From contig JAFGRT010000053.1 in the NCBI GenBank assembly GCA_016935015.1, positions 1-48,813 of the forward strand: 48,813 bases of DNA, given 5' to 3'. This document shows, one piece after another, positions 1 to 48,813 of this stretch; positions within the stretch are counted from its first letter, which is position 1, and every line of letters begins with the position of its first letter. The DNA comes from Acidobacteriota bacterium. GTDB lineage: Bacteria; Acidobacteriota; JAAYUB01. The notes below the pieces were generated by a model. The model was not told the origin of the DNA, made no database searches, and saw nothing but the letters and a program-made list of their open reading frames with translations. The position numbers and the translations under genes are program-made.

Positions 1-589
1 ATTCACCCCGTGCCGGGCTGCCTTCGGGCCGGATATACCGCAACGCCACCAGTCGCCGGGACTCCAACTGCACAAGAGCCGACGGCGGGGCGTAAAAACG
101 TCCTTCGCCGTGGGCCACAGGGAGATGCAGCCGCCGCACGCCGCGGGTGAATACGGCCGGGCATTCCGCCTCGGCCGCCACGTCCACCCATCGGCACTGG
201 TAGCGATTGGTGGTATTGTATTCCAGGGAAACCTCGGCTGATCCGACACCGGGCGTCAGACCGGGGACCAGTCCCAGATTGACCATCACCTGAAAACCGT
301 TGCAGATGCCCAGCATGAGAGTATCGCGGGACACGAAGGCCAGAAATTCCTCCTGCAGGTTGTTGCGGATTTTATTGGCCAATGCCTTGCCGCTTCCCGT
401 ATCGTCGCCGTAGGAGAAACCGCCGGGAAAGGCGAATATCTGTGTCGTCGCCAGACGTTGGGGCTGCGCGATGATATCGTTGATGTGCACGATTTCGGCC
501 ACGGCACCGGCCTGGGTGAGGGCAAAACGGGTTTCCTCCTCACAATTGATCCCGTAACCGGTGAGCACGATGGCCCGCGGTGCCGCCAT
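1..589 (-). CDS. purQ: Phosphoribosylformylglycinamidine synthase, glutaminase subunit PurQ (partial, C-terminus outside window)
   Basis: PurQ releases ammonia from glutamine for PurL in the fourth step of purine synthesis (FGAR to FGAM). About 196 residues are present and the frame is open to the window edge, so only the last few dozen residues should be missing. Seen directly: an N-terminal class I amidotransferase strand (AIVLTGYGINCEEE), the PGGFSYGDD loop near residue 55, the nucleophile Cys96 in LGICNGFQ, and the His-Glu pair in AHGEG near the C-terminal end. I placed the start at the ATG at 589. It is 65 bp downstream of the purL stop on the same strand, so purL and purQ are probably cotranscribed. 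The family assignment is secure; only the length is unknown. Confidence 0.95.
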   Translation of the reverse strand, partial: MAAPRAIVLTGYGINCEEETRFALTQAGAVAEIVHINDIIAQPQRLATTQIFAFPGGFSYGDDTGSGKALANKIRNNLQEEFLAFVSRDTLMLGICNGFQVMVNLGLVPGLTPGVGSAEVSLEYNTTNRYQCRWVDVAAEAECPAVFTRGVRRLHLPVAHGEGRFYAPPSALVQLESRRLVALRYIRPEGSPARGE

Positions 590-654
590 GATGATTTCCT
601 TTCCAATAGATTTACCCTCGGCGCCGGTGACGCCGAATTTTCTTCTTGCCGTTC

Positions 655-3600
655 TCAGCTTTCGGGCTGGCCGAAGACCGCGCCGGCCAGATCGGTGGCG
701 GATGAAAACCGGCGAAAGCGGGAGCGGTAATGTTCCAGCATGTCGTCCACGTCACTTTCCAGTACCCGCCGGCCCTCATGCCCCGTGACGACGAAGCGCC
801 GGTTGTCCTGCACTTCACCAACACATGCCAGGGGGCAATCGCCCATGATGGTCTCGAATTCCGTCCGGCGGGCCGGGTCCACCGTAACCAGCAGGCGGCC
901 CTGACTTTCTGAATACAACAATTCATCATGGCGCAGCGCGCCTGTGGCCGGCACCCGCGCCAGGTCCAGTGTCAGGCCGAATCGGCCGGCCATGGCGGAC
1001 CGGGCCGCAGCCAGAGCCAGCCCGCCCCGCTCCAAGCTGACAGCCGAGGCTACCAGCCCATCTCGCAAGGCCTGTTCATACGCGTGATATAGCCGGGCGT
1101 TGGCAGCTGGATCCACCCAGGGCAATAAACGTCCGCTGAACGCCCTGCCCTGCAGCCGTTCGCCCATCTGGGTCAGATACTCGCTGCCGGCCCATTCCGC
1201 CGCCGTCAGGCCAAGCACGTAGACCAGGTCGCCCGGCATCTTGAAATCAAGGGTCTGACAACGCCGGACATCCGGCACGATGCCGATGGAAGAGATGAGT
1301 AGGGTGGGTGGCACTGAGATGAGCACCGGATTGAACTCATGATCGAATCCCCTGAAATCATTGAACATGCTGTCTTTGCCAGAGATGAAGGGCGTCCCGT
1401 ACGCCACGGCGACATTGTAGCAGGCCTCGGCGGCGGCCTTCAGCTGTGCCAGCCGAACGGGATTGTGGGAGTCACACCAGCAGAAATTGTCCAGCAGGGC
1501 CATCCGATCCAGAGTCCCCCCGACGGCCACGGCGTTGCGGATAGCGGTGTCGATGGCACAGGCCGCCATGCCGTAGGCGTCGATCTCGCTGTAGGACGGA
1601 TAAATCCCCTGGGACAAAACCACCCCGCGGTTCGACTCTGGCACCGGGCGGATGACCGTGGCGTTTCCGTTCACCCGGCCCGCCCCTTGTAACGGCTTGA
1701 TCACGGAGTTGGCCTGCACTTCATGATCGAACTGGGTGGAGATGAATTCGAAACTGGCGATGTTCAGGCGCTCCAGAAAGCGGTGAAACACGGCGCTCAT
1801 GTCCGCCGGCTCGGGGAATTCGGGATCCGGTGGACCCACCGGCGGTGTTTCGGTGTGCAGGACTTTTTGCGGCAGCCCGTCGTGCAAAAACACCATATCC
1901 AGATCGAAAACGATGCGGCCCTTGTAGCGGACCACTCCCCGACCGGAATCCGTAAACGTGCCGATGACCGTCGCCTCCACGCCCCGCCGCTGCATCAGCT
2001 CCAGAAACGGCGCCACCTTATCCGGCGGAATGGCCAGGGTCATCCGTTCCTGGGATTCGCTGATCCAGATTTGCCACGGCGCCAATCCCGGGTATTTCAG
2101 CGGCACCCGCTCCAGTTCCACCTCGAAGCCGCCCGATTCCCGGGCCATTTCGGCCACGGAACAAGACAACCCGCCGGCGCCGTTGTCGGTGATAGAGTGA
2201 TAAAGATCCTGCTCGCGTGCTTCCTTGATGATGGCGTCGGACATTTTCTTCTGGGTGATGGGATCACCGATCTGAACCGCCGTTGCCGGACTCCCTGCGC
2301 TGAGCGCTTCGGAAGAGAATGTGGCACCGTGGATACCGTCTCGCCCCACCCGCCCGCCGACCATGACCACCCGGTCACCGGGCTGTGCCTTTTTCGCCAC
2401 CCCCGGCTGCCCGTTGATGGTCCGCGGGATCAGACCGACCGTCCCGACGAACACCAGCGGCTTGCCCTTGTACCGTGGATGAAAATAGACGAAGCCCTGG
2501 GGCGTGGGGATGCCCGAACAGTTGCCGCCAACGTTCACGCCATGGACCACCCCTTCCATGATCCGGCGGGGCGAGAGCAGGACTGACTCCTCGTCGCGGC
2601 TGCGATACAAGGGCCGCCGGTCGTCTGGATCGGCAAAACAGAATCCGTATCGGTTGGCCACCGGCTTCGCCCCCATGCCAAATCCCATGGCGTCGCGGTT
2701 GACCCCGACGATTCCGGTCAGAGCTCCCCCGAAGGGATCCAGAGCGCTGGGACTGTTATGGGTCTCCACCTTGTCGGCAATCACCCAGTTTTCGTCAAAC
2801 AAGATGCCGCCGGCATTATCGGTGAACACGGATTCGCAAAAGTCGCGTGCGCCTTTTTTGTTTCGGATCCGCTCCGTGGCGCCGCGAATGAACTGCTTGA
2901 AGATCCCGGCATCTATTTCATCCAGCCGGGCGGCGAAGATCGTATGCTTGCAGTGCTCGCTCCAGGTCTGGGCGATGGATTCCAGTTCGATGTCGGTGGG
3001 GGATCGTCCCTCGTTCCGAAAATAATCCCGGATCACCTGCAGGGCGGGCCGATCCAGCGCCAGTGGACCCCGCCGGCTGCCGTCGGGATTGGCGATCCCC
3101 TCCCGGCCCAGCCGCAGAAGCTCCTCCCCGGAGAGATCCAGGGAAACTTCATCTACCTCACCAATCTCCTCCAGATGCACCACCGGCAGCCGGCGTCCCA
3201 TTCCCCCAGCCCGCCCGTATTCTTTGCGCGACAGCAGATTCATCCGCTGGATCAGCGGATTGTACAATTCCTGGCCCAAATGCCACGCAGCGCTGTCGTC
3301 CAGTGAACCCGCCACGAAATAGGTGGTGGAAGTAAAGATTGATTTTTCCGGATCCAGGCGGCGTCCCAGCAAATCTTCCAGCATTTCCCGGCAAGTGTGG
3401 GCCACGTTGTCGGTGACTCCCGGCAGAAAGCCGATTTCGATGGCATAATCGAAACTGTCCGGTACGAACGGAACGTCCACCCGAAAATCCTGGGTGACGC
3501 TCTGGGTCAGGGCCATCGCCGCCGCCTGAAGCTCATCGTCAGTCAGTTCGGCATTCAGCAGGTAATTGTCCGCCAGGCGCACCTCGTTCAGCGCAAAGCC

Positions 3601-3687
3601 AAGGCCCTGAAGCTTTTCCAGAAGCACGCGCCCCCGGGCGTCGGGGATGGAGTAGAAAACCTCGATCCGATGCGCTGCAGTTTCCAT
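655..3687 (-). CDS. purL: Phosphoribosylformylglycinamidine synthase, large subunit PurL with PurS-like N-terminus
   Basis: This is the ATP-dependent FGAM synthetase subunit that uses ammonia supplied by PurQ. At about 1010 residues it is much longer than the small PurL (about 600-740) of PurS/PurQ/PurL systems, but it lacks the fused glutaminase of the 1200-1300-residue enzymes. The first 170 residues look like two successive PurS-like segments, one starting RIEVFYSIPDARG and one YAIEIGFLPGVTDN. The linker motif SEHCKH follows, then two AIRS-type halves with DPFGGALTGIVGVNRD, GGNCSGIPTPQG and DNGAGGLSCSVAEMA. The ATG at 3696 touches a GGAAGG ribosome-binding site; the ATG at 3687 is 9 bases from it and is preferred. 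No separate purS is seen here, which fits an internal PurS role (inference). Confidence 0.93.
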   Translation of the reverse strand: METAAHRIEVFYSIPDARGRVLLEKLQGLGFALNEVRLADNYLLNAELTDDELQAAAMALTQSVTQDFRVDVPFVPDSFDYAIEIGFLPGVTDNVAHTCREMLEDLLGRRLDPEKSIFTSTTYFVAGSLDDSAAWHLGQELYNPLIQRMNLLSRKEYGRAGGMGRRLPVVHLEEIGEVDEVSLDLSGEELLRLGREGIANPDGSRRGPLALDRPALQVIRDYFRNEGRSPTDIELESIAQTWSEHCKHTIFAARLDEIDAGIFKQFIRGATERIRNKKGARDFCESVFTDNAGGILFDENWVIADKVETHNSPSALDPFGGALTGIVGVNRDAMGFGMGAKPVANRYGFCFADPDDRRPLYRSRDEESVLLSPRRIMEGVVHGVNVGGNCSGIPTPQGFVYFHPRYKGKPLVFVGTVGLIPRTINGQPGVAKKAQPGDRVVMVGGRVGRDGIHGATFSSEALSAGSPATAVQIGDPITQKKMSDAIIKEAREQDLYHSITDNGAGGLSCSVAEMARESGGFEVELERVPLKYPGLAPWQIWISESQERMTLAIPPDKVAPFLELMQRRGVEATVIGTFTDSGRGVVRYKGRIVFDLDMVFLHDGLPQKVLHTETPPVGPPDPEFPEPADMSAVFHRFLERLNIASFEFISTQFDHEVQANSVIKPLQGAGRVNGNATVIRPVPESNRGVVLSQGIYPSYSEIDAYGMAACAIDTAIRNAVAVGGTLDRMALLDNFCWCDSHNPVRLAQLKAAAEACYNVAVAYGTPFISGKDSMFNDFRGFDHEFNPVLISVPPTLLISSIGIVPDVRRCQTLDFKMPGDLVYVLGLTAAEWAGSEYLTQMGERLQGRAFSGRLLPWVDPAANARLYHAYEQALRDGLVASAVSLERGGLALAAARSAMAGRFGLTLDLARVPATGALRHDELLYSESQGRLLVTVDPARRTEFETIMGDCPLACVGEVQDNRRFVVTGHEGRRVLESDVDDMLEHYRSRFRRFSSATDLAGAVFGQPES

Positions 3688-3718
3688 AAGGGACATCCTT
3701 CCCGTCGGATTGCCTCAC

Positions 3719-3747
3719 AACATAGCAGGTGTTGACGGCGAGATCAA
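3719..3747 (-). promoter_or_regulatory. Candidate promoter of purL-purQ
   Basis: Reading the minus strand, TTGATC (3747-3742) and TATGTT (3724-3719) are separated by 17 bp. Each matches the sigma-70 consensus at four positions. The predicted start lies about 25 bases before the purL start codon. No purine riboswitch-like structure was recognised in the 150 bp leader region. Confidence 0.4.
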
Positions 3748-3839
3748 GGGTTATCGCCCGTTGCAGAGGTTCTCAGGACCATGCGCCCATGGTTTGAAAA
3801 ACGACATAATTATCTGGATTGAAACAGATTACGGAAGGC

Positions 3840-4994
3840 TCAATCCCGTTCGGATTTGTAGATCCAGCCGCCGCCCACCACCACTTCATCCCAATAGAAT
3901 ACAGCGGCCTGCCCCGGCGTGACGGCCGGTTGCGGCTCGGCAAAGGTCACCATGGCTCCGTTCTGACTCCAGGGGCTGATCTTGGCCCGGGCCGGATTGA
4001 ACCGCGAGCGGATCTTGACCTCCACGTCGATCTCCTCGTCGAGGGAAGGGGTGGCGATCCAGTTGCTGCAGGTGATATAAAAACGGCGGGAAAACACTTC
4101 ATCCTTGGTGCCAACAATGACCCGGTGTCGATAGGCGTCGATGGCCACAACATACAGCGGTTCGCCCACAGCGACGCCCAGTCCGCGACGCTGGCCGATG
4201 GTGAAACGGTGGATACCGTCGTGCATACCGACCAGGGTGCCGTCGGTGCGCACGATTTCGCCCGTCTGGGGTTGGGCGAACGATGGATACTTTTCAATGT
4301 ACCGCTCGATGAAACCGACATAGTCGTTATCGGGAATAAAGCAGACTTCCTGGCTTTCTTCCTTCTCGGCGACGGGCAGGTTGATGGCCCGCGCCAGTTC
4401 CCGTATCTCCGACTTCGACAACTCACCCACCGGAAAGACCGTATCCCGCAACTGATCTTGCTTCAACTGGAAGAGGAAATACGACTGATCCTTGGCCGCA
4501 TCCCGTCCTTTGTACAAGACGTACCGCTGCGTAATCTCATCGTATTGAACCATGGCGTAGTGACCTGTGGCCACCTTGTCCACGCCAAGGCACTGCGCGA
4601 AATGCCTGAGCTTGCTGAATTTCAGCAGGCTGTTGCAGAGGATGCACGGAGAAGGGGTCAATCCATTGATATAGTTGAGGACGAAAGGCTCCACCACACG
4701 GTGGCGGAACTCCTCGCTGTAGTTCACCATGTAGTGGCGGATGCCCAGCGCTCGCGCCACTTCGTGCGCATCGTTCTGATCGGACGGCGAACAAGTCGCC
4801 CCGCGACACTGGCTGGGGGTGAAGGTCGAGCGCTCGTCATAGAGGCGCATGGTCACCCCGATGACTTCGTATCCTTGTTTCAGCAAAAGGTAAGCGGCCA
4901 TGGCACTGTCTACCCCGCCACTCATGGCCACCAGAATTTTTTCTTTTCTTCTGTTGATGTCTGCTCTCTCCGGGCTACCTTGAATCTGCGCCAT
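3840..4994 (-). CDS. mnmA: tRNA-specific 2-thiouridylase MnmA
   Basis: MnmA thiolates U34 of the tRNAs for Lys, Glu and Gln, using ATP to activate the uridine and sulfur passed along a relay. The protein is 384 residues, normal for the family. Seen: the PP-loop SGGVDS at residues 25-30, the catalytic cysteine region PCILCN (Cys117/Cys120), the second conserved cysteine Cys218 in EESQEVCFIP, the tRNA-binding GHYA motif near 144, and the C-terminal barrel with a TIGQRRGLG segment. The start is the ATG at 4994; no strong ribosome-binding site precedes it, and about 15 residues precede the core. It has the same strand as purL but a 150 bp gap, and purL has its own candidate promoter. Confidence 0.95.
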   Translation of the reverse strand: MAQIQGSPERADINRRKEKILVAMSGGVDSAMAAYLLLKQGYEVIGVTMRLYDERSTFTPSQCRGATCSPSDQNDAHEVARALGIRHYMVNYSEEFRHRVVEPFVLNYINGLTPSPCILCNSLLKFSKLRHFAQCLGVDKVATGHYAMVQYDEITQRYVLYKGRDAAKDQSYFLFQLKQDQLRDTVFPVGELSKSEIRELARAINLPVAEKEESQEVCFIPDNDYVGFIERYIEKYPSFAQPQTGEIVRTDGTLVGMHDGIHRFTIGQRRGLGVAVGEPLYVVAIDAYRHRVIVGTKDEVFSRRFYITCSNWIATPSLDEEIDVEVKIRSRFNPARAKISPWSQNGAMVTFAEPQPAVTPGQAAVFYWDEVVVGGGWIYKSERD

Positions 4995-5121
4995 CGGAAA
5001 ATCGAGTCCTGCTCAGAAACAACGCAGGGCGTCACGAACGATTTGGATGTTCAACAGGTTAGCTGACGTTAACTCTTACCCGTTACTTATCAGTTGGACG
5101 TTCAAAAAACCGTCCTGATTC

Positions 5122-5151
5122 AAAAAAAAGAGCCGCCGCGGCGGCTCTTTT
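5122..5151 (-). terminator. Rho-independent terminator downstream of the subtilase gene
   Basis: An 18-base perfect GC-rich palindrome (5130-5147, GAGCCGCC/GGCGGCTC) is followed on the minus strand by eight T residues. It sits 30 bp after the stop codon of the protease gene. On the plus strand it is followed by only four T residues, so its main direction is minus. Confidence 0.9.
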
Positions 5152-5177
5152 CCCGATGATCGTCCGAACAGGTTCGG

Positions 5178-8100
5178 CTAGAATTGCGCTGGAACGGCGC
5201 TCAGAAAATCGCCCGTGTTGTTACCAAACAACTGGAAGGCGAAAACCGGTCCGGTGGCGGTAATGTGCAAAAAGCCGCTGGACTGGTCCTCGAGTGTACC
5301 GAACTCCTCCGCGGTCTGCAGCAGCCGCACCCATTTCACCCCGGGTTGCAGGGTGATCTGGGCGATCTGCCCGTTGGTGGAGCCGTCCGCCATATGCACG
5401 GAGATGGTGACGTCCATCGCCACATCAGTGGTGTTGATAACCGCCACACCGGTGAAATAATCCACCCCGCCCACCAGGCCGTTGGCCACCTGGGCGAAAT
5501 AGACATCGTTGGATCCCATGGCCTGTAACGGCAACGTCGACTCGTAGAGGCCGTTCACCGGATCGCCGAAAGTGAGACAGCCCATCAGGCTGCTGGAGGT
5601 GCTTTCCAGCTTCAGCCAACCGTTGCTGGATTCGCCGGCAGGCAAACCCAGTTCGGCATCCCGCCGGGTGACGATCTGACCGGCCGGCACCACCACCTGG
5701 AACGGATCGGCCAGGGGCGCTCCGGCTTCGTCGATGGCCGACAGGGTGACCGTGGCATCGGTATCGCCGACGTTGATGAGATTGACCTCGGTATAGTAGA
5801 TATCCGGCACGACGGTGATATGAGCGGCGTACAGGGTGGCGGCAGCCGAGGCGATGGGCAACAGATTCACCGAACTGAGGGAATCGTCTCCTTTTTGAAT
5901 GACGGCGTTCCCCACCAGGCCGGTGTCGGATTCCACCATCAGATAGCCGTCGAACAGCGCCTTGGCACCGAACAGTTCCGTCAGGGTCGTTCTCACAAAG
6001 CCGTGTGGCGGAATGGTCAGCGGCCCCGCCGTCTGCATGCCGGTACCGTCATAGCCGCTGAAATTCACCGTCGCTTCCGTCAAGGCGGTGTTGGCCAGAA
6101 AAATGTCGGTGGTATACCCGCCGGTGCCTTTCACCCGCGGGAAAATCCCATCGCTGACGGCGGTGGTGCCCACTTCGGCGCCGTCCAGCCCGGCCATGAA
6201 ACCTTCCGGAAAATACTGGGACAGGAAGAATCCCAACAGGCCGGGCTGGTCGCTCTCGGCCACCACCCAGGCGGCGGTGGCTTCGGTCATCCCCAGCAAT
6301 CCATCCGCCTGGTAGGCCCCCTGCCCGTTGGCCGGCCACGGCGTGGGCGCCGATTCCGCCAGCTGCACGCCCTGTCCGTCGTAGGCCTTGAATGTGACGT
6401 TGGCCGCCATGTCACCCGTATTGACGAAACCGTAGCCTTCGGTGGATTCGCCCGGGACAAAGGCCAGCCGCGGGAAATAAACCGTCTGGGCCGGACCCGG
6501 GGTGGGATCCTGCGGTTCGAAGCGCAGGGTCTGCCCTACCAGATCGAAGGCGTCGTCCTCGTCGAAACCCTCGTAAATCGGCTGGGACAAGGGGATGGGA
6601 ACCACGTCGCCGATGTACTGGGACAGGTCCGTTTCCGGGTACGTTTCCGTAACGGCCCCCGGATTCAGCCCGACCACGCATTTCCACTCCACCCCGAGGT
6701 AGTCGGGCTGGGTGGCGGACAGCGCGGCCCGATCCCAATGCATCTCGATGGCGCCATCGGGGAACAGGGTGACGGAGAACGTATGAACCCCCAGCGGCCC
6801 CATCTGGCTCCACTGCCCCAGCCAGGCGTAATTCACTTTGAAATAGGTCTCGTCCCCCTCAGTGGTGATCTTGTTGTCGCCGGGCGCCTTGGCCAGATCC
6901 GTGAACAGGATGGCGATGCGGGGCATGTTGCGCAGGTGGGCGATGGGGTTGCGTTCCATGTAGGAATAGCCTGCCTGGAAGGTAATGTTGCCGTCGGAAT
7001 TGACATAGCAGCCGTCATATTCCTCACCGTAGAAGGGGAAGACGAACCCCTCCGGAAATTCCACGTAGACCGCGTCATCATCGTTGAGGTTGCCCGGCGA
7101 ATCGGCCGAATCGGCCTGGGTAAACGTGATTTCATTGGACTCGATGACGTTGCTGATGTTGCCGGCGCCATCCTCCACATAGAGGTACATCTTGTAGGTC
7201 TCACCGGTAATGGTCGCCGCCTGGCATTGCCAGATGGGGACGTGGATCAGTGACAGAAATCCTGACTCGAATTCAAAGAACGTGTTCAGGTCGAATGGAT
7301 CCCCAAACACCGGAAAACGGGCCGGCAGCATGTTCACCCGCTGACCGTTGATTTCGGGCAGAACCCACATGTACTGGATATCCAGATCGGGATCATCGTA
7401 ATTGAACTGGATATCGATGTCCACGTAGTATGGGTAGTCCGGATACTGCCGATCCTCGTCAATCTCCAGATTGGCGATCGCCGGCGCCGAGCCGGGGGCC
7501 ACGGGTAGCTGGAACATGCGGGTGACGGGATTGCCGTTGGTGGGCACGATTTCCAGGGAGAAATCGAGCAGGGTGCCGGGATCCATGCTGGACGCCACCG
7601 AGAACATGTAGGGAGCGGCGTTGGTGGCGCTGGACAAACCGCCCAGAACGCCGTAGTTGCCGTTGGGTGTCCCCACCGTCACGCCGTCCGTGGCACAGGA
7701 CAGGGTCGCGGTGGTGGTTCCGGCGCTGGACAGGCCGGTGTTTTCGATTTCCACATCCAGCTGGACGGCATCGCCCGGCTCGATAATGCCGTCGCTGTTG
7801 GGATCATAAATGGTGGTGGACTCTATGTTGATCATGACCGAGTCCTGCACGGCCACGCCGCCGGTGACGACCAGGCCGAAGCCCTGGGTGAAATTCATGG
7901 CGAAGCCGGGCACATTCCAGCCGCGCACCCGCACGACGTAATTCCCGGCGGCCGGGTTGCGCAGCAGGACGCCCTCCAGGTTGTTCAGCGCGTCCCGCCC
8001 TACCGGATCGGGTTCCGATTCACGTTGGTCGTCGATAGTCAGGTCGTTCCACTGGTTTCCCTGGTAGACCGTATTGTCGGGAGCGACGATTTCCAGATCC

Positions 8101-10133
8101 AGGTCGTTCACCAGGGCCAGGCCGGCACCGGTGCCGCCCGGTGGATCACTCCAGGCCAGGGTGGCCTTGAGGGGCTCACCGGCCGTGACCGTCACCGGAA
8201 ATTCCATGACGCCGCCCGTATTGACCCCCTGGGCGTTGGCGACGTCCCAGACCAGCAGTTTTCGCGCATCGGCCTTGGCGGCGAAATAGAGGGCATTGTC
8301 CAGAGTGATGCGTCCCCAGCCCTGGCCAATGGCCGGCGCGTCCTCGCGACCGGATAGGCCGGTGTTGCCGCCGGTGAGGTTCGCGCACGAGTTCACCAGA
8401 ACAGCCTTGAGGAGGGCCGCCGACGGCGTGAATGCATCGGCCGGGGTTTTCGCGCCGGAAGGATACCATCCCTCGGTGAAATACTGGCGGGTCAGGGCGG
8501 CCAGGCCGGCCGCCGTCGGGCTGGACATGCTGGTCCCGCCATAGCGGATCAGGCCGCAATTGTTCTGCTGGACGGCACCCCAGGCCGAGATGATGTTGTC
8601 GCCGGGGGCGCACAGGTCCGGTTTTAAACGACCGTCACGCGCCGGTCCCTTGCTTGAGTAATAGACAATGCCGTTGGCGTCCACGGCCCCGTTGGTGGTG
8701 GCACCGACGGCCAGCACGTTTTTGGCTGTGGCCAGATAGTTCAGGCTGCCGGGCGCGGGCCCGCTGTTGCCGGCGGCGATGCACAGCAGAAAGTCCTCGT
8801 TCTGGTAAATGTACTGGTCAGTCTTGGCCGAACCCAGATCGTAGTCGTTGTCGTCGGTACCCCAGCTGGCATTGCCGATGTGGGCGCCGCTGGCCTGCAT
8901 CTGGGCCCAAAGATCATAGAAGGGATAGGGGAACAACATATACCGGGTGCCGGGGTGGCTGCCGTCCTGGATGATTAGCTTCGCCAACGGGGCCATTCCG
9001 TCCCCGGAATCATGGCCTGAATCCCCTTCGGCGGCCGGTGTGTGGTAGTCGTCACCGGTCGCCGAACCGGAGACGTGGGTTCCGTGCCAGTCGCTCATGG
9101 CGTCATCACCGTCGGTGGCGCCCAGAAATTCCATAATATTGTAAGCGATGAGTTTCCGTTGACTTTGATCCACCGACATGGGATTCGGCGGGATAACGGT
9201 CTGGCTGTCGATGACGGCGCCGCTCATCTCGTGGATGAAGGCGCAGTGATCTTTGTCCAAACCGCTGTCGGCCACGGCGATGATCTGGCCCTGGCCCAGG
9301 AGATTGTGGTCGAAGACCGGCGTGGTCTTGTTGACCACATCCCCGCTCTGGCAGACCCAGATGGAATCGTTGTTCAGGGCCTCGTCCCGCGGCCGGAAAT
9401 CAATGAACATCACTTCGTTCAGATTGGCCAACGTGGTGACACAATCCGCGGCCCGGGATGCGGAAACGCTCAACACCACCGTCGTCCGATTCCCGCCGTG
9501 AATATAGTTGAAATGATTGTCACCGGCAAATTCCGCCGCGATGCGGTCGAGGCTGCTGTTCATGGCGTCCACCGTGAAGAATTCCACGGCCAGGACAAGT
9601 TCATCCTCGCCGTGCTCATCGGAAAGGCCCGGCAGGGCCGCCGCCAGCGACAGGGACAATTTGTAGGCGGGCTGCATCTCCCCGACCCAGCGTACGTCGG
9701 CTTGCGCCTGCATTTCCGCGGCGAGGGACGCCGTCATCCCCACCAGCAAGGCATTATGGGGAACATAGTGTACGATTTCGGCTCCCCGCCGGTGCAGCTC
9801 CAATTGCACCTCGGACGACAGCCGATCCGGATATTGAATAATATAATAACGGAATTGTAATGGCTGGCTTTTCAGATGATTGATCACGATCCGGTCCAGG
9901 TCGGGCGAGCCATGGCGCACCGGATCAAAAACAGCAGTCTGCAGGACGATGAGATGGCGGTCCTCCGCAGCGGCCGTGAATATTTTCTGCGGTTCTGCCG
10001 TCATGCCCGCTTCATCGGTAAGGATGACTGGCTTGGTGAATGTTCCGTCCCACGGAGACGCCATCAACGACAGGGTAAAAAGGGTCATCAAGAAGAACCC
10101 GAGGCCAGAAAGGGCTCGGCCATTGCTCATCAT
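5178..10133 (-). CDS. Large secreted subtilisin-like (S8) serine protease with C-terminal beta-rich repeats
   Basis: A 1651-residue exported protease. An N-terminal hydrophobic signal segment (residues 8-25) is followed by a pro-region of about 250 residues. The S8 catalytic domain carries Asp289 (VADSGLD), His353 (HGTHVSG), oxyanion Asn456 (AAGNSGP) and Ser535 (GGTSMSSPTAAG), so the triad is complete. Next are a P-domain-like segment (DLDLEIVAPDNTVYQ), a CARDB-like segment (near 780), a nidogen-like segment (FPFYGEEYDGCYVNSDG, near 1060), and four related beta modules of about 100 residues from about 1240 to the end, each opening with a YFPRLAF- or YFAQVAN-like strand. A GGAGGTGATG ribosome-binding site supports the start at 10133. 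The gene is monocistronic, with its own promoter and terminator. Nutrient proteolysis outside the cell is inferred; no sorting signal was recognised at the C-terminus. Confidence 0.92.
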   Translation of the reverse strand: MMSNGRALSGLGFFLMTLFTLSLMASPWDGTFTKPVILTDEAGMTAEPQKIFTAAAEDRHLIVLQTAVFDPVRHGSPDLDRIVINHLKSQPLQFRYYIIQYPDRLSSEVQLELHRRGAEIVHYVPHNALLVGMTASLAAEMQAQADVRWVGEMQPAYKLSLSLAAALPGLSDEHGEDELVLAVEFFTVDAMNSSLDRIAAEFAGDNHFNYIHGGNRTTVVLSVSASRAADCVTTLANLNEVMFIDFRPRDEALNNDSIWVCQSGDVVNKTTPVFDHNLLGQGQIIAVADSGLDKDHCAFIHEMSGAVIDSQTVIPPNPMSVDQSQRKLIAYNIMEFLGATDGDDAMSDWHGTHVSGSATGDDYHTPAAEGDSGHDSGDGMAPLAKLIIQDGSHPGTRYMLFPYPFYDLWAQMQASGAHIGNASWGTDDNDYDLGSAKTDQYIYQNEDFLLCIAAGNSGPAPGSLNYLATAKNVLAVGATTNGAVDANGIVYYSSKGPARDGRLKPDLCAPGDNIISAWGAVQQNNCGLIRYGGTSMSSPTAAGLAALTRQYFTEGWYPSGAKTPADAFTPSAALLKAVLVNSCANLTGGNTGLSGREDAPAIGQGWGRITLDNALYFAAKADARKLLVWDVANAQGVNTGGVMEFPVTVTAGEPLKATLAWSDPPGGTGAGLALVNDLDLEIVAPDNTVYQGNQWNDLTIDDQRESEPDPVGRDALNNLEGVLLRNPAAGNYVVRVRGWNVPGFAMNFTQGFGLVVTGGVAVQDSVMINIESTTIYDPNSDGIIEPGDAVQLDVEIENTGLSSAGTTTATLSCATDGVTVGTPNGNYGVLGGLSSATNAAPYMFSVASSMDPGTLLDFSLEIVPTNGNPVTRMFQLPVAPGSAPAIANLEIDEDRQYPDYPYYVDIDIQFNYDDPDLDIQYMWVLPEINGQRVNMLPARFPVFGDPFDLNTFFEFESGFLSLIHVPIWQCQAATITGETYKMYLYVEDGAGNISNVIESNEITFTQADSADSPGNLNDDDAVYVEFPEGFVFPFYGEEYDGCYVNSDGNITFQAGYSYMERNPIAHLRNMPRIAILFTDLAKAPGDNKITTEGDETYFKVNYAWLGQWSQMGPLGVHTFSVTLFPDGAIEMHWDRAALSATQPDYLGVEWKCVVGLNPGAVTETYPETDLSQYIGDVVPIPLSQPIYEGFDEDDAFDLVGQTLRFEPQDPTPGPAQTVYFPRLAFVPGESTEGYGFVNTGDMAANVTFKAYDGQGVQLAESAPTPWPANGQGAYQADGLLGMTEATAAWVVAESDQPGLLGFFLSQYFPEGFMAGLDGAEVGTTAVSDGIFPRVKGTGGYTTDIFLANTALTEATVNFSGYDGTGMQTAGPLTIPPHGFVRTTLTELFGAKALFDGYLMVESDTGLVGNAVIQKGDDSLSSVNLLPIASAAATLYAAHITVVPDIYYTEVNLINVGDTDATVTLSAIDEAGAPLADPFQVVVPAGQIVTRRDAELGLPAGESSNGWLKLESTSSSLMGCLTFGDPVNGLYESTLPLQAMGSNDVYFAQVANGLVGGVDYFTGVAVINTTDVAMDVTISVHMADGSTNGQIAQITLQPGVKWVRLLQTAEEFGTLEDQSSGFLHITATGPVFAFQLFGNNTGDFLSAVPAQF

Positions 10134-10179
10134 GCATCACCTCCAAAACATGTTCAAAAGGGGGCCAAAGAAACGCCCC

Positions 10180-10207
10180 ATTATAGCACATCACGACAGC
10201 GAACCAA
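10180..10207 (-). promoter_or_regulatory. Promoter of the S8 protease gene (extended -10)
   Basis: On the minus strand a perfect TATAAT (10185-10180) is preceded by TGC, giving an extended -10. A weak TTGGTT -35 lies 16 bp upstream. The predicted transcript starts near 10173 and leaves a leader of about 40 nt before the start codon. Confidence 0.65.
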
Positions 10208-10301
10208 CGGCGGATTTGGGCCGGTTGAAGAACAATACGCGGTTTTTCCGCCGTCCATCACGGCCCGTCGTACACTGCGCGCCAGGCAGGTAAACCTTCT
10301 C

Positions 10302-11672
10302 TCATTCACCGGCCAGTTTGCGGGCGATCGCCGCTGTCAGGTCCTCGAGTCGGGGCAACAACGCATCTAGGTCCCGCGCCTCGATCAGAAGGCGGAACAG
10401 CGGCTCGGTGCCCGAATAGCGCGCCACCAGGCGACCCTCGCCCTGGGTCAGTCGCTCGATGCGCTGCCCCAGTTCGGCCAGCGCCGCAATTTCCACGGGC
10501 GGAACTTTGTAGACAGCCGGAAAATTCAGTATCCGGGACGGGAAAGGATCATAACCGGCCAGCAATTCCGGCCAGGAACAGCCGCTCTCGCGCAGGATGT
10601 GTGAGGCCAGTAAACCGGCCCGCAAACCATCGCCCGACGGACCGTAATCGGTGACGATGAGGTGGCCGGAGGGTTCGCCGCCGAGGGCATACCCGTGCTT
10701 CCGCAGATGCGCCTGCACATAGCGATCCCCCACCGGGGTACGCTCCAGATGGATTCCATGCCGGCGCAGGGCTATCTCCAGCCCCATGTTGGTCATGACG
10801 GTTCCCACCACCGTTCGGCCGGGCAGAGCCCGGCGGCTGTCCATATAGCGGGCGAATACATAGAGGAGTGCATCTCCATCCCAGATCCGGCCGTTACGGT
10901 CCACCAGGATAAGCCGATCCCCGTCACCGTCCAACGACAGCCCCAGGTCGGCACCGTTTTCCACCACGGCCGCCGCCAGGGCCTGGGGAGCCGTGGCGCC
11001 GCAGTTGCGGTTGATGTTCATGCCGTCGGGAGCATCCGCAAACGGCACGAGCAGTCCAGGGCGACGCCGGGCCAGCGCCTGAACCACCGGCACGGCCGCG
11101 CCATGGGCGCAGTCCACCAGGATACGCCGCAACGAACCGTCCGCTTTCAGTGGGATTTGGCTCAGCAGCCGATCCAGGTAGGTCGCAACGGCGTCCTCAT
11201 CGGCGGAGTAGCCGCTGTCATCCATTCCAAAAAGAGGAACGGTGGCCTCCCTTTCGGCCGACTCGGGCAACCACGGCCTGAGTTCGGCCTCGATTTCCCG
11301 CTCCATCTCTTCCGACAGCTTGCCGCCATCGGACTGCAGGAATTTCAGTCCGTTATCCGCCGCCGGATTATGTGACGCCGAGATGACCAATCCTCCGCAG
11401 CACGCCCATTCGGGAATCAGGTGCACCGCGGCCGGCGTCGGCATCACGCCGATATCCCGCACCGCCGTACCTCTCTGCTGCAATTCCTCAACAGTGTGAT
11501 TTCGGATCCAGGAGCCGGAGATGCGGGTATCCCGGGCGATCAGGAAAGGCTGGCTGACGCCCGGTCGTCCCAGCCGGCGGACCACCACCGCGCTGACGGC
11601 ACGGATAGTCTTTTCGTCCAGGGGGAAAATGCCGGCTTTGCCGCGAATCCCGTCCGTACCAAACAGTCTCAT
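10302..11672 (-). CDS. glmM: Phosphoglucosamine mutase GlmM
   Basis: GlmM converts glucosamine-6-phosphate to glucosamine-1-phosphate, feeding UDP-GlcNAc for peptidoglycan and LPS. The protein is 456 residues from the chosen start. Seen: the N-terminal RLFGTDGIRG, the phosphoserine loop with Ser100 in SASHNP, the metal-binding DGDGDR, the sugar-specificity loop GGEPSGHLI, and the C-terminal phosphate-binding ARYSGTEP. The start is the second of two adjacent ATGs (11672), which is spaced 5 bases from GAGGAGGG; the open frame extends to 11735 but that part has no family similarity. It lies 89 bp after cdaR in the cdaA-cdaR-glmM order known from Firmicutes, where GlmM binds and inhibits CdaA. 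Confidence 0.96.
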   Translation of the reverse strand: MRLFGTDGIRGKAGIFPLDEKTIRAVSAVVVRRLGRPGVSQPFLIARDTRISGSWIRNHTVEELQQRGTAVRDIGVMPTPAAVHLIPEWACCGGLVISASHNPAADNGLKFLQSDGGKLSEEMEREIEAELRPWLPESAEREATVPLFGMDDSGYSADEDAVATYLDRLLSQIPLKADGSLRRILVDCAHGAAVPVVQALARRRPGLLVPFADAPDGMNINRNCGATAPQALAAAVVENGADLGLSLDGDGDRLILVDRNGRIWDGDALLYVFARYMDSRRALPGRTVVGTVMTNMGLEIALRRHGIHLERTPVGDRYVQAHLRKHGYALGGEPSGHLIVTDYGPSGDGLRAGLLASHILRESGCSWPELLAGYDPFPSRILNFPAVYKVPPVEIAALAELGQRIERLTQGEGRLVARYSGTEPLFRLLIEARDLDALLPRLEDLTAAIARKLAGE

Positions 11673-11761
11673 CATACCCTCCTCATCCAATGACGCGGAC
11701 TCCGGCAGCCTCGCCCTTCCAGGAACACTGACCACCCCGGCCCTGACTGCTCCATCGGGGA

Positions 11762-12787
11762 TCAGGGTCGGCGGGGACCGGTTGGATGATCGGCAGGCGA
11801 TTCGGGCGGGCTCGAGGGAGGTTCAGCCGGTTTCTGGGGCAACGTCAATAGACGGATCTGAACCTGATCGGGTACGATCCGCTCCACAAACACCCCCCCC
11901 TCAAGCTGGGGCGTTCGGACGCGAAAACGAAGAGGCACGTTCTGCGCATCCAGCGTCGGCGCACAATCGTTCCCATCCACATATACTTGAAGATCTTCCG
12001 GAGTAACCAGGTCCCTCTTGGACATGACCACCTGAATATTCAGGGTGGCTGTTCGTTGCCGCAAGCGGTACTCCGTGTCCAGGTTGACCACCGTCACCGG
12101 GAAATTCCGAAACCGTCGGCCAACCCGCTTCTCCTGAATCTGTACCACCGCCCGCACTTTATCCTTGAACTGGATGTTGAGAAACGGATTCTCCATGATC
12201 AGGCTCACCATCCGTTCCACGGTCCGGTTGCGGTTGGAAATATCCAGGGATTGCGTATAGACCTCGTTCACAGAATTCACATGCGACACCGGACCGGTAA
12301 TGGGGATCGTCTCCGGACTGGACCGGGTAACCAGCACCTCGAAATTGTCGGCCGGAACACCGGTATACTGGACCGAAACCGGCACCGTCTTGTTCACGCG
12401 GGTTTCCAGCAGAATGGAGATGGTGGAAGGACGGATGCTCTCAATGGTGATGGCGGGCGGTGCGTCGAAGTTCGCGTCCGTCAGATTGATCACGTTCTCG
12501 CCTTCATGGGCGTCGGCCAGATCGATTCTGGCCTTGTAGACGGTCTCCTGTTCATCCTGGCGAGCCATGATCTGCACAATGACGCTTTTGGTGTAATCGT
12601 TGGCAATGTCGAGATAGGCCGGCTTGTTGACGATTTCCACCGGCACCTCGATGATCTTCTCGATCTGTTGCTCCGACGAAATGAGAAACCACATGGAAAA
12701 GCCGATGAACAAGGAAAGGATCTTCAAACCGATATTTTCGAGAAGATAGCGCCGGAAAAAATGTCGCGCCGCCTGCCAAGGATTCAC
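11762..12787 (-). CDS. cdaR: CdaR (YbbR-domain) regulator of diadenylate cyclase
   Basis: CdaR is a single-pass membrane protein whose extracytoplasmic YbbR domains modulate CdaA. The protein has about 341 residues: a short cytoplasmic start, one membrane segment (IGLKILSLFIGFSMWFLI), then repeated YbbR-type beta modules beginning IIEVPVEIVNKP and RTVNKTVPVSVQYTG-like segments, and a proline-rich C-terminal tail. I chose the GTG at 12787 because it overlaps the cdaA stop as GTGA and has AAGGAGG 8 bases upstream; an in-frame ATG at 12811 lies inside cdaA. The overlap suggests translational coupling. Confidence 0.88.
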   Translation of the reverse strand: MNPWQAARHFFRRYLLENIGLKILSLFIGFSMWFLISSEQQIEKIIEVPVEIVNKPAYLDIANDYTKSVIVQIMARQDEQETVYKARIDLADAHEGENVINLTDANFDAPPAITIESIRPSTISILLETRVNKTVPVSVQYTGVPADNFEVLVTRSSPETIPITGPVSHVNSVNEVYTQSLDISNRNRTVERMVSLIMENPFLNIQFKDKVRAVVQIQEKRVGRRFRNFPVTVVNLDTEYRLRQRTATLNIQVVMSKRDLVTPEDLQVYVDGNDCAPTLDAQNVPLRFRVRTPQLEGGVFVERIVPDQVQIRLLTLPQKPAEPPSSPPESPADHPTGPRRP

Positions 12788-13614
12788 GGCTTGGCCTCCT
12801 TCCGTCGCCATGGCAAGCTGACCATGAACCGTCGATCCTCGACGGGTTGCAATTCCTTTTTCAGGAACGCCTGCAGGGCGTCGGCATCGGCCAACCGGAT
12901 GAGTTTCCCCCCCACCGCCACCGAAATGCGCCCGGTCTCCTCCGACACCACCACCGCCACGGCATCCGTCTCTTCAGTGATGCCGATGGCGGCCCGGTGC
13001 CTCGTCCCGTATTCCTTGCTCAGATGCGGTTCCAGGGTCAATGGGAGGAAACAGGAGGCCGCCAGAATGGTGCGTTTCTGAATGATTACCGCCCCGTCAT
13101 GTAACGCCGTTTCGGGCTGAAAAATCGTGGTCAGCAAATCGTAACTCAACGTGGCGTTCAGCAGGATGCCGTTCTCCGTGTATCCTTTGAGGCCCATGGA
13201 CCGCTCGATGACGATCAGGGCACCGACCCGTTTGGAGGAGAGGGTGACAGCGCCGAGGACGATATCATCAAAATTGAAGCGGTTTTCCTTGGCGGTGAAG
13301 GACTGAAACAGCCGGGTGTTGCCCAGATTGGCCAGAATACGGCGCAGTTCAGCCTGATAGAGCACGATGATGGCGATGACCACGTAGGTCACGAAGGTGG
13401 TCAGCAGCCACTGGATGGTCTTCAAACCGGTGATTTTGGCGATAAAATAGAAGAGGACCAGGAAGGCGATCCCCGTGGCCATCTTGGCGGCCCGGGTTCC
13501 CTTCAACAGCAGGAACAGGCGGTAGATCACATAGGAAACGACAAGAATATCCAGGATGTCGATGACGGAGATTTCCGGGATTTTGAAAAAATCAAGATAG
13601 TCGGTCCAGCTCAT
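12784..13614 (-). CDS. cdaA: Diadenylate cyclase CdaA (DisA_N domain membrane protein)
   Basis: CdaA makes cyclic di-AMP from two ATP. The protein is 276 residues with three hydrophobic segments in the first 100 residues (ILDILVVSYVIYRLFLLL, GIAFLVLFYFIAKI, FVTYVVIAIIVLY), followed by the DAC domain. The catalytic motifs are intact: LHDGAVII, and GTRHRAAIG about 38 residues later. The start codon is one base after the folP stop, and the stop overlaps cdaR by 4 bp. The neighbours cdaR and glmM make this the standard Cda operon. No c-di-AMP phosphodiesterase or recognised effector is in the window. Confidence 0.96.
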   Translation of the reverse strand: MSWTDYLDFFKIPEISVIDILDILVVSYVIYRLFLLLKGTRAAKMATGIAFLVLFYFIAKITGLKTIQWLLTTFVTYVVIAIIVLYQAELRRILANLGNTRLFQSFTAKENRFNFDDIVLGAVTLSSKRVGALIVIERSMGLKGYTENGILLNATLSYDLLTTIFQPETALHDGAVIIQKRTILAASCFLPLTLEPHLSKEYGTRHRAAIGITEETDAVAVVVSEETGRISVAVGGKLIRLADADALQAFLKKELQPVEDRRFMVSLPWRRKEAKP

Positions 13615-13615
13615 A

Positions 13616-14458
13616 TCATGCCAGTTTTTCCTGAATTATCGCCACCGCCACTGTCACCGCCTGCCGGGTTTCGGCCACATCATGACAGCGGATGATCGCC
13701 GCGCCCTTCACCGTGGCCAGTACCGCCGCGGCCAACGATCCAGGCAACCGGTTGTCAGCGGGAAGCCCGGTGATTTTGCCGATGAAAGATTTGCGGGAAG
13801 CCCCCACAAGCAACGGGCATTCCAATCGCTTAAAGTTTTCCAACCGATTCAGAATGAGAAGATTATCCTGTACGGTTTTTCCGAAACCAATACCAGGATC
13901 CAGGATGATTTTATGTTTTTTCAAGGGAAGTTTCAAGATTTCCGTAAAAAAAGTATTGATTTCAATGAAAATATCTGTTGCCGGAGGCAGTTCCTGCATG
14001 TTCCATGGATAGCCCCGCATGTGCATGGCCACCACCGCCGCCTCGGTGTCCGCCGCCGCCCGGACCATTTCCGGATTACGCAATCCGCTGATGTCGTTGA
14101 TGATTTCCGCCCCGGCCATCACGGCGGACCGTGCTGTTTCCGGTTTCCAGGTATCGATGGACAGGGGGATGTCCGCGTGACGGCGCAAAGCCTCCAGTAC
14201 CGGCAGGACCCTTTCCTGTTCCTCTGCCTTCGACAGGGGGCGGGCACCGGGCCGGGAGGATTCACCACCCACGTCCAGGATATCGGCCCCCTCCCCAATG
14301 AGCCGGAGACCGTGTTCCACCGCCGCTTCGACGGAAAAAAAACGTTTGCCGTCGTAGAACGAATCGGGGGTGACGTTAAGGACACCCATGATGAGGGGTG
14401 TGCCCGGCAGATGGATCTCGCGGCGATTGGTTAAAACGGATTTCGCTGGTTGCGTCAT
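13616..14458 (-). CDS. folP: Dihydropteroate synthase FolP
   Basis: FolP condenses p-aminobenzoate with 6-hydroxymethyl-7,8-dihydropterin diphosphate in folate synthesis and is the sulfonamide target. The protein is 280 residues, normal length. Seen: MGVLNVTPDSFYDG, the DVGGESSRPGA loop, the IND(I/V)SG segment INDISGLRN, the LDPGIGFGKT motif, the pterin-binding GASRKSFIG, and a C-terminal RCHDVAETRQA. It starts 4 bp after the ftsH stop and ends 1 bp before the cdaA start, so it is cotranscribed with both. The ftsH-folP order is also common in other phyla. Confidence 0.96.
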   Translation of the reverse strand: MTQPAKSVLTNRREIHLPGTPLIMGVLNVTPDSFYDGKRFFSVEAAVEHGLRLIGEGADILDVGGESSRPGARPLSKAEEQERVLPVLEALRRHADIPLSIDTWKPETARSAVMAGAEIINDISGLRNPEMVRAAADTEAAVVAMHMRGYPWNMQELPPATDIFIEINTFFTEILKLPLKKHKIILDPGIGFGKTVQDNLLILNRLENFKRLECPLLVGASRKSFIGKITGLPADNRLPGSLAAAVLATVKGAAIIRCHDVAETRQAVTVAVAIIQEKLA

Positions 14459-14462
14459 CCCG

Positions 14463-16385
14463 TCAAGCTGTGACGTGCCCTTCCTTCGGTTTGATCATGC
14501 CGCCTACCGGTTCATGGACCGCTTTGTCCTTGGTGTCCAAAGGCGCCTTGGCGGTCTCGGCCGGCTTGGCTTCCTTCCGCTCGCGGATGGGTTGGCCCTT
14601 GATTACCAGGTCGATTTCCTCGGCATCCAATACTTCATATTCCAGAAGCGCCTGGGCGATCCGCTCCAGCGAGTCGCGGTTGGTTTCCAGTATTTCCCTG
14701 GAAATATCGTAATTCCGGCGGATGATCTTCTGTACTTCGTTGTCGATGAGAATGGCCGTCTGCTCGCTGTAATCGCGGTGCTGGGCGATCTCGCGGCCCA
14801 GAAAGATCTGCTCCTCTTTCTTGCCGAAGGTGAGCGGCCCCAGCTTCTCGCTCATACCCCACTCGCAAACCATTTTGCGGGCCATGTCCGTGGCCCGTTC
14901 AATATCGTTGGATGCGCCGGTGGTTTTCACATCCAGAATCATCTCCTCGGCGATGCGTCCCCCCATAAGCACCTTGATCTGGGCCTGAAGATACTTTTCC
15001 GGATAGTTGTAGCGATCATCCACCGGCAACTGCTGAGTGACGCCCAGAGCCATCCCCCGCGGGATGATGGCTACCTTATGGATAGGATCGGCGTCAGGAA
15101 GCAGGGTGGCCAGCAGGGCATGGCCCGCCTCGTGATAAGCGGTGATTTTCTTTTCTTCTTCGCTGATGATGAGGGACTTGCGCTCCTTGCCCATGAGGAC
15201 CTTGTCCTTGGCCGCCTCGAAATCGGACATGCTAATACTTTTCTGGCCGTAGCGGGCGGCGTTCAGGGCGGCCTCGTTCACCAGGTTGGCCAGCTGGGCG
15301 CCGGAGAAGCCGGGAGTGCTGCGGGCCATGATTTCGAGATCCACGTCGTCGCCCAGGGGGGTCTTGCGGGTATGCACGCGCAGGATGCCCAGCCGCCCCC
15401 GGACGTCGGGCAGGCTGACCACCACCTGGCGGTCGAAGCGGCCGGGGCGCAGCAGCGCCGGATCGAGAACGTCGGGGCGATTGGTGGCGGCGATGAGGAT
15501 CACGCCTTCATTGGATTCGAAACCATCCATTTCCACCAGCAATTGGTTGAGGGTCTGTTCGCGCTCGTCGTGTCCGCCGCCCAGGCCAGCACCGCGATGA
15601 CGGCCCACGGCGTCCAGCTCGTCAATGAAGACAATGCAGGGGGCATGTTTCTTCCCCTGATCGAACAGGTCACGCACACGGGACGCGCCGACACCGACGA
15701 ACATTTCCACAAAATCGGAGCCACTGATGGAGAAAAAAGGGACGTTGGCTTCGCCGGCCACGGCCCGCGCCAGCAGGGTTTTGCCCGTACCCGGCGCGCC
15801 CACCAGCATGACGCCTTTGGGAATGCGGCCGCCCAGCTTCTGGAATTTTTGTGGTTCCTTGAGGAATTCCACCACCTCAGTGAGCTCCTCGATGGCCTCA
15901 TCCACGCCGGCCACGTCCTTGAACGTGACTTTCTTCTGTTGATTGGTCATCAGCTTGGCGCGGCTCTTGCCGAAGGAGAGGGCCTTGTTGCCGGTCCCCT
16001 GCATCTGCCGCATAATGAAGATCCAAAACCCGATAAAAAGCAGGATGGGCAGCCATAGGGAAAACACCCACGACAACCAGGAGTCCTTGTCCGCCGGGAC
16101 CACCTTCACTGAGACGCCCGCCTGATGGAGAGAATCGGCGATCTTGGACGCCGAATCCTCGGGGATGACGGTGGTGAATTTCGTCTTGTTTTTCAGAACA
16201 CCTTCCACGGCTGTGCCCTGCAGGGTGGCCCGGTCAATGGCCTTGGCTTCGATTTTCTCCAGAAAGGAGTTGTAGGTGAGTTCCTCGATCTGGCCGGTAT
16301 TGTAACTGTTGTAAAGTCCGTACAGAATGATGACGGCAATGATAATAGTAACCCACAACAGAATATTCTTCATGGCATTGTTCAC
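14463..16385 (-). CDS. ftsH: ATP-dependent zinc metalloprotease FtsH
   Basis: FtsH is a membrane-anchored AAA+ protease that degrades misfolded membrane proteins and some regulators. The protein is 640 residues. It has two membrane segments (residues 7-25 and about 107-125) around a small periplasmic domain, Walker A GAPGTGKT, Walker [11 protein letters not shown], the second region of homology [20 protein letters not shown], and the zinc site HEAGH. The third zinc ligand region follows as expected, and the C-terminal tail is lysine/proline rich. The start is GTG at 16385, 5 bases after GGAGG. It has its own extended -10 promoter in the 100 bp gap after the hpt-like gene. Confidence 0.97.
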
Positions 16386-16436
16386 GTTGTCCTCCGCCTG
16401 CCGGCTGATCCTTGCCTGTTTCAGCCGAAACTCTGT

Positions 16437-16462
16437 ATTATACCAGATACCTTAGATGGTAT
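16437..16462 (-). promoter_or_regulatory. Extended -10 promoter of ftsH with overlapping inverted repeat
   Basis: On the minus strand TATAAT (16442-16437) is preceded by TGG, an extended -10. No good -35 is seen at 17 bp. Just upstream, between about -35 and -15, lies a palindrome ATACC-N6-GGTAT (16462-16447). The palindrome could be an operator, for example for stress control of ftsH (inference). Confidence 0.5.
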
Positions 16463-16485
16463 GATCAAAAAAAGGATTATAAATA

Positions 16486-17025
16486 TCATTTCAACTTGGC
16501 CAGGTAAGGCAGGTTGCGCTGGCTCTCCCCATATTCGAGACCATAGCCGAAGATGTAGTCATTGCGCTCGTCCTCGAAGGCCACATAGTCGGCCCGCAAA
16601 TCCACCTTGCGCATGAATTTTTTATCAATGAGCATGGCCAGTCGCAATTTGCGCGGCTGCTGGACGCGGATCTGTTCCAGCAGATGATTATTGACTACGC
16701 CCGTATCCAGCACACTGCCGACGATGAGGATGTTTTTGCCCTCGTATTGAAAGGAAGGGTACACCACGGTTTCCTCGACCTCCCGCATCCCGGCATGTTC
16801 CATGGGCACGTCACGATAGTAGAGATTGATAAAATGAATGAAGACATCCAGCTCGATGTTGCGGATCAGGTCGGCCATGAAGACGAAGCAGCCGCGCAGG
16901 ATACCCAGCACGTACAGCTGATCGCCGGCGAAATCCGCCTCGATCTGCCCGGCCAGCTCCCGAACCCGCTCCTGAATCTGCTGTTCGGTTTTCCAAACAT
17001 AATATGGAATCTGGAGACTGCTCAT
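16486..17025 (-). CDS. Divergent hypoxanthine phosphoribosyltransferase-like protein
   Basis: The protein is 179 residues and collinear with Hpt, in the tilS-hpt-ftsH order where hpt is normally found. The N-terminal LRGCFVFMADLIR matches the PPi loop region, and the C-terminal FGYGLEYGESQRNLPYL matches the purine-binding end of Hpt. However, the PRPP motif that normally reads VVEDI(I/V)DTG reads ILIVGSVLDTG, so the two acidic residues that contact the ribose are Gly and Ser. The flexible SSYG loop is replaced by INLYYRD. The catalytic-base position Asp in DTG remains. It overlaps tilS by 4 bp (ATGA). It may be a salvage enzyme with altered chemistry, a regulator, or a lineage-specific Hpt subfamily, so I leave the symbol open. 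Confidence 0.75.
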   Translation of the reverse strand: MSSLQIPYYVWKTEQQIQERVRELAGQIEADFAGDQLYVLGILRGCFVFMADLIRNIELDVFIHFINLYYRDVPMEHAGMREVEETVVYPSFQYEGKNILIVGSVLDTGVVNNHLLEQIRVQQPRKLRLAMLIDKKFMRKVDLRADYVAFEDERNDYIFGYGLEYGESQRNLPYLAKLK

Positions 17026-18395
17026 TCCATCTCCCTCGTCAAGATGATCTGCTCCCGCGACCTCTCTGTCTCATTATAACACACTTTATATCCAAATTGC
17101 GGTATCCAAATGATTTCGCCCGCAGATTCACAAATTAGGCTGACCTGCCACCGGCGAAAGTGGGGGATCCGTTTTTCCTGAAAGAGTTTTTTCAGTTTTC
17201 TGCGGCCGACCGCGGAAACAATGGTGTCACCCGCCCGGAAATTGCGGACCTGCAAGGACGTGCCCTTCGACGGATAAAGACAGACAGATTCGGCGGGCCG
17301 AGGGCCATCTCTGCGGAGCGCCCGGAAGATTTCCCCCGTTTCCGCCACCTGAACGGCGCCGTCCAATGGCAGCTCATATTCAAAATCCGGAGTTTCCGGT
17401 CGACGGGCCTGAATCAGGACTTCACCGCAGCTGATCCAGACGTATACGTCGCCCGGCAGGCGCAGACGCCGCGAGGGGCCGCCCCGGCGGAGCTGTTCCA
17501 GCACACCCGACAGGTGCCGGCGCGCCACGCCGCGCAGGTCGCCCTTTACCCGGCGCAGGATTTCCCGCAGCAGCCCGGCCTGCATCACGACCGGCCGACG
17601 CAGCAGGTCACGGGCGGCGAAGGTCACGGCCTGATCCGGCGCTGGCAGCAGAGGGGGCATAAAATGATTCCAGACCAGCTGGAGGACGGCCCGTTCCTCA
17701 CGCAAAACGTCGGCCGTCCGCGCCAGGACGCGCCGGATGGCCGGCTGGACCTCCTTCTCCAGCAAGGGCAAAACATGGTGACGGATCCGGTTGCGCAGGA
17801 AACGGGGATCCCTGTTGGATTCATCCTGGCACCATGAAATACCTCGTTCCGCAAGGTAGGCGAGAATCTCCCGCCGGTCGACGGCCAATAGGGGACGGAT
17901 GATGCCGTCCGGTGTTCGCGGCGCCATGCCGCTTAAACCGGTTGTGCCCGCCCCGCGAAACAGACGGAGCAGCAAGGTCTCGGCCTGGTCATCACAGTTG
18001 TGGCCGACGGCGATCTTGTGATACCCCTGTTGGATAAATCGGCGATAAATGGCCCGGCGGCCTTCCCGCAAGGTCTCCTCGAGATTCGACAGCCGCGGCC
18101 GTTCATCCGCCAGGCGGATGACGTCACACGTAACGCCCAGGCGGGCGGCGAAATCCACGCAAAACCGGGCGTCTGCATCCGCCGCGACGCCTCGCAATCC
18201 ATGATGAATATGCAACGCGGCGATCCTGCACTGCAACTCCCTGCCCAGGGCTATGAGCGCATGTAGAAGCGCCGTGGAATCGGACCCACCGGAGAACGCC
18301 ACCAGCACCCTGTCATCCGGCTGCACGAGTCGGTGGCGCCGGATGTATTCCAGCACAGTTTTCTCCAGTGATGGCCGATCCTGGGGAGATTTCAT
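17022..18395 (-). CDS. tilS: tRNA(Ile)-lysidine synthase TilS
   Basis: TilS attaches lysine to C34 of tRNA-Ile(CAU), so that it reads AUA and is charged with isoleucine. The protein is 457 residues. Seen: the PP-loop VLVAFSGGSDSTALLHAL near residues 30-47, HIHHGLRG, GHNCDDQAETLLLRL, and RPLLAVDRREILAYL with CQDESN, all typical of the catalytic domain. A C-terminal TilS-C domain (KLKKLFQEKRIPHFRR) follows. AAGGA precedes the ATG at 18395. It is the first protein gene of the minus-strand block, with a CAU tRNA gene 167 bp upstream on the same strand. Confidence 0.95.
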   Translation of the reverse strand: MKSPQDRPSLEKTVLEYIRRHRLVQPDDRVLVAFSGGSDSTALLHALIALGRELQCRIAALHIHHGLRGVAADADARFCVDFAARLGVTCDVIRLADERPRLSNLEETLREGRRAIYRRFIQQGYHKIAVGHNCDDQAETLLLRLFRGAGTTGLSGMAPRTPDGIIRPLLAVDRREILAYLAERGISWCQDESNRDPRFLRNRIRHHVLPLLEKEVQPAIRRVLARTADVLREERAVLQLVWNHFMPPLLPAPDQAVTFAARDLLRRPVVMQAGLLREILRRVKGDLRGVARRHLSGVLEQLRRGGPSRRLRLPGDVYVWISCGEVLIQARRPETPDFEYELPLDGAVQVAETGEIFRALRRDGPRPAESVCLYPSKGTSLQVRNFRAGDTIVSAVGRRKLKKLFQEKRIPHFRRWQVSLICESAGEIIWIPQFGYKVCYNETERSREQIILTREME

Positions 18396-18561
18396 GGGTC
18401 CTTCCGTTACGGCTGCGGCGGCTCATTCACCCGGCGACAAAGGCCGGCGGCCTGCCATGGGCACCCGGGCTCGGGGCGACAGAATGTATTTCTGAGATCG
18501 AAGGGATCGCTCACTGTAAGCCCGCTGGAACAAGCAGTTGCTGAAAAAAGGCAGGTAAAAT

Positions 18562-18638
18562 TGGTGGCGATGCAGGGATTCGAACCCCGGACACTGCGGA
18601 TATGAGCCGCATGCTCTAGCCACCTGAGCTACATCGCC
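18562..18638 (-). tRNA. tRNA with CAU anticodon (elongator Met most likely; Ile2 possible)
   Basis: A complete 77-nt cloverleaf including an encoded CCA. The acceptor stem GGCGATG pairs with CATCGCC, with discriminator A. T8-A9 precede the D arm (GCTC/GAGC). The anticodon stem TGCGG/CCGCA encloses loop CTCATAT with anticodon CAT. The T arm has loop TTCGAAT. CAU is shared by Met and by the lysidine-modified Ile2. The GGC start and D arm resemble elongator Met, and the C4-G69/C5-G68 pairs used by E. coli TilS are absent. The adjacent tilS keeps Ile2 open as an option. Confidence 0.95.
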
Positions 18639-18651
18639 ACCGGCGGTAAGA

Positions 18652-18680
18652 AAATTACCCGACTTTTTCCCGTTTGTCAA
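18652..18680 (-). promoter_or_regulatory. Promoter of the CAU tRNA gene
   Basis: On the minus strand a perfect TTGACA (18680-18675) is separated by 17 bp from TAATTT (18657-18652). Transcription would begin about 7 bases before the tRNA 5' end. No clear hairpin terminator separates the tRNA from tilS, only a T6 run about 10 bases after the CCA, so read-through into tilS is possible. Confidence 0.65.
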
Positions 18681-18836
18681 GCATATGGCAATGCTCCCGC
18701 ACAATTCTCGCCACACCCGTTCCGATACGCCGACCAAAGAGCACGCTGGTTGCGGAACACAAATTTTCTTGCCTGGGACTCGAGATGATGGCACCATTAC
18801 AGCATGAACCGTCCCTCGGGGCGGGCTGAGGACGAT

Positions 18837-19130
18837 ATGTTGGCTATTCTGATCCGAATCCTGCTGTTCATCGTGCTGCTCTTCGGACTGCAGCGTCTGC
18901 TGCGCAGGTGGCTTCAACCGCGGGCAATGCCGCAAGACCGGCACAAAAGGACGTTCTCCACCCGCGACCGGTCCGGCACCGTCGACCGGGGCACCATGCC
19001 CCGCGATCCGGTTTGCGGCGCCTATGTGGATGAACAGCTGGCCCTGCCCCTGCGATCCGGGCAGACAACCTATTATTTCTGTTCCGAAGAATGTCGCCAA
19101 AAATTCATGGAAAAACAGCACATCTCCTGA
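18837..19130 (+). CDS. Small membrane-anchored YHS/TRASH-like metal-binding protein
   Basis: About 97 residues. An N-terminal membrane segment (LAILIRILLFIVLLFGLQRLL) is followed by a basic linker and a C-terminal YHS-like module with MPRDPVCGAYVDE and YYFCSEECRQKFM. The single Cys of DPVCG and the CSEEC pair are potential metal ligands. This matches the small PP0621/YHS-type proteins often found beside housekeeping genes. I prefer the ATG at 18837, after GAGG; the frame also has an ATG at 18804. The end overlaps coaE by 40 bp, so the two are coupled. The function is unknown; heavy-metal or redox sensing is only a possibility. Confidence 0.75.
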   Translation: MLAILIRILLFIVLLFGLQRLLRRWLQPRAMPQDRHKRTFSTRDRSGTVDRGTMPRDPVCGAYVDEQLALPLRSGQTTYYFCSEECRQKFMEKQHIS

Positions 19131-19726
19131 CCGCCGGACTGACCGGTTCCATTGCCACCGGCAAGTCTACCGTCGCCGGCTTTTTTCGCCAGTTGGGTGA
19201 TGTCGTACTCGACGCCGATGTCATCGCCCGTAAGATTCTGGACCGTCCAGCCGTCCGGACCGCCATTCAGGAACATTTCGGCCCGGCGGTCATGGACGCG
19301 ACGGGAGCCGTCGACCGCCCGCGGCTGGCCGAGATTATTTTCGATGACGAGACAGCGCGCCTGCGGCTGAACACACTGACCCATCCGGCCATCCGGCGGG
19401 AGATCCGGCGCCGCCTGCGACTCCTGGCTGCAGCAGGCGCGGCGGAGCTGGTTATCGTCGAAGTGCCGCTGCTGCTGGAGTCAGCCCGGCCGCGCCGCTA
19501 TGGCCCGGTGATTCTGGCCTATTGCCCGGCGGAGATCCAGCTCCAGCGTCTGATGCGACGGGATGGCCTGTCCCACGAAGCGGCGGAACGCCGCATCCGG
19601 GCGCAGATACCCATCGATGAGAAGCGGCCCATGGCCGATTACATCATCGACACGTCAACGACGGAAACTGAAACGAAGAAACAGGCGCTGCAGGTGCGCC
19701 GGCGCCTGATCAACGGGCGCTACTAG
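19091..19726 (+). CDS. coaE: Dephospho-CoA kinase CoaE
   Basis: CoaE phosphorylates the 3'-hydroxyl of dephospho-CoA in the last step of CoA synthesis. The protein is 211 residues, normal size. Seen: P-loop GLTGSIATGKST, DADVIARKI, the LTHPAIR segment, the VEVPLLLES strand, and the lid-region sequence QLQRLMRRDGLSHEAAERRI with final DYIIDTS. The first 14 residues lie within the end of the YHS gene in another frame; the ATG at 19091 is the best start in the frame. It ends 20 bp from the convergent bTHX gene. Confidence 0.94.
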   Translation: MSPKIHGKTAHLLTAGLTGSIATGKSTVAGFFRQLGDVVLDADVIARKILDRPAVRTAIQEHFGPAVMDATGAVDRPRLAEIIFDDETARLRLNTLTHPAIRREIRRRLRLLAAAGAAELVIVEVPLLLESARPRRYGPVILAYCPAEIQLQRLMRRDGLSHEAAERRIRAQIPIDEKRPMADYIIDTSTTETETKKQALQVRRRLINGRY

Positions 19727-19746
19727 CTCCTTCGGCGGGAGCGGGA

Positions 19747-19851
19747 TCACTGTTTCTGGCGCACCCGGGGCTTTCTTTTTTTCGGCCGTGTTCGGCCAAA
19801 GGTGCCACGATAGATCTTGCCGCGCTTGCTGCGCTGATCACCTTTGCCCAT
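19747..19851 (-). CDS. Small ribosomal subunit protein bTHX (34 residues)
   Basis: A 34-codon gene with a very strong ribosome-binding site (AAGGAGG, 9 bases before ATG). The product is extremely basic and begins MGKGDQRSKRGKIYRGTFG, which matches the Thx/bTHX 30S protein first described in Thermus and also known in Bacteroidetes and others; in Thermus it lies in a cavity at the top of the 30S head. The C-terminus is a lysine/arginine-rich tail. It is convergent with coaE and downstream of a response regulator on the same strand, from which it may be read. Short genes like this are easily missed. Confidence 0.88.
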   Translation of the reverse strand: MGKGDQRSKRGKIYRGTFGRTRPKKRKPRVRQKQ

Positions 19852-19982
19852 TGCAACAACCTCCTTCGAATCCGCGCCGGTAATGGCTGCCCCGAGTCTG
19901 GTGAAGTCGGTCACCTTTTTGCCCGGACTCGCCCGGCATGCCTTCCGCCGGTGTTATCCGGGAGCGCCCGCATCAGCGGCGC

Positions 19983-20381
19983 CTAGTTCATCAAACCATG
20001 TTCGCGCAGGAAATCGAGTACTTTTCGCTTCTCGATAGGCTTGACCATATACTCGGTGCAGCCGCCCCGGTAGAAGGCCTCGACCACTTCCTTGGGGGTG
20101 TCCAGGGCCGTGGTCATGATGACCGGCACTTCATCCTTGGGCAGCACTCCCAATTCCTTTTCCTTCTGGCGAATCGCCTTGAGAGCGGCCTGTCCGTCCA
20201 TCTCCGGCATCATGATATCCAGACAGACCAGATGGAAAGGGCGCTTTTCCTCAAGGGCCCGGGTAAACGCTTCCACGGCCTCCCGGCCATTCACCACGGA
20301 CTCGCAGAGACCAAATGGTTCAAGAATCTTTTCCAGCAAGCGCCGGCTGGTGAGATCATCCTCCACGATCAGGAATCGCAT
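19983..20381 (-). CDS. Stand-alone CheY-like response regulator receiver
   Basis: A 132-residue single-domain receiver with no output domain. Seen: acidic pocket VEDD (residues 6-9), phospho-acceptor Asp55 in CLDIMMPEMDG, Thr/Ala switch MTTA, and the conserved Lys in VKPI. I chose the ATG at 20381 because AGGA lies 7 bases upstream; the frame extends six residues further. No kinase gene is adjacent. The gene lies between ileS (divergent) and bTHX. Such receivers usually act through protein-protein contacts; the partner here is unknown. Confidence 0.9.
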   Translation of the reverse strand: MRFLIVEDDLTSRRLLEKILEPFGLCESVVNGREAVEAFTRALEEKRPFHLVCLDIMMPEMDGQAALKAIRQKEKELGVLPKDEVPVIMTTALDTPKEVVEAFYRGGCTEYMVKPIEKRKVLDFLREHGLMN

Positions 20382-20740
20382 GTATCCATCCTTTGGCAAA
20401 GAATGTAAACCCGTCCTAAGGCACGGAGCCGGATATTCCTTGAAAAATCAACAACAGTTTACCATAAAGGCCCATGGCGATGCCTCACATTTTTCATGTT
20501 TCCCACCAGTCCCGCGCCCTCTCTCCCGTCCGCAGCGTGTTTTCACCGCCGGTGGCCATGAACGGGCGCTTTTTATTCCGACGGTGATTCCGCCGGTCAG
20601 CGTTCATCTTCCTCCCGCAAGGAATGAGTGGCAGTACCCGCCGGATTCATCCCCGTTGCACCCCCAAGCGACCGAAGCATTTACATCCGCAGAAAAAAAA
20701 GTATAATACTCCATCATCATCGTGCGGAAGGGAGCGTTCT
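20382..20740 (+). other. Divergent intergenic region between the receiver gene and ileS
   Basis: 359 bp without a convincing gene. The ileS promoter lies at its right end. No T-box, tRNA or repeat was recognised, and no clear promoter for the receiver gene was found. An open frame continuous with ileS runs upstream of its GTG start but has no family similarity. Confidence 0.6.
20680..20707 (+). promoter_or_regulatory. Promoter of ileS
   Basis: TTTACA (20680-20685) and a perfect TATAAT (20702-20707) are 16 bp apart, which is near consensus. The predicted start near 20714 gives a leader of only about 27 nt, too short for a T-box. Confidence 0.8.
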
Positions 20741-23536
20741 GTGTCCGAAGAATTCAATGTCAAAAACAGCGTCAATCTGCCGCGTACCGCGTTTCCCATG
20801 AAAGCCAAACTCGCCCAGAACGAGCCGGGCTTTATCACGTTCTGGGACGAGCAGCGGATTTACCATAAAATGATCGAAAAGAACCGGAACCATCCCCGGT
20901 TCATTTTGCATGACGGACCGCCCTACGCCAACGGCCACATTCACCTCGGCACGGCCCTCAACAAGATCCTCAAGGATATCATTGTCAAATACAAGTCCAT
21001 GCAGGGTTTTTTCAGTCCATATGTGCCGGGCTGGGATTGCCACGGCCTGCCCATCGAGAAGCGGATGGAAGCGGAGCTCGGCCTCGAAGCCAAGCAGATG
21101 GATACGCTGGTCTTTCGGCAGCGGTGCCGCCAATATGCCCTGAAGTACGTCGGTATCCAGCGAGAAGAGTTCAAGCGACTCGGTGGTCTGGGCGAATGGG
21201 AGCGGCCCTATCTGACCATGGATCATGCCTATGAAGCCAATATTGCCCGCGTTTTCGGCGATTTCGTGGCCAAGGGTAGCGTCTACAAGGGCGCCAAGCC
21301 GGTCTACTGGTGCATCTCCTGCCAGACCGCCCTGGCCGAGGCCGAAGTGGAATATGCCGATCACGAAAGTCCTTCCATCTATGTCAAATTCCCGGCCCGA
21401 TCCGATTTCAGCACGGTCATTCCCGAACTGGCCGGGCGCCAGGTTTTCGTGGTCATCTGGACCACGACACCCTGGACCCTGCCGGCCAACCTGGCCATCG
21501 CCTTCCACCCCAATTTCGACTACGTTGCCGTGGAAGTGGGCGATGAGGTCCTTATTATTGCCGAAGGCTTGCTGAATTTCTTCCTGGCGGATTGCAACCT
21601 GGAGCGGGGAGAGATCGTTGCCCGCTTCAAGGGCGGCCTCATGGACGGTCTGCTTTGCCGTCACCCCTTCATCAATCGTGATTCGATCCTGGTTCTGGCC
21701 GATTACGTCACCCTCGACCAGGGAACAGGTTGCGTGCATACCGCTCCCGGTCACGGCCAGGAGGACTACATGACCGGCCAGAAATACGGCCTCGACATTC
21801 TGTGCCCGGTGGACAACCAGGGCTGCTTCACAGAGGAAGCCAACGCCTTTGTCGGCATGAATGTGTTCGAAGCCAATCCGCACATCGTCGACCTCATGCG
21901 CGAGAATGGTTCCCTCATCCATTCGGCCGGCTACAAACACAGCTATCCGCATTGCTGGCGCTGCCGGGGTCCCATCGTGTTTCGCTCTACTCCCCAGTGG
22001 TTCATCGCCATGGATCACGACAACCTGCGGCACAAGGCCCTCGCCGAAATCCGCCGCGCCCGCTGGATCCCGGCCTGGGGTGAGGAACGCATCACCAACA
22101 TGGTGGCCAACCGTCCCGACTGGTGCATCAGCCGCCAGCGCAGCTGGGGAGTCCCCATCATCGCCTTCTATTGCAAGCAATGCGATCACCTGCTCATGAG
22201 CAAGGACATCGTCGAGTATGTGGCAACCCACTTTGAAGCCGAAGGCGCCGATGCCTGGTACAGAATTTCCGCGCAAGAACTTCTGCCGACCGGGACCACC
22301 TGTCCCAGCTGTGGCAGCACCGATTTTCAGAAAGAGTTCGACATTCTGGACGTCTGGTTCGATTCGGGCGTGAGTTATGATTCGGTGAGCAAAGACCGTC
22401 CCGAGTTGCCCTGGCCGTCCGACCTCTACCTGGAGGGCGGCGACCAGTATCGCGGCTGGTTCCATTCATCGCTGCTGGCGTCGCTGGGCTGCCGGGATTC
22501 GGCCCCCTACCGCGAGGTGTTGACCCACGGCTGGGTGCTGGATCATGCCGGCCACGCCATGTCCAAAAGCCTGGGGAACGTCATCGCCCCGGGCGAGGTC
22601 ATCGAGAAGTCGGGCGCCGAGATTTTGCGCCTCTGGGTCGGCTCGGTGGAGTACAAGGAGGACGTGCGTATCTCCGACGAGATCCTTTCCCGGCTGCAGG
22701 AAGCCTACCGCAAGATCCGCAACACCATGCGTTTCCTGTTGGGCAACCTGGCCGATTTCGACCCGCAGCAGTACAAGACAGCCGCTGAAGATCTGACGGA
22801 AATCGACCGCTGGGCCCTGGCCCGCCTCAACCAGTTGCTGGACAAGTGCCGGGCGGCTTACGACGCCTACAATTTTCACATTGTCTACCACACCATCTAC
22901 CAGTTTTGTACGGTGGATCTTTCCGCCGTCTACCTCGACATTCTCAAAGACCGCCTCTACACCGCGGCGGCCGATGCGCCGGAACGGCGCAGTTCTCAGA
23001 CGGCCATCTGGGAGATTTTACAGGTGGTGACGCGGCTGCTGGCACCCATTATGTCCTTCACCGCCGAGGAGGTCTGGCAGTACCTGCGAGAAAAGGCAGC
23101 GCTGCCCGAATCCATATTCCTGGCCGATTTTCCGGTGCCGGAAACGATCTGGGCGAACGATGCCTTGCTGGCGACCTGGGAACGTCTGTTCAGCATCCGC
23201 GAGCGGGTGAGCAAATCCCTTGAGGAAAAGCGTCAGAACAAGGAACTCGGCAATTCCCTGGAAGCCCGGGTCGTCCTGACGGCGGGATCTGATGATTTTC
23301 AGTTCCTGGCTCCCTATGTTGACCAGCTGCGATACATCTTCATCGTATCCGACGTTACACTGGAAAAAGGCGAATCGCCGGTCGGCGAACCGGCGGTTCA
23401 GGTCCTCCGGGCCGGCGGCGACAAGTGTGAACGCTGCTGGAACTACTCGCCGCAGGTGGGCACGTACGACGATTTCCCCTCTGTCTGTGAGCGCTGCATC
23501 GACGTGGTACGCCGCCTGGCCGGCGATGTCTCCTGA
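20741..23536 (+). CDS. ileS: Isoleucyl-tRNA synthetase
   Basis: A class Ia synthetase that charges tRNA-Ile with isoleucine and edits valine. The protein is 931 residues, typical of the bacterial type. The HIGH-type signature is PYANGHIHLGTALNKI (HLGT at residues 68-71), the editing domain contains WTTTPWTLPANLAI, and the second signature is AMSKSLGN. A C-terminal zinc ribbon CERCW...CERC is present. The GTG start at 20741 follows GGGAG by 7 bases and begins about where the family begins; the frame extends 39 codons further upstream with no similarity. lspA, a common neighbour of ileS, is not downstream here. The gene has its own strong promoter and looks monocistronic. Confidence 0.97.
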   Translation: MSEEFNVKNSVNLPRTAFPMKAKLAQNEPGFITFWDEQRIYHKMIEKNRNHPRFILHDGPPYANGHIHLGTALNKILKDIIVKYKSMQGFFSPYVPGWDCHGLPIEKRMEAELGLEAKQMDTLVFRQRCRQYALKYVGIQREEFKRLGGLGEWERPYLTMDHAYEANIARVFGDFVAKGSVYKGAKPVYWCISCQTALAEAEVEYADHESPSIYVKFPARSDFSTVIPELAGRQVFVVIWTTTPWTLPANLAIAFHPNFDYVAVEVGDEVLIIAEGLLNFFLADCNLERGEIVARFKGGLMDGLLCRHPFINRDSILVLADYVTLDQGTGCVHTAPGHGQEDYMTGQKYGLDILCPVDNQGCFTEEANAFVGMNVFEANPHIVDLMRENGSLIHSAGYKHSYPHCWRCRGPIVFRSTPQWFIAMDHDNLRHKALAEIRRARWIPAWGEERITNMVANRPDWCISRQRSWGVPIIAFYCKQCDHLLMSKDIVEYVATHFEAEGADAWYRISAQELLPTGTTCPSCGSTDFQKEFDILDVWFDSGVSYDSVSKDRPELPWPSDLYLEGGDQYRGWFHSSLLASLGCRDSAPYREVLTHGWVLDHAGHAMSKSLGNVIAPGEVIEKSGAEILRLWVGSVEYKEDVRISDEILSRLQEAYRKIRNTMRFLLGNLADFDPQQYKTAAEDLTEIDRWALARLNQLLDKCRAAYDAYNFHIVYHTIYQFCTVDLSAVYLDILKDRLYTAAADAPERRSSQTAIWEILQVVTRLLAPIMSFTAEEVWQYLREKAALPESIFLADFPVPETIWANDALLATWERLFSIRERVSKSLEEKRQNKELGNSLEARVVLTAGSDDFQFLAPYVDQLRYIFIVSDVTLEKGESPVGEPAVQVLRAGGDKCERCWNYSPQVGTYDDFPSVCERCIDVVRRLAGDVS

Positions 23537-23748
23537 GTCTGACCGGTTACGAGAAATAGATTCATTCCGGCGTTTGGCCGTTCGCTTGAACTCTGATCTC
23601 CTGCGCACCGGCATGGAATTCCCGGGCTGCCCCGCCGGAGATGCGGCTCCTCTCGACCAATGGAGACATGGCCGGTTTTCGACCGTATACTTCTATTCGG
23701 AAGGATTGCCTGATTCACTCCAATTGAAGCAAACCACGGGAGGCTGAA

Positions 23749-26703
23749 ATGAGGAATGCGTGGATTCGCCCGGTGCTGGCCGGGCTGTACCTGCTGCTGC
23801 TGTTGGCCGGCGTCGGCCTGCTGCGGGCGGCCGACGCCCTACCGACGCCGCGGCCGCTGGAAATCCCCGACCTGCTGGCCTGGCAAAGCATCCGCCAGGC
23901 GGTGGTGTCACCCGACGGCCTGTGGCTGGCCTACCGGCTGGTGCCCAACGAAGGCGACGGCGAGGTCATCCTCCGCCACACGGCCATGGACACGGAGCGC
24001 CGTTTCCCCGCCGGCGAGGGCAGCCGCGGTGAACTGGCCTTTTCCCGCGATTCGGCCTGGCTGGCCTTCACCCTGTTCCCGACACATGACGAGGCCAAAA
24101 AGCTGAAAAAGCAAAAGAAACCGGCCCGAAATGCCGCCGGGCTGGTGCAGACGGTTGACGGTGAACTGGTGAAGTTCGAAAACATCCGCGCCTTTGCCTT
24201 CTCGGGAGAGAATCCCGGCTGGATCGCCCTGCACAAATATCCGGAAAAAGAAGCGAAGCCCGGTGCCAAGGAAGAAGATCCGGCCGGCGCCGACCTGGTA
24301 CTGCAAGAGCTGGCGACAGGCAAGCAGCTGGCCCTGGGCAACGTGGCCGAGTTCGCCTTCGACAAGCCGGGCCGATGGCTGGCCCTGTGTGTGGCCGCCG
24401 CCGACCGGCTCGGTAACGGCGCGCAGCTGCGCGACATGGCCACCGGCATACTCTACCCCCTGGACAGCGGCGAGGCCCGCTACGAGAAACTCGGCTGGAC
24501 AAAGAAAGGCGATGGTCTCGCCGTGTTGAAGGGCCGTAAGGACAAAGCCTATGAGGAAGAACTTTACAGTGTGCTGGGATTTACGGATTTCGGACTGGCC
24601 CCTCCCGTGAAGATGGAGTACAACCCTCACGCCGACGCATCGTTTCCGGCCGGCATGAGCATCAGTCCCAGCCGCACCCCGCAGTGGACCGAGGACCTGA
24701 CCGGCCTACTGTTCGGCATCCGTGAGATCAAGGCCAAGGAGAAGACCGGGGAAAAAGCCGCGCCTGACAGGACCGGTCAGGACAAGAAGGATGCCGATAA
24801 GAAAGCCGACGCGGGCAACGGACCTCCCCGTCCGAAAGGCGCCAACGACGAGGACGAGGAATTGCCCGGCCTGGTCATCTGGCACTGGCGGGACAAGCGT
24901 TTGCAGTCCCAGCAGCAGGTGGAGGAGCGCCGCGACAAGAATTTCAGCTACCTGTGCGTTTACCGCGTGGCGGACCCGCGCTTCATCCGCCTGGCCGACG
25001 ACGAGGTGCGCGAAGTGGTGGCGGCGCCGAAGCAGCGCTGGGCTATCGGTGAAAACAACGAACCCTACCGTCGGAGCGCCAGCCTCGACGGCCGCCGTTT
25101 CCGTGATATCCACGTCTTCGACCTGCACACCGGCGAACGGCGCCTGGCTCTGGAGAAGGTCCGCTGGGTATACGACGCCTCGCCGGACGGAACCCATCTC
25201 CTCTATTACCGCGACGGCCACTTCCATACCCACAACCTGGCTACCGGCGAGGATCACAACATCACCGCCGGCGTGCCCACCCGTTTCATCGACACCGAAA
25301 ACGACCAGAACGTGGTGGACCCGCCCACCCGTCCCGTGGGCTGGAGTCACACCGGCGAGTACGTCCTCATCAGCGACAACTGGGACATCTGGCGCCTGGG
25401 CGTCCGTGGCGGTGAGGCCGTCAATCTGACGGGCGACGGCCGGACGGAGCAGATCCGCTACCGTCGTCGATTCCAGTTCGATCCCGATGAAGAAGGCATT
25501 GATCTCGCCCGGCCGCTCTACGTGAACGCTTACGGTGAATGGACCAAGAAGGCCGGTCTCGCCAGGATCCAGCCCGGACAGACCGGCGCCGAACGGCTGC
25601 GGTGGGACGATGCCGCCTTCAATGAACTCATCAAGGCCAAGGACACGGATCTGTATGTATACACCCGGGAAACGGTGACGGAATTCCCCGACTTCCACGC
25701 CACCGGTCCGGACCTCGCCGGCGGCCGCCGACTGACGACGGCCAATCCGCGGCAGTCCAAATTCATGTGGAGCTCCGGCTCCCGGCTGCTGGATTACGAG
25801 AGCAAAAAGGGCGACCGGCTGCAGGCGGCCCTGTATTTGCCCGCCGGTTATGAGGTCGGCCAGCGCTATCCCACCATCGTGTACATTTACGAAAAACTGT
25901 CCCAGCGTCTCAATCACTACCCGTCTCCGCGGGTCCGCGGTTTCGACGTGGCTTTTTACACCAGCCACGGCTATGCCGTACTCATGCCCGACATCACTTA
26001 CGTGGTGAACGATCCCGGCCTGTCGGCGGTCTGGTGCGTTCTGCCGGCCCTGCAGGCGGCGGTGGACGCCGGTGTGACGGACCCGGACCACACCGCCATC
26101 CACGGCCACTCCTGGGGTGGTTACCAGACGGCCTTTCTCATCACCCAGACCGACCGGTTCGCCGCCGCGGTGGCCGGCGCGGCGCTGACCAACATGATCA
26201 GCATGTATTCGTCCATCTACTGGAATACCGGCGGCGCCAACATGGCCATCTTCGAAGCCAGCCAGGGCCGTTTCCGCGGCGGCTACTGGGACAATATCGA
26301 CGCCTACACCCGCAACTCGCCGGTCTATTACGCCGCCAACGTACACACGCCGCTGCTGCTCCTTCACAACGATAAGGACGGCGCCGTAGACTGGAACCAG
26401 GGCATCGAGTACTACAACACCCTGCGGCGGATGAACAAACCGGTGGTCATGCTCCAGTACAAAGGGGAAAATCACGGCCTGCGCCAACCCGAGAACCAGA
26501 AAGATTACACCGTCCGCATGAAGGAATTCTTCGACCATCATCTCAAGGGCGCGCCGGCACCTGGTTGGTGGATGGACGGTGTGTCGCACTTGGAGCTGAA
26601 GGATCATCTCAAGGACCGGGTCCGGCTGCTTGAGTCCACACCGGACAAGAACACGTCCACCACCAAAGCTGAAAAGGAGCAGCCGACCGAAGAGAAGAAG
26701 TGA
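23749..26703 (+). CDS. Secreted S9 family (prolyl oligopeptidase-type) peptidase
   Basis: A 984-residue protein with a signal peptide (hydrophobic residues 9-27, then ALRAADA-like region). A long beta-propeller-like part is followed by an alpha/beta hydrolase domain from about 670. The catalytic triad is seen as Ser788 (GHSWGGYQ), Asp877 (HNDKDGAVDW) and His909 (GENHGLR). Two regions are unusually charged: a lysine-rich stretch at about 118-125 and an acidic/lysine linker at about 330-375. The C-terminal 25 residues are Lys/Glu/Thr rich. GGGAGG lies 5 bases before the ATG. It probably degrades oligopeptides in the periplasm or outside, complementing the S8 protease and the OPT transporter (inference). 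Confidence 0.9.
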   Translation: MRNAWIRPVLAGLYLLLLLAGVGLLRAADALPTPRPLEIPDLLAWQSIRQAVVSPDGLWLAYRLVPNEGDGEVILRHTAMDTERRFPAGEGSRGELAFSRDSAWLAFTLFPTHDEAKKLKKQKKPARNAAGLVQTVDGELVKFENIRAFAFSGENPGWIALHKYPEKEAKPGAKEEDPAGADLVLQELATGKQLALGNVAEFAFDKPGRWLALCVAAADRLGNGAQLRDMATGILYPLDSGEARYEKLGWTKKGDGLAVLKGRKDKAYEEELYSVLGFTDFGLAPPVKMEYNPHADASFPAGMSISPSRTPQWTEDLTGLLFGIREIKAKEKTGEKAAPDRTGQDKKDADKKADAGNGPPRPKGANDEDEELPGLVIWHWRDKRLQSQQQVEERRDKNFSYLCVYRVADPRFIRLADDEVREVVAAPKQRWAIGENNEPYRRSASLDGRRFRDIHVFDLHTGERRLALEKVRWVYDASPDGTHLLYYRDGHFHTHNLATGEDHNITAGVPTRFIDTENDQNVVDPPTRPVGWSHTGEYVLISDNWDIWRLGVRGGEAVNLTGDGRTEQIRYRRRFQFDPDEEGIDLARPLYVNAYGEWTKKAGLARIQPGQTGAERLRWDDAAFNELIKAKDTDLYVYTRETVTEFPDFHATGPDLAGGRRLTTANPRQSKFMWSSGSRLLDYESKKGDRLQAALYLPAGYEVGQRYPTIVYIYEKLSQRLNHYPSPRVRGFDVAFYTSHGYAVLMPDITYVVNDPGLSAVWCVLPALQAAVDAGVTDPDHTAIHGHSWGGYQTAFLITQTDRFAAAVAGAALTNMISMYSSIYWNTGGANMAIFEASQGRFRGGYWDNIDAYTRNSPVYYAANVHTPLLLLHNDKDGAVDWNQGIEYYNTLRRMNKPVVMLQYKGENHGLRQPENQKDYTVRMKEFFDHHLKGAPAPGWWMDGVSHLELKDHLKDRVRLLESTPDKNTSTTKAEKEQPTEEKK

Positions 26704-26786
26704 CGGCACGCCCCCAGTGCCGACGTCCTGAGCTACGTTCTGCCGGGGCCGCCGGTGTGTTCCTCCGGACACCCGCTCCAATCCCC

Positions 26787-26816
26787 TTGACATTTTGCTT
26801 CCAACCCTTGCATAAT
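26787..26816 (+). promoter_or_regulatory. Strong candidate sigma-70 promoter with long leader
   Basis: A perfect TTGACA (26787-26792) and CATAAT (26811-26816) are 18 bp apart. Transcription would begin near 26823, about 370 nt before the next start codon (27196). Confidence 0.65.
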
Positions 26817-26822
26817 TCTCCG

Positions 26823-27195
26823 GCAGCCGATCCCGTAAAAATCCTTCCCGCCGACCGGACCGGACCGGCCGGCTTGGCGGATAGCATCAGGCGATCCAGA
26901 CAACGGGCGGCTGAAAACAGACTGATCTTGAGCCAGGAGATACACCCTGCCGGTGGCGATCGGGCAGAACGATTTTGGGGAGGGGTTCGAAGTTCCGAAG
27001 GAAAAAGGGTGGGACCAGTTAACGGAGCCGCCTGACCGGCCCGTCGAACGAGCGGCGGCCGGCCGCACCGATTTTCACAGACACCCAAGCCACTTCGCGC
27101 TCATGACCGGTCGATAGGCCGCGGTGGGAACCGCCGAAGATGTTGCGGGGATTGGATAGCCAGGATTTCTATTTGAAAGGGAAAGGGGTCGCTGG
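26823..27195 (+). other. Long untranslated leader or small-RNA region upstream of the CPBP gene
   Basis: The 26704-27195 gap has no convincing protein gene on either strand. The transcribed part contains a hairpin CTGCC/GGGCAG around 26947-26967, a GTTCGAAGTTCCGAAGG segment near 26985 that can fold, and a GC-rich GGCGGCCGGCCGC stretch near 27052. I compared it by eye with RNase P, 6S, tmRNA, SRP RNA and common riboswitches and found no match. It may be a 5' UTR regulator or an independent ncRNA. Confidence 0.35.
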
Positions 27196-28113
27196 ATGAA
27201 CCAAACTGAAGCTCTGACTCGGCCACCCGAAAACAAGTGGCTGATTCTCGCCGCCTGGCTCTCGCTGCTGCTCATTTCAGATCTGCCGGACATCGTCTGG
27301 ACATACCTCAGCGGCCCGTTGCCGCCCTGGCTGGCCGGCGCCAAGACAGCCGCAATCGCCGCCTTCCTCCTGCTGTGCCTGGCCTGGTCAGCTCTCCGGC
27401 CGCTCTGGCGATTCGCCCTGGTCATGCTGGTGTTTTGCCTGGCCCTGCGGTTATCCGCCTGGGTCCGGGAAGCCGCCTGGTTTCAGGACCGCTTCCTGGG
27501 GCCGTCGCCGTCGTTCAGCACCGGATACCTAGGGGTGTACATCCTGGACCTCGGCGTGGCGGCCGGCGTCATCGCTGCCCTATGGCTGGTCAAGCGCCAC
27601 CGCCGCGAATTCTTCCTGGTCAAGGGCCAGCCCGGCGCTCCCATCGGACCGGTGCGTTGGCTGGGTATCCGCCCGGGACAATCCTGGCGGACCTTCGGCT
27701 GGATTTTTGCCGGCGTGGCTGGGCTGGGAGTGCTCATCCCCACCGCGCTGGAGGTGCAACCCTCCCTGGACCTACTCGGCCGCGCGTGGCCGCTATTGCC
27801 TTTTGTGCTCTTGTTCGCGGCGGTCAACGCGTTTACGGAAGAGGTATATTTCCGCCTCTCCCTGTTGGCCACCCTGACCGACATCGTCGGCAAGAATCAC
27901 GCCCTGCTGCTGAATGTGGTCTTTTTCGGACTGGCCCATTATCTGCATGGCTCGCCGCCCGGAATCATGGGTTTCCTGATGACCGGTTTCCTGGCCTGGC
28001 TTCTGGGAAAAAGTATCCTGGAAACCCGCGGCCTGTTGTGGGCCTGGTTCATTCATTTTGTTCCGGATGTGGTGATTTTTGCATTTTACGCCATCCTTTA
28101 TGTCAAGGCATAA
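27196..28113 (+). CDS. CPBP family intramembrane glutamic endopeptidase
   Basis: A 305-residue multi-pass membrane protein (about seven or eight hydrophobic segments). The Abi/CAAX-like protease core is complete: Glu215-Glu216 with Arg220 (TEEVYFR), His248 in FFGLAHY, and His287 in WFIHFVPDV. Relatives cleave prenylated or other membrane substrates, and some protect against bacteriocins; the substrate here is unknown. GGGAAAGGGG precedes the ATG at 27196. No bacteriocin-like gene is adjacent. Confidence 0.88.
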   Translation: MNQTEALTRPPENKWLILAAWLSLLLISDLPDIVWTYLSGPLPPWLAGAKTAAIAAFLLLCLAWSALRPLWRFALVMLVFCLALRLSAWVREAAWFQDRFLGPSPSFSTGYLGVYILDLGVAAGVIAALWLVKRHRREFFLVKGQPGAPIGPVRWLGIRPGQSWRTFGWIFAGVAGLGVLIPTALEVQPSLDLLGRAWPLLPFVLLFAAVNAFTEEVYFRLSLLATLTDIVGKNHALLLNVVFFGLAHYLHGSPPGIMGFLMTGFLAWLLGKSILETRGLLWAWFIHFVPDVVIFAFYAILYVKA

Positions 28114-28532
28114 CCGGCCTGCCATGACCGGCTGCATGGAATGACGGGGTGTGTATCTGTTTCAGCCGGCAATCCGCTCTCACGGTTTATCGTGCGACGC
28201 CAGCATCACCCCCGCCGCACCGGCTGAAATGTTGCCCTGCCTGATTCGGTAGATCACACCATACAAAATCCATGATAATATGATTGAACCGTTTCGACGC
28301 TGAACGACAGGTACGAGGTCCACCGGGTCCGGCCATGCGCCGGGAGTCCGTTACGAGGAATCGACCATGGAAGCAGCCGCAGGATCCACGCGATGTTGTT
28401 CTGGCCATCTGCCCACAATGGTGAAGGGTCTACGGTTCGTGGACCGGGCGATGATCTTCACACCCCGACGCCGGCGGGAACGAGACCGCCCCGCTACGTT
28501 GTCCACTGCCCGGCACCATCCAAGGAGAGAAT
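28114..28532 (+). other. Intergenic region between the CPBP and YciI-like genes
   Basis: 419 bp with no supported gene. A short open frame at 28367-28558 has a passable GAGGA ribosome-binding site, but its arginine-rich product looks random and runs into the next gene. A GATAAT hexamer at 28275-28280 could be a -10 without a good -35. Confidence 0.5.
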
Positions 28533-28835
28533 ATGCAATTCATTGTCATCGCCTATGACGGCATAGACGCCGACGCACCGCGGCGCCGGGCCTCGGTCCG
28601 CGAGGCACATCTCGAGATTGCCCGGGAGATGCATGAACAAGGCCACTGGTTATATGCCGCCGCCATCCTGGATGACGACGGAGGAATGATCGGTTCCATG
28701 ATTCTCTGTGAGTTTTCGTCCCTGGAGGAGATGCAAAGCCGATGGCTGAGCCGGGAGCCTTATATCCAGGGCGACGTCTGGAAGGAGATGGAGGTGAATC
28801 GGGCCCAGGTGGCACCCTTTTTTCTGAACCAGTAG
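28533..28835 (+). CDS. YciI-like (YCII domain) small protein
   Basis: 100 residues with the ferredoxin-like YCII pattern: an N-terminal strand MQFIVIAYDG, a conserved His in REAHLEIAREMHEQGHWLY, the GSMILCEFSSLEEMQ core, and the late-domain segment EPYIQGDVWKEMEV with its PY and acidic residue. Relatives include small hydrolases and dehydrochlorinase-like enzymes, and many have no known role. AAGGAGAG precedes the ATG. It is followed 121 bp later by the aminotransferase on the same strand, so a shared pathway is possible but unproven. Confidence 0.85.
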   Translation: MQFIVIAYDGIDADAPRRRASVREAHLEIAREMHEQGHWLYAAAILDDDGGMIGSMILCEFSSLEEMQSRWLSREPYIQGDVWKEMEVNRAQVAPFFLNQ

Positions 28836-28956
28836 CCGCCGCTGTCCACCGGCTGGCAGAGAATTCTCCGGTTGCGCGAACCGGCATCGCCCGAAGGCGC
28901 TTATGGGCGCGTCATGCGGCACCAGCAGCGCCAATCGAAACGACCGAGGAGGACCC

Positions 28957-30144
28957 ATGGGTCATGTCTTGCATTGCACCGGCTATGACGTGACGAAGAC
29001 CGACATCGTCCGGGCCGAGGGCTGCCGGTTGTACGATTCCCGGGGCCGGTCCTTCGTCGATTTCGAGGCGGGGGTGTGGTGTACGGTGCTGGGGCATGGT
29101 CATCCGCGTGTGACGGAAATGATACGCACCCAGGCGGCGGAAGTCATGCATCTGGGATACCGGTACACTCATGAACTGATGGAATCCGCCGCGCTGGAAG
29201 TGCTGGACTCCCTGGCCCTGCCCGGCGGCCGGTGTGTATTCCTGAGCTCCGGCAGCGAAGCCGTGGAGTTTGGAGTGCAGGCCGCCCGCCATCTCACCGG
29301 CAAGCCCGTTCTCCTCGCGCTGGCCAACACCTATCTGGCGGCCTACGGATCGGCCGGACGGAAACATTCCGCCGAATGGTTCACCCTCACCTGGGATGAG
29401 TGTCTGAACTGCCCGCGGGGGGAAGCCTGTGACACGGATTGCCCCCGCTGGCGGGAGATCCCCTTCGATCGCATCGGCGGGCTGGTGTTCGAACCCGGCA
29501 ATTCCGGCGGACTGGTGCGGCTGCCGCCCGTCAAGGTGGTACAAGCCCTGGCACGGCACATCCGGGACCGCCAGGGCCTGGTGATGGTGGATGAGGTCAC
29601 CACCGGCCTGGGCCGCACCGGTGCCTGGTATGGTTTTCGACACTACGGACTGGATCCGGACATCATCGCTTTGGGCAAGGGATTGGGAAACGGCTATCCG
29701 GTCAGCGCCGTCGTTCTCACCCATGAAACGGCCGCGCGTCTCGAGGACGACGGCTTCCGCTGGGCCCAGTCGCATCAGAATGACCCGCTGGGCTGCGCCG
29801 TCGCCCGGGAGGTCGTCCGCGTAATCCGTGACGAGGAGCTGGTGGCCCGCAGCCACCGCCTGGGCGCCCGCTGGTGGGCGGAACTTCAGCATATGGCCGC
29901 CCAATATCCTCCCCTCCGTGAAGTGAGGGGTTTGGGCCTCATGCTGGCCGTAGAATTCGCCGCGGACTCCCCCTCCTTTTCGTTGCGGGATGTCTACCGC
30001 CAGCTGCTGGACGCTGGTTTCATTGTCGGGTACAAACCGGAGGCCCGCCTGTTGCGCTTTTACCCGCCCCTGATTATCGGCGAGGGGGAGATCGACCGCC
30101 TGCTGGCCGAGCTGGACCGGATCCTGGCCCATCCGTCGTCCTGA
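28957..30144 (+). CDS. Class III PLP-dependent aminotransferase with four-cysteine insertion
   Basis: 395 residues from the ATG after GAGGAGG (28957). Fold type I class III features: LGHGHPRV, LSSGSEAVE for phosphate binding, the DEVTTGLGRTG segment, and the PLP lysine Lys241 in ALGKGLGNGYP. Between the large-domain strands there is a cysteine cluster, Cys149-x2-Cys152-x5-Cys158-x3-Cys162, just before the FEPGNSGGLVRLPP strand. This region has no cysteines in common class III enzymes such as GABA or acetylornithine aminotransferases. It may bind a metal or be structural. The substrate cannot be read from the sequence. Confidence 0.88.
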   Translation: MGHVLHCTGYDVTKTDIVRAEGCRLYDSRGRSFVDFEAGVWCTVLGHGHPRVTEMIRTQAAEVMHLGYRYTHELMESAALEVLDSLALPGGRCVFLSSGSEAVEFGVQAARHLTGKPVLLALANTYLAAYGSAGRKHSAEWFTLTWDECLNCPRGEACDTDCPRWREIPFDRIGGLVFEPGNSGGLVRLPPVKVVQALARHIRDRQGLVMVDEVTTGLGRTGAWYGFRHYGLDPDIIALGKGLGNGYPVSAVVLTHETAARLEDDGFRWAQSHQNDPLGCAVAREVVRVIRDEELVARSHRLGARWWAELQHMAAQYPPLREVRGLGLMLAVEFAADSPSFSLRDVYRQLLDAGFIVGYKPEARLLRFYPPLIIGEGEIDRLLAELDRILAHPSS

Positions 30145-30432
30145 GCGGCCCGGGCGCCCGCGCCTCTGGGCCGATGCCGCGCCCCCGGACGAAGCCAGGC
30201 AAAACGCCTGGAACATTTCTGCTTCCGGCGATGGGGCATCCACCTCTGCCCTCATCCACACCGAACCAGCCGGTCCACTCACCGGGCCAAGCGGGCTGTC
30301 CGGACTCCCTGAATCTCTGCCGTGCGAAAAACGTAAAAATATCAGGCCGGATTCAGACTATTCGGTTGCCGCTGTCGTCCAAACGGGACAGATGGCCCCC
30401 GCGGGCCGTGACAATTCAGACGGATTCAGGAT

Positions 30433-31056
30433 ATGATGGCCACAGCGGAACACACAATCACGGGCGAGACCATGGCGACAGCCGGGAATATGGAGCAGAC
30501 GCGCGAGGCGGCCTGGGTGGAAGCCAGCCGCCGCGGCGACAGCCGGGCCTTCAATCATCTGGTGCTGCGATGGGAAAAACCCATCTTCGGGCTGGCCTGG
30601 CGGATGCTGCGCAGCCGCGCCGAAGCGGAAGAGGCCACCCAGGAGATCTTCCTGTCGGCCTACAAGGCCATGCACCGCTTTCGGCAGGGCGCCCGCTTCT
30701 CCACCTGGCTGTACCGCATCGCCACCAACCACTGCATCTCCCGCTTGCGGCGCCGGCCGGCCATTTTCCAGGTGCCCATTGCCGATCAGGTCGACGAGGA
30801 CGAGACCGTCAAACCGGCCCAGCTGCAAGTGTCCCCCACCCATGAAGCGGATCTGATCCGTGCGGACACGCGACGCGAAGTGGTGGCGGCCCTGACCGGT
30901 CTGAATGAAGAGCAGCGACTGGTGGTGGAACTCAAATTCTACCAAGAGCTGACCTTCGAGGGGATCGCCGAAATTCTTGAGATCCCTACCAGTACCGTCA
31001 AATCACGTTTCTACACGGCCCTGGGCCAGTTGAAATCGAGTCTGACGGAGAATTGA
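30433..31056 (+). CDS. ECF-type RNA polymerase sigma factor
   Basis: About 190-207 residues. Region 2 shows FNHLVLRWEKPIFGLAWRML with AEEATQEIFLSAYKAM and WLYRIATNHCISRLRRR. Region 4 shows LNEEQRLVVELKFYQELTFEGIAEIL and STVKSRFYTALGQL, the helix-turn-helix that reads the -35. The linker between them is short and acidic, as in group 4 sigma factors. The start is uncertain: ATGs at 30433, 30436, 30472 and 30490 are possible and none has a strong ribosome-binding site. It is followed 39 bp later by a zinc-finger anti-sigma gene, so the pair forms a signalling unit. Confidence 0.9.
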   Translation: MMATAEHTITGETMATAGNMEQTREAAWVEASRRGDSRAFNHLVLRWEKPIFGLAWRMLRSRAEAEEATQEIFLSAYKAMHRFRQGARFSTWLYRIATNHCISRLRRRPAIFQVPIADQVDEDETVKPAQLQVSPTHEADLIRADTRREVVAALTGLNEEQRLVVELKFYQELTFEGIAEILEIPTSTVKSRFYTALGQLKSSLTEN

Positions 31057-31095
31057 CACCGGGATCCGGTGCCGCCGGAGCAACGGAGGAATGAC

Positions 31096-31893
31096 ATGAA
31101 TGACGAATGCCGACTTATTCAACCCAACATCGCCGCCGCCCTGCTGGGCGAGCTGGCGGCCGAAGAAACCGCACGGGTGAAACGGCACGTGGCCGAATGC
31201 CCCACCTGCGCCGCCGAGCAGGAAAAATACGCGCAGTTGTTCCGGCAGATGGAAACGGCCCGTAACGCGGAGCCGCCGCGCCATTTTTTCGTGTATGCCG
31301 AGGAAGAGCAGGGCTTCCTGGGCCGGTTTTTCCTTTCGCCGGGCCGGCGTTGGGCACTGGCCGCCGGACTGGCCGCGATCCTGCTCATCAGCGTGACCCT
31401 TAGCGGTAGGCCCTGGCTGCGCTGGGACAACGGTACGGTCATGCTGGGCCTGGGCGCTCCGCCCGCTGTCCAGACCGCCGCGGACATCCAGCGGGAACTG
31501 TCGACCTTCCGGGTGGCCCTGCTGGCCGAGCTGTCGCGCCGCGAGCGGCTTGAATCGGCACGGAATCAGGAATTGCTGCGCCAGGAACTGGCCGCCTGGC
31601 TTGGCAGCCTCTCCCGCCAGCAGCAGGATTACCTCGAGCTCCGGCTGACCGAGCTGGAAACCCGTTTCGGCGACCGGCTGCAGACCACCGAAACAGCCCT
31701 GCGTGACGGGACTGAACAGCAGGTCGCCGGCCTGTACACGCTGCTGCAGGACGAGCGCAAGGCGGAGCTGCAGGCCATGAACGACCGGATCGTCCGTCTG
31801 GCCACCCGCAACGAATTGCGGGCCGACCAAACGGATGTGATGCTGGCCACCCTGCTGGAGGTGTCGGACCCGCGGCTGCGAAGCAGAAACTGA
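31096..31893 (+). CDS. Zinc-finger transmembrane anti-sigma factor with coiled-coil C-terminus
   Basis: 265 residues. The cytoplasmic N-terminus carries the ZAS motif His31-x3-Cys35-x2-Cys38 with an additional Cys5. One membrane segment (RWALAAGLAAILLISVTLSG, near 83-102) follows. The outer part (about 130-265) is rich in Glu, Gln, Arg and Leu and probably forms a long coiled coil (REL.TFRVALLAELSRRERLE and later heptads). Strong GGAGG ribosome-binding site 6 bases before the ATG at 31096. It would hold the upstream sigma factor until a signal reaches the outside domain; the signal is unknown. Confidence 0.87.
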   Translation: MNDECRLIQPNIAAALLGELAAEETARVKRHVAECPTCAAEQEKYAQLFRQMETARNAEPPRHFFVYAEEEQGFLGRFFLSPGRRWALAAGLAAILLISVTLSGRPWLRWDNGTVMLGLGAPPAVQTAADIQRELSTFRVALLAELSRRERLESARNQELLRQELAAWLGSLSRQQQDYLELRLTELETRFGDRLQTTETALRDGTEQQVAGLYTLLQDERKAELQAMNDRIVRLATRNELRADQTDVMLATLLEVSDPRLRSRN

Positions 31894-31938
31894 AAGTAAC
31901 ACGTAAACCATTTACATCAAAAAATGTGAGGTGCAATC

Positions 31939-32709
31939 ATGAAAAAAACGTGGATCGTCGTGTGCGCAAGTACCCTTGTCCTGGCCATCGCCCTCGGGCT
32001 CACCGGCTGGGCCCAGGACGCCCACTCGTCCCTGTTCGACACCCGCCGGACGGGCCGTGAAGTGGAGATCATGAAAGGGATCCTGGAAACCACCCTGCAA
32101 TACGCCCTCAAGGACTCCCGGCCGGAAAAGAACGCATCGACCAATGCCCACTATCTGCGGGGAGCCTATTTTTTTGCGGAAACCCGGATCGGGGGCTATT
32201 ACCTCTACGGCCAGGGTGCCGTGTTCACCATTTCCGGCGAGAGCCTGATGGACTCCTTCGGTGACGACCATGGCCCCATGTTCCTCACTGCCGGCGACGA
32301 GCTGCTGTTCGCTGAGGATCTGGCCGGCCAGGAGTACGTTGAAGCCGAAGAAGAGATGGAATCCGACGATGAACCCAGCCCGGCCACCAAGGAAAAGATG
32401 AAAGAGCGCATCGCCGCAGCTAAGGAGCGCATGAAGAAAAAAAAGGAAGAGGCTGAAAAGCGCAAAGCCGAATTTCAGCAGGCCCTGGGCAGCATCAAGG
32501 TCCAGCTGGTGGAAACCCTGGCCACCCATGGCGATTCCCTCTCCCAGGTGGGGCCCGACGAGTACATCACCCTCATCATCACGCCCGTCCGCGAGGTCAT
32601 GCCCCGACCGCAGATCATTTCGGTGAAACGCTCCGTGGTGACGGACTTCAAGACCGGCCGCCTCACCCTGGACGCCTTCCGCGGCAAGGTGCTGCAGTAC
32701 ACCAATTGA
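31939..32709 (+). CDS. Secreted charged coiled-coil protein, function unknown
   Basis: 256 residues with a clear signal peptide (MKKTWIVVCASTLVLAIALG, cleavage likely after GWAQ). The mature part has a beta-like domain with GGYYLYGQGAVFTISG and GPMFLTAGDEL. A strongly charged helix follows (about 135-180, with KEKMKERIAAAKERMKKKKE), then a second globular part ending in VTDFKTGRLTLDAFRGKVLQ. It has a GAGGTG ribosome-binding site and lies 45 bp after the anti-sigma gene, so it probably belongs to the same operon. I do not recognise the family. It could be the output or the sensor partner of the sigma/anti-sigma pair (inference). Confidence 0.75.
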   Translation: MKKTWIVVCASTLVLAIALGLTGWAQDAHSSLFDTRRTGREVEIMKGILETTLQYALKDSRPEKNASTNAHYLRGAYFFAETRIGGYYLYGQGAVFTISGESLMDSFGDDHGPMFLTAGDELLFAEDLAGQEYVEAEEEMESDDEPSPATKEKMKERIAAAKERMKKKKEEAEKRKAEFQQALGSIKVQLVETLATHGDSLSQVGPDEYITLIITPVREVMPRPQIISVKRSVVTDFKTGRLTLDAFRGKVLQYTN

Positions 32710-32712
32710 CAA

Positions 32713-32758
32713 TGAGGATTTCCCGCCGACGCATCCTGCTGTCGGCGGGAAATCCTCA
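32713..32758 (+). terminator. Strong hairpin at the end of the sigma-factor operon (no U-tract)
   Basis: Eighteen-base perfect arms (32713-32730 and 32741-32758) enclose a 10-base loop, starting 4 bases after the stop codon. No T-run follows on either strand. It could work as a non-canonical terminator or as a 3' end stabiliser. Confidence 0.6.
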
Positions 32759-33103
32759 GCGACTGTATCTGGTCCATGCTAGAAGCACTTTGACCGTTCC
32801 GCTATCCCTCACGGACGCGCCACCCTGATCCTGGCTTGCCTGCCTGGTCGTAACACCTTCGCCACCTGGCCCCATCACCGAAAAACCACAGCCGTTCACC
32901 CCGACCATCGTCATGCTTTATCTGCCATCGACACCCGGAACGGCCTTTGTTACACTTTGTTACAGGATGGAAAAACTGGCGAAAAGGCACTTTGCTACCT
33001 TACAGTCGTCGGCAATACCGGTGACGACGCCGGCCCGGCTCCGGACGCACCGCCGGTCGACCACCAAGCGGCAGGCCGGTCCTTCCGGGTAAAAGGAGTA
33101 ACG
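32759..33103 (+). other. Intergenic region before the OmpR-type regulator
   Basis: 345 bp between the operon hairpin and the regulator gene. It contains the repeat block described at 32947-33005. No gene was recognised on either strand. The regulator frame is open upstream to 32957, but the start at 33104 has the ribosome-binding site. Confidence 0.55.
32947..33005 (+). promoter_or_regulatory. Operator-like direct repeats upstream of the response regulator
   Basis: TTGTTACA at 32947-32954 is repeated exactly at 32957-32964 (10-bp period). A variant TTGCTACC follows at 32992-32999, and the element TGGAAAAA is at 32968-32975. The same layout occurs upstream of the RND operon. Tandem repeats in phase with the helix are typical of OmpR/PhoB family binding, which fits autoregulation by the gene at 33104 (inference). 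Confidence 0.65.
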
Positions 33104-33793
33104 ATGGGCGATACCATTCTCATCATCGATGACGACGTCAATCTCAACGATCTGGTTACCACGTACTTGAGCGGCTTTGATTACGGCGTGGAATCCTGTT
33201 CCGATCCGACCACGGCTGTGGACCAAATCAAGACAAAGGACTTCCAGTTGATTATTCTGGATGTCATGATGCCGGGCATGGACGGGTTCACTGTTCTGCG
33301 TAAAATCCGTGACATCTCGCGCGTGCCGGTGATCATGCTCACCGCCTGCGGCGAGCTCACCGACCGGGTGGTGGGTCTGGAACTGGGCGCCGACGACTAC
33401 CTGGCCAAGCCCTTTGAGCCGCGGGAGCTCCTGGCCCGCATCCGTAGCGTCCTGCGCCGTTTTCAGAATGCCGGCCAGGCCGCCCGTTTGGTTCCGGAGA
33501 CCAAAGAACACGGGCTCGCGCTGCAGCCGGAAAAGAAACAGGCCAGGCTGGACGGACAGCCGCTGGATCTGACCTCCATGGAATTCGACTTCCTGGAGCT
33601 GATGATGGCCAATAAAGGCCGCGTCCTCAGCCGTGACTACATCATGGATCGCCTCAAAGGCTATGAATGGGAGGCCTATGACCGGTCCATCGATATTCTG
33701 GTCAGCCGGGTACGCTCCAAGCTGGGGGATTCACCGGCGGATCCCATCTTCATCAAAACCGTGCGCGGCGCCGGTTACATGTTTATCGGGTAA
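33104..33793 (+). CDS. OmpR/PhoB-family response regulator
   Basis: 229 residues: a receiver domain with acidic pocket IDDD, phospho-acceptor Asp53 in ILDVMMPGMDG, Thr in MLTA and Lys in AKPFEP, then a winged-helix DNA-binding domain with LDLTSMEFDFLELMMANKGRVLSRDYI and VSRVRSKLGDSPADPIFIKTVRG-type wing (GAGYMF at the end). AAAGGAG lies 5 bases before the chosen ATG; the frame extends 49 codons upstream without similarity. It is followed 3 bp later by its kinase gene. The downstream RND operon carries the same operator-like block as this promoter. Confidence 0.94.
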   Translation: MGDTILIIDDDVNLNDLVTTYLSGFDYGVESCSDPTTAVDQIKTKDFQLIILDVMMPGMDGFTVLRKIRDISRVPVIMLTACGELTDRVVGLELGADDYLAKPFEPRELLARIRSVLRRFQNAGQAARLVPETKEHGLALQPEKKQARLDGQPLDLTSMEFDFLELMMANKGRVLSRDYIMDRLKGYEWEAYDRSIDILVSRVRSKLGDSPADPIFIKTVRGAGYMFIG

Positions 33794-33796
33794 ATA

Positions 33797-35173
33797 ATGA
33801 AACACTTTTATTTCAGACTGTTCAGCATTGTTCTCGTTTCAGCGCTGGTCATTACCGGCCTGGTATTCTGGTTGAACCGCGTGTACCGGGAACTGGAAAT
33901 GAATCCGCTACGCTACGAGGGCTTCCGCCACTATCTTGTCCACCGCGTGCTCGAAGCCGTAGAATACCGGCAAGAGAGCGATCTGCTGGAAATATCCAAC
34001 GATTTCCGCTTTTATATCCAGTTGACGGGACCCCAGAATTCCCTCATCACCCACCCCGACTATTTCGATTCGGACGAGTTCACCGGCCTGCAAAAGGGGG
34101 AGATCCCCTCGGACCGGGACCGCGAGCACCGCGGCTCGCGCAACCGCCGGCCACCCCGCGAGGCACCCGAACTGAGACCGGATGTCAAGGGCCTCTATGA
34201 AAACGATGTCCTGCAGGGCCTGGAGATCAAGTACGGCGTGATCAGCTGTTTTCTGGTACGGCAACCGCCGGATTTCTGGAAACGGGTCTTTTTCTATAGC
34301 TTGATCCTGAGCATTTTCCTCGTCTTCCTCGGGCTGGCGGTGACGGTGAAATTGTGGTTCGTCGACCCATTGAACCGGCTGGAGAAAGCCATCAGCGCCT
34401 TTCCCGCCGAGTTGGATTCGGGTGAGTTCCATTCGCAGGAAGGAAGCCTGCGCCAGTTGTTCAAGACCTTTCATGAAATGAAGAAACAGGTGACGACCCT
34501 GATGGAAGACAAGGAGCGCCTGCTGCGGGATGTCAGCCACGACCTGAAATCACCCATCACCCGGATGCGGATGGCCGTTGAACTCCTCGACGAATCCAAG
34601 GTCAAAAAAATGCTGCTCAATGACCTGGGTGACCTGTCGGTAATGGTCACCAAGATCCTGGAAAGCCGCCAGGGCAAGATCATCCGCAACCAGCTGCTGG
34701 ACGCGGCCGTCTGCATTGAGCGGTTTCGCGGTTCCCGGGAATTCGCCATCCCCATCCGGCTGGACGTTGCCGCGGACTTCCGGTTTGAAGGGAACGAATA
34801 CCAGCTGGCTCGCGTCTTCCGCAATCTCATCGAGAATTCGGAAAAATACGCCGATCCGGGCAAGGGCATCGACATTGAAATCTCTCGCCAGGACCAGCAT
34901 GGTTTCATCGTTTTTTCCGATTTCGGCAGCCACATCACCGACGAGGAGATCGAGAAGATTTTCGAGCCTTTCTATAAATCCGACCAGGCTCGCCGGCAGG
35001 ATTCCCGTAACGGTTACGGCCTCGGCTTGTCCATCTGCAAGCAGATCATCGAAGTCATGGGGGGACAGATCAATGCCGGCCGATCCGCCGGCGCGGGGCT
35101 CAGTATCGAGCTGGTCTTTCCGATCGCGGAGACCAATGAGGTCGAGACGGCCTCTCCGCATTCCAGCCAGTAA
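33797..35173 (+). CDS. Membrane sensor histidine kinase
   Basis: 458 residues. Two membrane segments (about 6-26 and 163-185) flank a periplasmic sensor domain with an Arg-rich, proline-rich loop near 110-130. A HAMP-like linker follows, then the HisKA helix with His248 in DVSHDLKSPITRMR, the N box FRNLIENSEKYA, a G1-like segment SDFGSHITDEEIEKIFEPFYK, and a G2 segment NGYGLGLSICKQI. In G1 the usual D-x-G-x-G becomes D-F-G-S-H. The gene begins 3 bp after the regulator and forms a two-gene operon with it. The signal is not known; envelope stress or toxic compounds are likely given the neighbouring pump. Confidence 0.93.
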   Translation: MKHFYFRLFSIVLVSALVITGLVFWLNRVYRELEMNPLRYEGFRHYLVHRVLEAVEYRQESDLLEISNDFRFYIQLTGPQNSLITHPDYFDSDEFTGLQKGEIPSDRDREHRGSRNRRPPREAPELRPDVKGLYENDVLQGLEIKYGVISCFLVRQPPDFWKRVFFYSLILSIFLVFLGLAVTVKLWFVDPLNRLEKAISAFPAELDSGEFHSQEGSLRQLFKTFHEMKKQVTTLMEDKERLLRDVSHDLKSPITRMRMAVELLDESKVKKMLLNDLGDLSVMVTKILESRQGKIIRNQLLDAAVCIERFRGSREFAIPIRLDVAADFRFEGNEYQLARVFRNLIENSEKYADPGKGIDIEISRQDQHGFIVFSDFGSHITDEEIEKIFEPFYKSDQARRQDSRNGYGLGLSICKQIIEVMGGQINAGRSAGAGLSIELVFPIAETNEVETASPHSSQ

Positions 35174-35178
35174 GCAGC

Positions 35179-35209
35179 GGATGCAATCCTTTTCCGGCTG
35201 ATTGCATCC
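35179..35209 (+). terminator. Hairpin after the histidine kinase gene (no U-tract)
   Basis: Ten-base perfect arms GGATGCAATC/GATTGCATCC enclose an 11-base loop, 5 bases after the kinase stop. A second hairpin CCCGGC-TTTTTG-GCCGGG lies at 35285-35302. Neither has a T-run, so termination is uncertain. Confidence 0.45.
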
Positions 35210-35341
35210 ATGAGCATGGAGCCGCCCCAAGGTCCTGAGGCAAAAGTTCTTTGCGACACCGGGAGTTTACGGCTGATTTTGGAACCCGGCTTTTTGGCCG
35301 GGCGTATCCACGGTTTTGACAAGTAAATCCCGAAAAACCAG

Positions 35342-35401
35342 TTGTTACAAAATGATACACATTGGAAAAATCGCGGAAAGATCTTTTTGATACAAATACA
35401 G
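35342..35401 (+). promoter_or_regulatory. Operator-like direct repeats upstream of the RND efflux operon
   Basis: TTGTTACA at 35342-35349, ATGATACA at 35352-35359 and TTGATACA at 35387-35394, plus TGGAAAAA at 35363-35370. All elements have the same spacing as in the block at 32947; 35 of the first 52 positions are identical without gaps. The adaptor start codon is 66 bp downstream. No convincing -35/-10 pair is seen between them, which fits an activator-dependent promoter. Confidence 0.65.
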
Positions 35402-35466
35402 ATGATAACGGGCGGACGACCGCTCTTTGCTAGAAATGAGTTCTATAACGTACAGGAGAAGGATAC

Positions 35467-36870
35467 ATGAAGATCATCACCATCAGTCTGGCAGCGATCC
35501 TGCTGACCGCCACCCTGGTCCTGAGCGGGTGCGGTGGAGACGCGGCCGGTAACAGCCAGGCACCCCGTTCGTTCATGGGTGACATGTCGGCACAGCAATC
35601 CGCCCCGGAAATTTCCGTCAAGGCGCAGCAGGCGGTCCGCGGCAGTGTCGCCACGTTCATTCTGGCCTCCACCACACTCGAGGCCAAACGGACAGTGGAC
35701 GTCTACAGCAAGGGCACCGGTCTTGTCGAAGAGATGAAATTTGAAGAAGGTGACCGGGTCGGCAAGGATCAGTTGCTGGTCAAACTGGACGAGCGGGAGG
35801 TCCTCAACGATTACAACCAGGCCAAGCTGGCGGTGGAGCAGGCGGAAATCGCCCTGCAGCAGGCCCGGGTTCGAAAAGAGCAGGCGGCCAGCGACTACGA
35901 GCGGAACGAGCAGCTGCTCAGGGAAAACCTGGTCAGCCAGCAGGAATACGACCGGACCAAACTGGATGACAGATACGCCCAGTTGACGCTGGATGACAGC
36001 GAGTACGCTTTGACCGTCAGCCGGGAACGATTTGAGGCAGCCAAGATCCAGCTGGAAAACACCGAGATCCGGGCGCCCATAACCGGCATCGTTTCCGCCC
36101 GCATGGTGGAACTCGGCCAGATGGTCCGGGCCAACGATCAGGTATGCACGCTGACGGACATGGAGCATCTGCTGGCCCGGGTGCACATTCCCGAGACGGA
36201 CATTCAGCGGATCTCCACCGGCCAGAGCGCCCGCATCGAAGCGGAATCGCTGACTGGCCGTGAATTCCGCGGCACCGTCACCCTCATCAGCCCGGTCATC
36301 GATTCCGAAACGGGAACGGGCAAGGTGACCATAGAAGTCACCGACCGCAGCGGCAACCTGAAACCGGGGATGTTCGTCAATGCCTACCTGACGACTTCAG
36401 TCCATGACAACGTAATCAAAATCCTGCGCAAGGCCGTCTGGCACGAAAAAGAAGAGGACTGGGTATTCATCGTAAAGGAAGACAACACGGTGGAAAAACG
36501 CCGCATAGAAACCGGGTATACCGAAGAGGACTGGGTGGAGATCAAGAACGGCGTCAATGAGAAGGAACTGGTAGTGACCGTCGGCCAGGATAGTCTGGAT
36601 GAGGGGTTTCCCATCAAGATCGCCGAATATGAAGGCCCTCCGCCTGCCAACGGTTCGCTGCAGGCGGAGACGCCACCCCCTCCCCAGCCGAGTGGTCCGC
36701 AACGGGGCGGCCGTGGTGACATGCGTGCTCAGATGCAGGCCCTGATGGAGAATCCCGAGGCACGCAAGGCCATGATGGAGGCCCGGGAAAAGAATCCCGA
36801 AGTATTTCAGGATCCGGAGAAGCGTCGCGCGTTCTTCCAGGAGCTGCAGGAAAAATACGGAAAGAAGTAA
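35467..36870 (+). CDS. RND efflux periplasmic adaptor (membrane fusion) lipoprotein
   Basis: 467 residues. A lipoprotein signal with lipobox LSGC (Cys22) is followed by the adaptor core: a lipoyl half (VDVYSKGTGLVEEMKFEEGDRV), a coiled-coil hairpin (about 115-195, with EQAEIALQQARVRKEQAAS), the second lipoyl half (IRAPITGIVSARMVELGQMV), and beta-barrel and membrane-proximal domains. After about residue 395 there is a proline-rich linker and a charged helical tail (MRAQMQALMENPEARKAMM and onward), which is not part of the usual adaptor fold. GGAGAAGG precedes the ATG. It starts the pump operon; the next gene begins 3 bp later. Confidence 0.93.
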   Translation: MKIITISLAAILLTATLVLSGCGGDAAGNSQAPRSFMGDMSAQQSAPEISVKAQQAVRGSVATFILASTTLEAKRTVDVYSKGTGLVEEMKFEEGDRVGKDQLLVKLDEREVLNDYNQAKLAVEQAEIALQQARVRKEQAASDYERNEQLLRENLVSQQEYDRTKLDDRYAQLTLDDSEYALTVSRERFEAAKIQLENTEIRAPITGIVSARMVELGQMVRANDQVCTLTDMEHLLARVHIPETDIQRISTGQSARIEAESLTGREFRGTVTLISPVIDSETGTGKVTIEVTDRSGNLKPGMFVNAYLTTSVHDNVIKILRKAVWHEKEEDWVFIVKEDNTVEKRRIETGYTEEDWVEIKNGVNEKELVVTVGQDSLDEGFPIKIAEYEGPPPANGSLQAETPPPPQPSGPQRGGRGDMRAQMQALMENPEARKAMMEAREKNPEVFQDPEKRRAFFQELQEKYGKK

Positions 36871-36873
36871 ATC

Positions 36874-39800
36874 ATGAAAATCGTCAATTTTTCAGTGCGC
36901 CGCTCGGTGACGACGGCCATGCTCATGCTGGCCCTGGTGGTTTTCGGCTCGGTCTCCTACAACCGACTGGCCGTCAACCTTTTGCCCGATATCACCTATC
37001 CTTCCCTGACCATCAAAACCGAATATGAGGGTGCCGCCCCGGCCGAAGTGGAAGATGTCATCACCAAGCCCATCGAGGAATCGGTAGGCGTGGTCGATAA
37101 CATCATGCGCGTTTCCTCCATCAGCCGTCCCGGGGAATCTTACGTGATCCTCGAATTCGCCTGGGGCACGAACATGGATTTCGCCGGCCTGAACGTCCGG
37201 GAAAAGCTGGATCTGGTGATGCTGCCGGATGATGCGGAAAAACCGGTCCTGTTGAAATATGATCCTTCGGCTGATCCGATCCTCCGCTACGGCGTGAGCG
37301 GCAATCAGACTCTATCGCGCTCGCGGCTGCTCATCGAAGAAAAAGTCAAGCCTTATCTGGAAAACATCGAGGGTGTGGCCGCCGTCAAGATCAACGGCGG
37401 TCTCGAAGAAGAGATCTATGTGGAGCTGGACAGCGGCAAACTGAATGCCTTCCGTCTCTCCATCACCCAGGTCACCCAGCGGCTGAGTCAGGAGAACATC
37501 AATTTGACAGGCGGCATCCTGGATGAAGGCCGGCGTCGTTACCTGGTCCGGACACTGAGCCAGTTCCAGCGGGTGGACGAAATCGACGACGTCATCGTGG
37601 CCCGCCGCGGGGGAGCCAATATCACCCTGGGCGATATCGCCCGGGTGTATTCCGGGTTCAAGGAACGAACCATCATCACCAAGCTGAATGGTGAAGAGGT
37701 CATCGAACTGGCGGTTTACAAGGCCGCCGACGCCAACGCCGTTCTGGTGGTGGACGCCGTCAAGACCCGCATGGACGAGATCCTTCCCAACGTCAACGTA
37801 GCCGGCACGAAACTGGAGTTCACCACCGTTTTCGACCAGTCCATTTTCATCCGCCAATCCATCGACGAAGTGCTCAACACCGCCATGCTGGGCGGCATCC
37901 TGGCCATCCTGATTCTCTTTCTTTTCCTGCGCAACCTCAAGAGCACCGCCATCATCTCCCTGTCCATCCCCATTTCGGTAATCGTAACTTTTTTCTTCAT
38001 GTACCTGTCGGACATCACCATCAACATCATGAGCCTGGGTGGCCTGGCCCTGGGTATCGGTATGCTGGTGGATTCGTCCATTGTTGTCCTGGAATCCATC
38101 CAACGCTACCGGGAAGAGGGGATGAGCATGCTGGAATCGGCCCGCATCGGCGCCGGCAGCGTCGGCAAGGCCGTGGTGGCCTCCACCCTGACCACCGTCT
38201 GCGTGTTCCTGCCCATCGTTTTTGTCGAGGGTGTCGCCGGCCAGCTCTTCTCCGACCTGGCCCTGACGGTGACGTTCTCCCTCAGTGCCTCGCTGCTGGT
38301 CTCCCTGACCCTGATCCCCATGCTGGCCGCCAAACAAATCGCCGAGAGCCTCGAAGCCGCAGCCGACGTCCAGCACAAGCTGGCCAGCACCCATCCGGTA
38401 GCTCGATTCTTTGCTTTTATTTTCCGCCGGATTCCCGCCTTTCTTCTGGGATTTGTCCTGCTCCTGCTGCGGGGACTTTGGACAGGCATCCAGATGATCA
38501 TCTGGCCGCTGACCTTCCTGTTCGAGAAACTGTATGATGTGGTCCAGGCATCCTACACGCAGCTGATCCGTTTCGCCATCGGTCACCGGTTGGTCATCCT
38601 GCTGCTGGCCCTGGCGGTACTGGCGGCGGCCAGTTTCATCCCCCCCTTTCTGGGCTCGGAGCTGATCCCCGAAGTCAAACAGGGCCAATTCTTTTTGTCC
38701 ATCGAGCGCGAGCAAGGCACCCCCCTGTTCAGAACCCAGGAGACAGTTGATCTGCTGACTGAACGAATCAAGTCCCTCGACGGCGTGTCCGCTGTATTTG
38801 CCCTGACGGGCCTGAACCTGCAGACAGGCATGAGCGTGGAGGAGGAAAAGGAGAATGCCGCCCGGTTGACCGTCAATCTCGAACCGGCCGTCGCTCTGGA
38901 GCGGGAGGACGTGATCCTGGAACAGGTCCGGCACATTGTGGAACCGCTGCCCGGTCTGGACTACAAGTTCAGCCGCCCCACGTTCTTCAGTTTCAAGACA
39001 CCCATCGAGGTCTTTGTCCAGGGCTATAACCAGAATGTACTCTCCCAGGTAGCCGGCGCCATCTCCAGCGAGATGGCGGAGATCAACGGCCTGGCCGATC
39101 TCAAGACCAGCACCGAAGCCGGCAATCCCGAGGTACAGGTCCGGTTCAACCGCGATCGCCTTTCGGCCTACGGACTTACGGTGCAGGAAGTCGCCCAGTT
39201 CATGCGCAACCAGATTCTGGGCGATGTGGCCACTGAATTTGTGCGTCCCGAGCACAAGGTAGATGTCCGGGTGCGCCTCGCCGAAGAGCAGCGCCAGACC
39301 CTGGCCGATATCCGCAACCTGAAGATCCACACCAGTTCCGGCGCAGTGATTCCGCTCCAGGCCGTGGCCGAGCTTGAAGTGACCCAGGGGCCGGCGGAAA
39401 TCCGTCGCCTCAACCAGCAGCGGGTGGCCCTCATCAGCGGCAATATCGAAGGGCGTGATCTGGCCAGTGTCGTGGAGGATATTCACCAGGTTCTGGCCGC
39501 CTCGCCCATGCCGCCCAATTTCACCGCCTTTCTGGGCGGGCAGAGCGAAGAGCAGGCCGTGGCCTTCCAGAGCATGAGCTTCGCCATTCTACTCGCCATC
39601 TTTCTGGTGTATCTGGTCATGGCTTCCCAGTTCGAATCCCTGCTGCAACCGTTTATCATTATGTTCTCCATTCCCTTTTCGCTCATCGGCGTGCTGCTGA
39701 TTCTTCTCCTGACGGGCCAGACCATTAGTGTGGTGGTCTTTATCGGCGCCATCGTTTTGGCCGGAATTGTGGTCAACAACGCCATCGTGCTCATCGATTG

Positions 39801-40056
39801 CATCAACCAGCTGCGGGAAGAAGGAGCCGACAAAACCCAGGCGGTCATCCGCGGCTGCCACCTGCGCTTCCGGCCTATCCTGATGACCACGGCGACAACG
39901 GTCCTGGGCCTGCTGCCCATGGCCATCGGCTTCGGCCAGGGAGCCGAGCTGCGTACGCCCATGGCCCTGACCATCATCGGCGGCCTTCTCTCGTCGACAC
40001 TGCTGACGTTGGTGCTGGTGCCCGTCCTGTATCACCTGGTTGTGAGGGAAAAATGA
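36874..40056 (+). CDS. RND family inner-membrane efflux transporter (first of two)
   Basis: 1060 residues, AcrB-like: an N-terminal membrane helix (SVTTAMLMLALVVFGSVSY), two large periplasmic loops and two sets of helices in the order expected for 12 membrane segments. TM4 reads GMLVDSSIVVLES, so only the first of the two Asp residues of AcrB (407/408) is kept; the second repeat has GIVVNNAIVLIDCIN. A hydrophobic insertion of about 60 residues lies between TM6 and TM7 (residues about 500-560, with AFLLGFVLLLLRGLWTG). The gene is 3 bp after the adaptor and overlaps the next by 4 bp. Drug, lipid or metabolite export is likely; the substrate is unknown. Confidence 0.94.
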   Translation: MKIVNFSVRRSVTTAMLMLALVVFGSVSYNRLAVNLLPDITYPSLTIKTEYEGAAPAEVEDVITKPIEESVGVVDNIMRVSSISRPGESYVILEFAWGTNMDFAGLNVREKLDLVMLPDDAEKPVLLKYDPSADPILRYGVSGNQTLSRSRLLIEEKVKPYLENIEGVAAVKINGGLEEEIYVELDSGKLNAFRLSITQVTQRLSQENINLTGGILDEGRRRYLVRTLSQFQRVDEIDDVIVARRGGANITLGDIARVYSGFKERTIITKLNGEEVIELAVYKAADANAVLVVDAVKTRMDEILPNVNVAGTKLEFTTVFDQSIFIRQSIDEVLNTAMLGGILAILILFLFLRNLKSTAIISLSIPISVIVTFFFMYLSDITINIMSLGGLALGIGMLVDSSIVVLESIQRYREEGMSMLESARIGAGSVGKAVVASTLTTVCVFLPIVFVEGVAGQLFSDLALTVTFSLSASLLVSLTLIPMLAAKQIAESLEAAADVQHKLASTHPVARFFAFIFRRIPAFLLGFVLLLLRGLWTGIQMIIWPLTFLFEKLYDVVQASYTQLIRFAIGHRLVILLLALAVLAAASFIPPFLGSELIPEVKQGQFFLSIEREQGTPLFRTQETVDLLTERIKSLDGVSAVFALTGLNLQTGMSVEEEKENAARLTVNLEPAVALEREDVILEQVRHIVEPLPGLDYKFSRPTFFSFKTPIEVFVQGYNQNVLSQVAGAISSEMAEINGLADLKTSTEAGNPEVQVRFNRDRLSAYGLTVQEVAQFMRNQILGDVATEFVRPEHKVDVRVRLAEEQRQTLADIRNLKIHTSSGAVIPLQAVAELEVTQGPAEIRRLNQQRVALISGNIEGRDLASVVEDIHQVLAASPMPPNFTAFLGGQSEEQAVAFQSMSFAILLAIFLVYLVMASQFESLLQPFIIMFSIPFSLIGVLLILLLTGQTISVVVFIGAIVLAGIVVNNAIVLIDCINQLREEGADKTQAVIRGCHLRFRPILMTTATTVLGLLPMAIGFGQGAELRTPMALTIIGGLLSSTLLTLVLVPVLYHLVVREK

Positions 40057-43000
40057 ATCTATCGGAACTCTCCGTCCACCGACCCATTACCGTGATCATG
40101 ATGTCCATTATGATCATGGCCCTGGGTGTGATCAGTATCACCAAGCTGCCGCTGGTCTTTTTTCCGGAGATCGACTGGCCCAACCTGCGAGTCCAGGTGG
40201 ATTACCCCTCCTCTTCGCCGGAAGAGGTAGAACAGGATATCACCCAGCCGCTGGAGGATATTCTCGGCACAGTCACCCAGCTGAAGAGCATGTCATCGTT
40301 CTCGAGTAACTCCGGCGCCAACGTCAGCCTCGAGTTCGATTACAACGTCGACATGGATCTCAAGGCGCTGGAAGTGCGCGACAAGATCGACCAGGTACGG
40401 AATCAGTTGCCCGATGATATTCAACGGATCCATATCCGTCGTTGGCAAACATCCCAAAGCCCGATCATGTTTTTCTCCCTGGCCCTGCCCGGCGACATCA
40501 ACCAACTCAATGATTTACTGGAAACGGTCATCGTGCCCCGGCTGGAGCGACAGGAGGGAGTGGCCAGCGTCGACATCCGCGGACCCGACGAGAAAGAGAT
40601 TTACGTAGACGTCAATCCCAGTCTGCTGGCGGCGTATGGTCTGGACATGTTCAATCTCACCCAGTCCATCCGTTCCGGCAACGTGGACCTCTCCACCGGT
40701 TACGCATTCGACAACGATAAAAAGTATTACCTTCGCGTCGTGGGCCAGTTCCGCTCCATCGACGAGATCCGCGACCTGCCCATTCGCGGCACCAACTTGC
40801 GTATCCACGACGTAGCCGACGTCCGCTACACTTTTCCCGAGCGGGACGAGGTCGACCGCCTCAACGGCAAAGATTCCATCAGTCTGCGGATATACAAGGC
40901 TTCAACAGCCAACGTGGTGGAGACCTGTCAGTTGGTGCGGGCCGAACTGGTGCGCATGAGTCAAGCGCCCGAATTCACTGGCATGGAGTACCGCATCTTT
41001 CGCGACTCTTCCGAGGAAATTCTGGGCACTCTCAACAACCTGTCCGAGGGGGGCATCTACGGCGGCCTGCTGGCCGTGTGCATCATCTTCCTCTTCCTGT
41101 GGAAAGTGCGCAGCACTTTCGTCATGGCCCTGTCCATGCCCATCTCGGTGCTTTTCACTTTCGCCGGCATGTACATCCTGCGCATCACCGGCATCGTCGA
41201 CATCACCATTAACATCATCTCGCTGAGTGGATTGGTGTTTGCCATCGGCATGATCGTCGATTGTTCCATCGTGGTGCTGGAAAATATTTTCCGTGTCAAG
41301 CAGGAAGAGGGCATCGGAGCCCTCGAGGCCGCCATCAAGGGCAGCAAGCAGGTGGGCACCGCCGTGTTCGCCTCCACCATGACCACCATCATCGTCTTCG
41401 TCCCCTTCGTCTTTATGTCCCAATCGTCCTTTGGGATTTTCATGCGGGATTTCGGCGTCGCCGTCTCCCTGGCCCTGGTTTCCTCGCTGGTGGTTTCGCT
41501 GACGGTGGTCCCCATGATCTCCTCCCTCATCTACAAGGGGAAGGAACGTCCGAAGAAACGGATCATCGTCTGGCTGACGGACCATTACGGTAACTTCATG
41601 CGCTGGACCCTGCGCTGGCGATACGCCTTGGTGTTCCTGTTGATCCCCCTCCTCTGGGCCAGCTTCACCTTGTTTCAGGCCATCGAACGACAGGAGATGC
41701 CCAACGTTCCTGCGCGGGAATTGCGCGTCAATGTCCTCATGCCGTCCAATTACACCATGAATGAGATGACCGATCTGTTCAACCGCATCGAGGCCGTGGT
41801 GGAGGCCAACAAGAAAGAGTTTGAGGTGGACACCTACTCCACGGAGTGGGGCAAGAACAACCGCAGCCGCAATCGTTACCGCGGCGAGCTGGACCTCTTT
41901 TTCATCGAAGAGGGCACCAAGCTGACGCCGGTCCCCCAGCTACAAGAGGCCGTCCTGGCCAAATTGCCCCAGGAAATCGGTGTCGAGTACCAGGTGGGCG
42001 AACGGCGGCACTTTGGTCGCGGCGGCGGTGGTGGTGTCAGCATCGAGTTGCGGGGTGACAACCAGGAGATCCTGGCTCTCTATGCGGAAAAGGTCAAGGA
42101 ACGCCTGATGGGCATCGAATCCATCCGCGACGTATCCACCGACCTGGAGAGCGGCGACCAGGAGCTTCATTTCAGGGTCAACCGCGACAAAGCCGAAAAA
42201 ATGGGACTCTCCTCGCAATCCATCGCCCGAACCATTTCCGCCGCCCTCAGTGAACGGTCCACCACCCGTTACCAGACGGAAAACGGAGAAGTGGACGTCA
42301 TCGTCCGTTTCGAGGAGGAACGCCGCCGCAGCCAGGACGACATCCTGAACCTGGATGTGGCCACCAGCAGTGGTGAACTGGTGCCGCTGAACACGGTGGT
42401 GCAGCCGGTGTTCGCCAGCGGCCCCCAGGTCATCCGCAAGGAAAATCGCAAGCGGATCGTCACCATCACTGCCAACACCGACCGGCAGGGAATGATGTGG
42501 ATCATGAGCAGTGTCAACGATATCCTGGCTGATCTCAAATTGCCGGCCGGCTATTCTTGGAGCCTGGGCCGATCCTTCTCGCGCTTCCAACAGGATCAGG
42601 AGATGCAATCATTCGCCATCTGGCTGGCCCTTGTGTTCATCTTCATGGTGATGGCTTCGCTCTTCGAATCGTGGATCCATCCCATCACCATCCTTTTCAC
42701 CGTGCCGTTCGCCATCACCGGCATCAGCATCATCTTCTGGGTGACCAACACCCAACTGGATCGCAACGCCTGGCTGGGTATCGCCCTGCTCTGCGGTCTG
42801 GTGGTCAACAACGCCATCATCTTGGTGGATCACATCAATTCGCTTCGCCGGTTGGGCAACCGGCGAATGGAGGCCATCATCCAGGGTGGCAAGGACCGCC
42901 TGCGGCCGATCCTGATGACGGCGTTCAGCACCATGTTCGGCATGGTGCCCATGATCCTGCCGGTCATCTTCCCCGACTGGTTCGGCGTCGTCAGTTACCG

Positions 43001-43202
43001 CGCCCGTCAATGGTCGCCCATCGCCCTCGCCCTGTTCGGCGGCCTTACTACCTCCACTTTCCTGACCCTGATCATCCTCCCCCTGATCTACAACATCGTG
43101 GATGACTTGCGGGAATGGGGCCTGGGTGTGGTGCGCCAGGCGGCCCATATCGGCCGCAAGGCACCGCCCGCGGCCGAGGAGGGGAAAGCGTCCATCTCCT
43201 GA
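40053..43202 (+). CDS. RND family inner-membrane efflux transporter (second of two)
   Basis: 1049 residues from the ATG at 40053, which overlaps the previous stop as ATGA. The frame is open further upstream but lies inside the first transporter gene. It has the same overall layout, with PITVIMMSIMIMALGVISI as the first helix, TM4 GMIVDCSIVVLENI, and GLVVNNAIILVDHIN in the second half. A Gly-rich loop RRHFGRGGGGGVSIEL lies in the second periplasmic loop. The two proteins differ clearly in sequence, so they may form a mixed trimer as MdtB and MdtC do. No outer-membrane channel gene is in the window. Confidence 0.94.
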   Translation: MNLSELSVHRPITVIMMSIMIMALGVISITKLPLVFFPEIDWPNLRVQVDYPSSSPEEVEQDITQPLEDILGTVTQLKSMSSFSSNSGANVSLEFDYNVDMDLKALEVRDKIDQVRNQLPDDIQRIHIRRWQTSQSPIMFFSLALPGDINQLNDLLETVIVPRLERQEGVASVDIRGPDEKEIYVDVNPSLLAAYGLDMFNLTQSIRSGNVDLSTGYAFDNDKKYYLRVVGQFRSIDEIRDLPIRGTNLRIHDVADVRYTFPERDEVDRLNGKDSISLRIYKASTANVVETCQLVRAELVRMSQAPEFTGMEYRIFRDSSEEILGTLNNLSEGGIYGGLLAVCIIFLFLWKVRSTFVMALSMPISVLFTFAGMYILRITGIVDITINIISLSGLVFAIGMIVDCSIVVLENIFRVKQEEGIGALEAAIKGSKQVGTAVFASTMTTIIVFVPFVFMSQSSFGIFMRDFGVAVSLALVSSLVVSLTVVPMISSLIYKGKERPKKRIIVWLTDHYGNFMRWTLRWRYALVFLLIPLLWASFTLFQAIERQEMPNVPARELRVNVLMPSNYTMNEMTDLFNRIEAVVEANKKEFEVDTYSTEWGKNNRSRNRYRGELDLFFIEEGTKLTPVPQLQEAVLAKLPQEIGVEYQVGERRHFGRGGGGGVSIELRGDNQEILALYAEKVKERLMGIESIRDVSTDLESGDQELHFRVNRDKAEKMGLSSQSIARTISAALSERSTTRYQTENGEVDVIVRFEEERRRSQDDILNLDVATSSGELVPLNTVVQPVFASGPQVIRKENRKRIVTITANTDRQGMMWIMSSVNDILADLKLPAGYSWSLGRSFSRFQQDQEMQSFAIWLALVFIFMVMASLFESWIHPITILFTVPFAITGISIIFWVTNTQLDRNAWLGIALLCGLVVNNAIILVDHINSLRRLGNRRMEAIIQGGKDRLRPILMTAFSTMFGMVPMILPVIFPDWFGVVSYRARQWSPIALALFGGLTTSTFLTLIILPLIYNIVDDLREWGLGVVRQAAHIGRKAPPAAEEGKASIS

Positions 43203-43305
43203 CCCTGGACCGGCCGGCATTTCCATCGGCCGGAATCGGGGCCGCATCAACATCATCAGCCCAGGCGATCCCGATGGATCGCTTGTACTTTTTGAGAGGG
43301 TATCC

Positions 43306-44040
43306 ATGAGCAGATATACCCGTCGTGTCGCCCTGGTCACCGGGGCCAACCGCGGACTGGGGCTGGAGATCAGCCGCCAGCTGGCCGACCGGGACATCGC
43401 CGTGGTGATGGCCGCCCGTGAAGAGGACAAAGGCCGCCGCGCCGTTGCCGGACTGGCCGGAGAGGGCCGGGACATCCATTTCCTGCAGCTGGATGTCACT
43501 GAACTCCCACGTATCCTCCAAGCCGTCGATTTCATCTGGCGGCGATTCGGACGGCTCGACATCCTGGTGAACAATGCCGGCATCATGCCGGACAAAGGGA
43601 TCAAGGCCAGCGTCCTGACGGCCGAACGCCTGACCCAAACCCTGGTCACCAACGTCTATGGTCCGCTGCTGCTGGCCCAGGCCTGCCTGCCGCTGATGCG
43701 GGAGGGCGGCTACGGCCGGATCGTCAACCTGTCCAGCCGCCTGGGCTCGCTCACGGAAATGGCGGCCCCCGATTCGCCCCTGGACGGCGTGGACGCGCCG
43801 GCCTACCGGTTGTCCAAAACAGCCCTCAACGCCGTCACCACCCTGCTCGCCCGGGATACCCGCGGCGAGAACATCCTCATCAATTCGGCCTGCCCGGGCT
43901 GGGTACGAACGAATCTGGGTGGTCCCCGGGCCCCGTTGTCCGTTGAGCAGGGGGCCGATACACCCGTCTGGCTGGCCACCCTGCCGCCGGACGGTCCTCA
44001 CGGCGGCTTTTTCCAGGATCGGACGCCCATCGACTGGTGA
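43306..44040 (+). CDS. Short-chain dehydrogenase/reductase (SDR)
   Basis: 244 residues, classical SDR. Seen: cofactor loop TGANRGLGLE (residues 12-21), NNAG at 89-92, catalytic Ser in NLSSRLGS (143-147), Tyr167 and Lys171 (YRLSK), and a CPGWVRTNLGG segment after the active site. Arg38 after the second strand (VMAAREE) suggests NADP(H) preference. It most resembles carbonyl-reductase-like SDRs with a TGAN start. GAGAGGG precedes the ATG. It lies 103 bp after the RND genes on the same strand; whether it is in the same transcript is unclear. The substrate is unknown. Confidence 0.9.
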   Translation: MSRYTRRVALVTGANRGLGLEISRQLADRDIAVVMAAREEDKGRRAVAGLAGEGRDIHFLQLDVTELPRILQAVDFIWRRFGRLDILVNNAGIMPDKGIKASVLTAERLTQTLVTNVYGPLLLAQACLPLMREGGYGRIVNLSSRLGSLTEMAAPDSPLDGVDAPAYRLSKTALNAVTTLLARDTRGENILINSACPGWVRTNLGGPRAPLSVEQGADTPVWLATLPPDGPHGGFFQDRTPIDW

Positions 44041-44217
44041 CCGGTCCGGCATCAGAGCCGTCTCCTCCGCGCGTCCCGGCGGCGACAATTGAACGTTTCA
44101 CCGAGCGGCGGTATCGAATGAAAGGTGGAACTTCCGCCGTGACGACATGCGGCCCGGTGGTTTCGTTCGCCGTCAAAAAGGGGTACAATGGTTTCTCATG
44201 GCCGCGGGAGGCAAAAC

Positions 44218-45996
44218 GTGATTCAGCGAACAATCGGTGTGTTCATCATCGTGCTGATGCTGCTGGCATCGGTCCCGGCGGCGGATGAGACCCCCACCTT
44301 TCGCATCCAGTCGGAGTCCCGCTTCGTCCTGGTGGACGCCATCATCACCGGATCAGGCGATGAGTTTGTGCGGGATCTGACCATGGACGAAATCGAGATC
44401 TACGAGGACGGCAAAAAACAGCCGGTCGTCTATTTCCAGTTGCAGGAACTGGACTACCCCGTTCGGGACACCGCCCCGCCCGTGGCAACCCCGACACCCG
44501 CCCGGCCGCGGATCGTGCCGCAGAATCCCGTCGCCTTCGCCGCACCGGCCGACAACGTGTCCGTTGTCTTTCTCGTTGACCTTCAGACCCTCGACCCGGA
44601 CGCCCTGATCCGCACCCGGGAATCCATCACCCATTTCCTCGACACCCAGTTTTCTTCACGGGACCAGGCCCTGCTGGCCACGCTGGATCTGCGCCTGAAC
44701 GTGCGGCAACCCTTCACCCGGGACTCGGACCGGATCCGTCAGGCACTGGAAGGTGTCCGCCTGAACGCCAATTCCGTGGCCAACCAGGCCAGCCTCATGC
44801 ATATCAACAGCCAGGTGGAAACCATTTTCCGCGACGCCCTCAGCTCCCAGCACAAGACACTGGAAGAGGCGGCCGAGGAATCGGCCCAGCTGGCCCGGAC
44901 GTATATCAACAACCTGGAAAACCGCCTGGCCCATACGGCCGAGGGTGTCAGCGTCCTGTGCCGCTACCTGCAGTCCCTGCCCGGCCGCAAGCAGATCGTC
45001 TTCTATTCGTCCGGCTATTCGGTCAATCCGCACAAGGACGTCGAGGAGTTGCTGGCCGCCTGGGTCACCAACCAGCGCTACAGCCGCAACGGCGGCCTGC
45101 GGGCCAACCTCAGCGCCATCCTGGGCAGCGCCGGCCGGGAGCGTTTTCCCCGTTACATGGAGGCCATTACCGATGCGGCCAACCGCGCCCAGGTCTCGCT
45201 CTACACCGTGGATGCCCGCGGTCTGCTGGGGGCCACCGCCGGCGGGGAGGCCCAGTTCAGGTCCACACCGCATCTTTCCCGGGAAGGAAGGGATACCCAG
45301 TTGCGCCTGAACGTCATCACCAAGCCGCAGGATGCCCTCTATACCATGGCCCGCGAGACCGGCGGCCTCTGGTTTTTCAACAGCAACGATCTGGAAAGGG
45401 GCTTGCGCCAGGCTTACCGCGACTCCCATCGCTATTATCTGATCGGCTATCACTCGGCTGTCCAGGGCAAGCCCGGCGACTTTCACAAGATCGAGGTCAA
45501 GGTCACCCGGCCCGGCGTCACCGTGCGGGCGCGCGAGGGCTACATCGAGGAGGATAACGCCGCTATGGCGCGGCGGGACGTTCTCAATGCCTTCAAATTT
45601 CCCGACCTCTACCAGGATCCCGGCGTGGTGGTGGAGATGACACCGGCGGTTGACAGTGACCGGCTGATCGTCACCACCCGGGTGAATACCGCTGCGCTGG
45701 TTTTTCAGGAGCGGGATGGCCGGTTTACCTGTCCGCTGGAAATTTATGGCGCCATCCTGAACGAGGACGGCGACTGGGCGGACGAGAAATTCCTGTTTGT
45801 CAAATCGTTTCGCATGTCCTTCTCACCGGCCGAACTGGCCGAATTCCAGGCCAACGAGACGGTGAGCAGCACGGCGACGGCGGAACTGCCCGCCGGATCC
45901 AACCGCTTGGTGGTGGTGGTCCGGCAGGGTGCCACCGCCCGGCTGTACACCGTGGCCAGGGATTTGCCGGCCACGTCAGCCGGCATGCCGGACTGA
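44218..45996 (+). CDS. VWFA-related secreted protein (acidobacterial type)
   Basis: 592 residues from a GTG start with GGGAGG 6 bases upstream; an upstream in-frame ATG (44188) has no such site. It has a signal peptide (TIGVFIIVLMLLASVPAAD), a short N-terminal domain with RFVLVDAIITG and DEIEIYEDGKKQPV, then a VWA-like fold (NVSVVFLVDLQTLD, GRKQIVFYSSG, QVSLYTVDARGL, ALYTMARETGGLWFFNSNDL) and the YYLIGYHS strand that closes the domain. This is the architecture of the VWFA-related family that is abundant in Acidobacteria. The metal-site motif DxSxS is replaced by DLQTL. The C-terminal 130 residues are beta-rich. The role is probably adhesion or envelope protein interaction. Confidence 0.85.
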   Translation: MIQRTIGVFIIVLMLLASVPAADETPTFRIQSESRFVLVDAIITGSGDEFVRDLTMDEIEIYEDGKKQPVVYFQLQELDYPVRDTAPPVATPTPARPRIVPQNPVAFAAPADNVSVVFLVDLQTLDPDALIRTRESITHFLDTQFSSRDQALLATLDLRLNVRQPFTRDSDRIRQALEGVRLNANSVANQASLMHINSQVETIFRDALSSQHKTLEEAAEESAQLARTYINNLENRLAHTAEGVSVLCRYLQSLPGRKQIVFYSSGYSVNPHKDVEELLAAWVTNQRYSRNGGLRANLSAILGSAGRERFPRYMEAITDAANRAQVSLYTVDARGLLGATAGGEAQFRSTPHLSREGRDTQLRLNVITKPQDALYTMARETGGLWFFNSNDLERGLRQAYRDSHRYYLIGYHSAVQGKPGDFHKIEVKVTRPGVTVRAREGYIEEDNAAMARRDVLNAFKFPDLYQDPGVVVEMTPAVDSDRLIVTTRVNTAALVFQERDGRFTCPLEIYGAILNEDGDWADEKFLFVKSFRMSFSPAELAEFQANETVSSTATAELPAGSNRLVVVVRQGATARLYTVARDLPATSAGMPD

Positions 45997-46102
45997 GTCT
46001 TTTCATCGCCGCTTCGCCATGCCGGACGGGCACGTCCCGCAAAACACGTCCGCCGCGGACTCCCCGATTTTCCTCGTGACAACGACCGCACCGAACCCGC
46101 GG

Positions 46103-46131
46103 TTGCATTTCCGTATCCATCTCCTTATAAT
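46103..46131 (+). promoter_or_regulatory. Candidate promoter of the OPT transporter gene
   Basis: A perfect TATAAT (46126-46131) lies 17 bp after TTGCAT (46103-46108), a weak -35. The predicted start is about 125 nt before the start codon. Confidence 0.5.
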
Positions 46132-46261
46132 GCATCTTTCTGACAGTTTCCGATGCCCGATTCCGGATCCGAACAGCGCCGAGACTCGAGCCGTATGATA
46201 CGACGAACCGTCAACCAGTGCCCGGACATAGTTCATCCCCAAACATAAAGGAGACGAGCGT

Positions 46262-48481
46262 ATGGAAGCAGCCCCCGGAGGAAAGCGGAGCAAACTGCTC
46301 CCCGAAAGCGCCTACCGCAAACTGAAACCCGGCGAGGAATATCATCCCATCGTCCCCGCCACCAGCTCCCTGGCCGAGATCACCAGCTGGTCGGTGACCA
46401 CCGGTATCATCATGGTGATCATCTTCGCCGCCGCCGGTATCTACATGGCCCTGCGCGCCGGCAACGCCATCGAGACGGCCATCCCCATCGCCATCCTGGC
46501 CATCTCCCTCGGCCGCCTGAAGCAGCTCAAGAGCACCATCCTGGAGAATGTCATCGTCCAGTCCATCGGCCAGGCCTCGGGTGTGGTGGCCGCCGGCGCG
46601 GCTTTCCTGATCCCGGCCCTGTACATCAACGAGCTGACGCCCCCCTGGTGGCAGATCTTCCTGGCCTGCTTCATCGGCGGCTCGCTGGGCGTGGTGCTCA
46701 TCATTCCGCTGCGCAAATACTTCGTCAAGGATCTGCACGGCGAACTCCCCTTCCCCGAAGGCACAGCCATTAACGAAATCCTGGTGTCGGGTGAATCCAC
46801 AGCGGCCACGGCATTTAAGGTGCTGATCATCGCCTTCTGCATCGGTGCGGCATACGACTTTCTGGTGGAGTTCTTCCACCTCTGGAATCCCGAAATCACC
46901 AGCGGCGTCATCCTGGGCGGCATGGGCGAGGCCATGACCGGCATCCGCATGGACATCACCATCTCCGGACTGGCCGCCCTGTTCGGTCTGGGGTATATCA
47001 TCGGCCTGCGCTACGCCTCCATCATTGCCGCCGGTTCGGTCCTCTCCTACCTGGTGTTCATCCCCGTGGTCTACCTCTTCGGCTCGCAGATGGGTGGCTT
47101 CGAGTATGCCGGCACCGTCTACGATATCGCCACCATGTCGTCGGACCAGATCTTCAACCAGCTGGTGAAAAATATCGGCATCGGCGCCATCGCCGTTTCG
47201 GGGATCATCGGCATCATGAAAATGGGAAAGATCGTCATCGGTTCCATCTCCCTGGGATTCAAGGGCCTTAAAGGCGGCGGCCATGCCGCGCCCGAGGACC
47301 CCCGCACCCAGCTGGACATGTCCCCCCGCAACGTGCTGCTGGTGCAGTTCGGCACGGCCGCCCTGCTGGGCCTGCTCTTCTTCATCGTCGCCCTGACCAC
47401 GGTGGATACGGCCACCGGCCAGAACTACAGCCTGGGCGACGGCCTGCTCTACGCCGCCGTCGGCGCCGTCGTCGGCTATGCCCTCTCCTTCCTGTTCACC
47501 CCCGTGGCCGCCCAGGCCATTGCCATCGTCGGCGTCAACCCCGTGTCGGGCATGACCCTCATCACCGTGGTCATGACCATCCTGGTCCTGGTATCCTTCG
47601 GCCTCAAGGGCACGGGCGGCATGTTCGTGGCCCTCATCGTCGGCACGGCCGTCTGCACCGCCCTGTCCACATCGGGCGCCCTCATCACCGATTTCAAGAT
47701 CGGCTACTGGATCGGCGCCACGCCCCGCCAGCAGGAACGGTGGAAGTTCCTGGGCCTGGCCGTGGCGGCGCTGGTAGTGGCCTTCGTGATCCCCATCATG
47801 GACAGCGGCTACGGTTTCCTGCAGCGCGATCAGGACACGGGCCAGATCGTCCGCGACGCCGCCGGCACGCCCATGTCCAACACCGAACAGTTGCCGGCGC
47901 CCCAGGCCAACATGATCGCCGCCGTGAGCCGCGGCCTGCTCAACGACCCGGCCAAACAGCCATGGCTCTTCTATGGCCTGGGCGGCGTCATCGCCATCGT
48001 CCTGTTCATGGCCGGCGTGCCCATGCTGGCCTTCGCCCTGGGCATGTACCTGCCCATCGCCATCAACCTGGCCATCCTGTGCGGGGCATTCACCGCCTGG
48101 ATCGTCGGCAAGACCGGTGGATCGGAGCGGATGCGCAAGGCCCGATCCGAACAGGGGATCCTCATCGCCTCCGGCCTGATGGCCGGCGCGGCCATCTTCG
48201 GGATCCTCACCGCCATCCTCCGTCTGCCCGATGTCGGTTCGTGGTTCGGGCTGGGCGCCATCATCCAGTACCTCAGTGTCGGCGTGCAGATGACCACCCA
48301 GAACGGCCTGCTCAAGGAAAACCCGCTGCACTGGTACGAGGGGATCACCGGACAGGGGTTGTCCCTGGCCATGTTCGTCCTGCTGGGGGTCGTCTGCTTC
48401 TTCCTGGCCCGCTGGGGGGCGCGACGGACCATCCGCGAAGAAGACGAGTTCGCCGCCCGGCAGGAGCAGCGGCGGTTCTGA
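46262..48481 (+). CDS. OPT family oligopeptide transporter
   Basis: 739 residues with about 14-16 hydrophobic segments. Typical OPT features: SLAEITSWSVTTGIIMVIIF near the start, LPFPEGTAINEIL (the conserved PxG region after the first helices), GGMGEAMTGIRMDITISGLA, KGTGGMFVALIVGTAVCTALSTSG, and GLGAIIQYLSVGVQM near the end. OPT proteins of this bacterial branch are proton-coupled importers of peptides or metal chelates. AAAGGAG precedes the ATG, and a terminator follows. Together with the two secreted peptidases it suggests peptide feeding (inference). Confidence 0.93.
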   Translation: MEAAPGGKRSKLLPESAYRKLKPGEEYHPIVPATSSLAEITSWSVTTGIIMVIIFAAAGIYMALRAGNAIETAIPIAILAISLGRLKQLKSTILENVIVQSIGQASGVVAAGAAFLIPALYINELTPPWWQIFLACFIGGSLGVVLIIPLRKYFVKDLHGELPFPEGTAINEILVSGESTAATAFKVLIIAFCIGAAYDFLVEFFHLWNPEITSGVILGGMGEAMTGIRMDITISGLAALFGLGYIIGLRYASIIAAGSVLSYLVFIPVVYLFGSQMGGFEYAGTVYDIATMSSDQIFNQLVKNIGIGAIAVSGIIGIMKMGKIVIGSISLGFKGLKGGGHAAPEDPRTQLDMSPRNVLLVQFGTAALLGLLFFIVALTTVDTATGQNYSLGDGLLYAAVGAVVGYALSFLFTPVAAQAIAIVGVNPVSGMTLITVVMTILVLVSFGLKGTGGMFVALIVGTAVCTALSTSGALITDFKIGYWIGATPRQQERWKFLGLAVAALVVAFVIPIMDSGYGFLQRDQDTGQIVRDAAGTPMSNTEQLPAPQANMIAAVSRGLLNDPAKQPWLFYGLGGVIAIVLFMAGVPMLAFALGMYLPIAINLAILCGAFTAWIVGKTGGSERMRKARSEQGILIASGLMAGAAIFGILTAILRLPDVGSWFGLGAIIQYLSVGVQMTTQNGLLKENPLHWYEGITGQGLSLAMFVLLGVVCFFLARWGARRTIREEDEFAARQEQRRF

Positions 48482-48813
48482 CCGGCGAAGCTTCCCGTCG
48501 CCGGATGGACGGCCGCTCCTGGACATCCGGCCCTTTCACGTCATCATGCCCCGCCTGCGGAACCGCCCCGGGCGGGGCATTCTTTCTCCCGGTCCTTCCT
48601 CGATTTTTTCGGCTTTCGGGAAAGTATCACGCTGAAGGGAAAGGTCTCCAACCTGCCTTCTCTTCGAAGAACCCCCGCCTTCATACTGTCGGCTACGCAC
48701 TTGTCCCGCGGCCGTAGCCCCCTCCGTAGCCCATGCCTGCCGAGCGCGGCAAGCTCCGCAAAGAAGACATTCCGCCTTCCGGCAGAAGGCGGCCACGCAC
48801 ATGCCCGCGTCCG
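48482..48813 (+). other. Non-coding end region of the window
   Basis: 332 bp after the OPT gene. Apart from the terminator at its left side, no gene, RNA or repeat could be supported. A gene could start beyond the window end. Confidence 0.5.
48546..48587 (+). terminator. Terminator downstream of the OPT gene
   Basis: Ten-base arms ATGCCCCGCC (48546-48555) and GGCGGGGCAT (48571-48580) enclose a 15-base loop and are followed by TCTTTCT. It begins 65 bases after the stop codon. Confidence 0.75.

Follow-up and report, generated by a model that had tools for sequence, protein, structure and literature searches.

A predicted RstA-type operator shared by a two-component system and an adjoining RND efflux operon in an Acidobacteriota genome

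The locus described here lies on a 48,813-nucleotide contig of an Acidobacteriota bacterium (JAFGRT010000053.1, assembly GCA_016935015.1), which was analysed in full and is referred to below as the window. A response regulator gene is followed by a sensor histidine kinase gene and an operon encoding an RND adaptor and two RND permeases (Table 1), with no gene for an outer-membrane efflux channel in the pump operon. Both domains that define the OmpR/PhoB family were found in the regulator above the Pfam cut-offs (PF00072, 103.3 bits; PF00486, 83.4 bits). A sequence search of the PDB retrieved nine regulators at E<=1e-30, with RegX3 and MtrA as the best matches and BaeR third; these matches are informative for family membership only. 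The nearest fold to the histidine kinase core was that of CpxA, in a PDB search with a low-confidence model (mean pLDDT 64) that therefore informs the kinase core only, not the sensor or the signal. An Rfam search of positions 32000-36000 gave no match.

Table 1. Genes and predicted regulatory elements of the two operons (window coordinates)
Feature	Position	Strand	Remarks
Box 1, TTGTTACA-N2-TTGTTACA (spacer CT; core TACA-N6-TACA), upstream of the regulator operon	32947..32964	+	Rank 2 with the relatives-only profile
Two GAAA elements, 11 bp spacing, box 1 region	32970-32975, 32981-32985	+	Role inferred
Putative extended -10 TGCTACCTT, regulator promoter	32993..33001	+	Third repeat copy of the first-pass annotation
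OmpR/PhoB-family response regulator, 229 aa, recognition helix DRSIDILVSRVR	33104..33793	+	Pfam Response_reg and Trans_reg_C
Sensor histidine kinase, 458 aa	33797..35173	+	HisKA and HATPase_c
Box 2, TTGTTACA-N2-ATGATACA (spacer AA; core TACA-N6-TACA), upstream of the pump operon	35342..35359	+	Rank 4 with the relatives-only profile
Two GAAA elements, 11 bp spacing, box 2 region	35365..35379	+	Role inferred
Putative extended -10 TGATACAAA, pump promoter	35388..35396	+	Third repeat copy of the first-pass annotation
RND periplasmic adaptor, 467 aa	35467..36870	+	TIGR01730 above cut-off; HlyD_D23
RND permease 1, 1060 aa	36874..40056	+	ACR_tran; RND_permease_2 and MdtB/MuxB below cut-offs
RND permease 2, 1047 aa	40059..43202	+	ACR_tran; RND_permease_2 and MdtC below cut-offs

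The first-pass annotation of this DNA proposed that the two operons are preceded by the same operator-like block in otherwise unrelated intergenic sequence, and that the regulator, which starts 99 bp after the first block, controls both. The blocks at 32947 and 35342 are indeed identical at 35 of 52 positions without gaps, and lengthening the alignment to 59 positions adds no further matches. Of all ungapped 52-bp pairings of the two intergenic regions (394 and 293 bp), this one is the best, and 35 identities were reached in none of 300 Markov-shuffled pairs (mean 26.3, maximum 31). The flanks, judged by eye, contain no shared run of similarity, and the regulator's ATG at 33104 lies at the distance given, counted from 33005. 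The direct repeat ascribed to both blocks is complete in block 1, with two perfect half-sites, whereas block 2 combines one perfect and one degenerate half-site; the 10-bp spacing is kept. Across the 48.8 kb, with either strand counted, TACA-N6-TACA occurs only in the two blocks, which are also the only matches to TTGTTACANNTTGTTACA with up to three mismatches (0.03 expected). The GAAA elements near box 1 have similar counterparts at comparable offsets in relatives and are possibly weak additional half-sites.

The checks suggested included a genome-wide motif scan and an alignment of orthologous upstream regions. In the scan, the bare motif TGTTACANNNTGTTACA with up to two mismatches yielded 12 rows, compared with 9 for the reversed pattern, and is thus not discriminating; block 1 is the only exact match, and five rows, one of them block 2, have a single mismatch. 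The upstream regions were compared in another family (f15), where the box precedes the regulator operon, with 0-3 mismatches, in all six genomes that have an orthologue (G018, G227, G275, G398, G123 and G211), and the 10-bp spacing of the half-sites is kept. The box and the regulator are separated by an LTXXQ-like gene in G211 and in G123 (identified with Pfam for the latter), and in f15 the box is also found upstream of LTXXQ (Spy/CpxP-type) genes. None of the five f15 loci examined (8-12.5 kb) has an RND pump adjoining the regulator.

Regulators of 43-56% identity from other families of the phylum were represented by 24 loci (L224-L247), and at 23 of these the 450 bp upstream contained no box that beat all 100 shuffles. 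The sole exception is G128, with a box upstream of the regulator that none of 100 shuffles equalled and another upstream of the next operon, which encodes OEP-HlyD-ABC-MacB, a MacAB-type efflux system; the layout, a box at the regulator and at an adjacent efflux operon, matches that in the window, with a different pump type. G279 is one of the 23, with boxes elsewhere on the same contig. Genomes G001-G003 of the window's own family lack a regulator orthologue, which leaves no close relative in which to compare the pump promoter. Among the best 80 of 592 matches in a wider search for relatives, the top identity was 48%, and many phyla were represented; a pattern scan, run with no null, of the regions upstream of up to 80 of these loci gave, among the matches listed, three-mismatch sites at L042, L048 and L049, all from proteobacterial MAGs.

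A profile (R1) built exclusively from nine f15 sites was used to scan the 4.75-Mb genome to which the window belongs. Of the seven matches, the strongest (32.1 bits, contig C211) precedes an orphan outer-membrane efflux channel gene; block 1 (25.1 bits), a site at an operon for an outer-membrane beta-barrel protein (C120, 19.4 bits) and block 2 (15.4 bits) come next, followed by a site at an operon for M16 peptidases (C215, 14.4 bits) and by sites on C70 (13.6 bits) and C210 (9.2 bits). Taken alone, block 2 is level with the best match among the candidates scored in 24 control genomes of the same phylum without a close orthologue (15.3 bits; in 8 of the 24, scoring covered only 150 of the 204-1356 first-look candidates) and is similar to background matches in box-bearing genomes, which reach 16.1 bits (G211). 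At E<=0.5, R1 recovered neither box of G128. Beyond the training set, f15 yielded seven matches (21.6-42.4 bits): three before LTXXQ-like genes, one before an S15-type peptidase gene, one at a contig end, and two at genes whose products are about 970 aa long and have signal-like starts, in one case with the site on the gene's strand. No LTXXQ gene is present on the window's contig, and around the genome's two LTXXQ genes, which lie elsewhere, no box was found at up to four mismatches (in 14 and 9 kb).

The genes accompanying the box differ from genome to genome. The window's genome has it at an RND pump and an orphan outer-membrane channel, G128 at a MacAB-type pump that comes with a channel, f15 at genes for Spy/CpxP-type proteins, and G279 at genes for ferredoxin-type proteins, peptidases and further proteins of the membrane or for export.

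The proposed control of both operons by the regulator is supported by the presence of the box at orthologous operons in another family, by the placement of both blocks among the four best matches in their own genome with a profile that had seen neither, by the 15.3-bit ceiling of the matches in the 24 control genomes and by the parallel layout in G128. We consider it likely that both blocks are operators of the regulator encoded at 33104, which would activate its own operon, the pump and a few other envelope genes.

The promoters contribute to this assignment. The first-pass annotation counted a third half-site, TTG(C/A)TAC, at offset 45 of both blocks. The letters are present in both, but no such repeat is seen in the aligned promoters of nine relatives, and five own-genome sites carry TGnTATAAT-like letters there, at a fixed distance from the box. 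This extended -10-like element starts 46 positions from the box start in four of the five sites and 47 in the fifth, an arrangement that none of 2000 shuffles equalled. It is better read as a putative extended -10, a part of the promoter, than as a repeat. The f15 LTXXQ promoters have no clear extended -10 (4-6 of 8 matches).

The opposite sign of regulation, with the regulator binding the blocks and repressing both itself and the pump, appears unlikely. The sign is not readable from sequence alone, and repression would be compatible with the arrangement in G128, where a TTGACA-like -35 directly adjoins the box. In the window's genome and in the f15 regulator promoters, however, 31-37 bp separate the end of the box from the -10 downstream, and PhoB/OmpR-family activators bind at such a distance; furthermore, the own-genome sites match the -35 at best in 2-3 of 6 positions. 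In three f15 promoters, the -35 matches in 5 of 6.

Activation by the adjacent regulator also has to be weighed against the quite unlikely case that the blocks serve another OmpR-family regulator, making the two operons joint targets with no autoregulation. Boxes of this family resemble one another, and the genome encodes a CpxRA-like paralogue of 42% identity on contig C158, close to an LTXXQ gene. Yet, the box co-occurs across genomes with the clade of the regulator encoded at 33104, whereas the 14 kb around the paralogue contain no box at up to four mismatches, and the paralogue's recognition helix, DRSVDVHVSSLR, has no SR. All eight regulators examined from box-bearing genomes have SR at the positions where CpxR has SN and BaeR has KN; in G229 and G060, the helix also reads SR, yet no box was found upstream of the regulator. 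That the resemblance reflects just chance or features common to two A+T-rich promoters, with no shared regulator, is very improbable: the bare motif shows no clear genome-wide enrichment and block 2 is weak by itself, but the match between the blocks exceeds the null maximum, relatives alone suffice to recover both blocks, and the box is conserved at orthologous regulators.

Among known systems, the predicted operator is closest to that of RstA/RstB of E. coli and Klebsiella. In the RstA study (PMC4117788), the box consensus is TACA-N6-TACA, the core found in both window blocks, and the contact residues in the recognition helix are Arg200, Ser201, Val204 and Arg208. Mapped onto E. coli RstA rather than the Klebsiella sequence, three of these four residues are identical in the window regulator, and the fourth changes from Val to Ile. 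The helices of the box-bearing regulators are near that of E. coli RstA (DRSVDVAISRLR), and the predicted recognition helix of the window regulator is RstA-like rather than CpxR- or BaeR-like. Overall, the regulator is only 32% identical to RstA and scores 156.1 bits against the NF007977 cut-off of 330; K-12 rstAB has no RND pump within the surrounding 10 kb, and the predicted targets of the window circuit resemble those of Bae and Cpx.

As in BaeSR-MdtABC of K-12, a two-component system adjoins an adaptor and two RND permeases, but the regulatory genes precede the pump, in the order regulator-kinase, instead of lying behind it, and the next forward gene listed beyond the pump encodes a VWFA protein rather than an mdtD-type one. 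The regulator is 35% identical to BaeR, and the curated models score below cut-off (BaeR 182 versus 380, BaeS 102 versus 603, MdtA/MuxA 137 versus 391, MdtB/MuxB 439 versus 1584, MdtC 417 versus 1774). Identity to CpxR (41%) exceeds that to RstA and BaeR, CpxA offers the best fold match for the modelled kinase core, and the LTXXQ genes that follow the box in relatives recall CpxP and Spy; however, the helix differs from that of CpxR at the RstA-type positions, the CpxR site is a GTAAA repeat, unlike the window box, and the Cpx models, too, remain below cut-off (CpxR 176 versus 341, CpxA 108 versus 486). With the curated cut-offs missed and the helix residues different, BaeR-type or CpxR-type identity was rejected. 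The site had been presented as different from that of the Bae system; it is unlike the published BaeR motif TTTTTCTCCATDATTGGC (PMC3915751), but it is not a novel type, being an RstA-type box.

Because the same site is present at both operons and is kept by distant relatives, the regulator very probably switches on both. In the proposed circuit, the adjacent sensor kinase would phosphorylate the regulator, and the resulting dimer would bind the 10-bp-spaced tandem half-sites of the RstA-type TACA-N6-TACA box at about -61 to -44, activating promoters in which the -35 is poor and an extended -10 follows the box after about 30 bp. The predicted targets are the regulator operon, the RND pump operon and the orphan channel gene on C211, possibly along with the C120 and C215 operons. 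The logic would be that of Cpx, Bae and Rst, whereby envelope trouble is sensed, and efflux and quality control are raised. As such, the circuit is a well-supported further example of an already known type of stress circuit. Judging from the C211 site, the window pump may have its outer-membrane partner in the orphan channel protein, a pairing beyond the reach of gene neighbourhood.

For a little-studied lineage, on which literature searches for such work listed three papers at most, the analysis delineates a testable regulon that comprises an operator, the geometry of its promoters and a likely partner for the pump. Across distant genomes, all but two of the cases link the SR (versus SS, SN or SK) helix signature to the presence of the box, and this link is a small natural test of how the DNA specificity of OmpR-family regulators persists while their target genes turn over. 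The chances appear evenly balanced that this is an old envelope-stress circuit of the phylum, in which the regulator, the RstA-type helix and the box are conserved and the controlled pump is exchanged; if so, it would be a Cpx/Bae-type regulon under an RstA-type DNA code outside Proteobacteria.

Two operator-like blocks, one preceding the operon of the OmpR-family response regulator and sensor histidine kinase, the other preceding the RND pump operon, led the first-pass annotation to propose that the regulator controls both. The shared-block finding is genuine: 35 of 52 positions are identical, whereas 300 shuffled pairs peak at 31. Each block starts with a box of tandem half-sites 10 bp apart, and the core, TACA-N6-TACA, occurs nowhere else in the window; TTGTTACANNTTGTTACA, with up to 3 mismatches, also matches only these two places (0.03 expected). 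For the genome-wide scan that was suggested as a check, the bare motif proved insufficient (with up to 2 mismatches allowed, 12 rows vs 9 for the reversed control).

Features of the regulator and pump region
Feature	Positions	Strand
ECF sigma factor, zf-HC2 protein, third protein	30433-32709	
Hairpin	32713-32758	
Block 1 (box 1, 32947-32964)	32947-33005	
Response regulator	33104-33793	+
Histidine kinase	33797-35173	+
Block 2 (box 2, 35342-35359)	35342-35401	
RND adaptor	35467-36870	+
RND permease 1	36874-40056	+
RND permease 2	40059-43202	+

Directly 5' of the regulator operon lie genes for an ECF sigma factor, a zinc-finger anti-sigma-like protein and a third protein with nothing above Pfam or NCBIfam cut-offs, possibly, a second envelope-stress module. 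The hairpin in the gap separating block 1 from the preceding gene is very strong (-38.8 kcal/mol, z -7.4), with no T run 3' of it.

The genus is represented by this genome alone (4.75 Mb, 237 contigs, 96.8% complete; the window is its contig C55) and the order by six genomes, the other five of which yield no kinase match at E<=1e-30. Among 396 genomes of the phylum, at E<=1e-25, the kinase, for which the structure model is weak, has full-length matches (38-40%) confined to three members of family f15 (G018, G227, G275); two others of the family, G123 and G211, match at 30-32% over residues 137-444. A family-wide search adds G398 and brings the number of f15 genomes with the regulator to 6 of 9 (50-61% identity). 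Comparison of the orthologous upstream regions supports the proposal: the tandem box lies 5' of the regulator operon in all six, with 0-3 mismatches, although the core is not preserved in every genome because the second half-site ends in TACG in G227 and G398. In G123 and G211, an LTXXQ-like gene (Spy/CpxP-type family) lies between box and regulator gene and presumably forms one operon with the latter; separate genes of this type follow a box elsewhere, G018 and G275 having one each, G227 and G398 two each. Six of these eight genes were run against Pfam, and those of G211 and G398:C34 were assigned by eye; four pass the LTXXQ cut-off of 24.3 (G123, G398:C3, G018, G227:C146), and G227:C9 (23.9) and G275 (21.3) fall slightly below it. 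Upstream of three proteobacterial relatives of the regulator (L042, L048, L049), we observed TTGTAACA/TTGTTTC- or TTGTTACG-like tandem repeats with 3 mismatches, counted without a null.

We built a sequence-only profile, R1, from an ungapped alignment of nine f15 promoters, which represent six genomes in two genera and are mutually non-independent; no window sequence was included. At E<=10, R1 yields seven matches in the genome of the window: C211 (32.1 bits), block 1 (25.1), C120 (19.4), block 2 (15.4), C215 (14.4), C70 (13.6) and C210 (9.2). Among 24 genomes of the phylum without a close orthologue, which differ in base composition and include one with a 47% relative of the regulator (G010), 9 have any match at E<=1, with a maximum of 15.3 bits; for 8 of these genomes, scoring was limited to 150 of the 204-1356 first-look candidates. 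Block 2 is weak by score alone because background matches in box-bearing G211 reach 16.1 bits; what makes it telling is where it falls, in a gap of 293 bp that separates the kinase gene from the pump operon. Beyond the training set, R1 finds seven f15 sites (21.6-42.4 bits): three before LTXXQ-like genes (G398:C3, G227:C146, G398:C34), two at proteins with signal-like starts, one of 965 aa (G018:C26, left out of the Pfam run) and one of 973 aa (G275:C21, no Pfam match), one before an S15-type peptidase (G398:C47) and one running off the contig (G018:C54).

At C211, a distance of 269 bp separates the start of the box from the first start codon of a gene for an outer-membrane efflux channel (OEP) protein of 540 aa (PF02321, 138.9 bits; TolC-type NCBIfam models match under their cut-offs). 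A search of contig C55 found no PF02321 gene. The genome has eight OEP loci (17 matched stretches), four of which are adjoined by RND genes in the stretches read (C152, C3, C226, C59); at C156, C193 and C97, none is seen, but the contig ends within 0.8 kb. The C211 gene has no RND neighbours in 18 kb, which makes it a good candidate to be the partner that the window's pump lacks. Less secure candidate targets are those at C120, where the site precedes a PF25183 beta-barrel outer-membrane protein and a VWFA protein (TIGR03436 'acidobact_VWFA' proteins, which hint at Acidobacteriota, are found beside this site and, once, in the window), and at C215, where it precedes M16 peptidases.

The layout recurs with a different pump in G128 (family f27), where the genes for regulator and kinase precede an operon encoding an OEP protein, a HlyD-type adaptor, an ABC ATPase and a MacB-type permease. 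The 19.8 kb read there contains sites at up to 3 mismatches in just two places, 5' of the regulator gene and 5' of the pump operon, the second having TTGTAACA as downstream half-site. R1 reports neither box at E<=0.5 (150 of 1331 candidates scored). In G279 (f27; L321, L297), five R1 matches (33.2 to 16.5 bits) lie on the 21-kb contig of the regulator and kinase (C121), none directly 5' of the regulator; they precede 4Fe-4S, Yip1, M28/M1-peptidase and PD40 genes and one without a Pfam match. G275 has a 2-mismatch box at a HlyD-ABC-MacB operon.

The RstA box given in PMC4117788 is TACATNTNGTTACA, with TACA-N6-TACA as the classic form; in the second DNA-binding domain, according to the same paper, bases are contacted by Arg200, Ser201, Val204 and Arg208, and it mentions Arg199, Val203 and Arg207 too. 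By our mapping onto E. coli RstA, the window regulator has Arg, Ser, Ile and Arg at the first four positions. All eight regulators compared from box-bearing genomes (window, G018, G227, G275, G123, G211, G128, G279; G398 left out) end the motif with SR, as in RstA; CpxR has SN there, BaeR KN and the C158 paralogue SS, and nine relatives without an upstream box have SS, SK or SL in seven cases and SR in two (G229, G060). Because overall identity is highest to CpxR (41%, compared with 35% for BaeR and 32% for RstA), this points to RstA-like recognition rather than RstA orthology. The C158 paralogue belongs to a second CpxRA-like system near an LTXXQ gene (L323, G000:C158:12000-26000; regulator 42%, kinase 27% to those of the window), with no box at up to 4 mismatches across 14 kb. 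Elsewhere in the genome, the near-palindromic TGTTACAATTTGTAACA (L004, G000:C159:7105-7121) is, perhaps, a site for another regulator type.

All five own-genome sites carry TGnTATAAT-like letters (TGCTACCTT, TGATACAAA, TGATATGTT, TGTTATGAT, GGCTATGAT) 46 bases from the box start (47 at C215), with 30 of 40 summed matches, equalled in none of 2000 shuffles; when the three sites other than the two blocks are taken alone, offset 46 is again the best of 97. The R1 match spans this region at C211 and not at the other four sites. Four g16 regulator promoters have TGATATACT at offset 51, five bases farther, whereas TTGAAA-17-TATACT is present in the two g83 promoters. No clear extended -10 is visible upstream of the f15 LTXXQ genes (4-6 of 8). 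The best -35 matches 2-3 of 6 positions at own-genome sites (block 1 scored from another -10), and three promoters of f15 reach 5 of 6. If transcription begins 7 bases past the -10, the window box would lie at about -61 to -44; between box and -10 are two GAAA elements 11 bp apart, possibly additional weak half-sites that cover the -35 region.

The main interpretation, that the regulator controls its own operon and the pump through predicted binding, is well supported. In the simplest account, an envelope signal would lead to a putatively phosphorylated regulator that binds and activates its own operon, in positive autoregulation, and also the pump and channel genes. Such regulation, a moderate surprise, would place a circuit of an already familiar type in a lineage that has received little study.
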